Positions 1 through 64,000 of a DNA stretch of 64,000 nt are shown piece after piece. The notes beneath the pieces are model-generated. The model saw only the letters and a list, made by a program, of their open reading frames with translations. It did no database searches and was not told the origin of the DNA. The translations under genes were made by a program, and so were the position numbers. Within the stretch, counting starts at the first letter, position 1, and every line of letters starts with the position of its first letter. The stretch lies in NCBI GenBank assembly GCA_944376335.1, contig CALWCH010000002.1, forward strand, positions 91,504 through 155,503. Direction: 5' to 3'. This DNA is from an uncultured Clostridia bacterium (GTDB lineage: Bacteria; Bacillota; Clostridia; Christensenellales; Borkfalkiaceae).

Positions 1-581
<581 letters not shown>

Positions 582-636
582 TTGCCTTCGCATCCCCGCA
601 GCGTTCAGCTGCTTGTATCGGAACCGGAAAGAGAAT

Positions 637-2463
637 ATGGATCTATATTATAACCCGTTGGATCGGGCGTGTAAGAGCATTGTCGGCGCGATTCCAAGAA
701 AGACTGCTGTAAGGATCAATGTCTACAAAGATAAACACCTCGGCGGAGAAGATTATTTCTCCGCTGAAGTTTGTAACCTCATTTTGAGGCGCGACGAGAA
801 AAAATATCAATATTATCAGATGACCCGAACGGACTTCGGGTGGACGATTTCCTTAAAGTTCCACGAGGCCGGGCTCTTTTTCTACTGTTTTGCGATCGGC
901 GGACGGCTTCTTGGCTGCGGCGCCTTTCACAGGGGAAAGATGTTTACAAGCAACCCCGTAAACTGGCAGCTCACGGTATATGATGAGGACTATCAGACGC
1001 CAGACTGGTTTAAGGGCGGCATCATGTACCAAATCTTCCCCGACCGGTTTTACCGTTCGGGGGACGAGACGCTCAAGCACGGCATCATGCGCAAATGGGG
1101 AGAGCAGCCTTACTATCGCCCGAACGGAGAAGGAAAAGTTCTTAACAACGACTTCTTCGGCGGGAATTTAAGGGGCGTTCGCGAGAAGCTCGGCTATCTC
1201 AAGCAGCTGGGCGTCACCATCCTCTACTTCAATCCCATCTTTCAGGCGTATTCCAACCATCGCTATGATACGGGCGACTATATGGAGATCGACCCCAATC
1301 TGGGCACTAAGGAAGATTTGGATGCGCTCATTGTCGATGCAAAAAAGCTTGGGATGCGCGTCATTTTGGACGGCGTGTTCAACCACACGGGCGATGACAG
1401 CCGCTACTTCAACCGTTACGCCAATTATCCCAGCCTCGGCGCCTATCAGTCCGACCAGTCTCCATACTACGATTGGTACACCTTCCACGGCTCCCACGAT
1501 AACTATGACAGTTGGTGGGGGATCGAGACGCTGCCCGCCATCGAAGAGCGTTCTCCAAGTTATCAGAACTTCATGTTCTCGGAGGACGGCGTCATCAAGA
1601 CCTGGCTCAGGCACGGCATCGGCGGTTACCGCCTCGACGTTGCAGACGAACTTCCCGGGTTCTTCCTAAAGAAACTCAGGAAGGCCGCCAAGGAGCAGGA
1701 CCCCGACGCCATCATCATCGGTGAAGTGTGGGAGGACGCCTCTAACAAGATCGCCTACGGCGTGCGCCGCGAATACTTCCAGGGCGAGGAACTCGACAGC
1801 GTGATGAACTATCCGCTCAAGGATGCCATCATCAACTTCCTGCTCTCTGGGCACACCGCGCGGCTTCGTGAAGTCATTGCGATGCTCATCGACCACTATC
1901 CCAAGCAGACGCTCGACTGCCTCATGAACCATCTCGGCACGCACGATACGGCGCGTATCCTCACCGTCCTTGGCGGCAAGAGCTGCCATAATAAGGACGA
2001 GATGGCTGCGACTTCTCTCAACGACAAGGAGCTTGCCGCAGCAAAGGAACTGTTGAAAATGGGCGCCGTGCTGCAATTTACGCTGCCGGGCGTTCCATGC
2101 ATCTACTACGGTGACGAGATCGGCATGCAGGGCTACAGCGACCCGTTCTGCCGCGGCTGCTACGATTGGGAACACGGCGATCTGCAGCTTAGAAGTTTTT
2201 ACGAACAGTTAGGCAAGATCCGAAGCGAACTTTCCGACATATTCCGCGAAGGTGTCTACAGAGAAGTCTTTGCGACGCAGACCTTCCTCGTCTACGAGAG
2301 GAAATCGGAAGCCAGCACCTTCTATGTGTACGTCAACCGCGGCTCCTGTCAGTATCGCCTCAAATTTGATGGAACTTACAAAGACTATTTGAGCGGCGAG
2401 ACATTCCAAGATGAACACGTCGTCAAAAAGGGCGAATACGGCATCATCGCCCGTGTAAAATAA
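637..2463 (+). CDS. GH13 alpha-amylase family enzyme (neopullulanase/cyclomaltodextrinase-like)
   Basis: This predicted cytoplasmic alpha-glucan hydrolase has 608 residues and no signal peptide. An N-terminal all-beta region (about 1-125) precedes the (beta/alpha)8 barrel, which starts at GGIMYQIFPDRF. The four GH13 signature regions are present: DGVFNH, GYRLDVADE with nucleophile Asp334, IIGEVW with acid/base Glu363, and LGTHDTARI with Asp437. The ATG at 637 is preferred over an in-frame TTG at 613 because GGAAAGAG precedes it closely. The N-terminal domain and lack of export fit the neopullulanase or maltogenic branch, but substrate specificity cannot be read from sequence. It follows glgP and is closed by a strong terminator. 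Confidence 0.9.
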   Translation: MDLYYNPLDRACKSIVGAIPRKTAVRINVYKDKHLGGEDYFSAEVCNLILRRDEKKYQYYQMTRTDFGWTISLKFHEAGLFFYCFAIGGRLLGCGAFHRGKMFTSNPVNWQLTVYDEDYQTPDWFKGGIMYQIFPDRFYRSGDETLKHGIMRKWGEQPYYRPNGEGKVLNNDFFGGNLRGVREKLGYLKQLGVTILYFNPIFQAYSNHRYDTGDYMEIDPNLGTKEDLDALIVDAKKLGMRVILDGVFNHTGDDSRYFNRYANYPSLGAYQSDQSPYYDWYTFHGSHDNYDSWWGIETLPAIEERSPSYQNFMFSEDGVIKTWLRHGIGGYRLDVADELPGFFLKKLRKAAKEQDPDAIIIGEVWEDASNKIAYGVRREYFQGEELDSVMNYPLKDAIINFLLSGHTARLREVIAMLIDHYPKQTLDCLMNHLGTHDTARILTVLGGKSCHNKDEMAATSLNDKELAAAKELLKMGAVLQFTLPGVPCIYYGDEIGMQGYSDPFCRGCYDWEHGDLQLRSFYEQLGKIRSELSDIFREGVYREVFATQTFLVYERKSEASTFYVYVNRGSCQYRLKFDGTYKDYLSGETFQDEHVVKKGEYGIIARVK

Positions 2464-2470
2464 GAAAAAC

Positions 2471-2504
2471 AAGGATACTATGTCACGCATAGTATCCTTT
2501 TTCT
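2471..2504 (+). terminator. Rho-independent terminator after the GH13 gene
   Basis: A perfect 12-bp stem (2471-2482 with 2488-2499) with a 5-nt loop is followed by a T-rich tract. The stem core is one copy of a dispersed palindromic repeat also found inside the gene at 16115-17356. Confidence 0.9.
2473..2494. repeat. Dispersed palindromic repeat, copy A
   Basis: These 22 bases are identical to 16916-16937, which lie inside the BaiN-like coding sequence. This copy is part of the terminator hairpin of the GH13 gene. A diverged copy lies at 6225-6246. Confidence 0.75.
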
Positions 2505-2689
2505 ATAGAAAATCAGATATGCCCTCTACGAAATATCAGGATTTCAGCTGAGTTTTCACTAATGCGACTAAAGATCGCTGTCAATGCGAGCGAACATCTC
2601 CAAATATCGGTGCGGCTATAATTGCTTGACGATTTGTCGGAAACCGGGCGTCAGAACAAATTCGTCCTCATAAAACAGCTTTTTATGCC

Positions 2690-2725
2690 TAACTATTCTT
2701 AAAATCGGCATTTTGCGAATAGTTA
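2690..2725. repeat. 36-bp imperfect palindrome at the left end of the cassette (att/dif-like)
   Basis: The outer arms TAACTATTC and GAATAGTTA are perfectly inverted, and a second pair of arms, AAAAT and ATTTT, flanks a 4-bp centre. The overall form, two inverted arms around a short asymmetric core, resembles a tyrosine-recombinase site. Its right two thirds are repeated exactly at 3728-3751. A hairpin with another role cannot be excluded. Confidence 0.6.
2702..2725. repeat. 24-bp direct repeat, left copy
   Basis: It is identical over 24 bases to 3728-3751. The stop codon of the small gene 2723-2920 lies in its last three bases. Fifteen of its bases (2702-2716) also match 16942-16956 on the opposite strand. 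Confidence 0.9.
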
Positions 2726-2920
2726 ATGCTCTACCCTTGCAAGCCACTCTGCCAGCTTCATTTTTGCAAACACGCGCTGCATGTGCGCTGCACAGGCCTT
2801 TGACGTTTTCTCGGAGAAGTACTCGAAGTAGTTGTAACGCCACGAGAAGAACATAACGCGGAAGCACCGGCGGGACGTACGTACCACGATGAACTCATCT
2901 ACGATTGAAATCAACTTCAT
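2723..2920 (-). CDS. Small uncharacterised protein of the repeat-bounded cassette (65 aa)
   Basis: I do not recognise this family. The predicted product has 65 residues and is basic and aromatic-rich, beginning MKLISIVDEFIVV and containing CFRVMFFSWRYNYFEYF. There is no clear signal peptide. The ATG at 2920 lies inside the preceding 35-codon gene (26-bp overlap), and a GGAGAAGAG stretch about 16 nt upstream could serve as ribosome binding site, suggesting translational coupling. Its TAA stop falls within the left 24-bp repeat. It would be the last gene of the repressor-controlled operon transcribed from about 3206. Toxin, excision or satellite-type roles are all possible but unsupported. Confidence 0.45.
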   Translation of the reverse strand: MKLISIVDEFIVVRTSRRCFRVMFFSWRYNYFEYFSEKTSKACAAHMQRVFAKMKLAEWLARVEH

Positions 2921-3002
2921 AAGAAGTATACTCTTTCTCTTCTCCGGTCTCATTATCGATAAACTTCAAACCTTCGGTAACTTCAAGCTCCAAGACCTTC
3001 AT
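2895..3002 (-). CDS. 35-aa acidic small protein with a consensus Shine-Dalgarno
   Basis: This is a short gene starting MKVLELEVTEGLKFIDNE and ending in an acidic, aromatic stretch before a TGA at 2895-2897. The best argument for translation is the ribosome binding site AAAGGAGGTGA, seven bases upstream of the ATG, one of the strongest in the window. It overlaps the 3' end of the upstream small gene by 20 bp and the start of the downstream one by 26 bp, as in tightly packed phage operons. The function is unknown. It could also act as a leader peptide that couples translation of the 65-aa gene. Confidence 0.5.
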   Translation of the reverse strand: MKVLELEVTEGLKFIDNETGEEKEYTSYEVDFNRR

Positions 3003-3156
3003 CAGTTTCACCTCCTTTGATATATTTTACCTCAAGCACCTTCAGGGTCCTTTTGAGATCTTCCAAACGCACAGATTCTTGCTTTTTAAGCTCCAAAGCC
3101 TTTATAGCAAGTTTTAACGTAGTCCAGGCGCCGCGATAATTACTCTGCTTTTTCAT
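2983..3156 (-). CDS. Small basic protein, first gene of the repressed operon (57 aa)
   Basis: The predicted product has 57 residues, starts MKKQSNYRGAW and is rich in Lys and Leu, with a helix-prone middle. I recognise no family. The ATG at 3156 is the first ATG; an in-frame GTG at 3180 has no ribosome binding site, and GTGAGG lies 18 bases before the ATG, so the true start is uncertain and may be a non-ATG codon in between. The gene is the first downstream of a strong promoter (-35 3236-3241, -10 3213-3218) whose spacer is filled by a palindromic operator, so it should be silent while the divergent repressor is present. Confidence 0.45.
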   Translation of the reverse strand: MKKQSNYRGAWTTLKLAIKALELKKQESVRLEDLKRTLKVLEVKYIKGGETDEGLGA

Positions 3157-3191
3157 AATCAGCCAGATCGGCAACCTCACAAAAATAAATT

Positions 3192-3255
3192 TACCTAATT
3201 AGGTATATCAGGATTATAGCATACCTTTTAAGGTAAGTCAATACCTAAAAAGGTA
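3192..3255. promoter_or_regulatory. Three palindromic operators between the repressor and the small-gene operon
   Basis: Three 14-bp sites share the arms TACCT and AGGTA: 3192-3205 (perfect palindrome), 3222-3235 and 3242-3255. The middle site exactly fills the spacer of the leftward promoter, the first lies at its likely transcription start, and the third overlaps the presumed -35 zone of the repressor's own promoter. The layout resembles the lambda O1-O2-O3 switch. The binding protein is inferred to be the HTH protein at 3276. Confidence 0.8.
3213..3241 (-). promoter_or_regulatory. Sigma-A promoter of the small-gene operon
   Basis: On the minus strand TTGACT (3236-3241) and TATAAT (3213-3218) are separated by 17 bp. 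The spacer contains the middle operator, so bound repressor would exclude RNA polymerase. Confidence 0.8.
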
Positions 3256-3275
3256 AAAAGTAGTAAAATTTTTCC

Positions 3276-3548
3276 ATGTTTAAAGAAATATTAAAAGATT
3301 TAATGCAGGAAAAACAAATCAATATGTCGCAACTCAGCAAGCAAGCAAAAATACCGATCACAACAATAAGTGGTTGGCTGAACGCGGACAGACTACCAGA
3401 CTACAACGCACTTATCAAATTAAGAATCTATTTTAACGTCACGGCAGACTATCTCTTAGGCCTCGAGGACGAGACAGGCGCTAAGACCTACCAGAGCGGC
3501 AAGTACGTCATAGGCACCATCTCAGGCGCTAAAATTGACCTGCACTAA
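3276..3548 (+). CDS. CI/Cro-like helix-turn-helix repressor (90 aa)
   Basis: This is a single-domain XRE-family DNA-binding protein. The HTH covers about residues 15-55, with LSQLSKQAKI-type helix 2 (here MSQLSKQAKIP) and recognition helix ITTISGWLNADRLP, followed by the family's typical FNVTADYLLGL. A 25-residue tail has no protease or oligomerisation domain. The ATG at 3276 lacks a ribosome binding site, and a TAAAAT -10 element ends 6 bp before it, so the mRNA may be leaderless, as is lambda cI from PRM. The three operators immediately upstream are its likely targets. It probably represses the divergent small genes and tunes its own level. Confidence 0.85.
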   Translation: MFKEILKDLMQEKQINMSQLSKQAKIPITTISGWLNADRLPDYNALIKLRIYFNVTADYLLGLEDETGAKTYQSGKYVIGTISGAKIDLH

Positions 3549-3727
3549 GCCCCGCAAGAGGCTATTAGAGGGACAAGGCAGCCACGGGGCAATTTATCTC
3601 GCACGGCACCCTTAAAATCGTCTCTGAGAAGCTCTCAGAGGCTGCATTTAAGGGGGATGAGTGCCTCACCCCCCTTACCCCCCATCAGGCAAAAAAAGAG
3701 GCGCACTTTTTGTGCGTCTCAATTTCC
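3549..3727. other. Non-coding tail of the cassette with folded structures
   Basis: No gene is supported here. The stretch contains a bulged hairpin (3609-3654): an outer stem, 3609-3616 with 3647-3654, and an inner stem, 3622-3628 with 3634-3640, separated by unpaired 5- and 6-nt spacers. A minus-strand terminator follows. The two-block hairpin resembles folded recombination sites in shape only. Confidence 0.5.
3691..3720 (-). terminator. Minus-strand terminator at the cassette right end
   Basis: Stem 3698-3706 with 3712-3720 is followed on the minus strand by seven T. It would stop transcripts entering the cassette leftward from the recombinase side and so insulate the repressor gene from antisense transcription. 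Confidence 0.7.
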
Positions 3728-3751
3728 AAATCGGCATTTTGCGAATAGTTA
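3728..3751. repeat. 24-bp direct repeat, right copy
   Basis: It is identical to 2702-2725. Unlike the left copy it is not preceded by the inverted arm TAACTATTC, as expected if only the core and one arm are shared by the two junctions of an inserted element. A related 13-base stretch, ACTATTCGTAAAA, lies in inverted orientation at 3858-3870, just before the recombinase gene. Confidence 0.9.
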
Positions 3752-3939
3752 TGTCTGTCTCCTCTTTGGTTGTTTTCTCTCGAAGTATAAAAATTTTCTC
3801 GGATCGACGGGGAAGAATATCCATAATTTGCTCTCGGAATGAGGCCTTATCGTTATGACTATTCGTAAAAGTTCCAACTCTGCGTAAAATATTTGTCTCT
3901 GCGATTGACGCCCGCCCTCATCCGTGCTATAATATACGC

Positions 3940-4995
3940 ATGAAGCAAGATTACTATCAAGAACGCAATCTCAAAAATCTCGACCGCATCGAGGGCCTGC
4001 TTGCGGAGCTTCCCCCGTTCTGCGAAGATTTTCTGCGCGGTGTGGAGATGCGCACAAGCGTTCTCACACGTCTCAACTATTGTTACGATCTTCGCATTTT
4101 TTTCGATTTCCTCGTCAAGAAACGCATTCGCGGCAAGCAGGTCACGGAGATCACGCTCGAGGATCTTGAACGCGTCACGGATACCGACCTTGAGATTTAT
4201 TTGAGCTATCTCTCCAACTACACCTTCCGCGGCAAGCGGCTCTCGTGCGATGAACGAGCCAAGGCGCGCAAGCTCTCCGCCGTGCGTTCCCTCTTCAAAT
4301 ACTTCTTCAACAAGGGGCTTGTTGAAGTCAACAACACGGCCAAAGTCCCGACGCCCAAGCTGCACGAGAAGGAGATCATCCGCCTTGAGCAGGATGAGGT
4401 CTCCTCCCTTCTCGATGCTGCGGAGGAGGGAAATGGCATTTCTGCGCACGCCGAGGGCTATCACGCCAAGACGAAAGTGCGCGATACCGCCATTCTCACC
4501 CTCTTTTTAGGGACGGGCATCCGTATCTCCGAGCTCGTCGGACTCAATAATGAAAGTATTGACTTTTCGACAAATTCCTTTCTTATTACCCGCAAGGGCG
4601 GCAATCAGGCTGTGCTGTATTTTTCCGAGGAAGTCGGGGATGCGCTTGCGGCCTATCTCGCCCAAAAGGAGGAGGACCCCCGCGTTCCTCCCGAGGAGCA
4701 TGCCCTCTTTCTCTCCATGCAATATCGGCGCATCACCGTGCGCGCTGTCGAAAATCTCGTCAAAAAATACGCAAAAATCGTCTCCCCTCTCAAAAAAATC
4801 ACACCGCACAAGCTGCGTTCGACGTACGGCACTGCCCTCTACCGTGAGACGGGCGATATCTACATCGTCGCCGATGTACTGGGGCATAAGGATGTGAACA
4901 CGACGAGAAAGCACTATGCCGCCATTACGGAAGATCACAGAAAGTCGGTCGCCAACGTTATCCATCTCAGAAACAATAAAAAGGATAATACATGA
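3940..4995 (+). CDS. XerS-like tyrosine recombinase
   Basis: This is a site-specific tyrosine recombinase of 351 residues. The N-terminal SAM-like core-binding domain spans about 1-135 and the catalytic domain 145-345. The full catalytic set is visible: Arg195 (GTGIRISEL), Lys219 (TRKGGNQ), His290 and Arg293 (TPHKLRSTYG), His316 (LGHKDV) and Tyr326. Length and N-terminal layout resemble streptococcal XerS, a single-protein chromosome-dimer resolvase, more than the roughly 300-residue XerC/XerD. Its last four bases overlap the hflX start (ATGA), which ties it to the chromosome rather than to the neighbouring cassette. XerS sites normally lie next to xerS, and the nearby palindromic repeats are candidates. 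Confidence 0.85.
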   Translation: MKQDYYQERNLKNLDRIEGLLAELPPFCEDFLRGVEMRTSVLTRLNYCYDLRIFFDFLVKKRIRGKQVTEITLEDLERVTDTDLEIYLSYLSNYTFRGKRLSCDERAKARKLSAVRSLFKYFFNKGLVEVNNTAKVPTPKLHEKEIIRLEQDEVSSLLDAAEEGNGISAHAEGYHAKTKVRDTAILTLFLGTGIRISELVGLNNESIDFSTNSFLITRKGGNQAVLYFSEEVGDALAAYLAQKEEDPRVPPEEHALFLSMQYRRITVRAVENLVKKYAKIVSPLKKITPHKLRSTYGTALYRETGDIYIVADVLGHKDVNTTRKHYAAITEDHRKSVANVIHLRNNKKDNT

Positions 4996-6209
4996 ATCAA
5001 CTGCAAGAACGCGTTTTTATCATACAGCCGATTGAGAATGACGACTATCGTATCGTGCAGGAGGAAGCGGTTGCACTCATTGAGAGCGCGGGCGCTGCCT
5101 ATGCGGGAACGGTTTATCAGAAGATCCGTGAGGTCAATCCTGCAACGTATATCGGCGAAGGTAAGGTCGAGGAGATCCGTGTGATGCTCCAGGGCCTTGA
5201 TGTCACCGTGCTCTTCAACGGGGAGCTCTCCCCTTCTCAAACGCTCAATCTCTCGGCGGCGCTTGAAGGCAGGAAGGTCATCGACCGTACGACGCTCATC
5301 CTCGACATCTTTGCGCTGCGTGCCGAGAGCAGCGAAGGCAAAATTCAGGTCGAGCTTGCCCAGCTCAAGTACATCTATCCGCGCTTGCGCGGCAAGGGCG
5401 AGGCGCTTTCCCGTCTCGGCGGCGGGATCGGTACCCGCGGTCCGGGCGAGACAAAGCTGGAGACAGACCGCCGTCATATCCGCTCTCGCATCCATTCGCT
5501 TGAAGGAAAGCTCGAAGAGCTGCAGCAGCGCCGCACCATGCTATCGGAGCGCAGAAAAAAAGACAAGGTGCTCACCATAGCCCTTGTCGGTTACACGAAT
5601 ACGGGAAAATCTACCCTGCTCAACGCGATGACGGGTGCCAACGTCCTTGTAAAAGATGCCCTCTTTGCAACGCTTGATCCCACTTCCCGCCAATTTAGCA
5701 TCGAAGATGTGCCCTTTCTGATGATCGACACCGTCGGTTTTCTTCAGAATTTACCGCATCATCTCATCGAGGCGTTCAAATCGACGCTGGAGAGTGCGCT
5801 CTGGTGCGACCTTGCCCTCATCGTCTGCAATGCGGCAGGCGAATATGAGCTTGAAAAGCAGACGACACTGGAGACGCTTCGCGGCATGGGTTTTACCGCG
5901 CCCTACCTCTTTGTCTATAATCAATGCGATAAGCTCACCGATCTCCAATCGCTTCCTCACGACGGAATCGCCATTTCAGCAAAATATGGCATAGGTTTGG
6001 ATTCCCTGCGCGCAAAGATTTTTGAGCTTCTGCAGGAAAACTTTATCCGATGCGAATTGAAGATTCCCTACGCTTGCTTCTCGGAATATGCTGTCATCCG
6101 AAAACTTATCACGGAGCGCTCCGTCTCCTACACCGACGAGGGCATGGAGGTCAGCGTCATCGTTCCTGCTATCCATGCATCAAAAGTAGAGAAATTTCTT
6201 ATGAAATGA
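4992..6209 (+). CDS. hflX: GTPase HflX
   Basis: HflX is a ribosome-associated GTPase that splits stalled or stressed 70S ribosomes. The 405-residue protein has the N-terminal HflX domain with the glycine-rich linker GKGEALSRLGGGIGTRGPGE, a coiled segment (about 160-190), then the G domain: G1 GYTNTGKST, G3 DTVGF and G4 NQCDK. It ends with the short C-terminal domain. The start overlaps the recombinase stop by four bases (ATGA), indicating translational coupling. Length and motif order are normal. Confidence 0.97.
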   Translation: MNQLQERVFIIQPIENDDYRIVQEEAVALIESAGAAYAGTVYQKIREVNPATYIGEGKVEEIRVMLQGLDVTVLFNGELSPSQTLNLSAALEGRKVIDRTTLILDIFALRAESSEGKIQVELAQLKYIYPRLRGKGEALSRLGGGIGTRGPGETKLETDRRHIRSRIHSLEGKLEELQQRRTMLSERRKKDKVLTIALVGYTNTGKSTLLNAMTGANVLVKDALFATLDPTSRQFSIEDVPFLMIDTVGFLQNLPHHLIEAFKSTLESALWCDLALIVCNAAGEYELEKQTTLETLRGMGFTAPYLFVYNQCDKLTDLQSLPHDGIAISAKYGIGLDSLRAKIFELLQENFIRCELKIPYACFSEYAVIRKLITERSVSYTDEGMEVSVIVPAIHASKVEKFLMK

Positions 6210-6224
6210 GCATTTTTAATCTAT

Positions 6225-6246
6225 TATGTCTGACATAATACTATGC
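6225..6246. repeat. Dispersed palindromic repeat, diverged copy C
   Basis: This copy matches 18 of 22 bases of 16922-16943. It contains a perfect palindrome at 6223-6239 and lies 16 bp after the hflX stop. It is not followed by a T-run, so it is a poor terminator in the + direction. Confidence 0.6.
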
Positions 6247-6260
6247 TAATACCAAAAAAG

Positions 6261-6446
6261 TTAGTTTTCGTGGTAGTCCTTCGGGTCTGTATATACCATA
6301 TCGATCCTGATCGAGGCAAAATCTTTTATCTCGAGGCATTTGCCGCAGTTGTCGCAGATTTTATTTGGGTCGAGGTCGCAGATCTCGCACTCCATGCAGT
6401 TGTCGCAGTCCTTTGTCTCGTCCAAGACACACTTGATCCGATTCAT
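6261..6446 (-). CDS. Cysteine-rich mini-protein (61 aa), metal- or Fe-S-binding candidate
   Basis: This small protein has nine cysteines in 61 residues, grouped as CDNCMECEICDLDPNKICD and CGKC, a density typical of zinc or iron-sulfur sites. The start is ATG at 6446 behind GGAAGGG. It has no signal peptide or membrane segment. It is convergent with hflX and divergent from lexA, so it is an independent unit. I have an impression of similar short proteins in other Clostridia but cannot name a family or function. Confidence 0.75.
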   Translation of the reverse strand: MNRIKCVLDETKDCDNCMECEICDLDPNKICDNCGKCLEIKDFASIRIDMVYTDPKDYHEN

Positions 6447-6541
6447 TTTTTTACCCTTCCTGTTATATATCCTTTTTTCGGAGAAAGCAACAAGTTTTTC
6501 CGATTTTTTTATTTTTCTTAAAACATTTGTTTATAAATTAC

Positions 6542-6570
6542 TTGCTTTTTTGCGAATTATGTGCTATAAT
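6542..6570 (+). promoter_or_regulatory. lexA promoter
   Basis: TTGCTT (6542-6547) and TATAAT (6565-6570) are separated by 17 bp. The spacer contains GCGAATTATGTGC, a weak match to the Firmicute SOS box (GAAC-N4-GTTC), which would allow LexA autoregulation. Confidence 0.75.
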
Positions 6571-6588
6571 ACAATCAAGAGGTGCAAT

Positions 6589-7188
6589 ATGGTCGATCCA
6601 AGCAAGCTTAACGATGTTTTATCTTTTGTCAACCGTTATAACGAAGAGAACGGCTTTCCCCCCACTGTCCGTGATATCTGCTCGGCGCTCGGCATCAAAT
6701 CGACAGCAACGGCGTACAGCTATATCAACCGCCTTCGGGAGGCGGGGCTTCTCAATAAGGCAGACAAGAAGAAGCGTGCTGTTTCGCTCGTGGGTTCGGA
6801 TACCGTAAAGGTGCCCTTGGTGGGTACTGTTACGGCGGGCCAGCCCATTTTGGCCGTTGAAAATTTCGAGCAGTTCTACTCGCTCCCCTCTGCAGAGTTC
6901 CATGGTGAGGGGCTGTTTTTGCTGCGCGTTCGCGGTGAAAGCATGATCGAGGCCGGCATTTACGACGGCGATAAGGTCGTCGTCAGAAAGCAGGATGAGG
7001 CGGAGAACGGCGATATTGTGGTGGCGCTCTTTGATGACGGCATCGAGGAGGGCGCAACCGTCAAGCGCTTCTTCCTTCGCGACGGCAAGTACATCCTGCA
7101 TCCCGAAAACAGCTCGATGTCCGACTTCGTGCTCGACAATGTGACGATTTTGGGAAAGGTCATCGGCCTTCTTCGCAACTTCTCCTGA
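6589..7188 (+). CDS. lexA: SOS repressor LexA
   Basis: LexA represses DNA-damage genes and self-cleaves on RecA filaments. The 199-residue protein has an N-terminal winged helix (about 1-65) and a C-terminal S24 peptidase domain. The cleavage pair Ala83-Gly84 (GTVTAGQP), nucleophile Ser118 (VRGESMIEAG) and general-base Lys159 (ATVKRF) are all present, so it should be autocleavable. The start chosen is ATG 6589, 18 bp after a TATAAT -10 with AAGAGG in between; the longer open frame upstream is not supported. A terminator shared with rluB follows. Confidence 0.96.
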   Translation: MVDPSKLNDVLSFVNRYNEENGFPPTVRDICSALGIKSTATAYSYINRLREAGLLNKADKKKRAVSLVGSDTVKVPLVGTVTAGQPILAVENFEQFYSLPSAEFHGEGLFLLRVRGESMIEAGIYDGDKVVVRKQDEAENGDIVVALFDDGIEEGATVKRFFLRDGKYILHPENSSMSDFVLDNVTILGKVIGLLRNFS

Positions 7189-7202
7189 AAATATAAAAAT
7201 GC

Positions 7203-7227
7203 AAAGCGCCTTTCGGGGCGCTTTTTC
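7203..7227. terminator. Bidirectional terminator between lexA and rluB
   Basis: Stem AAAGCGCC (7203-7210) pairs with 7217-7224, with T-runs on both strands, serving the two convergent genes. Confidence 0.88.
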
Positions 7228-7232
7228 ATGCT

Positions 7233-7946
7233 TCAAAGGTTTTGTAAGTAATAGACTTCCTCGGGCGTGAGTTTGCGCACTTTGCCGCGGTCGAGGCCCG
7301 TCAGGGTGAGCTCTCCGATCTTGATTCGCTTTAAGAAATCGATGTGCTTTCCGATGACCTCGAACATCTTTCTGATCTCTCGGTTTTTGCCCTCGGTGAG
7401 GATGACGTGCAGCTTTGTGAAGTTTTTATCCGTTTCGATAACGTTTATTTTGCACTTCTTGGTGACAACGCCTCGCTCGATCTCCACGCCGGCTCGCAGG
7501 CGGTTAAGTTCGGCGGGCGTCACGCTACCTTCGATGCGGACGAGATAGGTCTTGGGGATCTCATTTTGAGGGGCGGTCAGGCGATAGGCAAGACCTCCGT
7601 CATTGGTGAGAATGAGAAGCCCCTCCGTTTCATAGTCGAGGCGGCCGACGGGATACACCCTCCCCGCCCCTGAAGGCAGAAGGTCCATCACGGTCTTTCT
7701 GTCCTTGTCGTCGGAGACGGTACAGACATACCCCTTGGGTTTGTTGAGAAGATAATATTCGTATTTGACTTTGTGCGATAAGATTTTGCCGTCCAATTCC
7801 ACGACGTCGGCGGGTTCCACATTGTCTCCCGCGACGGCAACCCGCCCGTTGATCTTGACGCGCCCTTCGCTGACGAGCATATCGCTTCCGCGGCGCGAGG
7901 CAACGCCCTGTTCCGCCAAAAATTTGTTGATGCGCATTTTTGCCAT
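7233..7946 (-). CDS. rluB: Pseudouridine synthase, RluB/RsuA family
   Basis: This enzyme isomerises a uridine in ribosomal RNA (23S for RluB). The 237-residue protein has an N-terminal S4 RNA-binding domain (about 4-50) and the catalytic domain with GRLDYETEGLLILTND, in which Asp104 is the catalytic aspartate. The late motif GKNREIRKMFEVIG is typical of the RluB/RsuA/RluE branch. RluB versus RsuA cannot be settled by sequence alone, but Firmicute genes linked to scpAB are usually RluB. It is the last gene of a leftward cluster with scpAB, ytfJ and a carboxypeptidase. Confidence 0.9.
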   Translation of the reverse strand: MAKMRINKFLAEQGVASRRGSDMLVSEGRVKINGRVAVAGDNVEPADVVELDGKILSHKVKYEYYLLNKPKGYVCTVSDDKDRKTVMDLLPSGAGRVYPVGRLDYETEGLLILTNDGGLAYRLTAPQNEIPKTYLVRIEGSVTPAELNRLRAGVEIERGVVTKKCKINVIETDKNFTKLHVILTEGKNREIRKMFEVIGKHIDFLKRIKIGELTLTGLDRGKVRKLTPEEVYYLQNL

Positions 7947-8002
7947 CTCCCGTGTTTCCTGCCTCTATCATAGTGGAAAACGGCAAAAAAAGCAAGTCCT
8001 TT

Positions 8003-8830
8003 TTAAGGGCAATCGCCAACTTTGAGTCCGGAAAACGCGCTCTCAAGCAGTTGCTCGGTGCGCTCATACATTTGCGGCGAATTCAAAACGACGGAGACAA
8101 GCAGTCTCCCCTCCCGTTCCGCCGCCCCTACGAGGCACCGCCCCGCTTCCTTGGTAAAGCCCGTCTTGACGCCGCACGCGCCCTCGAATTGTGTCAGGAG
8201 CTTATTCTTGTTGCGCCAGCCGCTTTGGGGATACCATTGCGTGGAGACGATCTTTCGGAAGGTCTCATTCTCCATGGCGGCCGCTGTAATGAGGGCGAGA
8301 TCGCGCGCCGTTGTATAGTGCTCCTTTGCCGGCAGCCCGTGGGGATTTGCAAAGCGGCTGTGTTCCGCGCCGAGCTCGGCGGCGCGGATGTTCATGAGGG
8401 CGGCAAACTTTTGCTCGCTCCCGCTCCTGTGAACTGCAAGCGAGACGGCGCAGTCGTTCCCGGAACGCAGCATGAGCCCGTAGAGAAGTTCCTCCACGGT
8501 CTTTGTTTCCCCCATCTGCAGATACACGCTCGAACCGCCCGCCCGCTCCGCCTCGGGCGGCACCGTCACCGCTTCGTCAAGGGAGCAGTCCTCGAGGATG
8601 ATGAGCGCCGTCAGAATTTTCGTCGTGCTCGCCATGGGGAGCGGGTCGTCGGCGTCCTTTTCAAAGAGAAAGCGGCGGGAGGCGACTTCGATGACGCACT
8701 CCGCCCTGCTCTCGGTGATGGCAGCCGCTGAGACGGCGTGAGAGCGCTCAGGAACATGTACGGTGATACAACTCGCCGCAAGCAAGAGAGCGAGAACGAG
8801 CGGAAGAAGGCGTGTTTTAGCTCTTTGCAT
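8003..8830 (-). CDS. D-alanyl-D-alanine carboxypeptidase (DacF-like, peptidase S11)
   Basis: This penicillin-binding protein trims the terminal D-Ala from peptidoglycan stem peptides at the outer membrane face. The three active-site motifs are Ser68-Thr-Thr-Lys71, Ser123-Gly-Asn and Lys222-Thr-Gly. An N-terminal hydrophobic segment ends LLLAASC, either a signal peptide or a lipobox-like site. At 275 residues it is short for DacF-type enzymes because the C-terminal beta-rich domain and membrane anchor are missing, so it may be a soluble or lipid-anchored version. It starts 14 bp before the ytfJ stop (overlap), and the gene order with ytfJ points to cortex or spore peptidoglycan work. Confidence 0.88.
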   Translation of the reverse strand: MQRAKTRLLPLVLALLLAASCITVHVPERSHAVSAAAITESRAECVIEVASRRFLFEKDADDPLPMASTTKILTALIILEDCSLDEAVTVPPEAERAGGSSVYLQMGETKTVEELLYGLMLRSGNDCAVSLAVHRSGSEQKFAALMNIRAAELGAEHSRFANPHGLPAKEHYTTARDLALITAAAMENETFRKIVSTQWYPQSGWRNKNKLLTQFEGACGVKTGFTKEAGRCLVGAAEREGRLLVSVVLNSPQMYERTEQLLESAFSGLKVGDCP

Positions 8831-9194
8831 ACTTTTTGGAGAGCTGGTCGATGAGCTCCCCCGCCTTCTCGATGACGCGGTCTAAAGGCCCGTCGCCTAA
8901 CTGCACGAGGCGGCAGGCCGTGCCATCATCGATTAGGAAGCCGACGGGCTTCATGGTGACTACCGTTCCCGCGCCTCCTGCGAAGGGCGCCGTTTCGTCC
9001 TCCTTGAGGACTTTCGCCTCCGCATACTCCCCTCCGCCAGAGAGATACCCCATCGTCACCTTGGTGAGCGGGATGACCTGCGCGCCGCTTGCGGAAAAGA
9101 CGGGTTTACCGATGACGGTGTCGACATCGACTAACTTGGTGAGCCGCTCCGCCGCGCCCTCTACGAGGTCGTTGATTTTCTTTCTTCCTTCCAT
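8817..9194 (-). CDS. ytfJ: Sporulation protein YtfJ (GerW family)
   Basis: YtfJ/GerW is a small conserved endospore-former protein needed for normal germination in Bacillus. The 125-residue frame shows the family pattern: an N-terminal helix (INDLVEGAAERLTKL), then VIGKPV, PLTKVTMGYLSGGGEY and GGAGTVVTMKPVGFLI. The ATG at 9194 is chosen because GGAGG lies 11 bases upstream and the homology starts there; further upstream the frame is only the shadow of the preceding gene. It overlaps the DUF2953 gene by 34 bp and the carboxypeptidase by 14 bp. Confidence 0.93.
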   Translation of the reverse strand: MEGRKKINDLVEGAAERLTKLVDVDTVIGKPVFSASGAQVIPLTKVTMGYLSGGGEYAEAKVLKEDETAPFAGGAGTVVTMKPVGFLIDDGTACRLVQLGDGPLDRVIEKAGELIDQLSKKYAKS

Positions 9195-9706
9195 GCAACA
9201 AAAGCCTCCAATGCGAGTTTTATCAAGAGGACGAGCACCGCAAAGAGCGTGAACTCCACCTTGAGGCGCGCCGTGAGACGAAAGCCCGTCGAAATGAGGA
9301 CATCGCTCCGAACAGTACACCGCTCCCGAACGGCTGCGCCCGCCGCATTGCCGATGCAAAGGAGCAGGGCCGCAAGCAGAAGATTGCCCGCCTCCGCACC
9401 CGTCTCGGTGACGGAAAGTACCTCCTTTAAGTGAAATCCGTGCAGCTTGTTGAGGTCGGGTTTTGTTCTGAGCAGCTTCTCATAGGCAACAAGGAGCGCC
9501 TTTTTGCGCGAGAGATGCACGGCGATGCCCTCCCTTCTCGGCTCGATGTAGCCGCCCAGAAGGCGCAGCTTTCCATACAGCCGCACGCCGAAGAAGAGCT
9601 TTCGCGCGTTCCCGTCGAGGTGGCTGTCAAACGTCACCCAAATGGGAACAAACGCAAGCAGGAGCGCCGCCCCCGCGCTGAGTACAGCGATCGTCAGCCC
9701 GTCCAT
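9161..9706 (-). CDS. DUF2953 membrane protein (YtfI-like)
   Basis: The 181-residue protein has an N-terminal transmembrane segment (about 5-25), a beta-rich middle (KLFFGVRLYGKLRLLGGYIE) and a C-terminal hydrophobic helix (LFAVLVLLIKLALEAF). This matches the DUF2953 family, which sits directly before ytfJ in many endospore formers. The molecular role is unknown, probably membrane-associated in sporulation. Its 3' end overlaps ytfJ, supporting coupled translation. Confidence 0.82.
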   Translation of the reverse strand: MDGLTIAVLSAGAALLLAFVPIWVTFDSHLDGNARKLFFGVRLYGKLRLLGGYIEPRREGIAVHLSRKKALLVAYEKLLRTKPDLNKLHGFHLKEVLSVTETGAEAGNLLLAALLLCIGNAAGAAVRERCTVRSDVLISTGFRLTARLKVEFTLFAVLVLLIKLALEAFVAWKEERKSTTS

Positions 9707-9760
9707 ATCCCCATTATGCGTCTCTTGCGGAAAAATATGAGAGCCGCCTCCAAGTGCATG

Positions 9761-9786
9761 AAAAAAGGCGCCCCGTTGGGAGCGCC
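9761..9786 (-). terminator. Terminator after scpB
   Basis: A GC-rich stem (9767-9786) is followed on the minus strand by six T. It separates the scpAB unit from the DUF2953-ytfJ genes. Confidence 0.85.
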
Positions 9787-9792
9787 GATGGG

Positions 9793-10500
9793 TTATTGAA
9801 TTTTTACGATGTCCGTCTCGTCGAGCCCCCGCAGAAAGTCGGGGATCTCGTAGCCGTCGCTCGTTTCCTCGCGGGGAGGTTCGGATGCGTCCTGTTGTGC
9901 TTGACCGTCCGTGCCGTCCGCGGCGGCCGTCTCCTCGTGGTATTCATCCTTTGCATAGAGGTAGCTGTCGCGGTCCTCGCTGTGCCCGATGGCGGCCATG
10001 AGCGCGTCGTAATCGGGAAGGTCTTCAAGCGACTGCAGCTTGAAGCGCTTTAAGAACTCGTCCGTCGTCGCATAGAGGATGGGCCGCCCCACGGCGTCCT
10101 TTCTGCCGCAGGGGTAGATGAGGTTGAGCTCCAAAAGTGCGCGCACCGCATAGTCGCTGTTGAGCCCGCGCAGAAGCTCGATCTCCGTCTTGGTGATGGG
10201 CTGTTTGTAGGCGACGATGGCAGCACATTCGAGAATGGTGCGGGTGAGTTCCTTCTGCCGAATGGGGTTCAAGACGGCCTCCACACTCTCCTTGTAGAGC
10301 GGGTTGGAGCCGAGCTGCGCCTTGCCGTTGAAGAGCAGCAGCTGGATGCCCCCTTCCTCGCCGTAGCGCTCCTTGAGTTCCTCGAGGGCCTTTTTGACCT
10401 CTCCCTTCGTCGCGTTGAGCTTTTCCGAAATGTCCGAGAGAGGCACTGCCTTGCCCGAGGCAAACAGGATGGCCTCAATCGTATTGGTCAATTTGTCCAA
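9793..10500 (-). CDS. scpB: Segregation and condensation protein B
   Basis: ScpB is the winged-helix dimer that, with the kleisin ScpA, loads onto SMC to form bacterial condensin. The 235-residue protein carries two winged-helix domains (about 1-85 and 90-165), including LECAAIVAYKQPITKTEIE, a highly conserved ScpB stretch. The acidic C-terminal tail (about 185-235) is longer than in Bacillus. Translation starts at a TTG (10500) with a perfect AAGGAGG lying inside scpA, and the two genes overlap by 26 bp, so they are translationally coupled. Confidence 0.95.
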   Translation of the reverse strand: MDKLTNTIEAILFASGKAVPLSDISEKLNATKGEVKKALEELKERYGEEGGIQLLLFNGKAQLGSNPLYKESVEAVLNPIRQKELTRTILECAAIVAYKQPITKTEIELLRGLNSDYAVRALLELNLIYPCGRKDAVGRPILYATTDEFLKRFKLQSLEDLPDYDALMAAIGHSEDRDSYLYAKDEYHEETAAADGTDGQAQQDASEPPREETSDGYEIPDFLRGLDETDIVKIQ

Positions 10501-11269
10501 TCGGTTCCTCCTTGCGGTCGGGGTTGAGAGAGATAGTGATCTCCCCGAACGTCTCGTTCTGCCTGACGCGCAGATACTGATACTTCAAAAGTTCTAAGAT
10601 GGCCTGAAAGGTCGTCACGATCTCCGACTTGGTGTGGTCCTTTGTAAAGAGCTGCTCAAATTGGATGCTCTTGCCCGATTCCACCGACTCCATCACATAT
10701 TGGATCTTTTCTTCGACGGTATATTCGTCGCGCGGGATCTCCCTCACCTCGTCCTGTGCGCGGGCGTATTCCTGCTTGATGAGAAGCTTGGAGAACGCCT
10801 TTACAAGTCCGTCCAGCGTGAGGTTGTCGAGCGAAAAGACGGTGCGCGTCTCGCCGACGTGCTTGTCGGGCTGCTTGAAGAAGTAGCCGATGGTCTCCAT
10901 CTCCTTGAGCTTGACGGTCTCTTCCTTGATGAGGCGGAATTCCTCGAGCGCACGGATGAGCTCGGCTTTGTCCTCCTCGATCTCCATGTCGAGTTCGGGG
11001 TCCTCTTCGAGATTGGGCACAAGGCTCTGCGCCTTGATCTTGATGATGGTCGCGGCGATGTTGAGGTAGTCGCTCACCTTGTCGACATCAAGATAGGGAA
11101 GCCCCTTCATGTAGGCGAGGAACTGCTCGGTGACCTCGGAGACAAAGACGTCTTTAATTTCGATCTCTTCCTTGTTGATGAGGAAGAGAAGAAGGTCGAG
11201 CGGGCCTTCAAAGTTGCTTAAGACCGTCGTATAGTCGACGGTCGATTCGAAGTTTTCGCGGTTTACCAT
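10475..11269 (-). CDS. scpA: Segregation and condensation protein A (kleisin)
   Basis: ScpA is the kleisin that bridges the SMC heads. The 264-residue protein shows the N-terminal LSNFEGPLDLLLFLINKEEI motif, the following YLNIAATIIKIKAQSLVP helix and a C-terminal winged helix (FQAILELLKYQYLRVRQ). The ATG at 11269 lies inside the end of the M50 peptidase gene (overlap 7 bp), and the longer upstream extension is rejected because it reads the peptidase 3' end in another frame. The arrangement M50-scpA-scpB is a common Clostridia operon. Confidence 0.95.
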   Translation of the reverse strand: MVNRENFESTVDYTTVLSNFEGPLDLLLFLINKEEIEIKDVFVSEVTEQFLAYMKGLPYLDVDKVSDYLNIAATIIKIKAQSLVPNLEEDPELDMEIEEDKAELIRALEEFRLIKEETVKLKEMETIGYFFKQPDKHVGETRTVFSLDNLTLDGLVKAFSKLLIKQEYARAQDEVREIPRDEYTVEEKIQYVMESVESGKSIQFEQLFTKDHTKSEIVTTFQAILELLKYQYLRVRQNETFGEITISLNPDRKEEPIGQIDQYD

Positions 11270-11982
11270 AGCATAAAAATGGAAGGGATCGGCCAACGGA
11301 AGATGGCACCCCAGAGCGCCATGATGGGCCAACCGAGGATATCCGTCGCAAAGGTCATCACCCAGCCGAGGATATCGAGATAGGACATCTGCCAGACGCC
11401 GAAGCGCACGAAGAGGTCGCAGATGAAGCTCTCCACGATGAGAAAGAGAAGAATGTAATAGCCGTATCTGCGGAGGAATTGGAACACCTTGCCGCGGCGC
11501 TTGTTGAGGGCGTCGATGACGCGGAAGCCGTCCAACAGATAGAACGGCAGCAGGTTGAACACGCAGAAGGAGAGGCTGTACGCATAGATGAGCTGCAAAA
11601 AGGTTGAAAGCAGCTGATAGACATAGTACGGCAGGACGTCGTTTAAAGAGTAGCTCACCCAGAAATAGAGCGGGTAGATGAGAAGCGCCGTTAAAAAGTT
11701 TGTGATGACGCCTGCGCTCGCCGTGAGCGCCATGCCGCTTCGATACTTCTTGAAGTTATTGGGATTGATGGGTACGGGTTTTGCCCAGCCGAAGCCGACG
11801 AAGGCAAAGCAAATGAGCCCCACCAAGTCGAAGTGCTTGAGGGGGTTGAGTGTGAGGCGGCCGTTCCACTTGGGCGTGGGATCGCCGCACTTGACGGCGA
11901 CGAACGCATGTGCAAACTCGTGGAGCGTGAGCACGATGACGACGGCAAGAAAACTTGCCAAAAGGCTGATTGCATAGCTCAT
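11263..11982 (-). CDS. Site-2-protease-type M50 zinc metallopeptidase
   Basis: This is an intramembrane peptidase of the site-2-protease superfamily with 239 residues and about six membrane helices. The zinc motif is HEFAH in the first helix (near residue 21), and the third ligand lies in the LLPFYLLDGFRV segment (usual NxxPxxxLDG form, with Asp near residue 153). There is no PDZ or CBS domain, as in the short YwhC/Rip subgroup next to scpA. The promoter puts the start of transcription at or just before this ATG, so the mRNA may be leaderless. The substrate is unknown. Confidence 0.88.
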   Translation of the reverse strand: MSYAISLLASFLAVVIVLTLHEFAHAFVAVKCGDPTPKWNGRLTLNPLKHFDLVGLICFAFVGFGWAKPVPINPNNFKKYRSGMALTASAGVITNFLTALLIYPLYFWVSYSLNDVLPYYVYQLLSTFLQLIYAYSLSFCVFNLLPFYLLDGFRVIDALNKRRGKVFQFLRRYGYYILLFLIVESFICDLFVRFGVWQMSYLDILGWVMTFATDILGWPIMALWGAIFRWPIPSIFMLW

Positions 11983-11988
11983 GATGAT

Positions 11989-12017
11989 ATTATATCGGAA
12001 ATGCTCCGAAAAATCAA
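11989..12017 (-). promoter_or_regulatory. Promoter of the M50-scpAB operon
   Basis: On the minus strand TTGATT (12012-12017) and TATAAT (11989-11994) are 17 bp apart. Only six bases separate the -10 element from the ATG, so the transcript probably starts at the initiation codon. Confidence 0.75.
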
Positions 12018-12125
12018 GTGATTGACAAAGCAGGAAATAAACTCGCACGCAAAATTCACTCGATTATCAGACGTTCGCCCATCCGAATGGCATCCGATGA
12101 GATGATAGTCCCCTCTTCACTGCAT

Positions 12126-12158
12126 AAAAAAACGCCGCAGCGTTTTTGCTGCAGCGTT
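12126..12158 (-). terminator. Terminator after ispH-S1
   Basis: A long stem (12131-12158) is followed by seven T on the minus strand. Confidence 0.88.
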
Positions 12159-12171
12159 TGATGCGGTTTGA

Positions 12172-14301
12172 TTACTTCTCCTCTTCCTCACCCTCAAGGT
12201 GAAGGAGCTCTGCGATGGAGGCGCCGCCGTAGCCGCCTTCTTTCCACTCTCTGTACTCGTCATCTTCGCCTTCGGGAGCGTTGAAGTTCTTTCTGCCGCC
12301 CTTCTTGCCCTTGCTGCGGGTGTTCTCTCTGTCGCCGCGCTCGGGACGGTTCTCGGAGCGGTATTCCTGCTCGGGCTTGGGCTGAAGTGCCTTGATGGAC
12401 AGCGTAATGCGCTTGTCGGCAAGGTTGAGGGCAAGGATCTTGGCATCCACTTCTTCACCGATGGTGAGTGCGGACGTTGCATTGTCGAGCCACTCGTGCG
12501 AGATCTGGGAGACATGGACGAGGCCGTCGATGCCCTTCTCGAGCTCTACGAACGCGCCGTAGGAGACGATGCGCACGACCTTGCCGTGGACGATGTCGCC
12601 CTCGTGATACTTCTCTGCCGCAAGATCCCAAGGCTGAGGCTGAAGCTGCTTGTAGCCGATGGAGACCTTCTTCTTCTCACGGTCGACGTTGAGCACCTTG
12701 AACTCATAGCGCTTGCCGATCTCGAGCACGTCCGTAACATTCTTGACGCCCGTCCATGCGAGGTCGGAGATGTGCGCGAGGCAGTCGAACCCGTTGACGG
12801 AGACGAATGCGCCGAAGTTGGTCACGCGCTCCACTTTGCCCTCGACGACGTCGCCGACGTTGATGGAATCGAAGAATGCCTCTTCCTTGGCGGCCTTGGC
12901 AGCCTCGCGGGCTTCCTTCTCGGCCTCAAGGATGACGCGCTGGGATGCGATGATCTCCTTTCTGCGCTCCTTTCTGATCTCAAGAAGCTTTAAGCGAAGC
13001 TTCTTGCCGACATACTTTTCCAAATCGCGCACATAACCTGTGCGGATCTCCCTTGCAGGAACAAAAACGGGATAGGTGCCGAGCTCGGCAGTGAGCCCGC
13101 CCTTGTTGAAGCCCGTGCAGGTGACGGTGAATTCCTTGCCGTCCTCGATCTCTTTGAGCATTTCCTCTTCTTCACGGAGCTTCTTCACCATCTTCTGGGA
13201 AAGCTTTACGCGAGGGGAAACTTCCATCACGATGACGTCGATCTCTTCACCCACTTTTGCCGCATACTCTTCGCGGCTATATGTTTCGCAGTCAAGCTCT
13301 TCTTTCGGGAGCAAAATCTCCAGTTTGCCCGAAGCGGACACATAGACCCCTTCGTCCGTAGCGGATACGATCTTGGCAGTGATCATCTGCCCTCTCTTAT
13401 ACCGCTCCTCTTTGCCCATCTCCTCAACGACATCCTGCATTGTCGTTGCCTGAACTTCCGCGTTGCTTTCTTCCATCTTAAAAAGAACCTCCTGAGTTTG
13501 CCAATCGGGAGTACTTGCTCCCGCAATGACGCCTACCCTATTAAAAAATTTGATTTTTTCATACTCGAACGCCTCTGCGCTTTGCAGCCAGAACACATGG
13601 CTGCAATGTTCGGATGCGATCTCGTATAATTTCCCGGTGTTGCTGCTGTTTCTCCCGCCGATGACGAGGACAGCTTGTGAGCGGCGGGCGATCTCTTTCG
13701 CTTCACGCTGCCGCCATACAGTAGTATAACAAATCGTGTGAAAAATCTCAACTGTTTTTTGACATACTTTCCGAAGATTTTCGCACGATTCCGAAAAACT
13801 TTGCTCGGAGAAGGTGGTTTGGGCAACGACCGAGACCTCTTTTTCTGCTAAAATGCTGAAATCTGCCTCCGGTGAGGAAAAAACGTACGCCTCTCCCCCC
13901 TCTTTGACCCAGCCCAGAAGCCCGACCGTTTCGGGGTGTTCGGCATGCCCGATGATGACGACGGTGCGCCCCTTTTCGCTCTCGCTCTCCACGATGCGCT
14001 GCGAGCGGCGTACAAACGAACAGGTGCAGTCGACGACGCGGATGTCTCTTTCTTCACACTCGCGGTAGATGTCCTTCCCCACCCCGTGCGAGCGGATGAG
14101 CAGCGTCGCCCCCTCGGGAACTTCGTTTACGCTCTCCACCGTGGGGATGCCGCGTTTTCGGATGCGTTCCACGACGTCGGGGTTATGGATGAGCTCGCCG
14201 AGGATATAGGTGTTCTCGGCTTCCACGGCAAGCGCCGTGTCCACCGCCTTTCTCACGCCCGCGCAGAAGCCGCAGTATTTGCCGAGCAGTACCTGCATCA
14301 T
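12172..14301 (-). CDS. ispH: IspH-ribosomal protein S1 fusion (HMBPP reductase plus S1 domains)
   Basis: The N-terminal portion (about 1-280) is 4-hydroxy-3-methylbut-2-enyl diphosphate reductase, the last step of the MEP isoprenoid pathway. Its three Fe-S cysteines are visible: Cys13 (YCGFCAGVRKA), Cys94 (DCTCSFV) and Cys191 (HTICYTTVWRQ). The C-terminal part (about 300-640) holds four S1 RNA-binding repeats, such as GFNKGGLTAELG and RIVSYGAFVELEKGIDGLVHVSQIS, then an acidic low-complexity tail. This bifunctional protein is well known in Clostridia. The IspH motifs differ slightly from the usual DATCPFV and TICNAT forms. The start overlaps the plsC stop (ATGA). Confidence 0.93.
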   Translation of the reverse strand: MMQVLLGKYCGFCAGVRKAVDTALAVEAENTYILGELIHNPDVVERIRKRGIPTVESVNEVPEGATLLIRSHGVGKDIYRECEERDIRVVDCTCSFVRRSQRIVESESEKGRTVVIIGHAEHPETVGLLGWVKEGGEAYVFSSPEADFSILAEKEVSVVAQTTFSEQSFSESCENLRKVCQKTVEIFHTICYTTVWRQREAKEIARRSQAVLVIGGRNSSNTGKLYEIASEHCSHVFWLQSAEAFEYEKIKFFNRVGVIAGASTPDWQTQEVLFKMEESNAEVQATTMQDVVEEMGKEERYKRGQMITAKIVSATDEGVYVSASGKLEILLPKEELDCETYSREEYAAKVGEEIDVIVMEVSPRVKLSQKMVKKLREEEEMLKEIEDGKEFTVTCTGFNKGGLTAELGTYPVFVPAREIRTGYVRDLEKYVGKKLRLKLLEIRKERRKEIIASQRVILEAEKEAREAAKAAKEEAFFDSINVGDVVEGKVERVTNFGAFVSVNGFDCLAHISDLAWTGVKNVTDVLEIGKRYEFKVLNVDREKKKVSIGYKQLQPQPWDLAAEKYHEGDIVHGKVVRIVSYGAFVELEKGIDGLVHVSQISHEWLDNATSALTIGEEVDAKILALNLADKRITLSIKALQPKPEQEYRSENRPERGDRENTRSKGKKGGRKNFNAPEGEDDEYREWKEGGYGGASIAELLHLEGEEEEK

Positions 14302-15044
14302 GATTTTCCTTTGCGCTTTTTCGCGGCCTGTTCCTCGCGGAACTTGGCGCGCATCTCGTAGAGCTTCTGTTTGATCTTCTCCTCCGCCGCCTCATAGTCC
14401 TCGGGGGTGAGCTTACGACCGTAGAATTCGGAAAGCTCCATCGGCTCGCCGAACACGACGTGCGTCCTTTTAAACGCCTTGGGCTTATTGCAGATGACGA
14501 ACGGGATAATGGGCGTTTTCGTCTTGATGGCAAGCAGTGCGGAGCCCCCGCGGAAGGGCAAAAATTCCTCCCCGTCCGTCTTGTTGCGCGTACCCTCGGG
14601 GAACATGCTCAGCTTCTCCCCGTTCTTGAGGGCGCGCATGGAGTCCATCAGGGTATGCACGTCGGAGCCGTCCCGCATCGCGCCGATGACCCCCACCTTC
14701 TTGGAGATGGGTCCTAAAATGGGTGCGCGCAGGATGGAGTCCTTTGCAAGGAAGTGCACGCCGTCCTTGGTCGTGTGAGCGGGATAGAAGACATCCCACA
14801 AACAATAGTGGTTGCCGACATAGATATATGGCCCGGGGCCGACCTTTTTATACCCGTGCAGTTTAAACGGATAGATGAGCGCGTGGATGGGATAGAGAAA
14901 GAAGCGCAATACATCCATGAGCGGCATTTTGTGATATCCCTGCTTGTCGGCGGGGAACAGCCTGACGCCCTCCTGCTTCTTCTTGTCCTTCTTTTCTTTT
15001 GCCTTGACGGCCTTCTCGGGTGCGGCGGTAACGTTGTCTCCCAT
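14298..15044 (-). CDS. plsC: 1-acyl-sn-glycerol-3-phosphate acyltransferase
   Basis: PlsC acylates lysophosphatidic acid to phosphatidic acid on the inner membrane face. The 248-residue protein has the HX4D catalytic motif (NHYCLWD) and the phosphate-binding motif FPEGTRNKTDG. A Lys-rich N-terminal extension (about 1-30) and a Lys-rich C-terminus may help membrane binding. It sits between cmk and ispH in one leftward operon, overlaps ispH by four bases and abuts the upstream fusion gene by a single shared base. Confidence 0.92.
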   Translation of the reverse strand: MGDNVTAAPEKAVKAKEKKDKKKQEGVRLFPADKQGYHKMPLMDVLRFFLYPIHALIYPFKLHGYKKVGPGPYIYVGNHYCLWDVFYPAHTTKDGVHFLAKDSILRAPILGPISKKVGVIGAMRDGSDVHTLMDSMRALKNGEKLSMFPEGTRNKTDGEEFLPFRGGSALLAIKTKTPIIPFVICNKPKAFKRTHVVFGEPMELSEFYGRKLTPEDYEAAEEKIKQKLYEMRAKFREEQAAKKRKGKS

Positions 15045-16051
15045 CAGATCTTCTCCTGGATCTTGCGTTTTATTTCTGCGAGCACTTCGTCTATCGTCAT
15101 GGAAGAAGTGTCGATGAGCACGGCGTCCTCCGCTCTTTTAAGCGGTGCCAGGGCGCGGGAGGAGTCCTGCTCGTCGCGGCGGACAATCTCCCTCTCAAGC
15201 TCCTCTCTGTCCACCTGAAAGCCCTTTGCGGTGAGTTCGTCGTAACGCCTTTGCGCGCGCACGCTCGCATCGGCGGTGAGGAAGAACTTGAAGTCTGCCT
15301 CGGGCAGCACAAAGGTGCCGATGTCCCTGCCGTCGAGTACGCAGCTCATCTTGTCTGCGATCTCCCGCTGCTTTTCCACCATTTTAAGGCGCACGGCGGG
15401 GTATTGAGACACCGTGGAGGCGGCCATGGAGACTTCGGGCTCGCGGATGCGTTCGGAAACGTCCTCCCCGTCGAGAATGGTCTTCTGTACGCCGTCCTCA
15501 TATTTGATCTCAAGCGCAAGGTCGCGCATGCAGTCGATGACGGCGGCCTCGTCGGAAATGTCCGTCTTCGTCTTGATCGCCTTTAAGGCGCAGGCGCGGT
15601 ACATGGCGCCCGTGTCGAGATAGAGGATGTTCATGCTCTTTGCAAGCGCCTTTGCCATCGTCGACTTGCCGCTTCCTGCGGGGCCGTCGATGGCGATGTT
15701 GATCTTGGAGGCGATGTCCTTCCGCAGCGTACGCGCCCCGCGCAGATACACATGGTGCGGCGTGATGTTCTTTTCGACGAAAATCATCACGCGGATGCAC
15801 AGGGGAAGCCCCCCGTCGATGTCGGGCTCCTGCGCGGAAAAGAGCGGGCTCATGGCATACCCCGCCTCCCGCGCCGCCTTGGCGGGATAATAGGAATGGA
15901 TATCGGACGTGCTGGAAAAGACGATGCTCAGGATCTCATCGAGATGGAGCGTATTGCGGCTCACCGTCTGGTCCAAAAGCTCCTTGACGGCCCCCTTGAT
16001 CTCCTCCGCATCGTCGCGCGCGATCGTCGTCGCGCCGCGGATGACTGTCAT
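15044..16051 (-). CDS. cmk: Chorismate mutase (AroH type) fused to cytidylate kinase
   Basis: One continuous frame of 335 residues joins two enzymes. Residues 1-113 are an AroH-type chorismate mutase (chorismate to prephenate): VIRGATT with Arg5, Glu75 in QEPDIDGG, Arg87 in CIRVM and Tyr102 in HVYL correspond to the Bacillus subtilis AroH active-site residues. Residues 116-335 are a full (d)CMP kinase with P-loop DGPAGSGKST (122-131), YLDTGAMYRA and LDGRDIGT. There is no stop or ribosome binding site between the parts. These genes are neighbours in other Clostridia as far as I recall; the fusion itself is unusual. Both halves look catalytically intact. Confidence 0.9.
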   Translation of the reverse strand: MTVIRGATTIARDDAEEIKGAVKELLDQTVSRNTLHLDEILSIVFSSTSDIHSYYPAKAAREAGYAMSPLFSAQEPDIDGGLPLCIRVMIFVEKNITPHHVYLRGARTLRKDIASKINIAIDGPAGSGKSTMAKALAKSMNILYLDTGAMYRACALKAIKTKTDISDEAAVIDCMRDLALEIKYEDGVQKTILDGEDVSERIREPEVSMAASTVSQYPAVRLKMVEKQREIADKMSCVLDGRDIGTFVLPEADFKFFLTADASVRAQRRYDELTAKGFQVDREELEREIVRRDEQDSSRALAPLKRAEDAVLIDTSSMTIDEVLAEIKRKIQEKI

Positions 16052-16114
16052 ACTATTTCCTCACAGATTCATTGGTGTGCTTCCATTATATAGGGAATTG
16101 CCCGTAAAGTCAAA

Positions 16115-17356
16115 TCATTCGGCAAGATTTCCCGCCTGCGCGGCGGCACGGCCCGCGAGATAGCCCGTCGAGAAGGCGATCTGCAGGTTGAACCCGCCCG
16201 TGAACGCGTCGACATCGAGCACCTCGCCCGCAAAATACACGCCGTTTTGCAGCTTGCTCTCCATCGTCTTGGGGGAAATTTCTTTGAGGTCGACCCCGCC
16301 CGACGTGACGACGGCCTCGGAAAAGCCGCGCAGGGAGACGGGCTCTATCGGGAAGGCTTTCAGCGCTTTTACGAGGGCAAGACGTTCCTCCTTCGTCACG
16401 GCGTTTGCCTGCTTGGCGGGGGAGATATTTGCAGCATTTAGGACGGGAATGCACAGGGCGGCGGGCAGCAGCCCGCGCATCACGTTCTTCATCTGCTCGT
16501 TCTTGCGCTCTGTAAAGTCTCTGACAAGGCGGGCGTTGAGCGTCTCAGAATCGAGCGCCGGCTTAAAATCGATGAAGAGCTCTACCTCTTTGAGCGGCAG
16601 GCGGTTGATGAGCGCAGAGAGCGTTAAAACGAGCGGCCCGCTGATGCCGTAGTGCGTCAGGAGCATTTCGCCCTGTTCGGAAAAAATGACCTTCCCCCCG
16701 CGCCTTGCAAAGAGACATACATTCTTTAAGGAGACACCTTGGAGCTTTGCAAAGTCTCCCCTGCAGTTGAGCCCGACGAGGGAGGGTACGCAGGGTATGA
16801 GCCGATGCCCGAGCGCCTTGGCAAAGTGCAGCCCGTCGCCCGTGGAGCCCGTCGAAGGATACGAGAGCCCGCCCGTCGCAATGACGACCGCATGGCAGGA
16901 ATAAGCGGCTTTATCGGATACTATGTCACGCATAGTACTATGCAAAATGCCGATTTCCTTCACATATTCGTTCAAATGGATGTCGACTCCCACAGAACGG
17001 CAGGCTCTTTCCAACATTTTGGTGACATCGCTCGCATGGTCGGAGACGGGAAATACCCTGTTCCCCCGCTCTATCTTTACGGGCAGGGAGAAGCGTTCGC
17101 AGAATTCCATCATCTTCTCGGGCGGGAATGCCCGGACGGCGCCCGCCAAAAATTTGCCCCCTCTTACGACGTTCTGCAAAAATTCATCGGGCGGGCAGTC
17201 GTTGGTGAGGTTGCACCTGCCCTTCCCTGTGATGTAAATTTTCTTTCCGAGCTTTTCATTGCGCTCTAGGAGCGTCACTTCGGCGCCCTCGTTTTGGGCG
17301 GCGTATGCCGCCATGAGCCCCGCCGCCCCGCCGCCGATCACGACCACCTTTCTCAT
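16115..17356 (-). CDS. BaiN/HI0933-family FAD-dependent oxidoreductase
   Basis: The protein is a flavoprotein of 413 residues. It has the dinucleotide-binding GGGAAGLMAAYAA near the N-terminus, the family motif GKKIYITGKGRCNLTN, AVVIATGGLSYPSTGSTGDG and a C-terminal GEVLDVDAFTGGFNLQIAFS. The family includes the bile-acid enzyme BaiN and aminoacetone-oxidase-like proteins, and the substrate here is unknown. Part of a dispersed DNA repeat (16916-16956) is read in frame as GILHSTMRDIVSDK, in a loop between EYVKEI and the FAD-binding strand, where relatives have a variable segment. It lies upstream of the aroH-cmk fusion on the same strand. Confidence 0.88.
   Translation of the reverse strand: MRKVVVIGGGAAGLMAAYAAQNEGAEVTLLERNEKLGKKIYITGKGRCNLTNDCPPDEFLQNVVRGGKFLAGAVRAFPPEKMMEFCERFSLPVKIERGNRVFPVSDHASDVTKMLERACRSVGVDIHLNEYVKEIGILHSTMRDIVSDKAAYSCHAVVIATGGLSYPSTGSTGDGLHFAKALGHRLIPCVPSLVGLNCRGDFAKLQGVSLKNVCLFARRGGKVIFSEQGEMLLTHYGISGPLVLTLSALINRLPLKEVELFIDFKPALDSETLNARLVRDFTERKNEQMKNVMRGLLPAALCIPVLNAANISPAKQANAVTKEERLALVKALKAFPIEPVSLRGFSEAVVTSGGVDLKEISPKTMESKLQNGVYFAGEVLDVDAFTGGFNLQIAFSTGYLAGRAAAQAGNLAE
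16916..16956. repeat. Dispersed palindromic repeat, copy B, in frame inside a gene
   Basis: Bases 16916-16937 are identical to the terminator core at 2473-2494, and bases 16942-16956 are identical to the minus strand of both 24-bp repeats (2702-2716, 3728-3742). The copy is translated without disrupting the flavoprotein frame. Confidence 0.75.
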
Positions 17357-17435
17357 CGTGTTCTCCGTCCTGTTTTTCCCCCATTGTAACCAAAAATACC
17401 CGCTTTGTCAAGCGCCTCACCTTCTTGCAGACACG

Positions 17436-17461
17436 AAAAGGGAGAGCTGCGTTGCTCTCCC
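17436..17461 (-). terminator. Terminator after spoIVA
   Basis: Stem 17440-17447 with 17454-17461 is followed by TTTT on the minus strand. Confidence 0.85.
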
Positions 17462-17467
17462 CTTCCT

Positions 17468-18934
17468 TCAAATGAGAATGCAGATGACCCCACCCTTCCC
17501 CTCGTTGACGATGCGCGTCACCGTCTTTCGCATCTTCTTCTGGACGTTTTCCGCCATCGAGCGGTTTTTGATGTAGAGCTCGTCGCCTAAGAGCTCCTTG
17601 AGCGTCTTGCCGAACATGTTGGTATTCCACGCCGTCTCGGGCTCGGACGCCATATTCTCCTGCAAGGTCTTGGCAAACGCCTCGCTCTGTTCCTCATTGC
17701 CGAGCGCTGGCCGTACTTCGCCGCTTAAGTCCACACGGATGATGTGATAGCTCGGCGCATCCGCCTTGAGGTCGACACCCACTCTCCCGCCCTTTTTAAC
17801 GATCTTGGGCTCCTTTAACGCCATTTCGTTCTCTTCGGGCGGCACGATGCCGTAGCCGTATTCCTTGGCGTCTTCAAAGGCCTTTCCGACGCGCTCATAC
17901 AGCTTTTTGGCCTCTTTTAGGGAGACGACATAGTTCATCAGGGCAAAATCATCGTCGATGTCCGCCTCGCACATCTCTCCGAGTACATGATAGAACGCTC
18001 CTTCCCTCGCCTCTGCGCGGACGAGTGCTTTTCCTGCGGCGGGCTCCAATTTGATGCTCACGGGCGGGGAGAGCCGTTCGCTGCCGTCAAAAAGCGTGTC
18101 TAAAAGGGCGCAGTCGCTCATCTTATTTATCTTAGCAGCGACGGTGCGGATGCTTTCGAGTGCCTCCGAGATGATGGGCGAATCTGCTTCGAACACGCGC
18201 ATCCATTCGGGAAGGTCGACATCGATGGTGAGTACGGGAAATTCGTACAATACGCGCTCTAAGATGAGCGTCAATTGCTCCCGTCCCATCTTCTCGGCAT
18301 TGACGGCAAGCACGGGTGAGGCGTATTTTTCCTCGAGAGCAAAGCGCAGGCCGTCGCAGTTTTGCGGCTCCATGCTGTTCAAAAGAATGACGAAGGGTTT
18401 TCCGCTCTCCTTCATCTCGGCGATGCAGCGTGCCTCGGCGTCCTCATATTCCTCGCGCGCAATGCCCGTTACGGAGCCGTCCGTCGTCATCACGATGCCG
18501 ATGGTCGAATGGTCGCGCATCACCTTGCGTGTGCCCTCCTCCGCCGCCTCCTTAAGGGGCATGGGTGTTTCGCTCCAGGGCGTCTTTACAAGTCGGGGCT
18601 CGCCGTCCTCCTCAAACCCCGCCGCCCCCTGCACGGGGAAGCCCACGCAGTCGACGAGCCGCACCTTTGCCGTCGCCCGCCCGAAGGTGACGGGGATGGC
18701 CTCTTCGGGCACGAATTTGGGCTCCGTCGTCATCACCGTCCTTCCCGAGGCAGACTGCGGGAGTTCGTCGACCATGCGTCTTCTCTTGCTGCCCTCCGCT
18801 TCGGGAAGCACGAGTTCTTCCATAAAGCGCTTGATAAACGTCGATTTGCCCGTTCTCACGGGACCCACGACCCCGATATAGATCTCTCCGCCCGTGCGCG
18901 CGGCAATGTCCTCATAAACGCCGATATCTTCCAT
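17468..18934 (-). CDS. spoIVA: Stage IV sporulation protein A
   Basis: SpoIVA is the ATPase that polymerises on the forespore surface and forms the base of the spore coat. The 488-residue protein (about 492 in Bacillus) has the Walker A motif GVVGPVRTGKSTFIKRF, the conserved MVDELPQSASGRTVMTTEPKF, RLVDCVGFPVQGA and the C-terminal membrane-anchoring end VNEGKGGVICILI. Start and length fit the family exactly. A sigma-E-type promoter precedes it, as expected for a mother-cell gene. It is the firmest evidence that this organism sporulates. Confidence 0.98.
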   Translation of the reverse strand: MEDIGVYEDIAARTGGEIYIGVVGPVRTGKSTFIKRFMEELVLPEAEGSKRRRMVDELPQSASGRTVMTTEPKFVPEEAIPVTFGRATAKVRLVDCVGFPVQGAAGFEEDGEPRLVKTPWSETPMPLKEAAEEGTRKVMRDHSTIGIVMTTDGSVTGIAREEYEDAEARCIAEMKESGKPFVILLNSMEPQNCDGLRFALEEKYASPVLAVNAEKMGREQLTLILERVLYEFPVLTIDVDLPEWMRVFEADSPIISEALESIRTVAAKINKMSDCALLDTLFDGSERLSPPVSIKLEPAAGKALVRAEAREGAFYHVLGEMCEADIDDDFALMNYVVSLKEAKKLYERVGKAFEDAKEYGYGIVPPEENEMALKEPKIVKKGGRVGVDLKADAPSYHIIRVDLSGEVRPALGNEEQSEAFAKTLQENMASEPETAWNTNMFGKTLKELLGDELYIKNRSMAENVQKKMRKTVTRIVNEGKGGVICILI

Positions 18935-18960
18935 ACGACCCTCCGCCTGTTTTCTTCTCT

Positions 18961-18989
18961 ATCGTATGGCAGTTTCCTCCCGAATATGA
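18961..18989 (-). promoter_or_regulatory. Sigma-E-type promoter of spoIVA
   Basis: On the minus strand TCATATT (18983-18989) and CATACGAT (18961-18968) are 14 bp apart, close to the mother-cell sigma-E consensus. AGGCGGAGGG then precedes the ATG. Confidence 0.72.
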
Positions 18990-19000
18990 ACGAAAGCACG

Positions 19001-19029
19001 AAAAAGGCGGCCCCATTCTGGGAACCGCC
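19001..19029 (-). terminator. Terminator after the cupin gene
   Basis: Stem 19006-19029 is followed by TTTTT on the minus strand. Confidence 0.85.
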
Positions 19030-19035
19030 ATTCGC

Positions 19036-19455
19036 TTAAAGTGCGTTATAATCTTCGTCTTCAACCTCTTCCAGCCATTCGTTGGAAGTATTCTCGCCGG
19101 GCACTTCGACGGCGATGTGCGAGAACCAGCTGTCCTTCTTTGCCCCGTGCCAATGTTTGACGTTGGCAGGGATGACGACGACATCGCCCGGCTTCAAGCT
19201 GCGAGCGGGGAGCCCCCACTCCTGATACCAGCCTTCGCCCGCAATGCATAACAGCAGCTGTCCGCCGCCGCTTGCTGCATGATGGATGTGCCAGTTGTTG
19301 CGGCAGCCGGGTTCAAACGTCACATTTGCCAGAAAGGGCGAGACCCCCTGCGGCGTGAGCGGGTTCAGATACGATGTTCCGATGAAGTACTTGGCAAAAC
19401 CGCTGTTCTCCTTGCCGATGCCGAAGAGGTTCTCCTTTTCAAACTGCTTGTCCAT
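19036..19455 (-). CDS. Cupin-domain protein (139 aa)
   Basis: This is a small single-cupin protein. The first metal-binding cupin motif appears as NNWHIHHAASGGGQLLLCIAG and the second as PGDVVVIPANVKHWHGA, so the His and Glu/Gln ligands for a metal are largely present. The start at 19455 follows a clear AGGAGG; the longer upstream frame is not supported. Similar proteins are annotated as carboxymuconolactone-decarboxylase-associated cupins, but the substrate cannot be inferred. It stands alone, with its own terminator. Confidence 0.85.
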   Translation of the reverse strand: MDKQFEKENLFGIGKENSGFAKYFIGTSYLNPLTPQGVSPFLANVTFEPGCRNNWHIHHAASGGGQLLLCIAGEGWYQEWGLPARSLKPGDVVVIPANVKHWHGAKKDSWFSHIAVEVPGENTSNEWLEEVEDEDYNAL

Positions 19456-19507
19456 AGTATCCTCCTGAAATTTATCATTTTGAGGCGAGCGCATGCGGGA
19501 ACCCCTC

Positions 19508-20347
19508 TCAGGCGTCCGTCTTTTTCTCCGTTGTAAAATCGGGCAGTATCTGCGACTGTGCAGCGATCTCTTGAAAGTAGGGATCACACGAAAAGTCGCG
19601 CACCTTGGTATATTCGCCGCCCAAGGCCTCGATGGCGTATTTGAGCTCCTGATATTCGAGGTAGTTTGTCTCGTCGCGGTCGATGTAGTCGAGAAGTGCG
19701 GGAAGCGCCCGCTCGTCGCCGTAGCTTGCAAGATAGCTCGCGTGCATGGGGATATCGTCGGGCGCGGTGCGGAACTCGTTTATAAGGATGTTGAACACCT
19801 CGTCGTCGCGCTGTTTGCATCGCGACAGGATCTCGAGCATGTACTCCCTCTCCACCCCCTCTCTGTAGAGAGCAAGAACGCGCTCCTTCACGGCATCTGC
19901 ATTGCCCTTTAAGTACTCGGTGACAGTATCCTTGAGTTCGCCGTCCTCTGTCGTCGTCAGAATATCTAAATAGATGGGAAGTGCTTTCCTGCTGCTGCCT
20001 GCAAGGTTGACGGTGAGCGTAAGAAGTTCCCCTTCCGCTTCCTTCATGAGTTTGAGCAGGGCATCGGGACAGCAGCGCGACTCGATCTCGCGGCACAAAA
20101 AATCGGAGACTGCAACTTCCTGCTTGAAGTGTTCCTCGAGCGCGCACACAAGCTCGTCGTCCGACATTGCGGCATAGTATTGCTTGGGCGTCGTACCGAT
20201 GCTCTTTAAGACGGTGTCGCCAAACTTGCGGTAGAGCTTGGGGATGAGGTCTTCCCACTGCTTCTCGGTATGTTCTCCTACATGCTCTTCCATGTATTCC
20301 GCAAGTTTGCGGTCGAAAAGTTCGTCAAAATCGATGATCTTCATCAT
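19508..20347 (-). CDS. Helical-repeat protein of unknown function (279 aa)
   Basis: I do not recognise a named family. The 279-residue protein is soluble, acidic and almost entirely helical, with segments such as LASYGDERALPALLDYIDRDE that look like HEAT-type repeats. It has no membrane segment or catalytic motif. The start is ATG 20347 behind a GGGGG-type ribosome binding site. It follows a TPR protein by 12 bases in an operon with hslO and a methyltransferase, so it may be a scaffold in the same stress-related process. Confidence 0.7.
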   Translation of the reverse strand: MMKIIDFDELFDRKLAEYMEEHVGEHTEKQWEDLIPKLYRKFGDTVLKSIGTTPKQYYAAMSDDELVCALEEHFKQEVAVSDFLCREIESRCCPDALLKLMKEAEGELLTLTVNLAGSSRKALPIYLDILTTTEDGELKDTVTEYLKGNADAVKERVLALYREGVEREYMLEILSRCKQRDDEVFNILINEFRTAPDDIPMHASYLASYGDERALPALLDYIDRDETNYLEYQELKYAIEALGGEYTKVRDFSCDPYFQEIAAQSQILPDFTTEKKTDA

Positions 20348-20359
20348 ATTATCCCCCTA

Positions 20360-22030
20360 TCAAATGAGAAAGTTGAGTATCTCCTTTACGGTATGCAAAT
20401 TTGCCCCGAAGATCTTTGCCGCGGTGTCGATGGTGTGTTCCTCGGTGGTGTTCAGGCGCGCTTCACGGAAGATGACGGTGGCAAGTGCGTCCGTTTCGGA
20501 GAACCAGTCCTCCGCGCCCGCATCGACGAGCGTGTAGTTGACGTCCTCCGCCGCAAACAGGATCTTACGCTCATTTCCTTCCCGCGTGATGGCATAACGG
20601 GAGTAGACAGCGGCAAACGCCTTGAGAAATTCATCGGGATGACGGCCTTCGAATTGCATCTGATGCGTGTAGAATTCACGGTAGAAATTGCAGATGACAA
20701 TACCGAACGAGTTGTCCTCGTTGCGCTCGACGAGTTCCTGCAGGATGGAAAGCTTTATAAACTCATTGCCGTTGAAGTCCAGAAGGATCTCGCGCACGGC
20801 ATCGTCCGCGCGGCACTTCACGGCCACATTGGCCGCAAGCATCAAGAGCTTTGTATCGTGACCTTCGAGATGGTCGAATGCAAGGCGGATGTAGTTCAAA
20901 ACTTCCTTCTCGTCGCCGAGGCGCTCCGCCATTTCGGGCTCTACGCCGTCCGCCATCATGAGGAAGCCGAGAAGCTCCTTGTAGTCCTCATCGGGCAAGC
21001 GGTAAAAATATCCCATCGAGACCTCTTTATCGCCGCGCAGACGCTCCAGATACAGCTTTGCGACTACCTTGCCGGGGTAGATGGTCGTCAGCGTTTCGAG
21101 CGAGGAGATGGCCTCCTCCCGCTTCCCCGAACGAAAGGCGGACACGGCATGGAACCAGAGGATATTGTCGTCGTACGGCTGCATGCCCTTCAGCTTGGTG
21201 AGCTTTTGGTATGCCTCCTCGTCGAGTTCCGTCTCGCACAGCGCCGTTGCGATGCGATAGAGATCTTCTACCGTATCGGCGTCTATTTTGGCGAGCCTTC
21301 TGCCCACTTCCTTTGCCTCTTCTCTCCGCTCCTGCGCACCGAGAACGGCGCAGTACGTCGTGAGTGCATGGATATTGTCGGGGTGGTATTCGAGCATTTT
21401 TTCACACTCTTCCGCAGCGCCCGCCGTATCCCCCATAAGCAGCTTGCACATGGCGATGAGCCCGCATGCCGAAGGGAAATCTGTGCTCTCCGGCTCGATC
21501 TCCGAGAGCACTTCCCTTGCCTTGTCGAGCTCGCCCGTCTTGACGTAGTACACGCCGCGGCGCAGCAGTTCGGGGTCGGAGACGGTGCCGTCATCCGAGT
21601 GGACAAGCCGCAGCTGCGGGCGCTCCTCTTCCTCTTCGAAGTCCTCCGTGTCAAAGTCGGAGGGCGGCGGAGCCTCGCCCGTGGCCTCGTAGGAGCGGCG
21701 GTAGAAGAGTTCTGCCCTCAGGGGATCCCCCATGTTGGCAAAGGCAACGGAGAGCCCCTCGTATCCCTCGGCAAAGTCGGCTTCATTGCAGGTGTCGAGG
21801 AAGCGGAACCATGCATCGGCGCAGAGCTGCCAGAGCGAGAATGCTTCGTAAATATCTGCATACAGCGCAGAAGCATCTGCGCTCGGCTTATACATCTCCG
21901 CGCGCTTGTTGAGCATGGTGAGCGCACCCATATAGTCGCCCGCTTCATAGCGTTTTTCGGCGGACTCCATCAAAAACTCATCGCTGAGCGTGAGCCGCTG
22001 GATGCTGTCGTCTTGCTTATTTTTTCTCAT
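20360..22030 (-). CDS. TPR-repeat protein (556 aa)
   Basis: The protein is built from tetratricopeptide-like helix pairs: AEKRYEAGDYMGALTMLNK near the start, RRGVYYVKTGELDKAREVL, and CEKMLEYHPDNIHALTTYCA with the next unit. An acidic linker (DTEDFEEEEERP) lies near residue 140. There is no signal peptide or enzyme motif, so it is probably a protein-protein interaction scaffold. Its ATG overlaps the hslO stop by four bases (ATGA), so it is translated together with the redox chaperone. Confidence 0.8.
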   Translation of the reverse strand: MRKNKQDDSIQRLTLSDEFLMESAEKRYEAGDYMGALTMLNKRAEMYKPSADASALYADIYEAFSLWQLCADAWFRFLDTCNEADFAEGYEGLSVAFANMGDPLRAELFYRRSYEATGEAPPPSDFDTEDFEEEEERPQLRLVHSDDGTVSDPELLRRGVYYVKTGELDKAREVLSEIEPESTDFPSACGLIAMCKLLMGDTAGAAEECEKMLEYHPDNIHALTTYCAVLGAQERREEAKEVGRRLAKIDADTVEDLYRIATALCETELDEEAYQKLTKLKGMQPYDDNILWFHAVSAFRSGKREEAISSLETLTTIYPGKVVAKLYLERLRGDKEVSMGYFYRLPDEDYKELLGFLMMADGVEPEMAERLGDEKEVLNYIRLAFDHLEGHDTKLLMLAANVAVKCRADDAVREILLDFNGNEFIKLSILQELVERNEDNSFGIVICNFYREFYTHQMQFEGRHPDEFLKAFAAVYSRYAITREGNERKILFAAEDVNYTLVDAGAEDWFSETDALATVIFREARLNTTEEHTIDTAAKIFGANLHTVKEILNFLI

Positions 22031-22902
22031 GTGTCCTCCCTGCCGAAGATCCGGCAGATATCCGCTTCACGGAAGCGGTAGTTGGTATTGCACTCATGGC
22101 AGTGGACGACGACCTCGCCGTCCGTCTTGATGAGATCTTCCGCAAGCTCCCTTCCGATGGAGAGCACGGCGCGTTCTGCGCGTTCTTTTGAACACGAACA
22201 GCAAAAGAGGATCTCCCGCTCGCTCTCAGTCTCTGCCTCAAAGCGCTTTAAGATATGCTCCGCGCCCTGCTCTTCAATGATGCGCGAAATTTGCGCGTAT
22301 TCCTTGATGGCTTCCTCCGCACGGGCGATGTGTTCCTCCTCTGCATTGGGAAAGGGCTGCAGAAAGACGCCGCCCGCACCGAGGCAATTCCCCTCTTTGC
22401 CGATGCGCACACCGAGCGCGATGGCGGTCGGGCGTTGTTCGCTGTAAAAGAAGTAGGAGGAAAAATCTTCCGCGATCTCTCCCGAGACAAGCGGGCTTGT
22501 TCCCACGAAGGGCAGCCTTTCACCATCATCCCTCACGATGGTGAGCGTGCCCTCTTTCCCGACAAGGCCGCCTACGTCGAGCTTGCCGTCCGCGCGCGGG
22601 GGAAGGTTGACGTCGGGGTGTTCGATAAAGCCGCGCATCCGGAGGGCGCTGTCTCCCGAGACGGAAATTCTGCCGCCCGGGCCGCCGCCCGAAATCTGCA
22701 CGGTGAGCGTGCTCACGTCCGACTTGAGCCAGCTGCAAAGGTACGCCGCCGCCGTAAAGGTGCGGCCGAGCGCCGCTGCCGCAACGGGCGAAAGATGGTG
22801 CCGTTCGATCGCCTTGTTGACGAGTGCGGTCGTATCCAGTACGGCGAGGGAGATATCCCCCCACACGGTGGCGCGGTAGATGGTACTTACTTCTTTCGGC
22901 AT
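22027..22902 (-). CDS. hslO: Redox-regulated chaperone Hsp33
   Basis: Hsp33 is a cytosolic holdase activated by oxidation of a zinc-bound cysteine tetrad. The 291-residue protein has the folded N-terminal domain (ATVWGDISLAVLDTTALV, PVAAAALGRTFTAAAYL) and the C-terminal redox switch with CSC (FCCSCSKERAERA) and CxxC (VHCHECNTNYRF). All four cysteines are present, so the switch should work. It overlaps the methyltransferase start region by 16 bp and the TPR gene by 4 bp. Confidence 0.95.
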   Translation of the reverse strand: MPKEVSTIYRATVWGDISLAVLDTTALVNKAIERHHLSPVAAAALGRTFTAAAYLCSWLKSDVSTLTVQISGGGPGGRISVSGDSALRMRGFIEHPDVNLPPRADGKLDVGGLVGKEGTLTIVRDDGERLPFVGTSPLVSGEIAEDFSSYFFYSEQRPTAIALGVRIGKEGNCLGAGGVFLQPFPNAEEEHIARAEEAIKEYAQISRIIEEQGAEHILKRFEAETESEREILFCCSCSKERAERAVLSIGRELAEDLIKTDGEVVVHCHECNTNYRFREADICRIFGREDT

Positions 22903-23618
22903 ATAAAGTTGAGCCGGTCGCTTCCCGCTCTTTCCTCGCCGAGGTGCCCCTCAACGCGGATGAGCATAAATCCCGCCCTTGCGAGCGCGGCCGACACATC
23001 CTCCTCTTCATGAATATATTGGGTATGATGTTCGTCCAAACGGTCGAACGCACCGTCCCTGCGCTTCACGAACAGCGTGACGTCCATCTCCACTCGTCCT
23101 TCCCCGAGGGAATTGAAGGAGAGGTAGGTCACGTCCTCGCGGTCGTCGCAAGAGACAGTATCTGCAACTTTTTCGCGTAATTTGTACGGGGAACTTATGT
23201 CAAACCAGAAGACCCCGCCCTTATCGAGCGCCTTGAAGACGTGCGAAAACGCAGCGTCAAGCCGCTTCTTGGGAATGTAGTTGAAGCAGTCGTTGGGCGA
23301 GAGGATGAAATCGTATTTTTTCGGGGTCTTGAGGGCGGCAGCATCCGCAAGAAAGAAGGGAATACGCATCCCCTCTTCACGGGCAAGTTTCTCCGCCTTG
23401 GTGAGCATGGCGGGCGAGAGGTCAGCACCCTCCATCAAAAAGCCCGCTCTTTGCAGGGCGCGGCAGAATGCGCCGCTCCCGCAGCCGAGCTCCAGCCCCC
23501 GCCGCCCCGCATTGAGCGCGGTGAGCCCGTCAATAAAATACTGCGACCATGAAGCATAGTCGCAGTCGTCATTCAAGTATTCAAACCACTCGGCGAGCGA
23601 ACCGTAGGCTTCTTTCAT
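22887..23618 (-). CDS. Class I SAM-dependent methyltransferase
   Basis: The SAM-binding motif I is GLELGCGSGAF near residue 40, motif II is EGADLSPAMLTKAEK, and motif IV is FILSPNDCFNYI. The 243-residue protein resembles the YqeM type of small-molecule methyltransferases common in Firmicutes, whose substrate is unknown. Its 3' end overlaps hslO, and it is the first gene of the tight operon with hslO, the TPR and the helical-repeat protein. Confidence 0.85.
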   Translation of the reverse strand: MKEAYGSLAEWFEYLNDDCDYASWSQYFIDGLTALNAGRRGLELGCGSGAFCRALQRAGFLMEGADLSPAMLTKAEKLAREEGMRIPFFLADAAALKTPKKYDFILSPNDCFNYIPKKRLDAAFSHVFKALDKGGVFWFDISSPYKLREKVADTVSCDDREDVTYLSFNSLGEGRVEMDVTLFVKRRDGAFDRLDEHHTQYIHEEEDVSAALARAGFMLIRVEGHLGEERAGSDRLNFICRKK

Positions 23619-23623
23619 GGTCT

Positions 23624-24934
23624 TTAACGCTTGTTGAGCATCTTGGGCGCCTTTTTGAGTTTGCCCTTCTTTTTCTTATCGTCCTCACCTTCGAGCGCAC
23701 GTTCCATTTCCTCGAACTGCTTGTTGTATTCCACATACTGTTCGTCGTTCTCGTGCTCTTTCTCGTACGCCTTTGCGTCCTCGTCGATGGCTTCCTTGCT
23801 CTCTCTGAGGCGCTGAAGGTCCTCACGCGAGAACGATTCGGGGAGTTGGTACACTTCGAGGTCGTCGTCGAGCGGCTTGATGGGGCGGCTGACGAGCTTG
23901 CTCTTGCCCTGCGCCAAAATCATGCGGCGGTATTCGCGCACGGCCTCCGAGGTCTCGCCCTGCGTCGCGGAGGCACTTCCGCCGATCTTGTCCTCCTGCG
24001 GCGTGCGGCTGTACAGCCCGCGGCCCGTTTTGACGCCGAGGTTGGGGTTGATAAACTTATCGAACGCCCACTGGGAGTAGTCCATCCAGACGAGCATTGC
24101 ATAGGAAAACCCGAAGAGAAGCATCACGACGACGGCGATGACGACGATGAAGTTGACGCCCGTAAAGAGCAGCCCGATGGGAAGAAGGGCGAGGACGGCG
24201 AAGAAGACAGTCTGCGGGAAGGTGCCGATCGTCATCACGACCGCGTTGCGGAAGAGCGCCCAAGGCCCCTGTTTGTAGTTGATGCCGAGCGAGATCATCC
24301 ACAGCGAAATGAGCCCCATCAGCGCGACGAGCACATATCCCACGACTTTGGAGACGATCATCCATCCAGGTGCGATGTCCATTGCGATGCACCAGTTGGC
24401 AAGATTGCCCATCGTCTGCGCCACGAAGAGGGTGAGCGTGAAGAGGAACACCGCCTCCAAAACGTTCCAGAAGTTGCGGCGGATGCCGCGCACAAAGTCG
24501 TTGGCGACGAAGATGCCCTCCGTCCAGATGAGGTTGCGGATGATGTACATGCCGCCCGAGAGCCCGAGCGCCGCAATAAAGCCCGCCACAATGAAGAGGG
24601 CGAAGAACAGCAGGTCGTTCTGGAACGCCGTCCATTCCGCGACGCCCACGACGTTGGGGATGACGGGGTATCCCACGCCGAGGCCGGAGCCGTAAGGGCC
24701 GAGCATATCCTGCGCCGAATTGACGAGAAGACGCCAGATGTAGACGAGGATGAGCGGGATAAAGGTGACGAGGGTCAGGAGATTGATGAGCATGAGCCGT
24801 CCGAATCTCCCCTTCATGATATCCCAAAAGAGCTGCCAGCGGTTGGTGGGAAGCGTACTGCGGGCGTACTCGTCGTCGCGTTCCTTCCCTTCCAGCCAAC
24901 GGGCAACGAGGCCCTTATGTTCTCTGTCTGCCAT
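23624..24934 (-). CDS. Multi-pass membrane protein (DUF624/YesL-like) with charged cytoplasmic tail
   Basis: The 436-residue protein has about six transmembrane helices between residues 45 and 285 (for example LINLLTLVTFIPLILVYIW). A long hydrophilic C-terminal region follows (about 290-436), rich in Glu and Lys, with a coiled-coil-like stretch and a very basic end (KKKKGKLKKAPKMLNKR). The N-terminal layout is reminiscent of DUF624 proteins, which often accompany sugar ABC transporters, but I am not sure of this. No neighbour gives a functional clue; it lies five bases upstream of the methyltransferase operon. Confidence 0.7.
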   Translation of the reverse strand: MADREHKGLVARWLEGKERDDEYARSTLPTNRWQLFWDIMKGRFGRLMLINLLTLVTFIPLILVYIWRLLVNSAQDMLGPYGSGLGVGYPVIPNVVGVAEWTAFQNDLLFFALFIVAGFIAALGLSGGMYIIRNLIWTEGIFVANDFVRGIRRNFWNVLEAVFLFTLTLFVAQTMGNLANWCIAMDIAPGWMIVSKVVGYVLVALMGLISLWMISLGINYKQGPWALFRNAVVMTIGTFPQTVFFAVLALLPIGLLFTGVNFIVVIAVVVMLLFGFSYAMLVWMDYSQWAFDKFINPNLGVKTGRGLYSRTPQEDKIGGSASATQGETSEAVREYRRMILAQGKSKLVSRPIKPLDDDLEVYQLPESFSREDLQRLRESKEAIDEDAKAYEKEHENDEQYVEYNKQFEEMERALEGEDDKKKKGKLKKAPKMLNKR

Positions 24935-25038
24935 ATGTTTCTCCTAAGAATGTACGATTTTGAAATCGGGAAAAGACCCCGATAAGAGTATTTTAACACG
25001 AATCGGAAAATATTTCAACTGTTCAAGGGGGAAATTCT

Positions 25039-25067
25039 TTGACTTTTCACAGGGCATATGATAAAAT
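25039..25067 (+). promoter_or_regulatory. Promoter of the lysine-riboswitch operon
   Basis: TTGACT (25039-25044) and TAAAAT (25062-25067) are 17 bp apart, placing the transcript start about 25074, at the 5' edge of the riboswitch. Confidence 0.85.
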
Positions 25068-25071
25068 AAGG

Positions 25072-25299
25072 GCGCTGAGAAGAGGAGCGGCCGAACAAGA
25101 GTACTGCTTTTGAGGAAGAAGAGGCTTCCGAAGAAGGAGCAGGAAAGGGTATCGCCGCCGAAACGGATGCGCGTCCTCTCGCTTTCCGTTGGGAATAAGG
25201 GAGAATACCTTTATTACTGTCACCGCGGTGATGCGCTTTCGGCGGACCCATGTGGGGAACGAAAAGAGGCAGGGCGGTGAAGTTCACCGCCTTTTTTGC
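25072..25299 (+). promoter_or_regulatory. Lysine riboswitch (L box) with terminator
   Basis: The leader contains the conserved L-box blocks in order: AGAGGAGCGGCCGAACAAGA followed by GTACTGC, then GAAAGGGTATCGCCGCCGAA, then the CTGTCACCGCGG segment. These match the lysC leader of Bacillus subtilis block by block. The expression platform ends in a perfect terminator (25273-25291, then six T). Lysine binding should favour termination and reduce asd-dapA-dapB expression. Confidence 0.92.
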
Positions 25300-25338
25300 A
25301 AACACTTAAAAGAGCATATTATCAAAGGAGCTACTTTC

Positions 25339-26424
25339 ATGAAGCAACTTCACTATAACGTCGCCGTCGTCGGCGCAACGGGCATGGTCGGCCAGCGCTT
25401 TGTCACCCTGCTCGAAGGTCACCCCTGGTTCACTCCCGTCGCACTCCTTGCGAGCGCCCGCTCCGCAGGTAAGACGTACGAGGAAGCCGTCGGGCACAAG
25501 TGGGCGATGACCCGCCCCATTCCTGCATATGCAAAAAATATGGTCGTTCTCGATGCCACGAAGGACGCCGAGAGCCTCGTCGGGAGAGTCGACTTTGTGT
25601 TCTGCGCCGTCGATATGAAGAAGGAGGAGATCCGCGCCCTCGAGGAAAAGTATGCAAAGCTCGAGATCCCCGTCGTCTCCAACAATTCGGCGCACCGCTT
25701 CACGCCCGACGTTCCCATGATCATTCCCGAGGTCAACCCCGAACACCTCGAGATCATTGCGGCGCAGAGAAAGCGCCTTCAGACCAAGCGCGGCTTCATC
25801 GCCGTCAAGAGCAACTGCTCGCTGCAATCCTATGTCCCCCTCCTTCACCCTCTGAAGAAGTTCGGGATCGAGAGCTGCGCCGTCTGCACTTATCAGGCCA
25901 TTTCGGGCGCCGGCAAGACGTTTGAGACCATGCCCGAGATCGTCGACAACGTCATTCCCTACATCGGCGGCGAGGAAGAAAAGAGCGAGAAGGAGCCCCT
26001 CAAGATCTGGGGCAATATCGAGGGAGACGCGATCGTTCCCGCAGAGGGCCCTGTCATCACGGCGCAGTGCCTTCGCGTGCCCGTTTCGGACGGCCACACG
26101 GCGGCGGTGTTCGTCAAGTTTAAGGATAAGCCCACCAAGGAGCAGATCCTTGCCGAGTGGGCGGCCTTTAAGGGCGAGCCGCAGGCGCTCGAACTCCCCT
26201 CCGCCCCCAAGCAGTTTCTTCATTACTTTGAGGAGGCCAACCGCCCGCAGCCAAAGCTCGACAGGATGCTGGAGAGTGGCATGGCGGTGTGCGCCGGAAG
26301 ACTGCGCGACGATGCGCTCTTTGATTACCGCTTTGTGGGGCTCTCCCACAACACGCTGCGCGGTGCGGCGGGCGGCGCGGTGCTGCTTGCAGAGCTCTTG
26401 GCAGCCAAGGGATATTTTGACTGA
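25339..26424 (+). CDS. asd: Aspartate-semialdehyde dehydrogenase
   Basis: Asd reduces aspartyl phosphate to aspartate semialdehyde with NADPH, the branch point to lysine, DAP, threonine and methionine. The 361-residue protein starts with VVGATGMVGQRFVTLLEGHP (NADP-binding) and has the catalytic Cys160 in VKSNCSLQSY. The sequence resembles the archaeal/fungal-type Asd rather than the E. coli type. The start at ATG 25339 is set by AAAGGAG nine bases upstream and lies beyond the riboswitch terminator. It is the first gene of the lysine-regulated operon. Confidence 0.96.
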   Translation: MKQLHYNVAVVGATGMVGQRFVTLLEGHPWFTPVALLASARSAGKTYEEAVGHKWAMTRPIPAYAKNMVVLDATKDAESLVGRVDFVFCAVDMKKEEIRALEEKYAKLEIPVVSNNSAHRFTPDVPMIIPEVNPEHLEIIAAQRKRLQTKRGFIAVKSNCSLQSYVPLLHPLKKFGIESCAVCTYQAISGAGKTFETMPEIVDNVIPYIGGEEEKSEKEPLKIWGNIEGDAIVPAEGPVITAQCLRVPVSDGHTAAVFVKFKDKPTKEQILAEWAAFKGEPQALELPSAPKQFLHYFEEANRPQPKLDRMLESGMAVCAGRLRDDALFDYRFVGLSHNTLRGAAGGAVLLAELLAAKGYFD

Positions 26425-26457
26425 GACCGCCATTCGGCGTCAGACAGGGAGGATAAC

Positions 26458-27348
26458 ATGACCGGATTTTTGAGAGGCTCCGCAACGGCGATGATCACCC
26501 CGTTCAACGAGAACGGCGTCGATCTTGCATCGTTCGGCGAGATGATGGAATACCAGATCGCGGGCGGAACGCACGCTCTCATCGTGCTCGGCACGACGGG
26601 CGAGCCCGCCACCATGACCGATGAAGAGAAGCAGTCGCTCATCCGCTATGCCGTCGAAAAGGCGGCTGGGCGCGTCAAGATCGTCATCGGCACGGGCACC
26701 AACAACACGCAGAAGGCGGTCGAGGGCACCATCCGCGCGGAAAAGCTGGGTGCGGACGGCATCCTCGCCGTCACGCCCTACTACAACAAGTGCACGCAGA
26801 ACGGGCTCGTCGCCTACTACCGCTCCATTGCGGAGGCGACCAAGCTCCCCGTCATCTGCTACAATGTGCCCGGCCGCACGGGCGTCAACATTCTGCCCGA
26901 AACGATGGCGAAGATCGCCGAAATTCCCAACATTGCGGGCATCAAGGAGGCGAGCGGCAACATGGCGCAGGTCCTCGAGACGGCGCGCCTTATCCGCGGC
27001 AAGTGCGACCTCTATTCGGGCGAGGATGCGCTCAATATGCCCATTTTGGCGGCGGGCGGCACTGCCGTCATCTCCGTCGTATCCAACATCGCGCCAGCGG
27101 CCGTCAAAGAGCTGTGCGACGCCGTCCTCTCGGGCGATTTGAAGCGCGCCAACGAATGCAACGACAAGCTCATCCCGCTCACCAAGGCGTGCTTTATCGA
27201 AGTCAACCCCATCCCCGCCAAGGCGGGCATGAACGCCCTCGGCTTCAGAGCGGGCACTCCCCGCGCTCCCCTCTCGGAGATCGAAGAGGCGCACCGCGAA
27301 GTGCTCATTATGGCCATGAAGGAGTTCGGGCTGGAGGTGAAGGCATGA
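26458..27348 (+). CDS. dapA: 4-hydroxy-tetrahydrodipicolinate synthase
   Basis: DapA condenses pyruvate with aspartate semialdehyde. The 296-residue TIM barrel shows GTTGEPATMTDEE, Tyr135 (ICYNVPGRTG) and the Schiff-base Lys163 (GIKEASGN). It sits 33 bp after asd and overlaps dapB by the bases ATGA. All known catalytic residues are present. Confidence 0.97.
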   Translation: MTGFLRGSATAMITPFNENGVDLASFGEMMEYQIAGGTHALIVLGTTGEPATMTDEEKQSLIRYAVEKAAGRVKIVIGTGTNNTQKAVEGTIRAEKLGADGILAVTPYYNKCTQNGLVAYYRSIAEATKLPVICYNVPGRTGVNILPETMAKIAEIPNIAGIKEASGNMAQVLETARLIRGKCDLYSGEDALNMPILAAGGTAVISVVSNIAPAAVKELCDAVLSGDLKRANECNDKLIPLTKACFIEVNPIPAKAGMNALGFRAGTPRAPLSEIEEAHREVLIMAMKEFGLEVKA

Positions 27349-28097
27349 ACATCGTTCTCTGCGGCGCGTGCGGCCGCATGGGCAGGAATGTTGCCGAGGC
27401 ATGTAAGGAGCGCGGCGTCACCGTGACGGCGGGCGTCGACGTTGTTCCCTCCCCCATGCCCTTCCCCGTCTATACGTCCTTTGAAGAGATCAAAGAACCT
27501 GCGGACGTCGTCATCGACTTCTCCCCCGCCTCCTCCGTCAGGGAGCGCCTTGCGTTCTGTAAAGCGCGCAAGATCGGCATCGTCATCGCGGGCACGGCGT
27601 TCTCCGACGAGGACGAGGCGCTCATTCTGGAAGCTGCGAAGGACATCCCCGTGTTTCAGACGGGCAACCTCTCCGTCGGCGTCAACCTTCTGCAGATGCT
27701 TGTCAAGAAGGCGGCGGAAGTGCTCGGCGACGGGTTCGATGCCGAGATCGTCGAGCGGCATCATAATCAGAAGAAGGATGCACCCTCGGGCACGGCGCTC
27801 ATGCTTGCAAAGAGCGTCAACGAGGGTTTTGGCGGCAATAAAGAGAATGTATTTGGCCGCCACGGGCTCGTCGGCGCGCGAAATAAGAGCGAGATCGGCA
27901 TCCACGCCGTGCGCGGCGGCACCATCGTCGGCGAACACGAGGTCATGTTTGCAGGGCAGGACGAGATCGTCACCCTCTCCCATTCGGCGCGCAGCCGCAT
28001 GGTGTTTGCCGAGGGCGCGCTCAGAGCTGCAGCTTGGCTCACTACGCAGCCCGCAGGAAAGTACGACATGAACGACCTGCTCAAGAGCGTTCTCTGA
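27345..28097 (+). CDS. dapB: 4-hydroxy-tetrahydrodipicolinate reductase
   Basis: DapB reduces the DapA product to tetrahydrodipicolinate with NAD(P)H. The 250-residue protein has the nucleotide-binding start MNIVLCGACGRMGRNV and the substrate motif ERHHNQKKDAPSGTA. Its start overlaps dapA's stop. The pathway continues through DapL (48728-49924) and DapF (51555-52388) encoded elsewhere in the window, so no succinylase or acetylase branch is needed. Confidence 0.97.
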   Translation: MNIVLCGACGRMGRNVAEACKERGVTVTAGVDVVPSPMPFPVYTSFEEIKEPADVVIDFSPASSVRERLAFCKARKIGIVIAGTAFSDEDEALILEAAKDIPVFQTGNLSVGVNLLQMLVKKAAEVLGDGFDAEIVERHHNQKKDAPSGTALMLAKSVNEGFGGNKENVFGRHGLVGARNKSEIGIHAVRGGTIVGEHEVMFAGQDEIVTLSHSARSRMVFAEGALRAAAWLTTQPAGKYDMNDLLKSVL

Positions 28098-28144
28098 CTT
28101 CCGAAAAAAACGCGCGTAATTTTACGAAAAAGTGCGAATATCGC

Positions 28145-28173
28145 TTGACTTGAGCGCAGCTTTTTGGTATGAT
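28145..28173 (+). promoter_or_regulatory. Promoter of tRNA-Thr
   Basis: TTGACT (28145-28150) and TATGAT (28168-28173) are 17 bp apart. Confidence 0.75.
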
Positions 28174-28218
28174 ATACAAGCTGTGACGCGGATGACCGCG
28201 AACAGGGAAAGCGATCAT

Positions 28219-28294
<76 letters not shown>

Positions 28295-28323
28295 TCTTTG
28301 TTGCACGATAAGGCTGCAGCGGG

Positions 28324-28363
28324 AAATCTCCACAAGATACGGACGATCTTGTGGAGATTTTCT
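28324..28363 (+). terminator. Terminator after tRNA-Thr
   Basis: A perfect 15-bp stem (28324-28338 with 28346-28360) is followed by T-rich sequence. Confidence 0.88.
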
Positions 28364-28401
28364 CTATATTCTGCGGTTTTTCTTCAATCATGATTTTTGC
28401 A

Positions 28402-28472
28402 GGGCGGCGGCGCACAGATGTGCACCGCCGCCCCTCTTTGTTAAAAAGACAATCTCCCGCTATGCGGGAGAT
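28402..28472. repeat. Two strong hairpins before the IS200-like remnant
   Basis: A long GC-rich inverted repeat (28402-28432) is followed by a second perfect hairpin (28452-28460 with 28464-28472). IS200/IS605 elements carry subterminal hairpins at their ends, so the second may be the old left end; either could also be a terminator. Confidence 0.5.
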
Positions 28473-28562
28473 AAAATGGAGCGGAAGCGCCAAAAGAAAA
28501 ACCTCCAATGATACAATGGATGTGGCTTATAGCCGCAGACAAAGATCAAAGGAGGACTCAAG

Positions 28563-28751
28563 ATGAGTGAACTAAGTTTATCACATTGCAAGTATGAATG
28601 CAAGTACCATGTAGTATTTGCTCCAATATTTCGCAGACAGGTAATCTACGGAAAGTTGAAAGGCGAAATAGGAAAGATATTGCGCAAATAATGCGAGTAC
28701 AAAGGGATCGAAATTTTGGAAGCAAATGCGTGTCCAACTATGTTGCCATAG
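28563..28751 (+). pseudogene. IS200/IS605-family transposase remnant (tnpA)
   Basis: Translation from a good ribosome binding site (AAAGGAGG) gives MSELSLSHCKYECKYHVVFA and continues as PIFRRQVIYGKLKGEIGKIL, the clear N-terminus of IS200-type TnpA. An in-frame TAA at 28689-28691 interrupts it after 42 codons. Homology resumes with CEYKGIEILEANACP and then breaks off before the catalytic HUH motif (DHVHM in intact enzymes) could appear. The gene is therefore both nonsense-mutated and truncated. It marks an old insertion at the edge of the scarred region that follows. Confidence 0.88.
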
Positions 28752-28779
28752 CCGACATTAATAACGCAAATTAGATTCT

Positions 28780-29200
28780 TTACAGGGCGCGAATTGTGTC
28801 CACAGGTTTCTTTCTTGCCGCAATGAATACAGGGAAAAATGTACCAAGGAAGGCAACAACGATAGCAACCGCGATCATTAACAGGATGGGCAGCGGCCCG
28901 AATACGAATACTGTTACAGCAAGTCCCATTTGCGCTTTAAGTACATTATTCAGCACAGTTGCCGCAATCAGCGTACCTATCACCGACAATATCAGGCAAA
29001 TTCCGACGATCACTCCCGATTCGCAGAAGAAAATCTTGAACACATCTGCGCCGCGAGCTCCGATCGCTCGCAATATTCCGATCTCCTTCTTTTTTCGCCC
29101 TATAGGAAACAGGTGCGGAACGCACTCTGGAAACATCAGAGATGACCTTACCGTCTTTAAGCTCAATAATTCGGTCGCCGTATTCTTCTGCAAATGCGGC
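28780..29200 (-). pseudogene. ABC transporter remnant: ATPase end joined to FtsX permease end
   Basis: On the minus strand two pieces of a MacB/FtsX-type exporter remain. Near 29130-29200 is the tail of an ABC ATPase (AFAEEYGDRIIELKDGKVIS), its preceding VTHN-type motif disrupted by an apparent frameshift. From about 29100 to 28780 lies a permease C-terminus (KKKEIGILRAIGARGADVF, then four hydrophobic segments, ending FIAARKKPVDTIRAL). The intervening permease body is missing and the pieces are in different frames, so this is a deletion scar, not a working gene. The right edge meets a histidine-kinase fragment of opposite orientation. Confidence 0.75.
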
Positions 29201-29221
29201 ATAGCAGTAACCGCTACTTTT

Positions 29222-30061
29222 ATGTTCATTTCTATAAAGCGCGAACGCAAGCTTATAAGCGACATTGATGAAGTGCTTGATAAAATATCTTCCGGCGACT
29301 TTACTGCACAAATACCACTTACCCATAACGACATGAACGAAGATGATTTGATCACCAAACTCAACGCGGCTATCTCCGAACTAAATTCCGTCGCCATTTT
29401 AAAGAGCGATTTCATACGCAACTTTTCGCACGAGTTCAGAACTCCGATCGCATCTATAAAGGGATTTTCTGAAATATTATCTAAAAATAAGTCACTCAGC
29501 GAGGACGAACGGGAAAAATACTATAAAATTATCAATGAGGAGAGTACAAGACTTTCCAACCTTGCAAATATGACGCTTATGCTTGGGAAATTTGATGCTC
29601 AAAGCATCGTGGTCGATCAAGAAAGCTTTTACATTGACGAACAGATTGAAGAATGTGCGCTGCAGCTATATGCCGAGGTCGAGCGAAAAAAACTCAATGT
29701 ACAGATAGATTTGCCGCACATTAAGGTTTATGCTTCAAAAGAGTTGTTAAAGGAACTATGGCTCAACCTCTTCTCCAACGCAGTCAAATATACCGAACAA
29801 GGGGGTAGGATCTCTATTGTTCATTCACAAACCCCGAATGAAGATGTAATTTCGTTTATAGATAACGGGATCGGTATAAGCGAGGAAGCGCAGAAGCATA
29901 TCTTTGACGCGTATTATCAGGAGAACACTACAAGAGGCAGCCGCGGTATCGGCTTAGGACTTTCAATATGCAAGAGAATAACTGATTTACACGGGTGGAA
30001 ACTAACTGTCGAGTCTGTAAAAGGAAAAGGAAGCACATTTTCAGTTCATATCAACAAATAA
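29222..30061 (+). pseudogene. 5'-truncated sensor histidine kinase
   Basis: The sequence carries the end of a HAMP-like linker (LISDIDEVLDKISSGDFTAQ), the DHp helix with the phospho-accepting His in FIRNFSHEFRTP (codon 29429-29431), and a complete ATPase domain: N box LWLNLFSNAVKYTE, G1 DNGIGISEE, G2 RGIGLGLSICKRI. The N-terminal sensor and membrane helices are absent. The frame stays open to 28796, but those upstream codons are the antisense of the ABC remnant. The ATG at 29222 has no ribosome binding site. No response regulator is adjacent. It is probably non-functional, though a soluble kinase core could still be made. Confidence 0.75.
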
Positions 30062-30076
30062 CTTTTTAACAGAAGA

Positions 30077-30105
30077 AAGAAGTGCGCGGCATCCGCGCAC
30101 TTCTT
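30077..30105. terminator. Bidirectional terminator between the kinase remnant and the GH2 gene
   Basis: A 13-bp perfect stem (30077-30089 with 30093-30105) has pyrimidine-rich tails on both strands. Confidence 0.75.
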
Positions 30106-30185
30106 AGTTATACTTCAATGTCTCTGATTTATTGCTCTGCCCGCTCTTTCAAAGCCGCATATCCGGCTTCTATGAGCGTCACCTT

Positions 30186-32138
30186 TCATTTCTTTTTTCC
30201 GCTCTTTTTCGCCTTTCGCTTCTCCCAGCTCATGCTGTTGCCCGTATTGGTGCGGTAGGAAGGGTCCTTGCGTTTGACCTTATAAAACACGGCGGTATCT
30301 TGAAGGCCGCCCGCTTTGACGACGATCTCGTTTTTCTCTTCGAGATTGAGTTTGCACTTATAGACCTTGCCGCCCTTCTCGGGCGCGGGGGATGCGACGA
30401 GCCTTCCGTTGTTGTAAATTTCCACCTGTCCGACGTTGGAATAGACGGTGACAAAAGCCGTCCTGCCCGTGCGGTTTATAAAGCGCTTGCCGCAAAGGTG
30501 CAGCACCTTCTCCTTGGACCAGTACGCCTTGTAGAGGTAGAAGGCGTCCTTCTTCGTCTTTCTGTCGAAGGTGACGAGCCCCTTGTGGTTGCGCCCCGGC
30601 TCGCCGCCCTGGTTGCGCGCATCGGCGGCGAAGTCGAACATATTCCACACATGCGTCGCCCAAAGGCAGGGATTGCGCGCGAAGAATTCCAGCATATATT
30701 CATGATAGAGCGCCTGATATTCCTCGCTGTTGTCGAAGCGCTGCGGTCTTGCCGCGTGTAAGTTGGGCATCCCCTCCGCGCCGTATTCGGAGATGCCGAC
30801 CGCGCGGTCAGGATACTTCTTTTTGAATTTTTTCAGCCACGCGTCATTTAACGAAAGCCCCGGGCAGTACCACCCGAAATAGAGATTCCAGCTCTCGACA
30901 TCCCCGATGTGCGCCGTCGGAATGTCGACGGAACTTCCCATATAGTTTGCCGTTGTCGTCAGCCGATGCGGATCGAGCGTATGGCAGAGCTCGTTGAGGC
31001 GGCGGTGCGTCTGCAGCATATCCTCTTTATCGCCCTTCTTCATCGTGATCTCGTTGGAAAGCCCCCAAAAACAGATGGACGGGTGGTTGTACTGCTGCAG
31101 GATGAGCTCTCTCATCTGGCTCTCGGCGTTCTCATTGCCGCCCTTCATGTGGCGGGAGATATACGGGATCTCCGCCCAGACGACGAGCCCCGCCCGATCG
31201 CACAGCTCATAGAAGTAATCGTCGTGCTGATAGTGCGCGAGCCGCACGGTGTTGGCGCCCAACTCCAAAATGAGCCGCGTGTCCTCCTCGTGCTCCGCCT
31301 TGGTGAGCGCATTGCCGAGCTGCGGCCTGTCCTGATGGCGGCACACGCCGCGCAAGGGATAGCTTTCTCCGTTGAGGAAGAATCCCTTCTCGGGGTCGGC
31401 GCGGAAGGTGCGGAAGCCGAAAGCAGCGCATATCTCGTCCGCCTTCTCGCCCTCGCAGTAGAGCGAGGCGACGGCGCGGTAGAGGTACGGGTCTTGAACG
31501 CCGTTCCAAAGATGAACATTTTTTATGACCGCCGTTTCGCCGTTTTCAAGTTCGGCGACGCAATTCCCCTCGCCGTCGAAGATTTGGATCTTCACTTCCC
31601 CTTCGCCCGCGGGATAGGCGGTTACGGTGACGCGCCCGTCCTTTCCCTCGACGAGGGGGTCGATCTTGATGGGGCTCGCGCCGTAATATTCCAAGTCGAA
31701 GTGCGACTTGTCGACGCAGATGAGGTTGACGTCGCGGTAGATGCCGCCGTAGAAGGTGAAGTCCGCCTCCTGCGGATACACCCTGTCGTTGATGGAGTTG
31801 TCCACTTCCACCTTGATGAGGTTTTCATCCTTTAAGAAGGGCGTGATGTTGCAGCGGAAGGCGGAATATCCTCCGTCGTGGCTGCCCGCTCTCTCGCCGT
31901 TGACGTAGACGACCGCCGAGGCATTGACGCCCTTGAATTCGAGATACACCGCCCCGCCCTCGGGGAAGCTCGGCCTTTTCAGCCTCTTAAAATAGGTGCA
32001 GGTGCCGCGGAAGTAATCGTTGCCGCCGTCCTGCCCGTCCTCGCCGTTCCAAGTGTGGGGAAGGTCGATGCGCTGCTTTTTGCCGTTCTCGCCGTGTACA
32101 AATTCCCAATCGCGGTTGATGTTTGAAACTGTCTTCAT
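30186..32138 (-). CDS. Glycoside hydrolase family 2 (beta-galactosidase/glucuronidase-type)
   Basis: The predicted intracellular GH2 enzyme has 650 residues and no signal peptide. A sugar-binding jelly roll (about 1-150), an immunoglobulin-like domain (150-245) and the TIM barrel follow in order. The acid/base is Glu363 (FWGLSNEI) and the nucleophile Glu451 (VGISEYGAEG). The C-terminus is a short extra beta domain with a Lys-rich end (KRKAKKSGKKK). The gene lies 66 bp after a GPH-type sugar transporter on the same strand, so it probably hydrolyses what that transporter imports. Galactosidase versus glucuronidase cannot be settled by sequence alone. Confidence 0.9.
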   Translation of the reverse strand: MKTVSNINRDWEFVHGENGKKQRIDLPHTWNGEDGQDGGNDYFRGTCTYFKRLKRPSFPEGGAVYLEFKGVNASAVVYVNGERAGSHDGGYSAFRCNITPFLKDENLIKVEVDNSINDRVYPQEADFTFYGGIYRDVNLICVDKSHFDLEYYGASPIKIDPLVEGKDGRVTVTAYPAGEGEVKIQIFDGEGNCVAELENGETAVIKNVHLWNGVQDPYLYRAVASLYCEGEKADEICAAFGFRTFRADPEKGFFLNGESYPLRGVCRHQDRPQLGNALTKAEHEEDTRLILELGANTVRLAHYQHDDYFYELCDRAGLVVWAEIPYISRHMKGGNENAESQMRELILQQYNHPSICFWGLSNEITMKKGDKEDMLQTHRRLNELCHTLDPHRLTTTANYMGSSVDIPTAHIGDVESWNLYFGWYCPGLSLNDAWLKKFKKKYPDRAVGISEYGAEGMPNLHAARPQRFDNSEEYQALYHEYMLEFFARNPCLWATHVWNMFDFAADARNQGGEPGRNHKGLVTFDRKTKKDAFYLYKAYWSKEKVLHLCGKRFINRTGRTAFVTVYSNVGQVEIYNNGRLVASPAPEKGGKVYKCKLNLEEKNEIVVKAGGLQDTAVFYKVKRKDPSYRTNTGNSMSWEKRKAKKSGKKK

Positions 32139-32204
32139 GGTGCTCTCCCGAAAGCCTGCACTGCCCGCCGTGAAATACGGCGGGCGGGTGCGGAAAGTTC
32201 TCTG

Positions 32205-34181
32205 TTATGCGCGGTGCTTTTGTTCGTCCTTTTGCATCCAGGCGCGGAAGGCGTTATATTTCTGCATTTCCGACTTATACCAAGCCTCGGCCTCCGCCTG
32301 CTTTTCGGCTTTCTTCCTTTCGATGGCGGCGAAGTACTTTTCGTTCTCTTCCTCGAAGTCAAGGCCCCTCTTTTTGCAGCGGACTTTGAGGGCGGCGATG
32401 CGGCGCGCCTCTTTCTCCTGCGCCTTTTGGGCGCGGGCGGCTGCCTTCTCTTCAGCCTTGCGCTTCTTTTCCGCCTGTTTTTCTTCCCAAGCCTTGTCGG
32501 CAGCTGCCTTTTGGACGAGGTACTTTTCGTTCTCCGTCTCAAAGTCGAGCCCCTTCTTGCGGCAAAGTTCCTGAAGGTCTTGAATGCGGTTCTCCTCGTG
32601 CTCCTTTTTGGCCTCTTCACGCTCGAGGGCGTCCTGCACTTCGGGCTCTATCCACGTCTCGCCGCGGGCAAGCACCGCCTCCCTCTTGCGTTTTAACAGT
32701 TCCGCCTTGATCTGCGGCATGCGCTTTTCCACATTGACGAAGGGCAGGAGCACGACGTATGCCGTCGCGAGGATGATATCGAAGAGGTAGAAGCTCATCG
32801 CCATGAAATTTCTCACGTTTTCGGGGGGAACGGGCATGACGTCGAGGTTATCCGTAAAGCCCATCTGAAGGAGCAGGGACTCATACCCGCCCGCGAAGGG
32901 CGCATAGATGAGCGACTGTACCGCGCCGATGATGCCGATACCGAGCAGGCCCTCCACGCGCAGCCCCGAGCGGAATTCCACGTCGTCGAAGGCATAATAG
33001 GTGAGCATGACGAGGATATAGGAATTGGGCAGCCAGCCGAAATTCCGAAGGAAGCCGCCGATGAGCGCGGGTACCATCTGATCGGGGAACATCCATCCGA
33101 GGGCACTCCCTACAAGGACGAGCGCATAGCCGCCGATCGAGAGGTTCTTGACGCCCACCTTCTTGGAGATGGGATAGATGATGAACGCACCGATGCCGAG
33201 CGGCACGCCCGTGACGATCTGGTAGATCATCTGCATGGAGGGGTTCTCCACGCCGCCCAGAAGGTATTGGATGTAGTAATATTGCACGTTGCCGCCCTTG
33301 AAGTTGTCGAGGATGGTCCCGAGCGTCGTGAGGACGAGCATGATCATATAGAAGCGGTTAGAAAAGAGCGCCTTGAACTGCGCCTTTAAGGGCACTTTGT
33401 TGGCGTTTCCCCCTTTCGACTCGAGGTTGGCATCCTCGATGACGCGCTCCTTCGTGTAGAAGTACTCCATCAGAATGAGAGGCAGCGATAGGACGGAGAG
33501 GACGATCATGAGGACGGCATAGCCCGAAATGTCGTCCTGCAGCCAGAAGGGCACGAGAACGGAGTTGACGATCATGCCGATGAGAATGCCCGAGATCAAA
33601 GTCCAGCACAATTTTCTCATGAAGGAGACCGACTGCTTCTCGATGGGATCGCGCGTCGTCACGGAGACGATGTTGTCGCGGAACACATAGAAGAAGGACG
33701 CGCCGATAAGATTGTAGCAGGCGAGCATGATGAAGAAGTACACCCAATATGCCTCGCCGAAGAGGTTGGGAGAAAACAGGAAGATGAGTGCCCCGATGAC
33801 GACGCTCGCAAGGCTGTAGATGAGGTACCACGGGCGGAAACGCCCCTGCTTGCACGCCGTGTGTGAGACGAGCCACGAGTTGAGCAGCGCCACCCCGACG
33901 CCCACGAACTTGATGATCATCATGACGAGCTGATACTGCTCGCCGAGCGCCGCCGACATGGGGTCGGTGACGCCGTCCGCGGCGGGATAGGTGAGCCCCA
34001 CCATCTGCATGAAGAATTTCTCGACAAGCGCCGCAATGGTGTTGACGATGAAGATCATGCCGAGAGGGCCGATGAGATGGCCCAATATCTTCTCCTTCTT
34101 GGTGACCGCGCGCGTCTTGCAGCGCGAGTCGAGCGCCTTGGCATTGAAGATACCCTTTTGCAGTAAATTGATCTCTTTCAT
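32205..34181 (-). CDS. GPH-family sugar/cation symporter with a long charged C-terminal tail
   Basis: The first 500 residues are a 12-helix glycoside-pentoside-hexuronide transporter (for example FVGVGVALLNSWLVSHTACK and WLPNSYILVMLTYYAFDDVE). The remaining roughly 155 residues form a highly charged, Ala/Lys/Glu-rich, helix-prone cytoplasmic tail, absent from typical members of about 450-500 residues. Within it a 16-residue core is duplicated: CRKKGLDFETENEKYL (540-555) and CKKRGLDFEEENEKYF (602-617). LacS-like GPH proteins carry a phosphotransferase domain at this position; this tail is different and unidentified. It is followed by the GH2 gene. Confidence 0.88.
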   Translation of the reverse strand: MKEINLLQKGIFNAKALDSRCKTRAVTKKEKILGHLIGPLGMIFIVNTIAALVEKFFMQMVGLTYPAADGVTDPMSAALGEQYQLVMMIIKFVGVGVALLNSWLVSHTACKQGRFRPWYLIYSLASVVIGALIFLFSPNLFGEAYWVYFFIMLACYNLIGASFFYVFRDNIVSVTTRDPIEKQSVSFMRKLCWTLISGILIGMIVNSVLVPFWLQDDISGYAVLMIVLSVLSLPLILMEYFYTKERVIEDANLESKGGNANKVPLKAQFKALFSNRFYMIMLVLTTLGTILDNFKGGNVQYYYIQYLLGGVENPSMQMIYQIVTGVPLGIGAFIIYPISKKVGVKNLSIGGYALVLVGSALGWMFPDQMVPALIGGFLRNFGWLPNSYILVMLTYYAFDDVEFRSGLRVEGLLGIGIIGAVQSLIYAPFAGGYESLLLQMGFTDNLDVMPVPPENVRNFMAMSFYLFDIILATAYVVLLPFVNVEKRMPQIKAELLKRKREAVLARGETWIEPEVQDALEREEAKKEHEENRIQDLQELCRKKGLDFETENEKYLVQKAAADKAWEEKQAEKKRKAEEKAAARAQKAQEKEARRIAALKVRCKKRGLDFEEENEKYFAAIERKKAEKQAEAEAWYKSEMQKYNAFRAWMQKDEQKHRA

Positions 34182-34480
34182 GCTTTCTCCTCCATCATAT
34201 CGCCCGAAGACGGTATTTCGAAATGAAAATTATTCCCGCAGTGAATCGTCGCTTTGCGAACAATTTTCCATCCATGATAATATTGTACAGTCCAGAATGT
34301 CATTCGTATTGCAGATGAGTCCTAAATTTTGCAAAATCGTATCGCATTTGGAAAATAAAGGACAAATGCGCTGCCTTTCGGCAGACAAACCCTATCACAG
34401 CACAGTGCCGCCGTTTCGACGGAAGAGAAGGAAAACCCGCGCAGTACACGCGGGCTCTCGGCTATTTTATTTGGTTTTCA
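34182..34480. promoter_or_regulatory. Upstream region of the GPH-GH2 operon with an inverted-repeat operator
   Basis: An inverted repeat, CGCATTTG (34343-34350) and CAAATGCG (34363-34370), with a 12-bp spacer lies upstream of a TACAAT element that could be the -10 of the minus-strand operon. GGAGGAG precedes the transporter ATG. The regulator is not encoded nearby. No gene is supported in this gap. Confidence 0.5.
34431..34454 (-). terminator. Terminator after the aldo/keto reductase
   Basis: CCCGCG (34436-34441) pairs with 34449-34454, followed by TTTT on the minus strand. Confidence 0.75.
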
Positions 34481-35335
34481 TCAGATGGCGCACACCTTTT
34501 GAATGGCGTCCATTTCCTCGGCGTTGAGGGGCACAAAGTCCTTCATAAAGCCGATGTTGTCCTCCATCATCTGCATATCGCCCATGCCCGAGAGCACCAT
34601 GGCGATGCCCTCGAAGCTCGCCGCAAAGCGGATGGCATAGCTCGCGGGGCTGCCGCCGTGAAGATTTTCCAGAATTTGCTTTGCGCCCGAGGGCAGGTTG
34701 ACGAGGCTCCCTCCTTTCAAGGGCTCCATCACGATGACGGGCTTTGCGAACTTGCGGCACACCTCGTAGCACTTGCGGCTTTCGACGGAGACGTCCTCGT
34801 AGTCCACATAGTTGAATTGGATCTGCACCGCCTCAATTTCGGGATAGGTGGAAAGGATGCGCTCCAAAATTTCCGCCTTGTCGTGGAAGGAGATGCCCAC
34901 ATGGCGCACCTTCCCCTCCTTCTTGAGCTCGAACGCCGTCTCATAGGCGCGGCAGCGCTTGTACTTCTCGAAGTTGTTCCTGTCCTGCGCGTGCATGAGG
35001 TAGAAGTCAAAGTACTCCACCCCGCACGCTTTTAGCTGGCTTTCGAAGAGCGGGCGGATGTCCTCTTCCTTGTTGAAATAGGTGGTGCTGAGTTTGTTGG
35101 TGAGGATGTACGCCTCCCTTGGATAGCGCGAGGTGAGGCAGTCGCGGAGGGCAAGTTCGCTCTTGCCTTCGAGGTAGCCGTGCGCCGTATCGAAGTAGTT
35201 GAAGCCCGCCGAAAGGAAGGCGTCCACCATCTTGGTGAACTCTTCTTTGTCGACTTCCTTGTCCTTCATGGGCAGGCGCATGCAGCCGAAGCCAAAATTC
35301 TTCTTGACATTCTCGTCAAGAATTGTTCTTTCCAT
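34481..35335 (-). CDS. Aldo/keto reductase
   Basis: This is an NAD(P)H-dependent reductase of 284 residues. The catalytic tetrad is visible: Asp and Tyr in NYFDTAHGYLEGKSE, Lys in ILTNKLST and His in FYLMHAQD. The fold is the usual (beta/alpha)8 barrel. Many close Clostridia relatives carry a C-terminal ferredoxin-like CxxCxxC extension; here the protein ends at VCAI, where that extension would begin, so it is the short form or a truncation. The start ATG 35335 follows a GGAGATAA-type ribosome binding site. The substrate is unknown. Confidence 0.88.
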   Translation of the reverse strand: MERTILDENVKKNFGFGCMRLPMKDKEVDKEEFTKMVDAFLSAGFNYFDTAHGYLEGKSELALRDCLTSRYPREAYILTNKLSTTYFNKEEDIRPLFESQLKACGVEYFDFYLMHAQDRNNFEKYKRCRAYETAFELKKEGKVRHVGISFHDKAEILERILSTYPEIEAVQIQFNYVDYEDVSVESRKCYEVCRKFAKPVIVMEPLKGGSLVNLPSGAKQILENLHGGSPASYAIRFAASFEGIAMVLSGMGDMQMMEDNIGFMKDFVPLNAEEMDAIQKVCAI

Positions 35336-35365
35336 GTGTTATCTCCTTGATCTTTGGTATTTATC

Positions 35366-37000
35366 TCATCTTTTAACAAGCCCCGCACGCTTCAAGAGCG
35401 CATAGGCGCGGTAGCCGCCCGAGAGGTCGATGGCGTCAAAGCCGTTTTGGCGCAAAATGCGCGTTGCGATATACCCGCGGAGCCCCACCATGCAGGCGAC
35501 CGAAATGGGGCGGTCCTTCGGGAGCTCGTCGAGGTGGTCTCTGAGCACGTCGAGCGGGATATTGACGGCACCCGGGAACTTGCCCACCATCTCGAGTTCG
35601 CCGGGGTTTCTCACGTCGAGGATGAAGGTATCCTCGGTGAGTTCGTCGGGCGTCATCATGGGCGAGAGACCCGCCCGCTCGTTCTCCGCCACAAAGCCCA
35701 GCATGTTGACGGGGCTCTTCGCGGCATTGAAGGGCGGCGCGTAGCAAAGCTCGAGCTCCGAAAGGTCGTGCACGGTGCCATTCAGCTTCATGACGGCCGC
35801 AATGACGTCGATCTGCTTTTCGACATACTCACTGCCCACCGCCTGCGCGCCGAGGATGCGGCCTTCGTCGTTATACAGAAGCTTCATCGTGATGGACGTG
35901 CCGCCCGGATAATACCCTGCGTGGGAAAGCGGGAAGGTGTAGATCTTGCGGTACTTTGTGCCCTCTCTTTTGAGCTGTTTCTCATTCTGCCCCACGGACG
36001 CGCCCACGGTATGGAATGCGCGCACGACGCTCGTACCGAGCACGCTATGCCCGTTGCTCTCCTTGCCGCCCAAGAGGTTTGCGGCGACGCTTCTCCCCTG
36101 TCTGTTGGCAGGGCCTGCAAGGGGCACGAGCGCCTCCTTGCCGTTTGCACCGATAACGGTGACGACATCCCCCGCCGCGTAGATGTCGGGGTCGGAGGTG
36201 CGCATATTCTCATCCACCCAAATGCCGCCGTTTTCGGCAATTTTGAGCCCCGCAGCCTTGGCAAGCGCCGTTTCGGGCGCAACGCCGAGGGCGAGCACGA
36301 CCGCACCCGTCTGAACGGCAGAGCCGTCCGTAAGCGTTACAGAAATCCCCCCTTCCGTCTTTTCGACGGCCTTGACGCCCGTATTTGTCCTGACGGTGAC
36401 GCCGCCCGCTTCCAGCGCATCCTTTATAAGCAGCGCCATTTCGGGGTCGAAGGGCGGCATGATCTGCGGTGCGAACTCGGCAAGCGTCACATGGAGCCCG
36501 CGGTGTGTGAGGTTTTCCGCCATCTCCACGCCGATGAAGCCGCCGCCCGCGACGAGCACTTCCTGCGTTCCGTTTGCTTTGAGATAGCCGTCCAAAGTGA
36601 GCGTATCTTTGACGTCGCGCAGGGTAAAGACGCCCTCGCCCTGAATGCCGAACGTCTTGGGCGACGCACCCGGGGTGAGGACGAGCTTATCGTAACTCTC
36701 CGTGTACTCTTTCTCGGGCGTGCGCACGGTGACGGTGTGCGCTGCTCTGTCGATGGAAATAACTTCCGATTTGACGCGCACGTCGATGCGGAAGCGGTTT
36801 TTAAGCAGTGCGGGAGAGGCGACGGTGAGCGCGCTCTGCTCCTTGATGACGCCGCCCAAATAGTAAGGCAGCCCGCAGTTGGCGTAGGAGACGTGCTCCC
36901 CGCGCTCGAAGAGGACGATCTGAGCCTCCTCCGAGAGCCTTCTGAGTCTGGTTGCACAGCTTGCACCGCCCGCAACGCCGCCGACAATGATCACTTTCAT
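35366..37000 (-). CDS. CoA-disulfide reductase with rhodanese domain
   Basis: This FAD- and NAD(P)H-dependent disulfide reductase has 544 residues. The FAD-binding start is VGGVAGGASCATRLRR, the single redox Cys42 lies in YANCGLPYYLGG (as in CoADR and NADH oxidase), and the second nucleotide-binding site is VLVAGGGFIGVEMAENL. A C-terminal rhodanese domain has active Cys503 (VACMVGLRGY). CoADR-Rhd fusions reduce CoA disulfides, persulfides or polysulfides. The ATG at 37000 follows AGGAGGA. Its promoter spacer is a perfect palindrome, suggesting dedicated, perhaps redox-dependent, control. Confidence 0.92.
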   Translation of the reverse strand: MKVIIVGGVAGGASCATRLRRLSEEAQIVLFERGEHVSYANCGLPYYLGGVIKEQSALTVASPALLKNRFRIDVRVKSEVISIDRAAHTVTVRTPEKEYTESYDKLVLTPGASPKTFGIQGEGVFTLRDVKDTLTLDGYLKANGTQEVLVAGGGFIGVEMAENLTHRGLHVTLAEFAPQIMPPFDPEMALLIKDALEAGGVTVRTNTGVKAVEKTEGGISVTLTDGSAVQTGAVVLALGVAPETALAKAAGLKIAENGGIWVDENMRTSDPDIYAAGDVVTVIGANGKEALVPLAGPANRQGRSVAANLLGGKESNGHSVLGTSVVRAFHTVGASVGQNEKQLKREGTKYRKIYTFPLSHAGYYPGGTSITMKLLYNDEGRILGAQAVGSEYVEKQIDVIAAVMKLNGTVHDLSELELCYAPPFNAAKSPVNMLGFVAENERAGLSPMMTPDELTEDTFILDVRNPGELEMVGKFPGAVNIPLDVLRDHLDELPKDRPISVACMVGLRGYIATRILRQNGFDAIDLSGGYRAYALLKRAGLVKR

Positions 37001-37039
37001 ATCTGATTCCTCCTGATCATAAAAAATGCGCTTACCAAT

Positions 37040-37068
37040 ATGATAGCGCGCCAAAGGCGCGCTGTCAA
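37040..37068 (-). promoter_or_regulatory. Promoter with palindromic spacer before the CoA-disulfide reductase
   Basis: On the minus strand TTGACA (37063-37068) and TATCAT (37040-37045) are 17 bp apart. The whole spacer is the inverted repeat GCGCGCC-TTT-GGCGCGC, an obvious repressor site or DNA hairpin. Confidence 0.78.
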
Positions 37069-37071
37069 GAG

Positions 37072-37788
37072 TTAAAGGGAATTATATTCGTGCTCCCCCG
37101 TCTCCAAGAGCATGCGGGCGAGCGTTTTCGCCTCTTCGGGGGGAGAGAGCAGGTCGCGCGGGTAGGGCGCGTCGATGTCGACCTCGCCGATGAGCTTGCC
37201 CTTATGCAATACGAGCGCACGGCGGGCGAGAAATGCCGCCTCGTGGACGTCGTGCGTCACAAACAGCACGGTGCCCCCCTCTTCCTCGCGGAGCGTTCGA
37301 ACGAGCTCCATGAGCTGCCGCTTTAAGGCGAGGTCGAGCGAGGAGAAGGGCTCGTCCATGAGCAGCATCTTGTGCGGATACAAAAAGGCGCGCGCGATCG
37401 AGACGCGCTGTTTTTCCCCGCCCGAAAGTTCGTGCGGGTACGCCTTCTCTCTCCCCTTCAGCCCCACGCGGGCGAGCATCTCCCCCGCCCCACCCCAAAG
37501 CTCTTTTGGAAGGACGAAGCGGATATTTTCCTCCGCCGTGAGGTTGGGCAAAAGCTGCGCATCCTGAAAGAGGTAGGAGCATCCCTCCCGCCGCCTGGGT
37601 TTTTGGAGGGGCTCGTCGTCGATCTCCCCTTCATAGGGAATGAGCCCCATGATACAGCTCAGAAGCGTCGTCTTGCCCGCGCCGCTCTCGCCGAGAATGG
37701 CAGTTATTTTGCCCTCTTCGATGGTGAGCGAAAGATCGTCAAGCGCCTTAAAATCTTTGTAATTCTTTGTGATGTGTGATAAATTCAT
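37072..37788 (-). CDS. ABC transporter ATP-binding protein (nitrate/taurine/thiamine-precursor type)
   Basis: This is a 238-residue ABC ATPase of the TauB/SsuB/ThiZ class. Walker A is GESGAGKTT, the signature is LSGGEKQRVSIARAF, Walker B is MLLMDEPFSSLD and the switch His lies in FVTHDVHEA. The start at ATG 37788 overlaps the permease stop by ATGA; the upstream extension is rejected. With the permease and lipoprotein that precede it, it forms a complete importer. Confidence 0.93.
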   Translation of the reverse strand: MNLSHITKNYKDFKALDDLSLTIEEGKITAILGESGAGKTTLLSCIMGLIPYEGEIDDEPLQKPRRREGCSYLFQDAQLLPNLTAEENIRFVLPKELWGGAGEMLARVGLKGREKAYPHELSGGEKQRVSIARAFLYPHKMLLMDEPFSSLDLALKRQLMELVRTLREEEGGTVLFVTHDVHEAAFLARRALVLHKGKLIGEVDIDAPYPRDLLSPPEEAKTLARMLLETGEHEYNSL

Positions 37789-38528
37789 GCCCGCCACCTC
37801 ACACAGTACTTTGCAAGAAGCGCGCACAGCCCCTCAAGCAAAAATCCCAAAAGAACGGCGATGAGCGTGAGTGCTAAAAGGCGGGGCATCTCCAAAAACA
37901 GCTTTGCCTCCTGCATCATGCCGCCGAGGCTCCTTGCGGTCGAGGAGAGCACTTCGCCCGAGACGGTGATCTTGAGGCCCATCGAGAGGATGCTCCCCGT
38001 CTGCCCCAGGACGGCGGGCGCGGAGAGCGGCAGATACATTTTAAGAGCCTGTTTTCCCTTCGACACGCCGTAGGCGCGGGCGAGCGTGCCGTAGCTTGCG
38101 TGCACCTCGTCCATCGAGGCGAGCGCTGCGGCATAGGCGGCGGGAAAGAGCACGAGCCCCGAGACGATGACGGGCGCCGTCGCGGGTGTCGTCCAAATCA
38201 ATAAAATGAGGATGACCGCCATCGTGGGGAGCGTCCGAAGGATCGAGACGACGGGCGCCAGGAAGTACCGTACGCCGTCAAAGAGGCGGGCGATGAGCGC
38301 CAGCCCCACGCCCAACACAATGGACACCAAAAAGGCGAGCAGCGTCCTTAAGAGCGTATTGCCCAAGGCGCGCCAAAACGCCCCCTCTCCCAAGGTGCGG
38401 AAGAGGGAGGCGAGCGTCTCCGTAAAGGACGGCAGGATGTAGCCGTTGGCGATGATGCGGCAGGCAATGAGCCATATGAGCCATACCGCAACGAGGGCAA
38501 CGGCAGAAAAGAGCAGACGTTTTTTCAA
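37785..38528 (-). CDS. ABC transporter permease (TauC/SsuC/ThiX type)
   Basis: The 247-residue inner-membrane permease has six helices. The ATPase-docking EAA loop appears as YAAALASMDEVHASYGTLARAYGVSK followed by a Pro-Leu-Ser-Ala-Pro segment. It lies three bases after the substrate-binding protein gene and overlaps the ATPase. Family members import taurine, sulfonates, nitrate or thiamine precursors; nothing here decides between them. Confidence 0.92.
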   Translation of the reverse strand: MKKRLLFSAVALVAVWLIWLIACRIIANGYILPSFTETLASLFRTLGEGAFWRALGNTLLRTLLAFLVSIVLGVGLALIARLFDGVRYFLAPVVSILRTLPTMAVILILLIWTTPATAPVIVSGLVLFPAAYAAALASMDEVHASYGTLARAYGVSKGKQALKMYLPLSAPAVLGQTGSILSMGLKITVSGEVLSSTARSLGGMMQEAKLFLEMPRLLALTLIAVLLGFLLEGLCALLAKYCVRWRA

Positions 38529-38531
38529 GGG

Positions 38532-39563
38532 TTATGCGATGTAGTAAAAGTCGTCGGAGACGGCGGAAGCCGCAGTCGCGTTGACGGCGATGAGCTCTTC
38601 GAGGAAGGCGTTGACGGTATCTTTGCATGCGCTTGCGGCCGTGAAGCGGACAGAGCAGTTTGCAATGACCGTGTTCGTCAAATTATTGGCATTGAAGGAC
38701 GCCGCGAGCCCCTCCGTGCGCACACCGTCGAGGGCAGTAAGCACCGTCTCGGGTTGAACAGAGGCAAGGTAGCTCTCGCTCTCTTCGAGGTAAGAGACGA
38801 GCGTTTCGACGGCCTCCGTACCGCTCTCAAGCACAGTGCGCTTTGCAACGAGCACCGCCTGCGGATAGCCGTTCTCATCCCCGTAGAGCGCCTGCAGGTC
38901 TCCCGCGATGCGGAAGGGCTTTGCGGCGCTTGCCGTGCCCTTGACCTTGGTCGAGGCAGCGGGTTCGGGGCAGAGGTAGTAGTCGCACCCGCCCGCGGGG
39001 GTCACGTTGGCGGCGTCGAACGCGATGAGGTTGACGGCGTCCTCCTTCTTTTCTTCGTCATTGCCGACGATGCTGTAAGGGATATCGTACTTATTGAGGA
39101 CGACCTGCAGCGTGAGCCCGGGGACGTTGGTGAGCTGCACCACCCCCACCGACTTGCCGATAAGCGTCGAAAGGTTGCCCGCCGTGAGGTCGTCGTTTTG
39201 CTCCGCCGAGAGGAAGTAGAGGTTGCCGTTCGTCACCGTGCCGACCATCTGATACACCTCCCCCGTGCCGATGAGCTTGCTCGCGGCATTTATGGGCAGG
39301 ATGCAGAAGTCCGCCGAGGGGTCCTCGCCCGTCACATACGTCTGAATGGTCGAGGAATCGACGACGCTGAAATCGAACATCTCATCCCCTCCCTCGATGG
39401 CGTTGACGAGCGCGAGCGCGGGTGCGCCGTCGGGGGCGACGACGGTATAGACGGTGTCATCTCCCTGCGGGGGTTCCTCCGTCTCAGGTTTGCAGGCGGC
39501 AAAGGCAAAGAGCGACACCGCCGCAAGGGTGAGCCCTGCAAGTTTGGAACTTACTTGTTTCAT
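38532..39563 (-). CDS. ABC transporter substrate-binding lipoprotein
   Basis: This is a 343-residue extracellular solute-binding protein. A signal peptide (LTLAAVSLFAFAACK) ends in a lipobox with the lipidated Cys near residue 24. The mature part has the NMT1/SsuA-like pattern (VVAPDGAPALALVNA, GKSVGVVQLTNVPGLTLQVVL). An unusually high number of Cys and acidic residues is present in the second lobe. The ligand is unknown. It follows the TM1266-like gene by 12 bases, and the four genes appear to form one operon. Confidence 0.88.
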   Translation of the reverse strand: MKQVSSKLAGLTLAAVSLFAFAACKPETEEPPQGDDTVYTVVAPDGAPALALVNAIEGGDEMFDFSVVDSSTIQTYVTGEDPSADFCILPINAASKLIGTGEVYQMVGTVTNGNLYFLSAEQNDDLTAGNLSTLIGKSVGVVQLTNVPGLTLQVVLNKYDIPYSIVGNDEEKKEDAVNLIAFDAANVTPAGGCDYYLCPEPAASTKVKGTASAAKPFRIAGDLQALYGDENGYPQAVLVAKRTVLESGTEAVETLVSYLEESESYLASVQPETVLTALDGVRTEGLAASFNANNLTNTVIANCSVRFTAASACKDTVNAFLEELIAVNATAASAVSDDFYYIA

Positions 39564-39575
39564 CTTAATACTCCT

Positions 39576-39827
39576 TTAATATTTGCTGAATAAAGTCTTG
39601 GCGCTCGCGCCGGGAAGGCTGCCTATTTTGCCCGTGAGCGCATTGATGACGCCAAGCGGCGCATCGAGGACGACGCACAGCACCGAGACGCTCTTTTCCC
39701 TGTAAGGAATACCCATCCTGCCCACGATGTATTCCCCGTATTCGGAGAGATAGGCGTTGAGGGCGGGCGTTGCGGCGCGGTCCTCCACGATGACGGAGAG
39801 CACGGCAATGCGCTTTTCTTCGGACAT
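39576..39827 (-). CDS. TM1266-like ACT-domain regulator (83 aa)
   Basis: This small protein matches, from memory, the TM1266 family annotated as iron-only hydrogenase system putative regulators: KRIAVLSVIVEDR, EYGEYIVGRMGIPYREKSV and INALTGKIGSLPGASAK are its hallmarks. The fold is ACT/NikR-C-like without a DNA-binding domain. No hydrogenase genes lie in the window; instead it heads an ABC-importer operon, so it may sense the imported ligand. AAAGGAGG precedes the ATG. Confidence 0.82.
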   Translation of the reverse strand: MSEEKRIAVLSVIVEDRAATPALNAYLSEYGEYIVGRMGIPYREKSVSVLCVVLDAPLGVINALTGKIGSLPGASAKTLFSKY

Positions 39828-39938
39828 AAAAAGACCTCCTTTCCCTGCGCGGAAAAAGAGGCGAAAACGGGCGCAATGAGCGCCATCAAAGCTAATTTTC
39901 GGCTCTTTACGGTCAGATAAGACTCTTTCCGCTCAGAT
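39828..39938 (-). promoter_or_regulatory. Structured 5' leader of the TM1266-ABC operon
   Basis: The roughly 110-nt leader contains two related elements, GAGCGGAAAGAGTC (39921-39934) and GTAAAGAGCCGAAAA (39896-39910). Either can pair with a single 3' element at 39847-39867, close to the AAGGAGG. A small GGCGC/GCGCC hairpin lies between. Mutually exclusive pairing next to the ribosome binding site is typical of a translational switch. I recognise no known riboswitch class. Confidence 0.5.
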
Positions 39939-39944
39939 GTTCTT

Positions 39945-39973
39945 ATTTTACTATACTCCCGCAAAAAAGGCAA
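39945..39973 (-). promoter_or_regulatory. Promoter of the TM1266-ABC operon
   Basis: On the minus strand TTGCCT (39968-39973) and TAAAAT (39945-39950) are 17 bp apart. Confidence 0.72.
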
Positions 39974-40014
39974 GCGAATGAGGGCGATATTCGGAAGTTT
40001 CCCCTCTTTCGTAC

Positions 40015-40043
40015 AAAAAAAAGGGGCCGCCTGCGCGGTCCCC
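40015..40043 (-). terminator. Terminator after clpX
   Basis: A GC-rich stem (40023-40030 with 40035-40043, one bulge) is followed by eight T on the minus strand. Confidence 0.9.
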
Positions 40044-40052
40044 TGCTGTCCT

Positions 40053-41288
40053 TTATGCGGTTTTTTTGTAGACGAGCGTGGGCTTGTCGCCATTGGTGAC
40101 GCACCCCTTGGTGATGATGACTTCCTCGACGTTGTTCTTCGTGGGGATATCGTACATCACATCGGTCATGAGCCCCTCGATGATCGTCCTGAGGCCCCTT
40201 GCCCCCGTCTTTAAGCGGATGGCAGTACTTGCGATCTCGCGCACTGCGTCGTCCTCCACCGTGAGCTTGACGCCGTCCAGCCCCACAAGTTTTTGGTACT
40301 GTTTGATGATGGCGTTTCTCGGCTGGGTGAGGATGCTGACGAGCGCGTCCTCGTCGAGCGCCTGCAAACTCACGACGATGGGAATGCGGCCGACGAACTC
40401 GGGAATGAGCCCGAACTTGGTCAGATCCTGCGGCTTGACGTCGTCAAGGAGGGTGTAGTCCACTTCATTGGCGCCCAGCTTGACGTTGCCGCCGAAGCCG
40501 AGGCCGGTATCGTCCTTGCGGGCGGCGACGATCTTATCGAGCCCGACGAATGCACCGCCGCAGATGAAGAGGATGTTCGTCGTATCGATGCGCATGCAGT
40601 CCTGCTGCGGGTGCTTCCTGCCGCCCTGCGGAGGAACGTTTGCGACCGTCGATTCGATGATCTTCAGAAGTGCCTGCTGCACGCCCTCGCCCGAGACGTC
40701 GCGCGTGATGGAGACGTTTTCGCCCTTTCTTGCGATCTTGTCGATCTCGTCGATATAGATGATGCCGTGCTGCGCTTTTTCGATGTCGTAGTCGGCGTTC
40801 TGGATGAGCTTTAAAAGGATGTTCTCGACATCCTCGCCCACATAGCCCGCTTCCGTCAGCGTCGTCGCGTCGCACGTCGCGAAGGGAACGTTCAAGATCT
40901 TGGCAAGCGTTCTTGCAAGCAGCGTCTTGCCGCTCCCCGTGGGACCGAGGAGCAGAATGTTGCTCTTTTCGATCTCCACATCGTCATCGTCCTTCTTCCC
41001 TTCTGCAAGCGAATTGATGCGCTTGTAGTGGTTGTAGACGGCAACGGAGAGAACGCGCTTTGCCTTGTCCTGCCCGATGATGTAGTGATCGAGCTCTTCC
41101 TTGATCTCGCTCGGCTTCTTGAGCGGGATCTTTTCCTGCGGAGAGGAAGAGGGCATCTGGTCGAGCATATCCTTGCAAAGTTCCACGCATTCGTCGCAGA
41201 TGTAGATCCCGTCGGGGCCTGCGATCAGCTTTTTTGTTTTGGATTTTTCTTTTCCGCAAAAAGAACAGCTCGGTTCGTATTTACCCAT
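40053..41288 (-). CDS. clpX: ATP-dependent Clp protease ATPase subunit ClpX
   Basis: ClpX is the AAA+ unfoldase that feeds ClpP. The 411-residue protein has the N-terminal zinc domain (Cys8, Cys11, Cys31, Cys34), Walker A GPTGSGKT, Walker B IIYIDEID, sensor segments, and a ClpP-contact loop [11 protein letters not shown] region (GFIPEFxGR signature). It follows clpP by 21 bases in the order tig-clpP-clpX and is closed by a strong terminator. Confidence 0.98.
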
Positions 41289-41309
41289 TTGATCCTCCCA
41301 ATCAAAAAG

Positions 41310-41900
41310 TTATCTCTTATCGTACACGCGGTCGATAAGGCCGTAGGCAAGTGCCTCGTCCGCCGACAGGAAGTTGTCTCTGTCCGTGTCGCGTTCGATG
41401 ACTTCGAGGGGCTTTCCCGTATTCGCCGCAAGGATGCGGTTGAGCTTGTCCTTGGTCTTTAAGATGTGTTCCGCGTGGATCTTGATGTCGCTTGCCTGCC
41501 CCTGCGCGCCGCCCAAAGGCTGGTGGATCATCACTTCGCTGTTTTTAAGAGCGAAGCGCTTCCCCTTTGCGCCCGACGAGAGCAGGAACGCCGCCATGCT
41601 CGCCGCCATGCCGATGCAGATGGTGGAGACATCGCACTTGATATAGTTCATCGTGTCGTAGATCGCAAGACCCGCCGAAACGGAGCCGCCCGGGCTGTTG
41701 ATGTACAGGCTGATGTCCTTGCCGGGGTCCTTCGCTTCGAGGTAGATGAGCTGGGCGACGACCGTGTTCGCAACGGCGTCGTCGATCTCCCCCGCAAGGA
41801 AGATGATGCGGTCTTCGAGAAGGCGGGAATAGAGGTCGTAGCTCCTCTCGCCGCCCGACGTGCGCTCCACGACATAGGGAATGAGCACGTTTCTTTCCAT
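41310..41900 (-). CDS. clpP: ATP-dependent Clp protease proteolytic subunit
   Basis: This serine protease subunit has 196 residues. The catalytic triad is Ser101 (GMAASMAAF), His126 ([10 protein letters not shown]) and Asp175 (DTDRDNF), all in conserved context. Its start codon shares one base with the tig stop (TAATG), showing translational coupling. Length is normal, with no obvious propeptide. Confidence 0.98.
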
Positions 41901-43204
41901 TACTTGCTCTCCTCTTGCTTGATCATTTCGTTGTTTGCCTTGAGGAAGTCGAAGAGCTTGGTCACCTTGATATCCGACTCGATGTACTCAAGCTGGCGGG
42001 GATCCATCGTCTTCTTATACTCCTCAGCCTCTTTGCCGACGCTCTTTGCCTGTTCTGCAATCTTTGCGTCGATCTCTTCCTGCGTCGCTTCGATGTTTTC
42101 GAGCTTGATGATCTTCTCGACGATGAGCTGATGCAGTACGGTGCGCTTCGATTCCTCGTCGAAGGTGTGCATGTACGCCTCTCTCGTCGTGTTGAGGTAC
42201 TTGAGATAGTCGTCGAGGCGGATGCCCTGATACATGAGGTTGTACTCAAGGCGCTGCAGGGCGAATTCGTTCTGCTTGTCGATCATCGCCTGAGGGATCT
42301 CTGCCTTGGCGCCCTTGGCGATCTCGGTGATGATGGAGTTCTCCGTCTCGTTGAGGGAACGGGAAGCGGCGTTGCGCTCGAGGCGCTCTCTCACCTTGGC
42401 GCGGTAAGCCTCCACGGAGTCGCTGCCCATCTTCTTTGCGAATTCCTCGTCGAGCTCGGGGCGGACTTTGCCCGTGATCTTGTGGAGCGTGACCGTGAAG
42501 ACGGCCTTCTTGCCCTTGAGCTCCTCTGCCTGATAGTCTTCGGGGAAGGTGACTTCGATATCCCTCGTCTCGCCGATGTTCATGCCGACGACGCCTTCTT
42601 CAAAGCCGGGGATGAACTGGTGGGAACCGAGCGTGAGGTCATACCCTTCCGCGGTGCCGCCATCGAACGCCTTGCCGTCCATCTTGCCCGCAAAGTCGAT
42701 GTTGACGGTATCCGTCATCTCTGCGGCGCGGTCCGTCACGTCTTCGTCCTTTGCAAGGCGCAGGCGGGTGTCCTCGATGTCCTTGTCGACGTCGGCGTCC
42801 GAAACAGTATATACGAATTCGGGGATCTTTATACCCTTGTAGGTCTCGATCTCAACGTCGGGCTTTACGGGAACTTCCGCGATGAGCACGACTTTCTCGT
42901 CGGAAATGTCGTCGACGGAGAGCGAAGGATCGCCGACTGCCGTGAAGTTATCCTTCTCCTTTTCGAGGATGGCGCCGTAGTGCTCGGCGTAAAGCAGATT
43001 GAGCGCGTCTTCATAGAAGAGGCCCTTGCCGTAGTACATTTCAAGGACGTTCTTGGGGACCTTGCCCTTGCGGAAACCGTTGACGGCGTACTTGCCGCGG
43101 TTCTGCCTGTAGGCTTCGTTGTTGGCATTGTTCCACTCTTCGGGCGTGAAGGTGATGGTGACCTTGACGGTGCTCTTTTCTGCTGTCTCTACCTGGTAAT
43201 TCAT
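41900..43204 (-). CDS. tig: Trigger factor
   Basis: Trigger factor is the ribosome-bound chaperone and peptidyl-prolyl isomerase. The 434-residue protein has the N-terminal ribosome-binding domain with the signature [17 protein letters not shown], the FKBP domain ([31 protein letters not shown]) and the helical C-terminal arms. It is the first gene of tig-clpP-clpX, divergent from the RqcH gene. A GAGG ribosome binding site precedes the ATG. Confidence 0.97.
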
Positions 43205-43306
43205 AAATAGCTCCTCATTTTTCCGACGGTGCGTTTTGTTGTTTCTGATCGGATATTTTTGCCTAACTATTTTAACATAACGGGGCGAGAAAGAAAAGCG
43301 TTTTTA

Positions 43307-43335
43307 TTTACAATTTTGCTTTTTTCGGGTATAAT
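43307..43335 (+). promoter_or_regulatory. Promoter of the RqcH gene
   Basis: TTTACA (43307-43312) and TATAAT (43330-43335) are 17 bp apart. Confidence 0.78.
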
Positions 43336-43362
43336 GACTGCAAGCACCCTTTGGAGGACCGT

Positions 43363-45018
43363 ATGCCGCAGGATACATTCACCATCCGTCTCATCGCCCG
43401 CGAGCTCGACTCTACTCTTCGCGGAGGACGCATCAACCGCATCAACCAACCGGGGAAAGAGGAACTCTCCCTTCTAATATACACGCAAAAGACCACGTTA
43501 AAACTCACCGTCAACGCGAATGCTGCCGATTGCGGGGTTTATTTTACGACTGACAACCCGCCCAACCCGCTCACCGCGCCCAATTTCTGCATGCTGCTTC
43601 GAAAGTACTTGCAGAGCGCGGAAATTTTAGGCGTGGAGACCCCGGGTTTTGAGCGCATCCTCATCTTCCGCGTGAGGTGCTATTCCGACTTTTCGACGGC
43701 GGAACGGGAACTGCGCGTCGAGATCATGGGCAAGTACTCCAACATCCTCTTGACGGAGAACGGCGTCATCTTGGGCGCACTCAAGACGACGACCATCGAC
43801 GAGAACTGCAAGCGTGCCATTCTGCCGGGCGCCCCCTACCTTCCCCCCGCGCGGCAGGAGAAAGTCGACCCCTCCGACCTTCCCGCTCTCAAAAAATTGC
43901 TCACGCCGCCCCTTCCGAACGATTTGGCACATTTCCTCTTTACCAACGTGATGGGGCTTGCCCCCTGCACGGCGGAGCAGATCGCCTCGGGCTACAAGGG
44001 CGGCGGCTTTGCCGAATATGTGCACGATACCATCTTCTCAAACGACATCTCCCCCTGCGTCGTCGAAAGAAACGGCGTGCCGCAGGACTTCTTTGCACGC
44101 TTCGTTGCGGGCGGCATTCCGTTTGAAAGCATCTCCGCCGCCGAACAGTACTTCTATGCGGGCAGAAGAAAGAAAAAGAACTTCGAGGCGCTGCAAAGAA
44201 AGCTCACTTCCGCCGTCTCTTCGCAGAGAAAGAAGCAGGAGAAGCGGCTTTCGCAGATCCTTGAAAAGCGCCGCCAGTGCGAGGGCGCGGAGACCGACCG
44301 CATCAAAGGCGAACTCCTGACGGCGAATTTATACCGCTTAAAGCAGGGCATGCGCTCTGCAGAGCTTGAAAATTATTACGACGAAGCGGGCGGCACAATG
44401 AAGATCGCGCTCGACGAGCGCCTCTCCCCCGCCGACAACGCACAGGCGTACTTCAAGCGCTACCGCAAACAGAAGCGCACGCTCGAAGTGCTCATCCCGC
44501 AGGAAGAGGAGGTGCGCTCCGAGCTCGAATATTCCCTCTCTCTCCTTGCCGCCATCTCTTCGGCGGATAATTTGGAGGATTTAAAGTGCCTCGAAGAAGA
44601 ACTGCAGGCGGCGGGCATTTTGAAACAGCCCGAGAAGCGAAAGAAGCAGGCGGTACCCGAGTTCCCCTTCCGCCGCTTTGAAAAGGACGGGTTTGAAATT
44701 TTGGCAGGGCGCAACAACCTGCAGAACGACAGGCTCGTCCGCTCGTCCGCGCCCGACGACATTTGGCTGCACGCGCAGAAGTATCACTCCTCGCACGTCG
44801 TCATCAAAGCGCAGGGCCGCGCCGTGCCCGATGAAGTCTTGGGCTATGCAGCGGGCATCTGCGCGCGCTATTCGGACGCCAAGCAGGGCGGGCGCATCCC
44901 CGTCGACTACTGCCCCGTCAAGCAGGTGAAAAAGCCCTCGAAATCCAAAGCGGGCTTCGTCGCCTACCGCGACTATAAGACGGTGCTCGTTGAACCCCTC
45001 GAACTTTCCGAATCATGA
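43363..45018 (+). CDS. rqcH: Rqc2 homologue RqcH (NFACT protein)
   Basis: RqcH recognises stalled 50S subunits carrying nascent chains and adds alanine tails for degradation by ClpXP and others. The 551-residue protein has the N-terminal NFACT-N domain (RLIARELDSTLRGGRINRI; LRVEIMGKYSNILLT), a long coiled coil (about 270-430, Lys/Glu-rich) and the C-terminal NFACT-R domain (APDDIWLHAQKYHSSHVVIK). The start ATG 43363 follows GGAGG; an in-frame TTG 12 bases upstream overlaps that site and is rejected. It sits divergently beside tig-clpP-clpX, a fitting protein-quality-control neighbourhood. Confidence 0.93.
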   Translation: MPQDTFTIRLIARELDSTLRGGRINRINQPGKEELSLLIYTQKTTLKLTVNANAADCGVYFTTDNPPNPLTAPNFCMLLRKYLQSAEILGVETPGFERILIFRVRCYSDFSTAERELRVEIMGKYSNILLTENGVILGALKTTTIDENCKRAILPGAPYLPPARQEKVDPSDLPALKKLLTPPLPNDLAHFLFTNVMGLAPCTAEQIASGYKGGGFAEYVHDTIFSNDISPCVVERNGVPQDFFARFVAGGIPFESISAAEQYFYAGRRKKKNFEALQRKLTSAVSSQRKKQEKRLSQILEKRRQCEGAETDRIKGELLTANLYRLKQGMRSAELENYYDEAGGTMKIALDERLSPADNAQAYFKRYRKQKRTLEVLIPQEEEVRSELEYSLSLLAAISSADNLEDLKCLEEELQAAGILKQPEKRKKQAVPEFPFRRFEKDGFEILAGRNNLQNDRLVRSSAPDDIWLHAQKYHSSHVVIKAQGRAVPDEVLGYAAGICARYSDAKQGGRIPVDYCPVKQVKKPSKSKAGFVAYRDYKTVLVEPLELSES

Positions 45019-46094
45019 TTTTCTTAAAGGAATTTTTCTTTCCAAGCTACGACCAAGAGTATCAGGTGCGCCTTCAAGAAAAGCGCACCTGTTTCAACAC
45101 GATGTACCCCTTCTTCGTGCTCTCTTCGCGCGGGCTCACACGGCTGGACTTCGCGCCCATCACTCTCTTCTACGGCGGCAACGGCTCGGGCAAGACGACG
45201 GCGCTCAACGTCATCGCGGAGGCACTCTCTCTAAAGCGCGACGCCCCCTTCAACCGCTCGAGCTTCTTCGGAACTTACGTCTCCCTATGCCGCTATGCCC
45301 TCTCTAAGCCCCTGCCCGATTTCAGCCGCGTTGTGACGAGCGACGACGTATTCGACTACATGCTCTCCCTCCGCGCCGTCAACGAGGGCATCGACGAGAC
45401 CCGCGAGAAACTCTTTGAGGATTACTTCGAAAAGCGGCGGAGCGGGCCCTTCCGCATGACCTCTCTAAACGACTACGACGAACTCAAAAAGACGACGGAC
45501 GCGCGCAAGATGACACTCTCCCGCTTTGTAAAGGGAGAGGGCGTTTGGCAGAACGAGCGCGAGCAGTCCAACGGCGAGAGTGCCTATTTCTACTTCACCT
45601 CCCGCATCGACGGCGCGGGGTTGTACCTTTTAGACGAGCCCGAAAACAGCCTTTCCCCCAAGAAGCAGCTCGAACTTGCGCAATTTTTGGAGAATGAGGC
45701 GCGCTTTTTTGACAGCCAATTCGTCATTGCGACGCACTCCCCCTTCCTCCTTGCCATGCGCGGTGCGAAGATCTACGACTTCGACGGCGACCCCGTGGAT
45801 GTCAAGCGCTGGACGCAGCTCGAGAGCGTGAAGACGTATTTCGACTTCTTTGAATCGCACCGCCGCGACTTTCTGCCCCCCTCCACTCCAAGCCAACCAA
45901 ACAATAGAAAGAAGCCGCCCTTTGTTCGGGGCGGCTTTAAGTTCATCTCCTGTCGGGGGAGCGACCCTGCGGATAGAGCGGCAGTTCGAAAAAGCCCGTG
46001 CACACTTCCTGCGAGTACTCTTGTGCGGGCGGGATGGCGCAATAGCCGTAGCTCGGCACCAAGATCTCGACCTGCATCGAGACCTTTAAGATGA
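45015..46094 (+). CDS. AAA-type ATPase (SbcC/RecF-like) with an abnormal read-through C-terminus
   Basis: Residues 1-286 form a standard AAA_15/AAA_21-like ATPase: Walker A LFYGGNGSGKTT, Walker B AGLYLLDEPENSLSPKKQ and an H-loop-like FVIATHSPFLLA. Homology appears to finish at FDFFESHRRDFL. The frame then continues without a stop for 73 codons through the intergenic terminator hairpin (45912-45937) and about 150 bases into the antisense of the convergent gene. The extension is Pro/Arg/Ser-rich and looks unselected, so the original stop seems to have been lost. The start overlaps the rqcH stop (ATGA). Confidence 0.75.
   Translation: MIFLKEFFFPSYDQEYQVRLQEKRTCFNTMYPFFVLSSRGLTRLDFAPITLFYGGNGSGKTTALNVIAEALSLKRDAPFNRSSFFGTYVSLCRYALSKPLPDFSRVVTSDDVFDYMLSLRAVNEGIDETREKLFEDYFEKRRSGPFRMTSLNDYDELKKTTDARKMTLSRFVKGEGVWQNEREQSNGESAYFYFTSRIDGAGLYLLDEPENSLSPKKQLELAQFLENEARFFDSQFVIATHSPFLLAMRGAKIYDFDGDPVDVKRWTQLESVKTYFDFFESHRRDFLPPSTPSQPNNRKKPPFVRGGFKFISCRGSDPADRAAVRKSPCTLPASTLVRAGWRNSRSSAPRSRPASRPLR
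45912..45937. terminator. Hairpin between convergent genes, read through by the AAA ATPase frame
   Basis: AAGCCGCCC (45912-45920) pairs with 45929-45937. It is an intrinsic-terminator-like stem with weak T-tracts on both strands. Confidence 0.7.
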
Positions 46095-46596
46095 CCGTGA
46101 GGCAGGCGCTCAACACAAAGGTCGAGGAACCGCTGTCCCACCGCCCTTCGGGGGAGACGCAGGAGGCGATCGCCGAGACGGTAAACGGCATGACGGACGC
46201 CTGCGGCACGAACATCAGGACGTCCTCGTTGAGGACGATGGAGCCGAGCGCCTTGCCCTCGGTGCCGTTCGCGTCGAGGTAGACGATCTCGATGGGAATG
46301 GTGACCTTCGCCTGGATGCGCGCGTACCCGCCGTCCGGCTGGCGTTCGATGTTGACGTCGGAGACGATGCCCTCCGAAGAGAGCGAACGAGCGCTCAAAA
46401 ACGTGAGCGGATATGTAGGAGATGCCGGGAGAAAGCTGGCGGGAAGGACGGAATAATTTTCGATGCGCGTCTGCACGATGCCCGCGTCGAAGATCTTTTC
46501 CGCCTGGATGCACACTTTCTCGCAAAGACCGTTCAACGGATTGCCCGTGATCGTCCCGGGGCAATGATCGGACGAAAAGTTGGAGAAAAATGACAT
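45943..46596 (-). CDS. Conserved Clostridia protein of unknown function (217 aa)
   Basis: The protein starts near NGLCEKVCIQAEKIFDAGIVQ, a pattern I associate with uncharacterised Clostridia proteins that may belong to spore surface or SPOCS-like groups, but I cannot name the family with certainty. A beta-rich body follows with repeated hydrophobic strands (IQAKVTIPIEIVYLD; LTVILKVSMQVEILVPSYGYCAIPP). It has no signal peptide. The start ATG 46596 follows CGGAGG. Its 3' end overlaps the extended AAA ATPase frame on the other strand. Confidence 0.75.
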   Translation of the reverse strand: MSFFSNFSSDHCPGTITGNPLNGLCEKVCIQAEKIFDAGIVQTRIENYSVLPASFLPASPTYPLTFLSARSLSSEGIVSDVNIERQPDGGYARIQAKVTIPIEIVYLDANGTEGKALGSIVLNEDVLMFVPQASVMPFTVSAIASCVSPEGRWDSGSSTFVLSACLTVILKVSMQVEILVPSYGYCAIPPAQEYSQEVCTGFFELPLYPQGRSPDRR

Positions 46597-46680
46597 AATA
46601 ACCTCCGTAAAAGAACCGTTCGGGTTCCTCTACATTGTATGCGCCCCTCTCCATCTTCGTGCCTTTTCAAAATCCATGCA

Positions 46681-46708
46681 AAAAGACCTGCAGGAATGCA
46701 GGTCTTTT
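46681..46708. terminator. Terminator after mscL
   Basis: A perfect 12-bp stem (46681-46692 with 46697-46708) begins with A and ends with T, so it works in both directions. Confidence 0.88.
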
Positions 46709-46711
46709 CAG

Positions 46712-47224
46712 CTATTCTTTCTTTTCGGGCGCGGGGGCGGCCGCAGTGCTCTTGTCGCCCTCGGAAAGGGCGGCTTGCGCGCCCTCCCGTTCCGCTTTGC
46801 GCTTTTCCTCCGCTTCCCTGAGGGCGGTCTTTGCCTCTTCGCGGAGCTTGCTCACCTTCATCACCGCCTTGATGATGAGAAACAAGACGAGTGCCGTCAA
46901 GAGGAAGTTGATGACGGCGTTGATGAACGTTCCCCAATCGATGTAGATGGAGTTTGCAAGGTCGATGACGGTTGCTCCCGTCTCATCCGTCGTGTAGGCG
47001 GTCGTAAGGAAGGTGTACAGCTCCGTCAAGGAGTCCGCACCGAAAATGAGTGCCAGAACTTGGTTGATGACAGGCTTTAAGACGTTGTTCGAGAGCGCGT
47101 TGACGATGGCGGTGAATGCCCCGCCGATGATGACGCCGACGGCCATGTCGAGGATATTGCCGCGCGCGATGAAGGCACGGAATTCCTGCCAAAAGCCTTT
47201 TTTCTCCTTCTTTTCTTCTGCCAT
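46712..47224 (-). CDS. mscL: Large-conductance mechanosensitive channel
   Basis: MscL opens under membrane tension to release solutes during hypo-osmotic shock. The 170-residue protein has FRAFIARGNILDMAVGVIIG (S1 and TM1), a periplasmic loop of about 40 residues and the second membrane helix INFLLTALVLFLIIKAV. The cytoplasmic helix continues into a charged Ala/Lys/Glu tail that is longer than the usual 130-150-residue form. It lies downstream of malQ on the same strand. Confidence 0.95.
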   Translation of the reverse strand: MAEEKKEKKGFWQEFRAFIARGNILDMAVGVIIGGAFTAIVNALSNNVLKPVINQVLALIFGADSLTELYTFLTTAYTTDETGATVIDLANSIYIDWGTFINAVINFLLTALVLFLIIKAVMKVSKLREEAKTALREAEEKRKAEREGAQAALSEGDKSTAAAPAPEKKE

Positions 47225-47233
47225 GAGAGCTCC

Positions 47234-48712
47234 TTATCTGTATTTTTTGATGAGGCGTCCGATCCGCGCGAACACGGCGTTTGAGGGAAGTTTTTTCAGC
47301 CGCCACACCCAATTTCCGCCGTTGGTGCCGGGATGATTCATGCGGGCGGAATTGTCCAGCCCCATGAGGTCCTGCACGGGGACCACGGCGAGAGAAGACT
47401 TGGACGCCATCGCAATTTCGACAAATGCCTTTGAGCAGCTCTCGGGCGTGCGGCCGAGCTTGATATCCAGCCCGCACTGCTTGAGTTCCTTGGCAACGCG
47501 CGAGCGGAAGAGCAGAAATTCCTCGGGCGTAAGCGACTTCACATATCCCGCCACCGTGTCGTTGTCGTGCGTGCCCGTGTAGCAGACGCTGTTTGTTGCG
47601 ATGTTGTGCGGAAGGAAGGCGTTATCTTCATTGCCGTCGAAGGCGAATAAGAGTACCTTCATGCCGGGGAGCCCCGTGCGGGCGATGAGTGAGCGCACGC
47701 CGTCGTCCATCTCGCCGAGGTCCTCCGCGATGATGCGGCTCTTATCGACGCCCTCAAAGAGCTCATCCTTGGGCCCGTCCTGCCAACAGCCGTTGACGGC
47801 GGTCGCCTCGTCTGCGTTCACTTCATAGTAGCGGTCGAGACCGCGGAAGTGGTCGATGCGCACGACATCGTACGTCTCCAGCGCATGGGCAAGGCGGCCT
47901 CTCCACCAGCGGTAGTTTTCCTTTTTGTGCGCCGCCCAGTCAAAGACGGGATTGCCCCAGAGCTGACCCGTCTCCGAGAAGTAATCGGGCGGCACCCCCG
48001 CCACCTTTGCGGGTTTTAAGTTTTCGTCGAGCTTGAAGAGTTCGGGATGCGCCCACACGTCCGCGCTGTCGTAGGCGACGTAGAGCGGGATATCCCCGAT
48101 GATCTTGAGCTCCAGCGAATTGCAGTAATGCTTGAGCGCCTTCCACTGAAGGTCGAACTCATACTGCAAAAACTGCCAGAAGAGGTACTCCTCGTGATAG
48201 TCGGTGCGGAGCTTTTCGAGCGCCCCCTCCTCGCGGCGGCAGAGCCCCTCCTCCCAATCGGTGAAGGTGCCGCCATACACCGTCTTGGCGGTCATGAAGA
48301 GCGCATAGTCCTCGTGCTTGCCTTCGTCGACATAGGCGCGGAACTCCGTGCTGTCGAACGCAAAGCGCGAGAAGGCGGTGCGCAGCGTCTGATAGCGCTC
48401 CGCATAGAGAGCCCCGTAGTCGACATTCCCCGCGCCCTTAGCGGCGGCAAGCTCCTTCTTTGTGAGCAGCCCCTGCCCCGCTAAAAGATCGAGGTCAATG
48501 AAGTAGGGATTGCCCGAGGTGCAGGAGACCGACTGATAGGGCGAATCGCCGTAGCCCGTCTGCACAAGGGGCAGGATCTGCCAATACTTGACGCCCGCCT
48601 TTGCAAGTTTTTTCGCAAAGCGGTATGCCTCCTTCCCGAGCGAGCCGATCTTATACTTTGCGGGCAGGGAAGAGATATGCAGCAGCACGCCCGCCTGTCT
48701 TACGTTATCCAT
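47234..48712 (-). CDS. malQ: 4-alpha-glucanotransferase (amylomaltase, GH77)
   Basis: MalQ transfers maltodextrin segments between glucans and works with phosphorylase in maltodextrin use. The 492-residue protein begins RQAGVLLHISSLPAKYKIGS, typical of GH77, and contains YWQILPLVQTGYGDSPYQS, the nucleophile Asp in VVRIDHFRGLDRYYEV, the acid/base Glu in IIAEDLGEM, and GTHDNDT. Length is normal. AGAGG precedes the ATG. It pairs functionally with the glgP and GH13 genes at the other end of the window. Confidence 0.96.
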   Translation of the reverse strand: MDNVRQAGVLLHISSLPAKYKIGSLGKEAYRFAKKLAKAGVKYWQILPLVQTGYGDSPYQSVSCTSGNPYFIDLDLLAGQGLLTKKELAAAKGAGNVDYGALYAERYQTLRTAFSRFAFDSTEFRAYVDEGKHEDYALFMTAKTVYGGTFTDWEEGLCRREEGALEKLRTDYHEEYLFWQFLQYEFDLQWKALKHYCNSLELKIIGDIPLYVAYDSADVWAHPELFKLDENLKPAKVAGVPPDYFSETGQLWGNPVFDWAAHKKENYRWWRGRLAHALETYDVVRIDHFRGLDRYYEVNADEATAVNGCWQDGPKDELFEGVDKSRIIAEDLGEMDDGVRSLIARTGLPGMKVLLFAFDGNEDNAFLPHNIATNSVCYTGTHDNDTVAGYVKSLTPEEFLLFRSRVAKELKQCGLDIKLGRTPESCSKAFVEIAMASKSSLAVVPVQDLMGLDNSARMNHPGTNGGNWVWRLKKLPSNAVFARIGRLIKKYR

Positions 48713-48727
48713 CCTGTTTTCCTCTTT

Positions 48728-49924
48728 TTACAGGGACGAGAGGAGCGCCTCGAGACGGCGGCAAGCCTCCCGTGTGTTCTCTTCCGTGCCGAATGCCGTC
48801 AGGCGGAAGTACCCTTCGCCGTTCTTGCCGAAGCCGCTTCCGGGCGTTCCCACGACGTTGGCCCTTTCAAGGAGCAGATCGAAGAACTCCCAGCTCTTCA
48901 TATCGTTCGGGCACTTGAGCCAGATGTAGGGCGAGTGCTTGCCGCCCGTGTACCAGATGCCAAGGCGGTCCAAACAATCCGCGATAATCTCCGCGTTCTT
49001 GCGGTAGTAGCCGAGGTTCTCTTTGATCTGCTTCTCCCCTTCCTCGCTGAACACGGCGGCGGCGCCCATCTGGGTGATGTAAGAGACGCCGTTGAATTTG
49101 GTCGACTGCCGTCTCGCCCACATCTTGTTGAGGGAGTGCCCGTCGCGCACGAGCGCCTCGGGTACGATGGTATAGCCGCAGCGCACGCCCGTGAAGCCCG
49201 CTGTCTTGCTGTAAGAGCAGATCTCGATGGCGCACTCCTTGGCGCCCTCCACTTGATAAATGCTGCGGGCGAGCGTGTCGTCCTGAATGAAGTACTCATA
49301 CGCCGCATCGTAGAGAATGACGGCGTCGTTTCTCTTGGCGTAGTCTATCCACGCCTTGAGCTTCTCCTTGGAATACGCCGCGCCCGTCGGGTTGTTTGGC
49401 GAGCAGAGATAGATAAGGTCCGCCTTCACGCTCTCGTCGGGCATGGGCAGAAAGCCGTTTGCCTGATTGGCGTCGGAGTAGAGCACCTTTCTCCCCGACA
49501 TCACGTTGGCATCCACATAGGCGGGATAGACGGGGTCGGGAATGAGCGCAACGGTGTCCTCCGCAAACAGTTCCAAAATGTTGCCGAGGTCGGACTTTGC
49601 GCCGTCCGAAATGAACACTTCGTCCTCGGAAAGGCCGACGCCTTTGCGCGCGTAGCTGCCCAAGATGCTCTCGATGAGCTTGGGATAGCCGTAGCAGGTC
49701 TGGTCGGGCCCGTAGCCGTGGAAGGTCTCCTTGCGGCTCATGTCGTCGACGGCGCGGTGCATTGCCTCGATGACGGCGGGCACGAGCGGGCGGGTAACGT
49801 CGCCGATGCTCAGGCGGATGACGTCCTTCTCGGGGTGCGCGGCCTTATATTCTGCCGTCTTTTTGCCGACCGTCGCAAACAGATAGCTGTCCTGTATTTC
49901 AAAGTAATGGTGATTGACTTTCAT
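48728..49924 (-). CDS. dapL: LL-diaminopimelate aminotransferase
   Basis: DapL converts tetrahydrodipicolinate directly to LL-diaminopimelate using glutamate, bypassing the acylated intermediates. The 398-residue fold-type I PLP enzyme shows IRLSIGDVTRPLVPAV, YLCSPNNPTGAAY and the Schiff-base Lys in CSYSKTAGFTGVRCGYT. The DapL signature features, such as FISDGAKSDLGN, are present. It is the first committed step distinguishing this organism's lysine pathway and complements the asd-dapA-dapB operon and dapF. Confidence 0.95.
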   Translation of the reverse strand: MKVNHHYFEIQDSYLFATVGKKTAEYKAAHPEKDVIRLSIGDVTRPLVPAVIEAMHRAVDDMSRKETFHGYGPDQTCYGYPKLIESILGSYARKGVGLSEDEVFISDGAKSDLGNILELFAEDTVALIPDPVYPAYVDANVMSGRKVLYSDANQANGFLPMPDESVKADLIYLCSPNNPTGAAYSKEKLKAWIDYAKRNDAVILYDAAYEYFIQDDTLARSIYQVEGAKECAIEICSYSKTAGFTGVRCGYTIVPEALVRDGHSLNKMWARRQSTKFNGVSYITQMGAAAVFSEEGEKQIKENLGYYRKNAEIIADCLDRLGIWYTGGKHSPYIWLKCPNDMKSWEFFDLLLERANVVGTPGSGFGKNGEGYFRLTAFGTEENTREACRRLEALLSSL

Positions 49925-49927
49925 GCT

Positions 49928-51529
<1,602 letters not shown>

Positions 51530-51554
51530 CTGTCCTTCCTTTAAGGTGTTTTTC

Positions 51555-52388
51555 TTATATTTCCACGTCGCCCGTGAAGCTGAATGCGGCGGGACCCGTC
51601 ATAAAGACGGTCTCCCCCGTGTAGACGATGGTGAGGTCTCCGCCGCGCAGGTGCACGAGGACTTCTTTTCCCTCGTCCGCATATCCGTTGAGAACGGCTG
51701 CGACCGCGACGGCGCACGCACCCGTGCCGCACGCCCACGTCTCCCCGCTGCCGCGCTCCCACACGCGCATCTTGAGCTCGTTATGCGCAAGCACTTCGAC
51801 AAACTCGGTATTCACGCCCTCGGGAAAGAGCGCGTGGTGTTCAAACGAGGGGCCGATCTTTTCGAGGTCGAGCTTGTAGGGATCGCCGCCGAAGAGTACG
51901 CAGTGCGGGTTGCCCATCGAGACCGCTGTCACGCGGTACTCCTTCCCCTCGACGGTCATGGGAACGTTCACCGCCCGCTCCCCTTCAAATTTGGAGGGGA
52001 TGCGCGCGGGCACAAGTTCGGGCGCGCCCATATCCACGGTGACGGAGACAACTTCCCCGTCTTTCGCGTGCATTTGCAGCGTCTTGATGCCGCTCAAGGT
52101 CTCCACGGTTAGGGTGTCCTTTTTTATCCCCTTGATTTCGTAGAGAAACTTGCCCACGCAGCGGATGCCGTTGCCGCACATCTTCCCCTCGCTGCCGTCC
52201 GCATTGAACATGCGCATCCTGCCGTCGGCAACATCGCTTTTGCACACGAGAATGACTCCGTCGCCGCCGACAGAGAAGTGCCTGTCCGAAAGTTTGACGG
52301 CAAGGGAGGAAGGGTCTTCGGGCATCATATCAAAGCAATCGAAGTAGATATAATCGTTGCCGATGCCGTGCATCTTGTAGAATTTCAT
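51555..52388 (-). CDS. dapF: Diaminopimelate epimerase
   Basis: DapF interconverts LL- and meso-diaminopimelate. The catalytic cysteines are Cys71 ([10 protein letters not shown]) and the second in [11 protein letters not shown]. The 277-residue length is normal. The ribosome binding site before ATG 52388 is weak (AATAACT), unlike its neighbours, which may limit expression. It sits between purA and pyrG on the same strand, physically linked to dapL in function. Confidence 0.96.
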
Positions 52389-52448
52389 AGTTATTTTTGA
52401 TTGCCGACGCCCGCAGGGTGCACCTGCGGGCTCGGACTTGAAGGGTTT

Positions 52449-53723
52449 TTATTTGAGTTTGATGACCGCGTCGCGCTTTGCACCGACGGCGGCGTAGGTG
52501 ATGTTGCAGCCGCACTTCTCCTCGATGTACTTGATGTAATCGAGCGCCTCCTTGGGAAGCTCCTCCTTCTTGCGGCAGTGCGAGATATCGGTGTGCCAGC
52601 CCTTGACCTTCTCAAACACGGGCTTGCAGCGGTTGAGCGCATCGGGATAAGGGAAGTCGTGGATGATCTCCCCGTCCAGCTCATACGCCGCGCAGACCTC
52701 GATCTCCTCGTAGACGGAGAGGATGTCGAGCTTGGTGAGCACGATCTCGTCCGCGCCCTGGCAGCGGATGCCGTAAGAGGAGGCGACGACGTCGAAGGGT
52801 CCTACCCTTCTCGGACGACCCGTCGCAGCGCCGTACTCCCCGCCCGCCGCGCGCAGCCTGTCTGCCGCCGCGCCGAAGTATTCCGCCGTGAAGGGACCCT
52901 CGCCCACGCAGGAGGAGTATGCCTTCATGATGCCGATGGACTTATCCAGCTTGAGGTTGGGAACGCCCGCACCGATGGGCGCGTAAGCCGCGATGGTCGA
53001 AGAGCTCGACGTATAGGGATAGATGCCGAAGTCGATGTCGCGCAGGGCGCCGAGCTGCGCCTCAAACATGATCTTCTTGCCCTCTTTGTGGGCGTTGTTG
53101 AGATACAGCCCCGTATCGCAGATGTAGTCGACAAGCGGCTCGCCGTACGTCTTTAAATAGTTGATGGTCTCTTCCGTGGAGACGGGCTCGTGATGGTACC
53201 CGCCCGCAACGGTGAGGTTCTTCCATTCGACGATATCCTTGACGCGCGCATACATGAGGTCGGCATGCAGGAGCTCGCCCATGCGGAACGCCTTCTTCAT
53301 GTACTTGTCCGAATAGACGGGTGCGATGCCGCGGCGGGTGGAGCCGAACTTCTTGTCGGCAAGGCGCTCCTCCTCGAGGCAGTCCATGAGGACGTGATAG
53401 GGCATGGTGATGACCGCCCTGTCGCTTATTTTGAGGTTGTCGGGCGTGATCTTGATGCCCTTCTCGCGAAGGCGCCCCATCTCCTCGGTGAGGTGCTTGA
53501 TATCGATGACCATGCCGGGGCCGAGCACGTTGACGACGTCCTCGCGAAGAATGCCCGAAGGAAGCAGGTTGAGGATGAACTTGCCCCTCTCGTTGATGAC
53601 GGTATGACCCGCATTGTTGCCGCCCTGATAGCGGCAGACGATGTCGTACCCTTCGGAGAGGAAGTCTACCATCTTCCCCTTTCCTTCGTCGCCCCAGTTG
53701 ATCCCGCAAATGGATGTCAGCAT
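52449..53723 (-). CDS. purA: Adenylosuccinate synthetase
   Basis: PurA makes adenylosuccinate from IMP, aspartate and GTP. The 424-residue protein has the P-loop-like ICGINWGDEGKGKMVDFLSE, the catalytic His in RYQGGNNAGHTV, IMP-binding residues in the STRRGIAPVY loop and RPRRVGPFD near the C-terminus. AGGGAGG precedes the ATG. It has its own strong promoter (53782-53811) downstream of an independent small RNA. Confidence 0.97.
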   Translation of the reverse strand: MLTSICGINWGDEGKGKMVDFLSEGYDIVCRYQGGNNAGHTVINERGKFILNLLPSGILREDVVNVLGPGMVIDIKHLTEEMGRLREKGIKITPDNLKISDRAVITMPYHVLMDCLEEERLADKKFGSTRRGIAPVYSDKYMKKAFRMGELLHADLMYARVKDIVEWKNLTVAGGYHHEPVSTEETINYLKTYGEPLVDYICDTGLYLNNAHKEGKKIMFEAQLGALRDIDFGIYPYTSSSSTIAAYAPIGAGVPNLKLDKSIGIMKAYSSCVGEGPFTAEYFGAAADRLRAAGGEYGAATGRPRRVGPFDVVASSYGIRCQGADEIVLTKLDILSVYEEIEVCAAYELDGEIIHDFPYPDALNRCKPVFEKVKGWHTDISHCRKKEELPKEALDYIKYIEEKCGCNITYAAVGAKRDAVIKLK

Positions 53724-53781
53724 TTGTTTTCCTCCCTAAAGCCCGCATTGCACAAAGTCGGGCATTATCAAAATACATTCT

Positions 53782-53811
53782 ATTATACAATGGAAAGCCC
53801 CCCTCTGTCAA
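53782..53811 (-). promoter_or_regulatory. Promoter of purA
   Basis: On the minus strand TTGACA (53806-53811) and TATAAT (53782-53787) are 18 bp apart, about 60 bp before the purA start. Confidence 0.8.
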
Positions 53812-53868
53812 GCATTGGGCAGGCTTTTTTCCTCGCCCCTCTCCCTAATTCTAATGAGCAAAAATTGC

Positions 53869-53899
53869 GCAAAAAATAACCGCTCCCAAAGGAACGGTT
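53869..53899 (-). terminator. Terminator of the small RNA
   Basis: AACCGCTCC pairs with GGAACGGTT (one mismatch; 53878-53899), followed by six T on the minus strand. Confidence 0.88.
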
Positions 53900-53946
53900 A
53901 AATGCGAGTAGGCTCTTATGTCCGGTCGGAACTCCCCGACGTCGCA
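53869..53946 (-). ncRNA. Unidentified ~80-nt structured RNA upstream of purA
   Basis: A promoter (53952-53981) is followed by a compact fold: closing stem ATGCGA/TCGCAT (53942-53947 with 53902-53907), an inner hairpin GTCGG/CCGAC (53936-53940 with 53925-53929), an unpaired purine-rich joiner and directly a strong terminator (53878-53899 plus T-run). The form is aptamer plus terminator, but purA has a separate promoter downstream, so the RNA may stand alone. I cannot match it to a known riboswitch or sRNA class. Confidence 0.6.
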
Positions 53947-53951
53947 TAATT

Positions 53952-53981
53952 ATTGTATCAAAATACCCTTGCTCTTGTCAA
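53952..53981 (-). promoter_or_regulatory. Promoter of the small RNA
   Basis: On the minus strand TTGACA (53976-53981) and TACAAT (53952-53957) are 18 bp apart. Confidence 0.8.
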
Positions 53982-54069
53982 CTCATCTCAAGAAGGTTTC
54001 TGGAAAACAGACAAAAAGAAAAATGTGTCCGTCTTTACCATTATTTTGCAAGTTTTTTACAAATAGAGG

Positions 54070-54098
54070 TTGACAATTCGCCCTTCTCGGCGTAAAAT
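54070..54098 (+). promoter_or_regulatory. Promoter of the Nudix gene
   Basis: TTGACA (54070-54075) and TAAAAT (54093-54098) are 17 bp apart. Confidence 0.85.
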
Positions 54099-54129
54099 AA
54101 ATAGAAAATAATTTCGGGAGGAAAGAGAG

Positions 54130-54627
54130 ATGTATTGCACGGACTGCGGAGAAAAGCTCACGCTGCGCTTTCTCGAGAACGAAGGCCTCGTTCCCTACTG
54201 CCCCAAGTGCGAAAAGTTCAAGTTCCCCTTCTTTCCCGTTGCGGTGTCCATGACCGTCGTCAACCGTGCGGAGGACAAGATCCTTCTCGCTCGGCACGTC
54301 GGAGACGAGGATTATAAGCTGTTTGCGGGTTACATCAGGAAGGGCGAGAACGCCGAGAAGGCGCTGGTGCGCGAATTGCGCGAGGAGACCCGCCTCAATG
54401 CCATCAAGTGGCGCTATCATGCGTCGCGCTATCACGAGCAGAAGAACCTTTTGATGCTCAACTACATCGTAACGGCGGACGACACGGCGGAGACCACCCT
54501 CAACGAGGAACTCACCGACGTCAAGTGGTGTACTTACGACGAAGCCAAGCAGCTCATCCGAAAGAACTCTACGGCGGAGTACTTCTTGCTCGGTGCATTC
54601 CCCGAGCTTCACCCCAGAAAGAAATAA
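54130..54627 (+). CDS. Nudix hydrolase with N-terminal zinc ribbon (NudC-like)
   Basis: This is a 165-residue pyrophosphohydrolase. The N-terminal zinc ribbon has Cys3, Cys6, Cys24 and Cys27 (MYCTDCGEK, YCPKC). The Nudix box runs from Gly67 to about residue 89 as GYIRKGENAEKALVRELREE, then TRL. The zinc-ribbon plus Nudix layout resembles NADH pyrophosphatase NudC, but the protein is much shorter and lacks the NudC signature, so the substrate is open. It is a single-gene unit with its own promoter and terminator on the + strand. Confidence 0.88.
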   Translation: MYCTDCGEKLTLRFLENEGLVPYCPKCEKFKFPFFPVAVSMTVVNRAEDKILLARHVGDEDYKLFAGYIRKGENAEKALVRELREETRLNAIKWRYHASRYHEQKNLLMLNYIVTADDTAETTLNEELTDVKWCTYDEAKQLIRKNSTAEYFLLGAFPELHPRKK

Positions 54628-54633
54628 GGGAAA

Positions 54634-54678
54634 CAAAAACGGGACGGCATTCTTCGCCGCCCCGCTGTTTTTTTTGGA
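54634..54678. terminator. Bidirectional terminator between the Nudix gene and proA
   Basis: Stem 54640-54648 with 54656-54664 has T-runs on both strands. Confidence 0.88.
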
Positions 54679-54701
54679 AGGCGCAGTAATTACGCGCCTT
54701 T

Positions 54702-55937
54702 TTATGCCCGTACTTGGCCGCTGCCGCGGATGATAAACTTGTAGGACGTGAGCTCCCGAAGTCCCATCGGGCCGCGCGCGTGCAGCTTTTGGGTGGAGAT
54801 GCCCATCTCCGCGCCAAAGCCGAACTCAAACCCGTCCGAAAAGCGCGTCGAGGCGTTTTCATAGACGCACGCCGAGTCGATCTCCTTCAAGAACCGCTCG
54901 CCCGCCGCCTTATCTTCGGTTACGATGGCCTCGCTGTGCATGGTGGAGTGCTCGTTGATGAAGGGAATGGCCTCGTCGATGCCCGAGACGATCTTGATGG
55001 AGATCTTGAGCGCGCTGTATTCGGTGTAGAAGTCCTCCTCCGTCGCGGGAGCAATGCGAGCATCGAGCGCGCACGCCTCCTCATCCCCCACCATCTCGAC
55101 GTGCTTTTCCGCAAGGGCGTCGCAGATCTCCTGCATGTGCTTTTCGGCGAAGGGGCGGTCGATAACGAGGCTCTCCGCCGCATTGCACACGCTCGTGCGC
55201 TGCGTCTTGGCGTTGATGAGGATGGGAATGGCCTTCTTGATATCCGCCGACTTCTCAAAATAGATGTGGCAGTTGCCCGTGCCCGTTTCGATGACGGGCA
55301 CCGTCGCATTCTCAAGCGCGCTGTCGATGAGCGTCTTGCTCCCGCGCGGGATGAGCACGTCGATGAGCCCCTTCTGCCGCATGAATTCGCGTGCGCCCTC
55401 CCGCGTCTTATCGGTGATGAGCTGGATGAAGGAAGGGTCGAACCCGCCCGCCTCAAGCGCCTTTTTGATGACATCGACGATGGCGATGTTGGAGCGGAGC
55501 GCATCCTTGCTGCCGCGCAAAACGACGGCGTTGCCGCTCTTGATGCAAAGGCCGATGGCGTCCGCCGTCACGTTGGGGCGAGACTCGTACACGATGCCGA
55601 TGACGCCGAAGGGAACGCGCACGCGCTCGATCTCGATGCCAGAAGGCGCCGTGTGCCGCTCTAAGACTTCGCCCACGGGGCAGGGAAGCGCGATGAGCTT
55701 TTTAAGCCCTTCCGCAATGCCCTCGATGCGCTTTTCGTTGAGCATCAAGCGGTCCTTGAATTGCTCCCCGCGCGTGCAGGCAGCAACATCTTCCGCGTTT
55801 TCGGCGATGATCTTCCCGCTGTTTCTGATGAGCGCCTCTGCCGCGAGCGTGAGCATCTTGTTCTTCTCTTCTTCCGTCGAATAGGCAATGGTGTGCGCCC
55901 CCTCTTTGGCGAGGCGGCAGGTCTCGGAAATCGTCAT
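54702..55937 (-). CDS. proA: Gamma-glutamyl phosphate reductase
   Basis: ProA reduces glutamyl-5-phosphate to the semialdehyde in proline synthesis. The 411-residue protein shows VPFGVIGIVYESRPNVTADA, the catalytic Cys in KTQRTSVCNAAESL, and MHSEAIVTED near the C-terminus. AGGAGG precedes the ATG. No proB lies next to it in the window, which is somewhat unusual. Confidence 0.97.
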   Translation of the reverse strand: MTISETCRLAKEGAHTIAYSTEEEKNKMLTLAAEALIRNSGKIIAENAEDVAACTRGEQFKDRLMLNEKRIEGIAEGLKKLIALPCPVGEVLERHTAPSGIEIERVRVPFGVIGIVYESRPNVTADAIGLCIKSGNAVVLRGSKDALRSNIAIVDVIKKALEAGGFDPSFIQLITDKTREGAREFMRQKGLIDVLIPRGSKTLIDSALENATVPVIETGTGNCHIYFEKSADIKKAIPILINAKTQRTSVCNAAESLVIDRPFAEKHMQEICDALAEKHVEMVGDEEACALDARIAPATEEDFYTEYSALKISIKIVSGIDEAIPFINEHSTMHSEAIVTEDKAAGERFLKEIDSACVYENASTRFSDGFEFGFGAEMGISTQKLHARGPMGLRELTSYKFIIRGSGQVRA

Positions 55938-55989
55938 AAATCCTCCTTTTTGGCAAAAAGCGGAGAGCTCCCGCCCTCCGCCTCGGTTT

Positions 55990-56730
55990 TTATTCCTCTT
56001 CTTCCTCTTCGGGAAGCTCTACGTTGTGATAGACGGTCTGCACGTCGTCGTTTTCCTCGAGCTTGTCGAGCATCTTCATGAAGGTCTCGAGCTTGTCCTC
56101 GGGAAGGGTGATCTTGTTCTGGGGGAGCATCGTGATCTCCGCCTGCAGGAAGGTAAGCCCCTTCTCTTCGAGGTACTTTCTCGCCTCGGAGAAGGCTGCG
56201 GGCGTCGTATAGATCTCATACGCGTCCTCTTCGGTGACGACGTCCTCCGCGCCTGCGTCGAGGGCGTACTCCGTGACGGTGTCCTCGTCAAGCTCGGGCG
56301 TGCGCTCGATGACGATGACGCCCTTGTTCTCGAACATGTAGGAGACGCTGCCCGTCGTTCCGAGGGAACCGCCGTGCTTGCTCATGATGGCGCGCACATC
56401 GCCTGCGGTGCGGTTGTTGTTGTCGGTGAGCGTCGAGATGATGACGGCCGCTCCGCCCACGCCGTAGCCCTCGTAGGTGAGCTCCTTGTAGTCGCGGTCG
56501 CCGAAGTCACCCGCCGCACGCTTGATGGAGCGCTCGATGTTGTCGTTGGGCATATTCGCCGCCTTCGCCTTGGCGATGACGTCTGCGAGCTTGGAGTTGG
56601 TGGAGGGGTTGGGGTTGCCCTTGGCGGCAACGGCGAGCTCCCTGCCGATCTTGGTAAAGAGCTTGCCGCGCGCTGCGTCGGCCTTGCCCTTCTTTGCCTG
56701 AATGTTGTGCCATTTGCTGTGTCCTGACAT
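55990..56730 (-). CDS. yebC: YebC/PmpR-family regulatory or translation protein
   Basis: This conserved 246-residue protein of the TACO1/YebC family was long annotated as a transcriptional regulator, and recent work links the family to translation of proline-rich stretches. The start MSGHSKWHNIQAKKGKADAARG and the acidic C-terminal domain are typical. Length is normal. It precedes proA and follows the SpoU-type methyltransferase on the same strand. Confidence 0.95.
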   Translation of the reverse strand: MSGHSKWHNIQAKKGKADAARGKLFTKIGRELAVAAKGNPNPSTNSKLADVIAKAKAANMPNDNIERSIKRAAGDFGDRDYKELTYEGYGVGGAAVIISTLTDNNNRTAGDVRAIMSKHGGSLGTTGSVSYMFENKGVIVIERTPELDEDTVTEYALDAGAEDVVTEEDAYEIYTTPAAFSEARKYLEEKGLTFLQAEITMLPQNKITLPEDKLETFMKMLDKLEENDDVQTVYHNVELPEEEEEE

Positions 56731-56750
56731 AAAAAACCTCGCTGAAACGT

Positions 56751-57482
56751 TTAAATAAAGGTAGTTCTCTTGAGCTCGTACATGAGAATGCCCGCCGAGA
56801 CCGCGGCATTCAAACTCTCCGTATGCTCCCCCATCGGGATGCGCACCGTGAAGGAGGCTTTTTCTCTCACTTGCTTGGAAAGGCCGCTGCCCTCGTTGCC
56901 GATGCAGAGCGCAAACTGTTCGGGCGGCGCGAAGGTAAAGATGTTCTCCCCGCCCATATCCGCCGCGATGAGCGGAACGCCGTCAAGCGCCGAGAGCACT
57001 TCCTCCCGCGTGCCCTGCATCAGAGAGACGAAAAACACGCCGCTCATGCTCGCACGCACGCTCTTGGGAGAGAACGGGTCGGCACATCCAATGAGATAGA
57101 GTTCATGGAAGCCCGCCGCGTTGGCCGTACGGATGATGGCGCCGACGTTGGCGGGGTCGGAGACGCCGTCCAGTAAAAGACAGCTCCCCTTCGGGGGCGT
57201 GAGCGCAAACTCGGGAAGCACGGCCTCCGCTAAAATGGGCTGCGGGGTCTTTTCCTCGGAGATGCTGTTGAAGGCGTCTTCGCCCAAAACAAGGTCAGCC
57301 GCAAGCTCCCCTTCATAATCTTCCCGCGCGATCATGCGGCTTATTTTGATGCCGCTTTTCATGCACTCGCGCACCATTTTCTCCCCTTCGACGAGGAACA
57401 TGCCCCGCTCTCTTCTGAATTTCTTCTCGCGGAGCGCGCGCAGTTCCTTGACGCAGGGATTGCTCTTGGAAAGAATGATCAT
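56751..57482 (-). CDS. SpoU/TrmH-family RNA 2'-O-methyltransferase
   Basis: This 243-residue SPOUT enzyme probably methylates ribose in rRNA or tRNA. The three family motifs are present: LDGVSDPANVGAIIRTANAAG, LCIGNEGSGLS and IPMGEHTESLNAAVSAGI. A short N-terminal substrate-binding domain (about 1-90) begins LSKSNPCVKELRALREKKFR. The position after rplT is common in Firmicutes, where this gene is often called a TrmH- or YsgA-like rRNA methyltransferase. The exact target is unknown. Confidence 0.92.
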   Translation of the reverse strand: MIILSKSNPCVKELRALREKKFRRERGMFLVEGEKMVRECMKSGIKISRMIAREDYEGELAADLVLGEDAFNSISEEKTPQPILAEAVLPEFALTPPKGSCLLLDGVSDPANVGAIIRTANAAGFHELYLIGCADPFSPKSVRASMSGVFFVSLMQGTREEVLSALDGVPLIAADMGGENIFTFAPPEQFALCIGNEGSGLSKQVREKASFTVRIPMGEHTESLNAAVSAGILMYELKRTTFI

Positions 57483-57498
57483 GTTGGCTCAAAGAGTG

Positions 57499-57528
57499 AA
57501 AAAAGCCTTTTTCAAAAAAGGCTTTTTT
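57499..57528 (-). terminator. Terminator after rplT
   Basis: AAAAAAGCC-type stem (57499-57528) has runs of T on the minus strand. Confidence 0.85.
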
Positions 57529-57538
57529 GGCGTAAAAG

Positions 57539-57889
57539 TTAGTTTGCGGCCTTTGCCTTCTCGCAAAGTTCGCTGAATGCCTTGGCGTCGGTGACGGCGA
57601 GGTCAGCAAGCACCTTGCGGTTGAGCTCGATACCGGCGACCTTGAGGCCGTGCATAAGACGGGAATAGGAGAGCCCGTTCTCGCGCGCGCCGGCGTTGAT
57701 GCGTGCGATCCAAAGCGAACGCATATCACGCTTTCTCAGCCTTCTGCCCACATATGCGTAGTTGAGCGACTTCATCACCGCTTCGCGGGCGATGCGGTAG
57801 TTCTTGCTCTTATTGCCCCAATAGCCCTTTGCGAGCTTTAAGATCTTTCTGCGCTTTTTAACAGCGTTGACACCTCTTTTAATACGCAT
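57539..57889 (-). CDS. rplT: 50S ribosomal protein L20
   Basis: L20 is an early assembly protein binding 23S rRNA. The 116-residue sequence [20 protein letters not shown] and the rest are canonical. In Firmicutes L20 also represses its own operon by binding the infC leader; a matching leader lies at 58691-58842. It is the third gene of infC-rpmI-rplT. Confidence 0.98.
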
Positions 57890-57904
57890 TGTTTCTGCCT
57901 CCTC

Positions 57905-58105
57905 TTAGTCCTTGTAGGGGATCATCTTCTTGACGGTGCTCTCCTGCGTAGCGGAGACGAGCGTGGTCTGACGAAGATTTCTCTTTCTCTTTCTGTTCTT
58001 GGTTTCAGCCTTGTGGTTCTTGCCGCCGTGAGGTCTGTTGACCTTGCCGGTGCCGGTGAGCCAGAAGCGCTTCTTGCTGCCACTGTGCGATTTCTGTTTC
58101 GGCAT
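57905..58105 (-). CDS. rpmI: 50S ribosomal protein L35
   Basis: The 66-residue basic protein begins MPKQKSHSGSKKRFWLTGTG, canonical L35. The ATG at 58105 follows GGAGG; an in-frame upstream ATG is not needed. It lies between infC and rplT. Confidence 0.98.
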   Translation of the reverse strand: MPKQKSHSGSKKRFWLTGTGKVNRPHGGKNHKAETKNRKRKRNLRQTTLVSATQESTVKKMIPYKD

Positions 58106-58165
58106 ATGTTTGTCCTCCAATGATGTATCGATATTTAAGGGCGCGAAAACGCGCGTCTTGACTTT

Positions 58166-58678
58166 TTAAGCCTTTTTGGGGGCGAGGATCATGATGATGT
58201 TGCGCCCCTCCATGTTGATGGGTTTTTCGATGACGGCGATCTCCTTGAGTCCCTCGTAGAAGTTGTTCATCACATCTCTTCCGAGGTTGGAATGTGCCAT
58301 CTGCCGTCCGCGCAGACGGATGGAGACCTTGACCTTGTTGCCTTCGCCGAGGAATTTCGTCGCCTGCTTTGCCTTGACGTTGAGATCGCCCACGTCGATG
58401 GTCATGGAAAGCTGGACTTCCTTGATCTCGACCACCTTCTGATTCCTGCGGTTCTCCTTTTCCTTCTTGGCCTGTTCAAACTTGAACTTCCCATAGTCCA
58501 TGATCTTGCACACGGGCGGCACGGCGTTGGGGGAGATCTTTACGAGGTCCAGATCTGCCTCCTCTGCAAGCCTCATTGCCTCTCTCGGCGACATGACGCC
58601 GAGCATTTCGCCCGTTTCCGAGATCACTCTGATCTCGCGGTCGCGGATCTCTCCGTTCATCTGATTCTGCGTTTTGAT
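58166..58678 (-). CDS. infC: Translation initiation factor IF-3 (probable AUC start)
   Basis: IF-3 checks the start codon and keeps subunits apart. The sequence (MNGEIRDREIRVISETGEML; HSNLGRDVMNNFYEGLKEIA) is canonical. The first ATG in the right place (58660) has no ribosome binding site at a proper distance, whereas GAGAGG lies seven bases before an in-frame ATC at 58676-58678. infC of other bacteria uses rare AUU/AUC starts so that IF-3 limits its own synthesis; I therefore choose 58678. If wrong, the ATG start shortens the protein by six residues. Confidence 0.85.
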   Translation of the reverse strand: MKTQNQMNGEIRDREIRVISETGEMLGVMSPREAMRLAEEADLDLVKISPNAVPPVCKIMDYGKFKFEQAKKEKENRRNQKVVEIKEVQLSMTIDVGDLNVKAKQATKFLGEGNKVKVSIRLRGRQMAHSNLGRDVMNNFYEGLKEIAVIEKPINMEGRNIIMILAPKKA

Positions 58679-58690
58679 ATTTCCACCTCT

Positions 58691-58842
58691 CACAAAAAAT
58701 AAAACGGATCGCGCATCGCGTGACCCGTCATAGACCATATCATCCCGATATCGCAGGGCACAACCTGCCATATCTTTCAAGGAAAATATCGACCCGCACA
58801 AGCCGTCTGCCGTGCGGAGAGAAGGGTTCGCCTCTGCTTGAT
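58691..58842 (-). promoter_or_regulatory. infC leader with attenuator (L20-leader-like)
   Basis: About 150 nt of untranslated leader separate the promoter from infC and end in a terminator (stem 58704-58713 with 58717-58728, then a T-rich run) a few bases before the infC ribosome binding site. The same design in Bacillus subtilis is the L20-controlled attenuator of infC-rpmI-rplT. Assignment rests on position and layout rather than a motif match. Confidence 0.7.
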
Positions 58843-58848
58843 GGCGCT

Positions 58849-58878
58849 ATCTTACCATATCTCCCCGCGCGTTGTCAA
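58849..58878 (-). promoter_or_regulatory. Promoter of infC-rpmI-rplT
   Basis: On the minus strand TTGACA (58873-58878) and TAAGAT (58849-58854) are 18 bp apart. Confidence 0.78.
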
Positions 58879-59018
58879 ACGTTTTTGCAAGGTTTTTTGA
58901 AAATTTTTTGTTTGAGGGCGTCTTCTCCCGCCATAAGGTAAGGAAATCGCCCTTTATTTCGATAAAAATCTAAATAACAGTCATTCTGAAAGCCACTCTT
59001 ATTTCGATTTTCGTCGAA

Positions 59019-59864
59019 TTAAGCGGGCTTGACTGCAAAACCGCGGCCCCTCAGCCAATCGAGGGCGAGCGGCAGCCATTCCCCCACCGGGGAGAGAAAG
59101 GCGTCGTACTCCGTCTGGTCGTTCGTCTCGGGGGAGACGAGGCTGAGTCCGTGGTGCCCGTGCTCGAAGATATGCAGTGCAAACGGCGCGCCTGCGTTTC
59201 GGTAGGCGGAGGCGAGCATCAGCGAATTTTCGACAGGTACGGCGTTGTCCTCCATCGTGTGCCAAAGGAAGGCGGGCGGTGCCGCCGATGTCACGCGCGT
59301 CTCCAAAGAGAGGCGGCTCATAAGCTCCTTATTCCCGCCCGTGATGACGTCCCGCGTTCCCTCGTGCGTCCTCTCCCCCATCGTGACGACGGGATAGGAG
59401 AGTATCGCGGCGTCCGGTTTTGCCTCCCTGACGCGCTCCCCTAAAACTGCCCTCACCTCGGGCTCGGCGAAAAGGAGCGAGAGCATCCCCGCAAGGTGCC
59501 CGCCCGCCGAAAAGCCGATGGCGGCGATGTGCTCTTTGTCGAGGCAGTACTCCTTTGCGTGCTCCCTCAAGTACACCATCGCCATCACGGCCTCGATGAG
59601 GGGCGCGGGGTATGGCGCCTGTACGGTGTAGTCGAGCGCAAACGCGCAGTATCCCTTTGCAACGAAGGCGAGCGCAACGGGCTCCTTCTCGCGGTCGGAG
59701 CGCATCCAATACCCGCCGCCCGGGATGACGAGCATCCCGGGGCGCAGCTTGGGTTTCAGTTCATTTTCAATGGAGAGGGGAACGTACGTCGTGAGGTACC
59801 CCTCTCTCCCCTCCCCTCTCGCTATGCCGAAATAGGCGTATAGGTCGATTCTTTCGTAGGTCAT
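59019..59864 (-). CDS. Alpha/beta-hydrolase, acetyl-esterase type
   Basis: This 281-residue cytoplasmic esterase is of the BD-FAE/acetyl-xylan-esterase-like group. The oxyanion motif is VIPGGGYWMRSDRE, the nucleophile Ser lies in AAIGFSAGGHLAG, the acid in LWHTMEDNAVPVENS and the His in FEHGHHGLSLV. It starts one base before the end of the GH42 gene's reading unit, so it is co-expressed with a beta-galactosidase and may deacetylate the same oligosaccharides. Confidence 0.88.
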   Translation of the reverse strand: MTYERIDLYAYFGIARGEGREGYLTTYVPLSIENELKPKLRPGMLVIPGGGYWMRSDREKEPVALAFVAKGYCAFALDYTVQAPYPAPLIEAVMAMVYLREHAKEYCLDKEHIAAIGFSAGGHLAGMLSLLFAEPEVRAVLGERVREAKPDAAILSYPVVTMGERTHEGTRDVITGGNKELMSRLSLETRVTSAAPPAFLWHTMEDNAVPVENSLMLASAYRNAGAPFALHIFEHGHHGLSLVSPETNDQTEYDAFLSPVGEWLPLALDWLRGRGFAVKPA

Positions 59865-59865
59865 C

Positions 59866-61803
59866 TTACTTTTTCAAGACAAGCACCTGATGGGGCGCGA
59901 CTGTCACCGTGCCGCTGAAGGTTTTTCCCGTCAGAAGGTCGGTATATTCGCCGTCCAAGGTGAGCGTACCCTCTCTGTGTTCGGTCTCCAGCGCAATGAT
60001 GCCGTTTTCCTCACCCGAACGCGCTACGAGGACGATATTTTCCGAAGCGGGCGCAATGGGAGCAACCCCTGCAAGCCTGCGAATGGCCTCTTTCGAGAGC
60101 ACGCTCCCGACGAGGACCACTTTCCCCTTGCCGACTGCTTTCTCGGTGACGACGGAGAGGCCGCCGAATTCCCCGCCGTCGTAACTTGCGAGCGAGGTGC
60201 AATCTTTGCACTCATAGGCATCGTAGCACACCGAGACGGGGCAGTCGCTGCCGTCCGCAAATTTCGCCTTGAACACGTCGTTTTTGACGGGCTTCTGATA
60301 CTTGACATATACGCCCGCGAGTTCCTCCACAAAGGAATAGGGCGAGTGAACGTACTTTGCCGTATTCTCGTCGAAGATGTCGCTCATCGGGCCGACGATC
60401 CAAGTTCCGCCCGCCTTCACCCAGTCGAGGATGCGCTCTTTGAGCCCGTTCTCGTCCACCGTCGCGAGGAAGGGCGAGAGGATGACCTCGTACCCGTCGA
60501 GGGAGTGCTGCGTATCGATGACGTCGATGTTGGTATCGCGGAAGGCGGCGTGGTACTTCTCGACGAGGGCGGCGCGGTAGTCAAAGCCCTCGAGCATGGG
60601 CGCGGAGATGAAGTGGTTGACCGCCGTCGAGGAATAGTGCAGGGCAATTTTAGAGACGACCTTGCTCTTTGTGAGGAAGCTGTTGACCTTCTCAAAGTCG
60701 TCCGCGGCGTGCTTGACTTCCTCGGTGACGCGGTACGCCCTCCCCGGGGTGGAATAGAGCGAGCCGTGCGCGAGCTCATGCCCTGCAGCGTGAGAGCGGA
60801 ACAGCCAGTACTCGTTCATCTCGCCGCCGAGTGCGATGGGCATCCAGGTATTGACATAGCAATTCCCCTCGGGGCGGTACCCGAAGAACGCCACGTTGCC
60901 GCCGTTCCAGCCCACCTGCGTCTCCGTCACCCAGAAGGGACGGGGCTTGATGCAGCGCAAAAAGTCATAGGCGAACTTGGTCTCGGGCAGCTTTTGGGCG
61001 GGTTCGTAGTGGTTATACTGCACAACGTCGAGCTTCTTATTGGTCTCGTAATAGCTCAAAAGGTTGGTGACCATCATGTCCGTGCCCACGGGCGCTTTGG
61101 TGTATTGGTGGAGAACGTCCGCCTGCTCTTCAACATAGGAAATGATCTGTCTGCACTGGAAGCGCCGCCACTCGGTCGCAAGCGACGAGTGCTGCCACTG
61201 CCCTGCACGGGGCGGGTCGACGTCGTCGAAGCTGTTATAATCGAGCGACCAGCGGTACATCCCCCATGCCTCGTTGAGCTTTTCGGGCGTGCCGTATTTT
61301 CCTTTGAGATATTCGCGGAAGGCGTTCTTGCAGAGCGGGCAATAGCAGCCCTCACCGTAGGGGAAGATCTCGTTGTCGATCTGCCAGCCGATGACGCCGG
61401 GGTGGGATCCGAACTCCCTTGCAAGCTGCTCGGTGATGATGCGGTTCTTCTCGCGCATCTTGGGCGACGTCTTGCAGGGATGGCAGCGCGAGGAGATCTC
61501 GGCGCGGCGATCGTTGAAGTCCACCGAAATGGTCTCGGGGTACTTCTTGAACAGCCAGCGGGGCGGCGTGACGGATGGCGTGCAGAGGATGCTGTCGATG
61601 CCCGCCGCATACAGCTTGTCGACGACTTCGTGCAGCCACGAGAAGTCAAACTCCCCCTCCTTGGGCTCCATTCTGCTCCATGCAAACTCTCCCATCCTCA
61701 CGCAGTTGACGCCTGCCGCCTTCATGCGCTCGATGTCCTTTTCCACCTCGCAGAGGGGCCACAGTTCGGGATAGTACGCGGCACCCACATACACTTTCTC
61801 CAT
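59866..61803 (-). CDS. Beta-galactosidase, GH42
   Basis: The intracellular GH42 enzyme has 645 residues. The TIM barrel starts VYVGAAYYPELWP, with acid/base Glu145 (GWQIDNEIF) and nucleophile Glu294 (FWVTETQVGWN). A zinc-binding cysteine cluster typical of GH42 is visible (CHPC near 107-110, CYCPLC near 153-158). The trimerisation domain and a small beta domain follow. The absence of a signal peptide means imported galactosides are cleaved inside. It is followed directly by the esterase gene. Confidence 0.94.
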   Translation of the reverse strand: MEKVYVGAAYYPELWPLCEVEKDIERMKAAGVNCVRMGEFAWSRMEPKEGEFDFSWLHEVVDKLYAAGIDSILCTPSVTPPRWLFKKYPETISVDFNDRRAEISSRCHPCKTSPKMREKNRIITEQLAREFGSHPGVIGWQIDNEIFPYGEGCYCPLCKNAFREYLKGKYGTPEKLNEAWGMYRWSLDYNSFDDVDPPRAGQWQHSSLATEWRRFQCRQIISYVEEQADVLHQYTKAPVGTDMMVTNLLSYYETNKKLDVVQYNHYEPAQKLPETKFAYDFLRCIKPRPFWVTETQVGWNGGNVAFFGYRPEGNCYVNTWMPIALGGEMNEYWLFRSHAAGHELAHGSLYSTPGRAYRVTEEVKHAADDFEKVNSFLTKSKVVSKIALHYSSTAVNHFISAPMLEGFDYRAALVEKYHAAFRDTNIDVIDTQHSLDGYEVILSPFLATVDENGLKERILDWVKAGGTWIVGPMSDIFDENTAKYVHSPYSFVEELAGVYVKYQKPVKNDVFKAKFADGSDCPVSVCYDAYECKDCTSLASYDGGEFGGLSVVTEKAVGKGKVVLVGSVLSKEAIRRLAGVAPIAPASENIVLVARSGEENGIIALETEHREGTLTLDGEYTDLLTGKTFSGTVTVAPHQVLVLKK

Positions 61804-61872
61804 AAAAATCTCCTTGATAAATAATCAGCCTCATTATAGCATTTCCGCCCGTTCCCTGTCAAGACGGGGCAC

Positions 61873-61897
61873 AAAAAAAGGCTCCCGCGAGGGAGCC
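61873..61897 (-). terminator. Terminator after asnS
   Basis: GGCTCCC (61880-61886) pairs with GGGAGCC (61891-61897), followed by seven T on the minus strand. Confidence 0.9.
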
Positions 61898-61902
61898 GAA
61901 TT

Positions 61903-63276
61903 TTACATGATGTTGTTGACCGTTCTCGGGAAGAGCACGACGTCGCGGATGTTCTCCATGCCCGTCACATACATGACGAAGCGGTCGAACCCGAGGCCGA
62001 AGCCGCTGTGCGGCACGCTGCCGAAGATGCGCAGGTCGAGGTACTGCTTGTAGGCGGAAATGTCCATGTTTCTCACCTTCATCGCCTCGAGGAGCTTTTC
62101 GTAGTCCGCCTCTCTCTCGCTGCAGCCGATGATCTCGCCGATGCCGGGAACAAGCAAGTCGGTCGCCGCGACCGTCTTTCCGTCGGGGTTCTGCTTCATA
62201 TAGAAGGACTTGATCTCCTTCGGGTAGTTGGTCACAAATACGGGGCGCTTGAAGACGACTTCGGTGAGGTACTTCTCGTGCTCGGTCTGCAGATCGCACC
62301 CCCAGTCGACGGGGAATTGGAACTTGACGTCCGCCTTCTGCAAGATCCCGATGGCGTCTGTGTAGTCGCAGATCGCAAAGTCGCTCGTGGCGACGTGTTC
62401 GAGCTTTTCTTTGAGCCCCTTCTCCACAAAGTTGTTGAAGAAGTCGATCTCGTCGGGGCACTCATCGAGCACGGCGCGGATGAGGTACTTTATCATATCC
62501 TCGGCGATCTCGATGATGTCGGGAAGCTCGGCAAAGGCGACTTCGGGCTCGATGTGCCAAAATTCCGCAAGGTGCTTGGTCGTGTTGGAGTTCTCCGCGC
62601 GGAAGGAGGGCCCGAAGGTATAGATCTTGCTGAATGCCGTCGCGGCGACCTCGCCCTCGAGCTGACCGGAGACGGACAGCCCCGCCTTGACCCCGAAGAA
62701 GTCATCCTTATAGTACTCCGCCTCGCTCTCATACTTGGCGTTAAAGGGCTGGGTGGTGACGCGGAACATCTCCCCCGCGCCCTCGCAGTCGCTCGCCGTA
62801 ATGAGCGGCGTCTGAATGTAGTAGTAGCGGTGCTCATGGAAGTAGCGGTGCACCGCCTGCGCCGCGACCGAACGCACGCGGAACACGGCGTTGAAGGTGT
62901 TGGTGCGCAGTCTCAGGTGCGGGATGCCGCGCAAAAATTCGAGGGAGGTGCGCTTCTTTTGGATGGGATACTCGGGCGGGCACTTGCCGAGAAGGGTGAC
63001 TTGCTTCGCGTTGAGTTCATGCCCCTCTCCTTTGAACGCCTTGACGATTTCGCCTGTGACGCAGACGGAAGCACCCAGCTTGGTACATTCCGCATCCACT
63101 TTGAGCGCATTTTTGTCGATGACGACCTGAAGGCGGGGAAAGCTCGTGCCGTCCGAGAGCTCCAAAAAGCAGACGGCGGCAGAATCGCGGAAGGTGCGCA
63201 CCCAGCCGCAGACGGTGACTTCCTGCCCCAACAGTTCGGGCTTTTTTAATACGTCGAAGATATCGGTATGTTTCAT
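61903..63276 (-). CDS. asnS: Asparaginyl-tRNA synthetase
   Basis: This class IIb synthetase has 457 residues. The N-terminal OB fold (about 15-100, VTVCGWVRTFRDSAAVCFLEL) binds the anticodon. Motif 2 appears around GPSFRAENSNTTKHLAEFWH and motif 3 as GFGLGFDRFVMYVTG. The ATG at 63276 follows AAAGGAGAG; the longer upstream frame is the antisense of proS. It is a short distance after proS, forming a tRNA-charging pair. Confidence 0.97.
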   Translation of the reverse strand: MKHTDIFDVLKKPELLGQEVTVCGWVRTFRDSAAVCFLELSDGTSFPRLQVVIDKNALKVDAECTKLGASVCVTGEIVKAFKGEGHELNAKQVTLLGKCPPEYPIQKKRTSLEFLRGIPHLRLRTNTFNAVFRVRSVAAQAVHRYFHEHRYYYIQTPLITASDCEGAGEMFRVTTQPFNAKYESEAEYYKDDFFGVKAGLSVSGQLEGEVAATAFSKIYTFGPSFRAENSNTTKHLAEFWHIEPEVAFAELPDIIEIAEDMIKYLIRAVLDECPDEIDFFNNFVEKGLKEKLEHVATSDFAICDYTDAIGILQKADVKFQFPVDWGCDLQTEHEKYLTEVVFKRPVFVTNYPKEIKSFYMKQNPDGKTVAATDLLVPGIGEIIGCSEREADYEKLLEAMKVRNMDISAYKQYLDLRIFGSVPHSGFGLGFDRFVMYVTGMENIRDVVLFPRTVNNIM

Positions 63277-63286
63277 AACTCTCCTT

Positions 63287-64000
63287 TTAATAGGCGCGGG
63301 CAAAGATGACGGTGTGCTCTGCCTTCTTCCCGCAGGCAACGCAAGCCTTTGCCGTGTCCTCTTTTGCATAGACGCGCGCCGTCGCCTGGGCAAACTCTTT
63401 GACTTTATCCTCACATTCGCGGCAGCCGCACCAGCCCGCGCGGACGAAGTTGCCCTTGTTCACCCCGCCGAGGAGCTCGTCGAGCGTGTTTGCGTCCACA
63501 ATGCGGCTGTCCATGCGCTGTTTTGCGGTGTTATACATATTTTCTGCGATCTCTTGAAGGAGCGCCTTTACGGCATTCTCGGCATCGTCGAGGGCAAGCT
63601 CGCTCTTTTCAAGGGTATCCCTTCTCGAGACGGTCATCTTGCCCGCTTCCAGATCGCGGGGCCCGAGCTCGATGCGCACGGGCACGCCCTTCATCTCCCA
63701 CTCGTTGAACTTCCAGCCGGGGGAATTATCGGTGTCGTCCAATTTCACGCGCACGCCCGTCGCCTTCAAGCGCGCTTCGAGGGCACGGCAGGCCTCCAGA
63801 ACGCCCTCCTTCTTTGCGGCAATGGGCACGATGACAGCCTGGATGGGTGCAACGACGGGCGGCATCACGAGGCCGCGCTGGTCGCCGTGCGTCATGATGA
63901 GCGCACCGATGAGGCGGGTGGAGACGCCCCAGCTCGTCGTATAGGCGTACTTCTGCACGCCGTCCTTGTCGAGGAACTTGATGTCGAACGCCTTGGAGAA
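63287..64000 (-). CDS. proS: Prolyl-tRNA synthetase, C-terminal part (archaeal type, cut by window end)
   Basis: This is the C-terminal 237 residues of a type-3 (archaeal/eukaryote-like) ProS. Motif 3 is partly visible as TSWGVSTRLIGALIMTHGDQ, then the anticodon-binding domain (VIVPIAAKKEGVLEACRAL; GVPVRIELGPRDLE) and the C-terminal zinc-binding domain with CGCRECEDK and ACVACGKKAE. The frame runs off the right edge. It lies 10 bases upstream of asnS. Confidence 0.95.
   Translation of the reverse strand, partial: FSKAFDIKFLDKDGVQKYAYTTSWGVSTRLIGALIMTHGDQRGLVMPPVVAPIQAVIVPIAAKKEGVLEACRALEARLKATGVRVKLDDTDNSPGWKFNEWEMKGVPVRIELGPRDLEAGKMTVSRRDTLEKSELALDDAENAVKALLQEIAENMYNTAKQRMDSRIVDANTLDELLGGVNKGNFVRAGWCGCRECEDKVKEFAQATARVYAKEDTAKACVACGKKAEHTVIFARAY

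What the first reader, a model, noticed from the sequence alone, without database searches (positions are those of the whole stretch)
2702..3751. Repeat-bounded 1-kb cassette without its own recombinase next to a XerS-like gene
Seen: two perfect 24-bp direct repeats bound an AT-rich segment with a repressor, operators and three tiny genes. A palindromic recombinase-site-like structure covers the left repeat, and a XerS-like gene starts 188 bp from the right repeat. Known: integrative mobile elements exploiting Xer insert at dif-like sites with host recombinases, and XerS sites usually lie beside xerS. Inferred: this is a very small Xer-dependent element, possibly a phage-satellite relic. At about 1 kb it would be unusually small.
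Basis: partly seen in the sequence, partly recalled or inferred. Interest (0 to 1): 0.78.

Follow-up and report, generated by a model that had tools for sequence, protein, structure and literature searches.

The report
Filamentous-phage stub in chromosome resolution site
A 1-kb stretch beside a chromosome-separation gene in a gut Clostridia bacterium is best read as the shrunken remains of a filamentous virus that slipped into the chromosome at the host's own recombination site, and fuller relatives sit at the same site in sister species.

Summary
In detail: two perfect 24-bp repeats, 1,026 bp apart. The left one is the core plus right arm of a 34-bp palindrome found in 56 of 61 genus genomes, control 0, and 118-1129 bp upstream of the XerS-like gene in 71 of 80 named loci. 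It looks like the chromosomal dif. The genus is Candidatus Gallimonas by 5 of 80 record titles. All five loci with the same core are empty.

The cassette's left-end ORF matches an inovirus gene (E 9e-13). Two public inoviruses carry, after that gene, an exact dif half-site and a core that is among the two commonest in Gallimonas: an attP. Two other Gallimonas genomes hold inovirus-like prophages between dif and xerS, one laid out like the cassette.

Best reading: an inovirus prophage that lost about 5 kb but kept both ends, a repressor with three operators, and hairpins. Present mobility is unknown. Filamentous phages using XerCD/dif are known; four searches of the held library found no paper joining inoviruses to XerS or to Firmicutes dif.

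The parts
2690..2725 (.). Intact dif-like XerS site (attL): 14-bp arms, 6-bp core TCGGCA
   Evidence: Palindrome; same pattern in 56 of 61 genus genomes with control 0; near xerS in 71 of 80 named loci
2702..2725 (.). Left 24-bp direct repeat (core plus right arm of dif)
   Evidence: only two copies in the assembly
3728..3751 (.). Right 24-bp direct repeat (attR): core and right arm kept, left arm divergent (TCTCAATTTCCAAAT)
   Evidence: hybrid sites of the same kind beside the prophages in G100 and G107
2726..3727 (.). Cassette body, read as an inovirus stub with a large internal deletion
   Evidence: Empty sites in 5 relatives; in 102 other genus genomes no long DNA match, only matches of 45-64 bases in 8 of them
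2723..2953 (-). ORF with the 3' half of the inovirus gene that precedes attP (about 53 aa aligned; the relatives aligned are mostly 95-130 aa), N-terminus unrelated
   Evidence: 52.8% identity to XHH63919.1, E 9e-13; profile positions 46-111 of 112; alignment
2895..3002 (-). 35-aa ORF with a GGAGG ribosome-binding-site-like sequence; possibly a truncated early gene (guess)
   Evidence: no significant match
2983..3180 (-). 65-aa ORF (GTG start; shorter from an inner ATG), putative early gene overlapping the next
   Evidence: no relative in viral contigs or phages
3193..3204 (.). Operator-like palindrome 1, ACCTAATTAGGT
3223..3234 (.). Operator-like palindrome 2, ACCTTTTAAGGT
3243..3254 (.). Operator-like palindrome 3, ACCTAAAAAGGT
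3276..3548 (+). Cro/CI-type repressor, 90 aa; best NCBIfam hit RstR family, far below its cut-off
   Evidence: Pfam HTH_3; phrog_8 E 1.5e-14; NF041951 31.2 bits vs cut-off 80
3590..3727 (.). Hairpin-rich non-coding end, possible phage origin or packaging region (inference)
   Evidence: DNA fold z -4.44 (+) and -3.96 (-); strong hairpins near the hybrid att in the G107 and G100 prophages
3857..3870 (.). Extra XerS half-site upstream of xerS, 1 mismatch (a second at 3876-3889, 2 mismatches)
   Evidence: a half-site within 130 bp of xerS in 68 of 78 loci
3940..4995 (+). XerS-like tyrosine recombinase, 351 aa (host gene, not part of the cassette)
   Evidence: NF003462 XerS is its best NCBIfam hit, E 1.5e-59, 201.6 bits vs cut-off 267

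Best explanation
The cassette is the remnant of a filamentous phage (inovirus) of Candidatus Gallimonas that integrated into the host's dif site by using the host's XerS-like recombinase. The phage attP carried one dif arm and the host's 6-bp core beside a divergent arm; recombination left the intact dif on the amylase side and a hybrid site on the xerS side. An internal deletion of about 5 kb, judged against the 6.2-kb unit in G107, removed replication, coat and assembly genes, before or after integration. What remains is both attachment ends, a repressor with three operator-like palindromes, small ORFs, half of the gene next to attP, and a hairpin-rich segment. Shown by sequence: site, empty sites, homologous gene, attP-like half-sites in two inoviruses, prophages at the same site. 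Inferred: XerS catalysis, the deletion, the operators' use, and immunity as any residual function.
For: dif beside xerS: site in 56 of 61 genus genomes, control 0; 71 of 80 named xerS loci, median distance 178 bp. Empty sites in all 5 loci of those 71 that share the core TCGGCA. ORF orientation and GC skew change at dif on the 155-kb contig (47+/24- to 13+/36-; +0.026 to -0.013). Inovirus homology of the left-end ORF, E 9e-13. Exact half-sites after the homologous gene in viruses 51 and 4; 0 of 300 base shuffles of each had one on that strand; their cores equal the two commonest Gallimonas cores, 11 and 9 of 71. Inovirus-like prophages between dif and xerS in G100 and G107: both with a Rep domain over cut-off, G100 also with a Zot-family ATPase over cut-off.
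Against: Only one ORF shows clear inovirus homology, over about 53 aa; its match to virus 4 is not significant alone (E 0.7), though the two phage genes match each other (44%, E 2e-20). The repressor type is widespread: 61 of 61 genus genomes have a match at E <= 0.001. The two small ORFs have no significant relatives (1 of 40 comparisons at p <= 0.01, as chance allows). In G100 the half-site next to the gene has core CACCGA, not the host's TCATTG; in G107 the dif and hybrid cores differ by one base, and G107 is not among the 15 genomes with a Zot-family match (no Pfam hit for its ATPase-like protein). Four other inoviruses with a related gene have no exact half-site, only inexact ones, mostly in coding Rep sequence. 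The profile hit only 3 of 103 genus genomes. No recombination was observed.
Confidence: 0.86

Rival explanations
1. It is a living helper-dependent mini-element (an integrated miniphage), a reading compatible with the descent above: it keeps attP, a hairpin-rich origin or packaging region and its own repressor, and a co-infecting inovirus supplies replication, coat and assembly in trans while XerS integrates and excises it.
For: Both ends, operator-like palindromes, an intact repressor ORF and the hairpin region are kept; strong hairpins also lie at that end of two prophages; Zot-family genes occur in 15 of 103 genus genomes, 14 over cut-off; the right repeat is unmutated.
Against: No second copy in the assembly, no long relative in 102 other genus genomes, no viral contig with the exact 22-base core plus arm; no Zot-family match in its own 86.4%-complete assembly.
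Confidence: 0.25
2. It is a mobile element of another kind that only borrowed the dif site and one inovirus gene.
For: Only one ORF is clearly inoviral; two microviruses and many viral contigs also carry such sites.
Against: Order and orientation (dif, att-proximal gene, small leftward ORFs, divergent repressor, hairpins, hybrid att) match the G107 unit at the same locus.
Confidence: 0.08
3. The repeats are a chance or assembly artefact in an ordinary intergenic region.
For: The genome is a fragmented assembly (44 contigs).
Against: A 24-bp perfect repeat exactly at a conserved dif-like site; the 5 same-core relatives lack the insert.
Confidence: 0.02

Closest known systems
Filamentous IMEX phages of Vibrio (CTXphi, VGJphi, TLCphi)
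   Same: Use host Xer recombinases; for CTXphi and TLCphi attP resembles one dif arm and diverges in the other; insertion at chromosomal dif (PMC5357621, passages seen)
   Different: Those use XerC/XerD; here the site is that of a XerS-like single recombinase in Clostridia, and the element is a stub
LME-1 of Legionella
   Same: IMEX of a single-recombinase system (XerL), with a modified dif at one end and the wild type at the other (PMC9765430, passages seen)
   Different: Other recombinase, phylum and element; nothing in the passages seen calls LME-1 filamentous
Bajarodino viruses 51 and 4 (PQ006112.1, PQ006137.1)
   Same: Homologue of the att-proximal gene followed by an exact half-site and a Gallimonas core
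   Different: Complete circular genomes of 6.1 kb; the records give an animal source, no bacterial host
Filamentous miniphages
   Same: Recalled: deletion forms that keep the intergenic origin and packaging region; an M13 mini variant was seen only in a search listing with the start of its abstract (PMC10480500)
   Different: No evidence here of replication or packaging

Membership tests
Integrative mobile element exploiting Xer (IMEX) | Inserted at the chromosomal dif | tested here: met
   dif-like site conserved beside xerS, empty sites in relatives; that the site resolves dimers is inferred
Integrative mobile element exploiting Xer (IMEX) | Carries a dif mimic with shared arm and core | tested here: met
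   24-bp repeat, divergent second arm at 3728-3751
Integrative mobile element exploiting Xer (IMEX) | No recombinase of its own | tested here: met
   No integrase-like ORF among the cassette ORFs scanned
Integrative mobile element exploiting Xer (IMEX) | Integration and excision by host Xer | not testable with these tools
   Needs an in vitro or cell assay
Inoviridae (complete phage) | Assembly ATPase, coat proteins, replication protein | tested here: not met
   None in the 1-kb cassette
Inoviridae (descent) | Homologous gene and attP layout | tested here: met
XerS/difSL of streptococci and lactococci | Scores above the XerS model cut-off | tested here: not met
   201.6 bits vs 267, so called XerS-like only
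XerS/difSL of streptococci and lactococci | Single Xer recombinase per genome | tested here: inconclusive
   Of 24 same-genus genomes at 90% or more completeness, 15 have one match only; the extra matches of the other nine are 24-31% identical
XerS/difSL of streptococci and lactococci | dif next to the recombinase gene | tested here: met
   71 of 80 loci, 118-1129 bp
XerS/difSL of streptococci and lactococci | Asymmetric 31-bp site with 11-bp centre | tested here: not met
   Here 34 bp, arms of 14 and a variable 6-bp core; definition from passages of PMC5357621

The most novel reading that the evidence does not exclude
A 1,026-bp integrated miniphage: a helper-dependent filamentous-phage satellite, smaller than any IMEX I can recall, that keeps attP, repressor and operators and an origin or packaging hairpin, rides host XerS in and out of dif and may give immunity to related inoviruses.
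Probability: 0.23. Interest if true: 0.75.

Novelty: new variant of a known kind. Interest (0 to 1): 0.56.

Why it matters
It ties together a dif-like site that recurs in one order of Clostridia (62 of 121 genomes sampled), filamentous phages that appear to exploit it, and likely bacterial hosts for rodent-gut inoviruses whose cores match Gallimonas sites. The match between attP core and dif core is a testable rule for predicting hosts. If the stub still moves, it would be a very small phage satellite.

Tried and rejected
Searches that led nowhere: 65-aa ORF, left-end ORF and repressor in viral contigs (no relative); exact core plus arm in viral contigs; profile A1 in viral contigs (no relative); 65-aa ORF in phages (no match). 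Repressor matches elsewhere were set aside because this HTH type is widespread. One search also gave one match of 45-46 bases over the operator region (3212-3256) in G119, whose nearby ORF is 50% identical to the repressor over 60 aa; I did not follow it. Half-site-like hits inside Rep genes of viruses 16, 17, 31 and 73, and weaker ones elsewhere in 17 and 73, were judged coding or chance. I first took the 35-aa ORF for a truncated copy of a 60-63-aa early gene; the shuffle test did not support it. Larger dif-xerS gaps in some species might be old scars, but in G020's 1.1-kb gap I saw no second right arm within 2 mismatches. Folds that showed little: window 3549-3690 z -1.79 (+) and -2.70 (-), window 3552-3700 z -1.51, virus 51 at 4015-4160 z 0.15 and 4160-4305 z -0.65. 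The G107 unit next to xerS has unclear end sites, and I did not resolve them.

Full report
Observation. The two 24-bp repeats are exact, 1,026 bp apart, and the assembly holds no other copy at up to 3 mismatches. The left copy is the core and right arm of a palindrome at 2690-2725; the right copy has the same core and right arm but another left arm. A XerS-like gene starts 188 bp further on.

The site looks like the host's dif. A degenerate form of the palindrome was found in 56 of 61 genomes of the genus, one place in 54 and two in G008 and G074, with no match for the reversed control in any of the 61. Five of 80 titles of related records name the genus Candidatus Gallimonas; the others say only Clostridia or Firmicutes. 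Of those 80 xerS loci, 71 have the site at up to 4 mismatches, 118 to 1129 bp upstream, median 178. The nine others: two have a prophage in the way (L335 and L336, the contigs of G107 and G100), two stop at contig ends (L323, L344), three have dif on another contig (L349, L361, L368, the contigs of G031, G035, G036), and two have altered sites (L316, L333). Without the cassette the window's distance would be 223 bp. On the 155-kb contig, mechanically chosen ORFs of at least 100 aa run 47 plus to 24 minus before dif and 13 plus to 36 minus after it, and GC skew changes from +0.026 to -0.013, as expected near a replication terminus. In the order, 62 of 121 genomes have the pattern, with control 0; the two genomes of other genera of the same family do not, and nearness to xerS was not checked in the order.

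Empty sites. Five of the 71 loci share the core TCGGCA; none has a second copy or the cassette. Right of the site the sequence resumes much as in the window, for example TATGTCTGTCTCC in L293; over longer stretches the flanks align at 114-128 of 188 bases downstream and 132-152 of 230 upstream. Three of the five are contigs of genomes G001, G034 and G079 of the genus search; G034 has one changed base in the left arm and a longer gap to xerS (341 bp from the site's start).

Inovirus origin. The ORF at the left end matches a protein of bajarodino virus 51, an inovirus of 6,064 bp, at 52.8% identity over 53 aa, E 9e-13; two records of virus 4 follow at E 0.7. The virus 51 and virus 4 proteins match each other at 44%, E 2e-20. 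The ORF covers positions 46-111 of a 112-position profile, so the first half of the gene is missing. Soon after this gene virus 51 has AACTATTCGCAAAA-CACAGC and virus 4 has AACTATTCGTAAAA-TGCAGC, each followed by a divergent arm. Read on the other strand the cores are GCTGTG and GCTGCA, the two commonest among 71 Gallimonas sites (11 and 9). None of 300 base shuffles of either genome had an exact half-site on the same strand. Four other inoviruses with a related gene (16, 17, 31, 73) have only inexact matches, mostly inside a Rep gene.

Prophages at the same site. The profile hits 3 of 103 genus genomes: the window's, G100 and G107. In G100, 7.6 kb between a hybrid site near xerS and an intact dif, both with core TCATTG, hold a Rep (PF01719), a Zot-family ATPase (22.8 bits, cut-off 20.3), a repressor and the gene. 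A further half-site lies between the gene and dif, and its core is CACCGA, which the simple model does not explain. In G107 the order amylase, intact dif, gene, Rep (PF01446), membrane-type and ATPase-like genes, divergent repressor, hybrid site repeats the layout of the window in the same orientation; its dif core TCGGTG and hybrid core TTGGTG differ by one base. Its ATPase-like protein has no Pfam match and only a weak match to a phage family of unknown function, and G107 was not found by the Zot-family search, so this unit is called inovirus-like from its gene, 50% identical to virus 51's, and its layout. A second such unit, with a match to another virus 51 protein, follows before xerS. In the order, 4 of 297 genomes have a profile match, the two outside the genus weak (E 2.8e-6 and 6.4e-4).

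What is left in the cassette. A repressor ORF of 90 aa; the only three ACCTN4AGGT palindromes of the window, at 3193-3254, between the repressor and the leftward ORFs; two small leftward ORFs without relatives; and a hairpin-rich end, z -4.44 on one strand and -3.96 on the other for 3590-3727. The corresponding ends of the G107 and G100 units fold with z -5.05 and -3.69, and one of three stretches tried in virus 51 with -4.84. This region could be the phage origin or packaging signal; that is inference.

Mechanism. Host XerS most likely joined a phage attP (one arm plus matching core) to dif, leaving an intact dif, which the host needs, and a hybrid site. That logic is the published one for filamentous phages with XerCD (PMC5357621, passages; PMC7307601, passages) and for LME-1 with XerL (PMC9765430, passages). 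The G107 unit is 6.2 kb, so about 5 kb were lost. I cannot tell whether this happened before integration (a miniphage) or after (decay).

Membership and novelty. It fits the sequence criteria of an IMEX, but mobility is untested. It is not an inovirus, only descended from one. The recombinase falls below the XerS model cut-off (201.6 vs 267 bits) and the site is not difSL, so the system is XerS-like. XerS outside streptococci is on record: Lactobacillus helveticus (PMC3025954, passages). In the held library no paper has both XerS and inovirus, none has inoviruses, dif site and Firmicutes, none has inoviruses, Firmicutes, XerC and integrat, and none has bajarodino. Searches (48 papers, 20 listed; 12 papers with XerS, prophage, integrat and Streptococcus) were seen as listings with abstract starts only, apart from the papers named here. 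The library omits most subscription journals, so this is not proof of absence.

Odds.

Noticed in passing
window 3857-3889; 78 xerS loci with enough upstream sequence: A dif half-site (up to 2 mismatches) lies within 130 bp upstream of xerS in 68 of 78 loci and is followed by TTGAC in 60, suggesting XerS represses its own promoter.
   Followed up: partly
window 3928-3942: TATAAT ends 6 nt before the xerS ATG in the window and in five of the six relatives printed (TATACT in the sixth), so xerS mRNA may be leaderless.
   Followed up: no
L374 2115-7737 (G107): A second inovirus-like unit follows the first in tandem between dif and xerS; its xerS-side end sites are unclear.
   Followed up: partly
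L372 10429-10588 (G100): A second half-site with another core (CACCGA) starts 126 bp before the intact dif; perhaps a phage with two att sites, or an older insertion.
   Followed up: no
L382, L383 (bajarodmic viruses 231 and 400): Two microviruses carry sites resembling the whole dif between genes (90.9% and 87.9% over 33 bases; read), so a second ssDNA phage family may exploit the same system.
   Followed up: partly
L141-L260: Of the 120 viral-contig loci kept from a capped one-arm scan, 74 have a matching second arm within 3 mismatches, 56 within 1, reversed control 0.
   Followed up: partly
G035, G036 (L092, L093, L264, L265): dif stays with the amylase gene but xerS lies on another contig, both well inside their contigs: a large insertion or a rearrangement.
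   Followed up: no
L333 2680-2807; L316 2830-2867: Altered dif sites: a disrupted site with an exact right arm 114 bp after the left arm's start, and a site with a 10-base centre.
   Followed up: no
L261 about 920; L262 about 4244: Isolated dif half-sites in two genomes, each beside a gene of the same small family; in L261 a parA-like ORF (name recalled) lies 4 kb away.
   Followed up: no
L136 1297-1546 (G119): A stretch matching the cassette's operator region next to a repressor ORF 50% identical over 60 aa; possibly a phage with the same operators.
   Followed up: no
window 25072-25246: Lysine riboswitch, ordinary.
   Followed up: no
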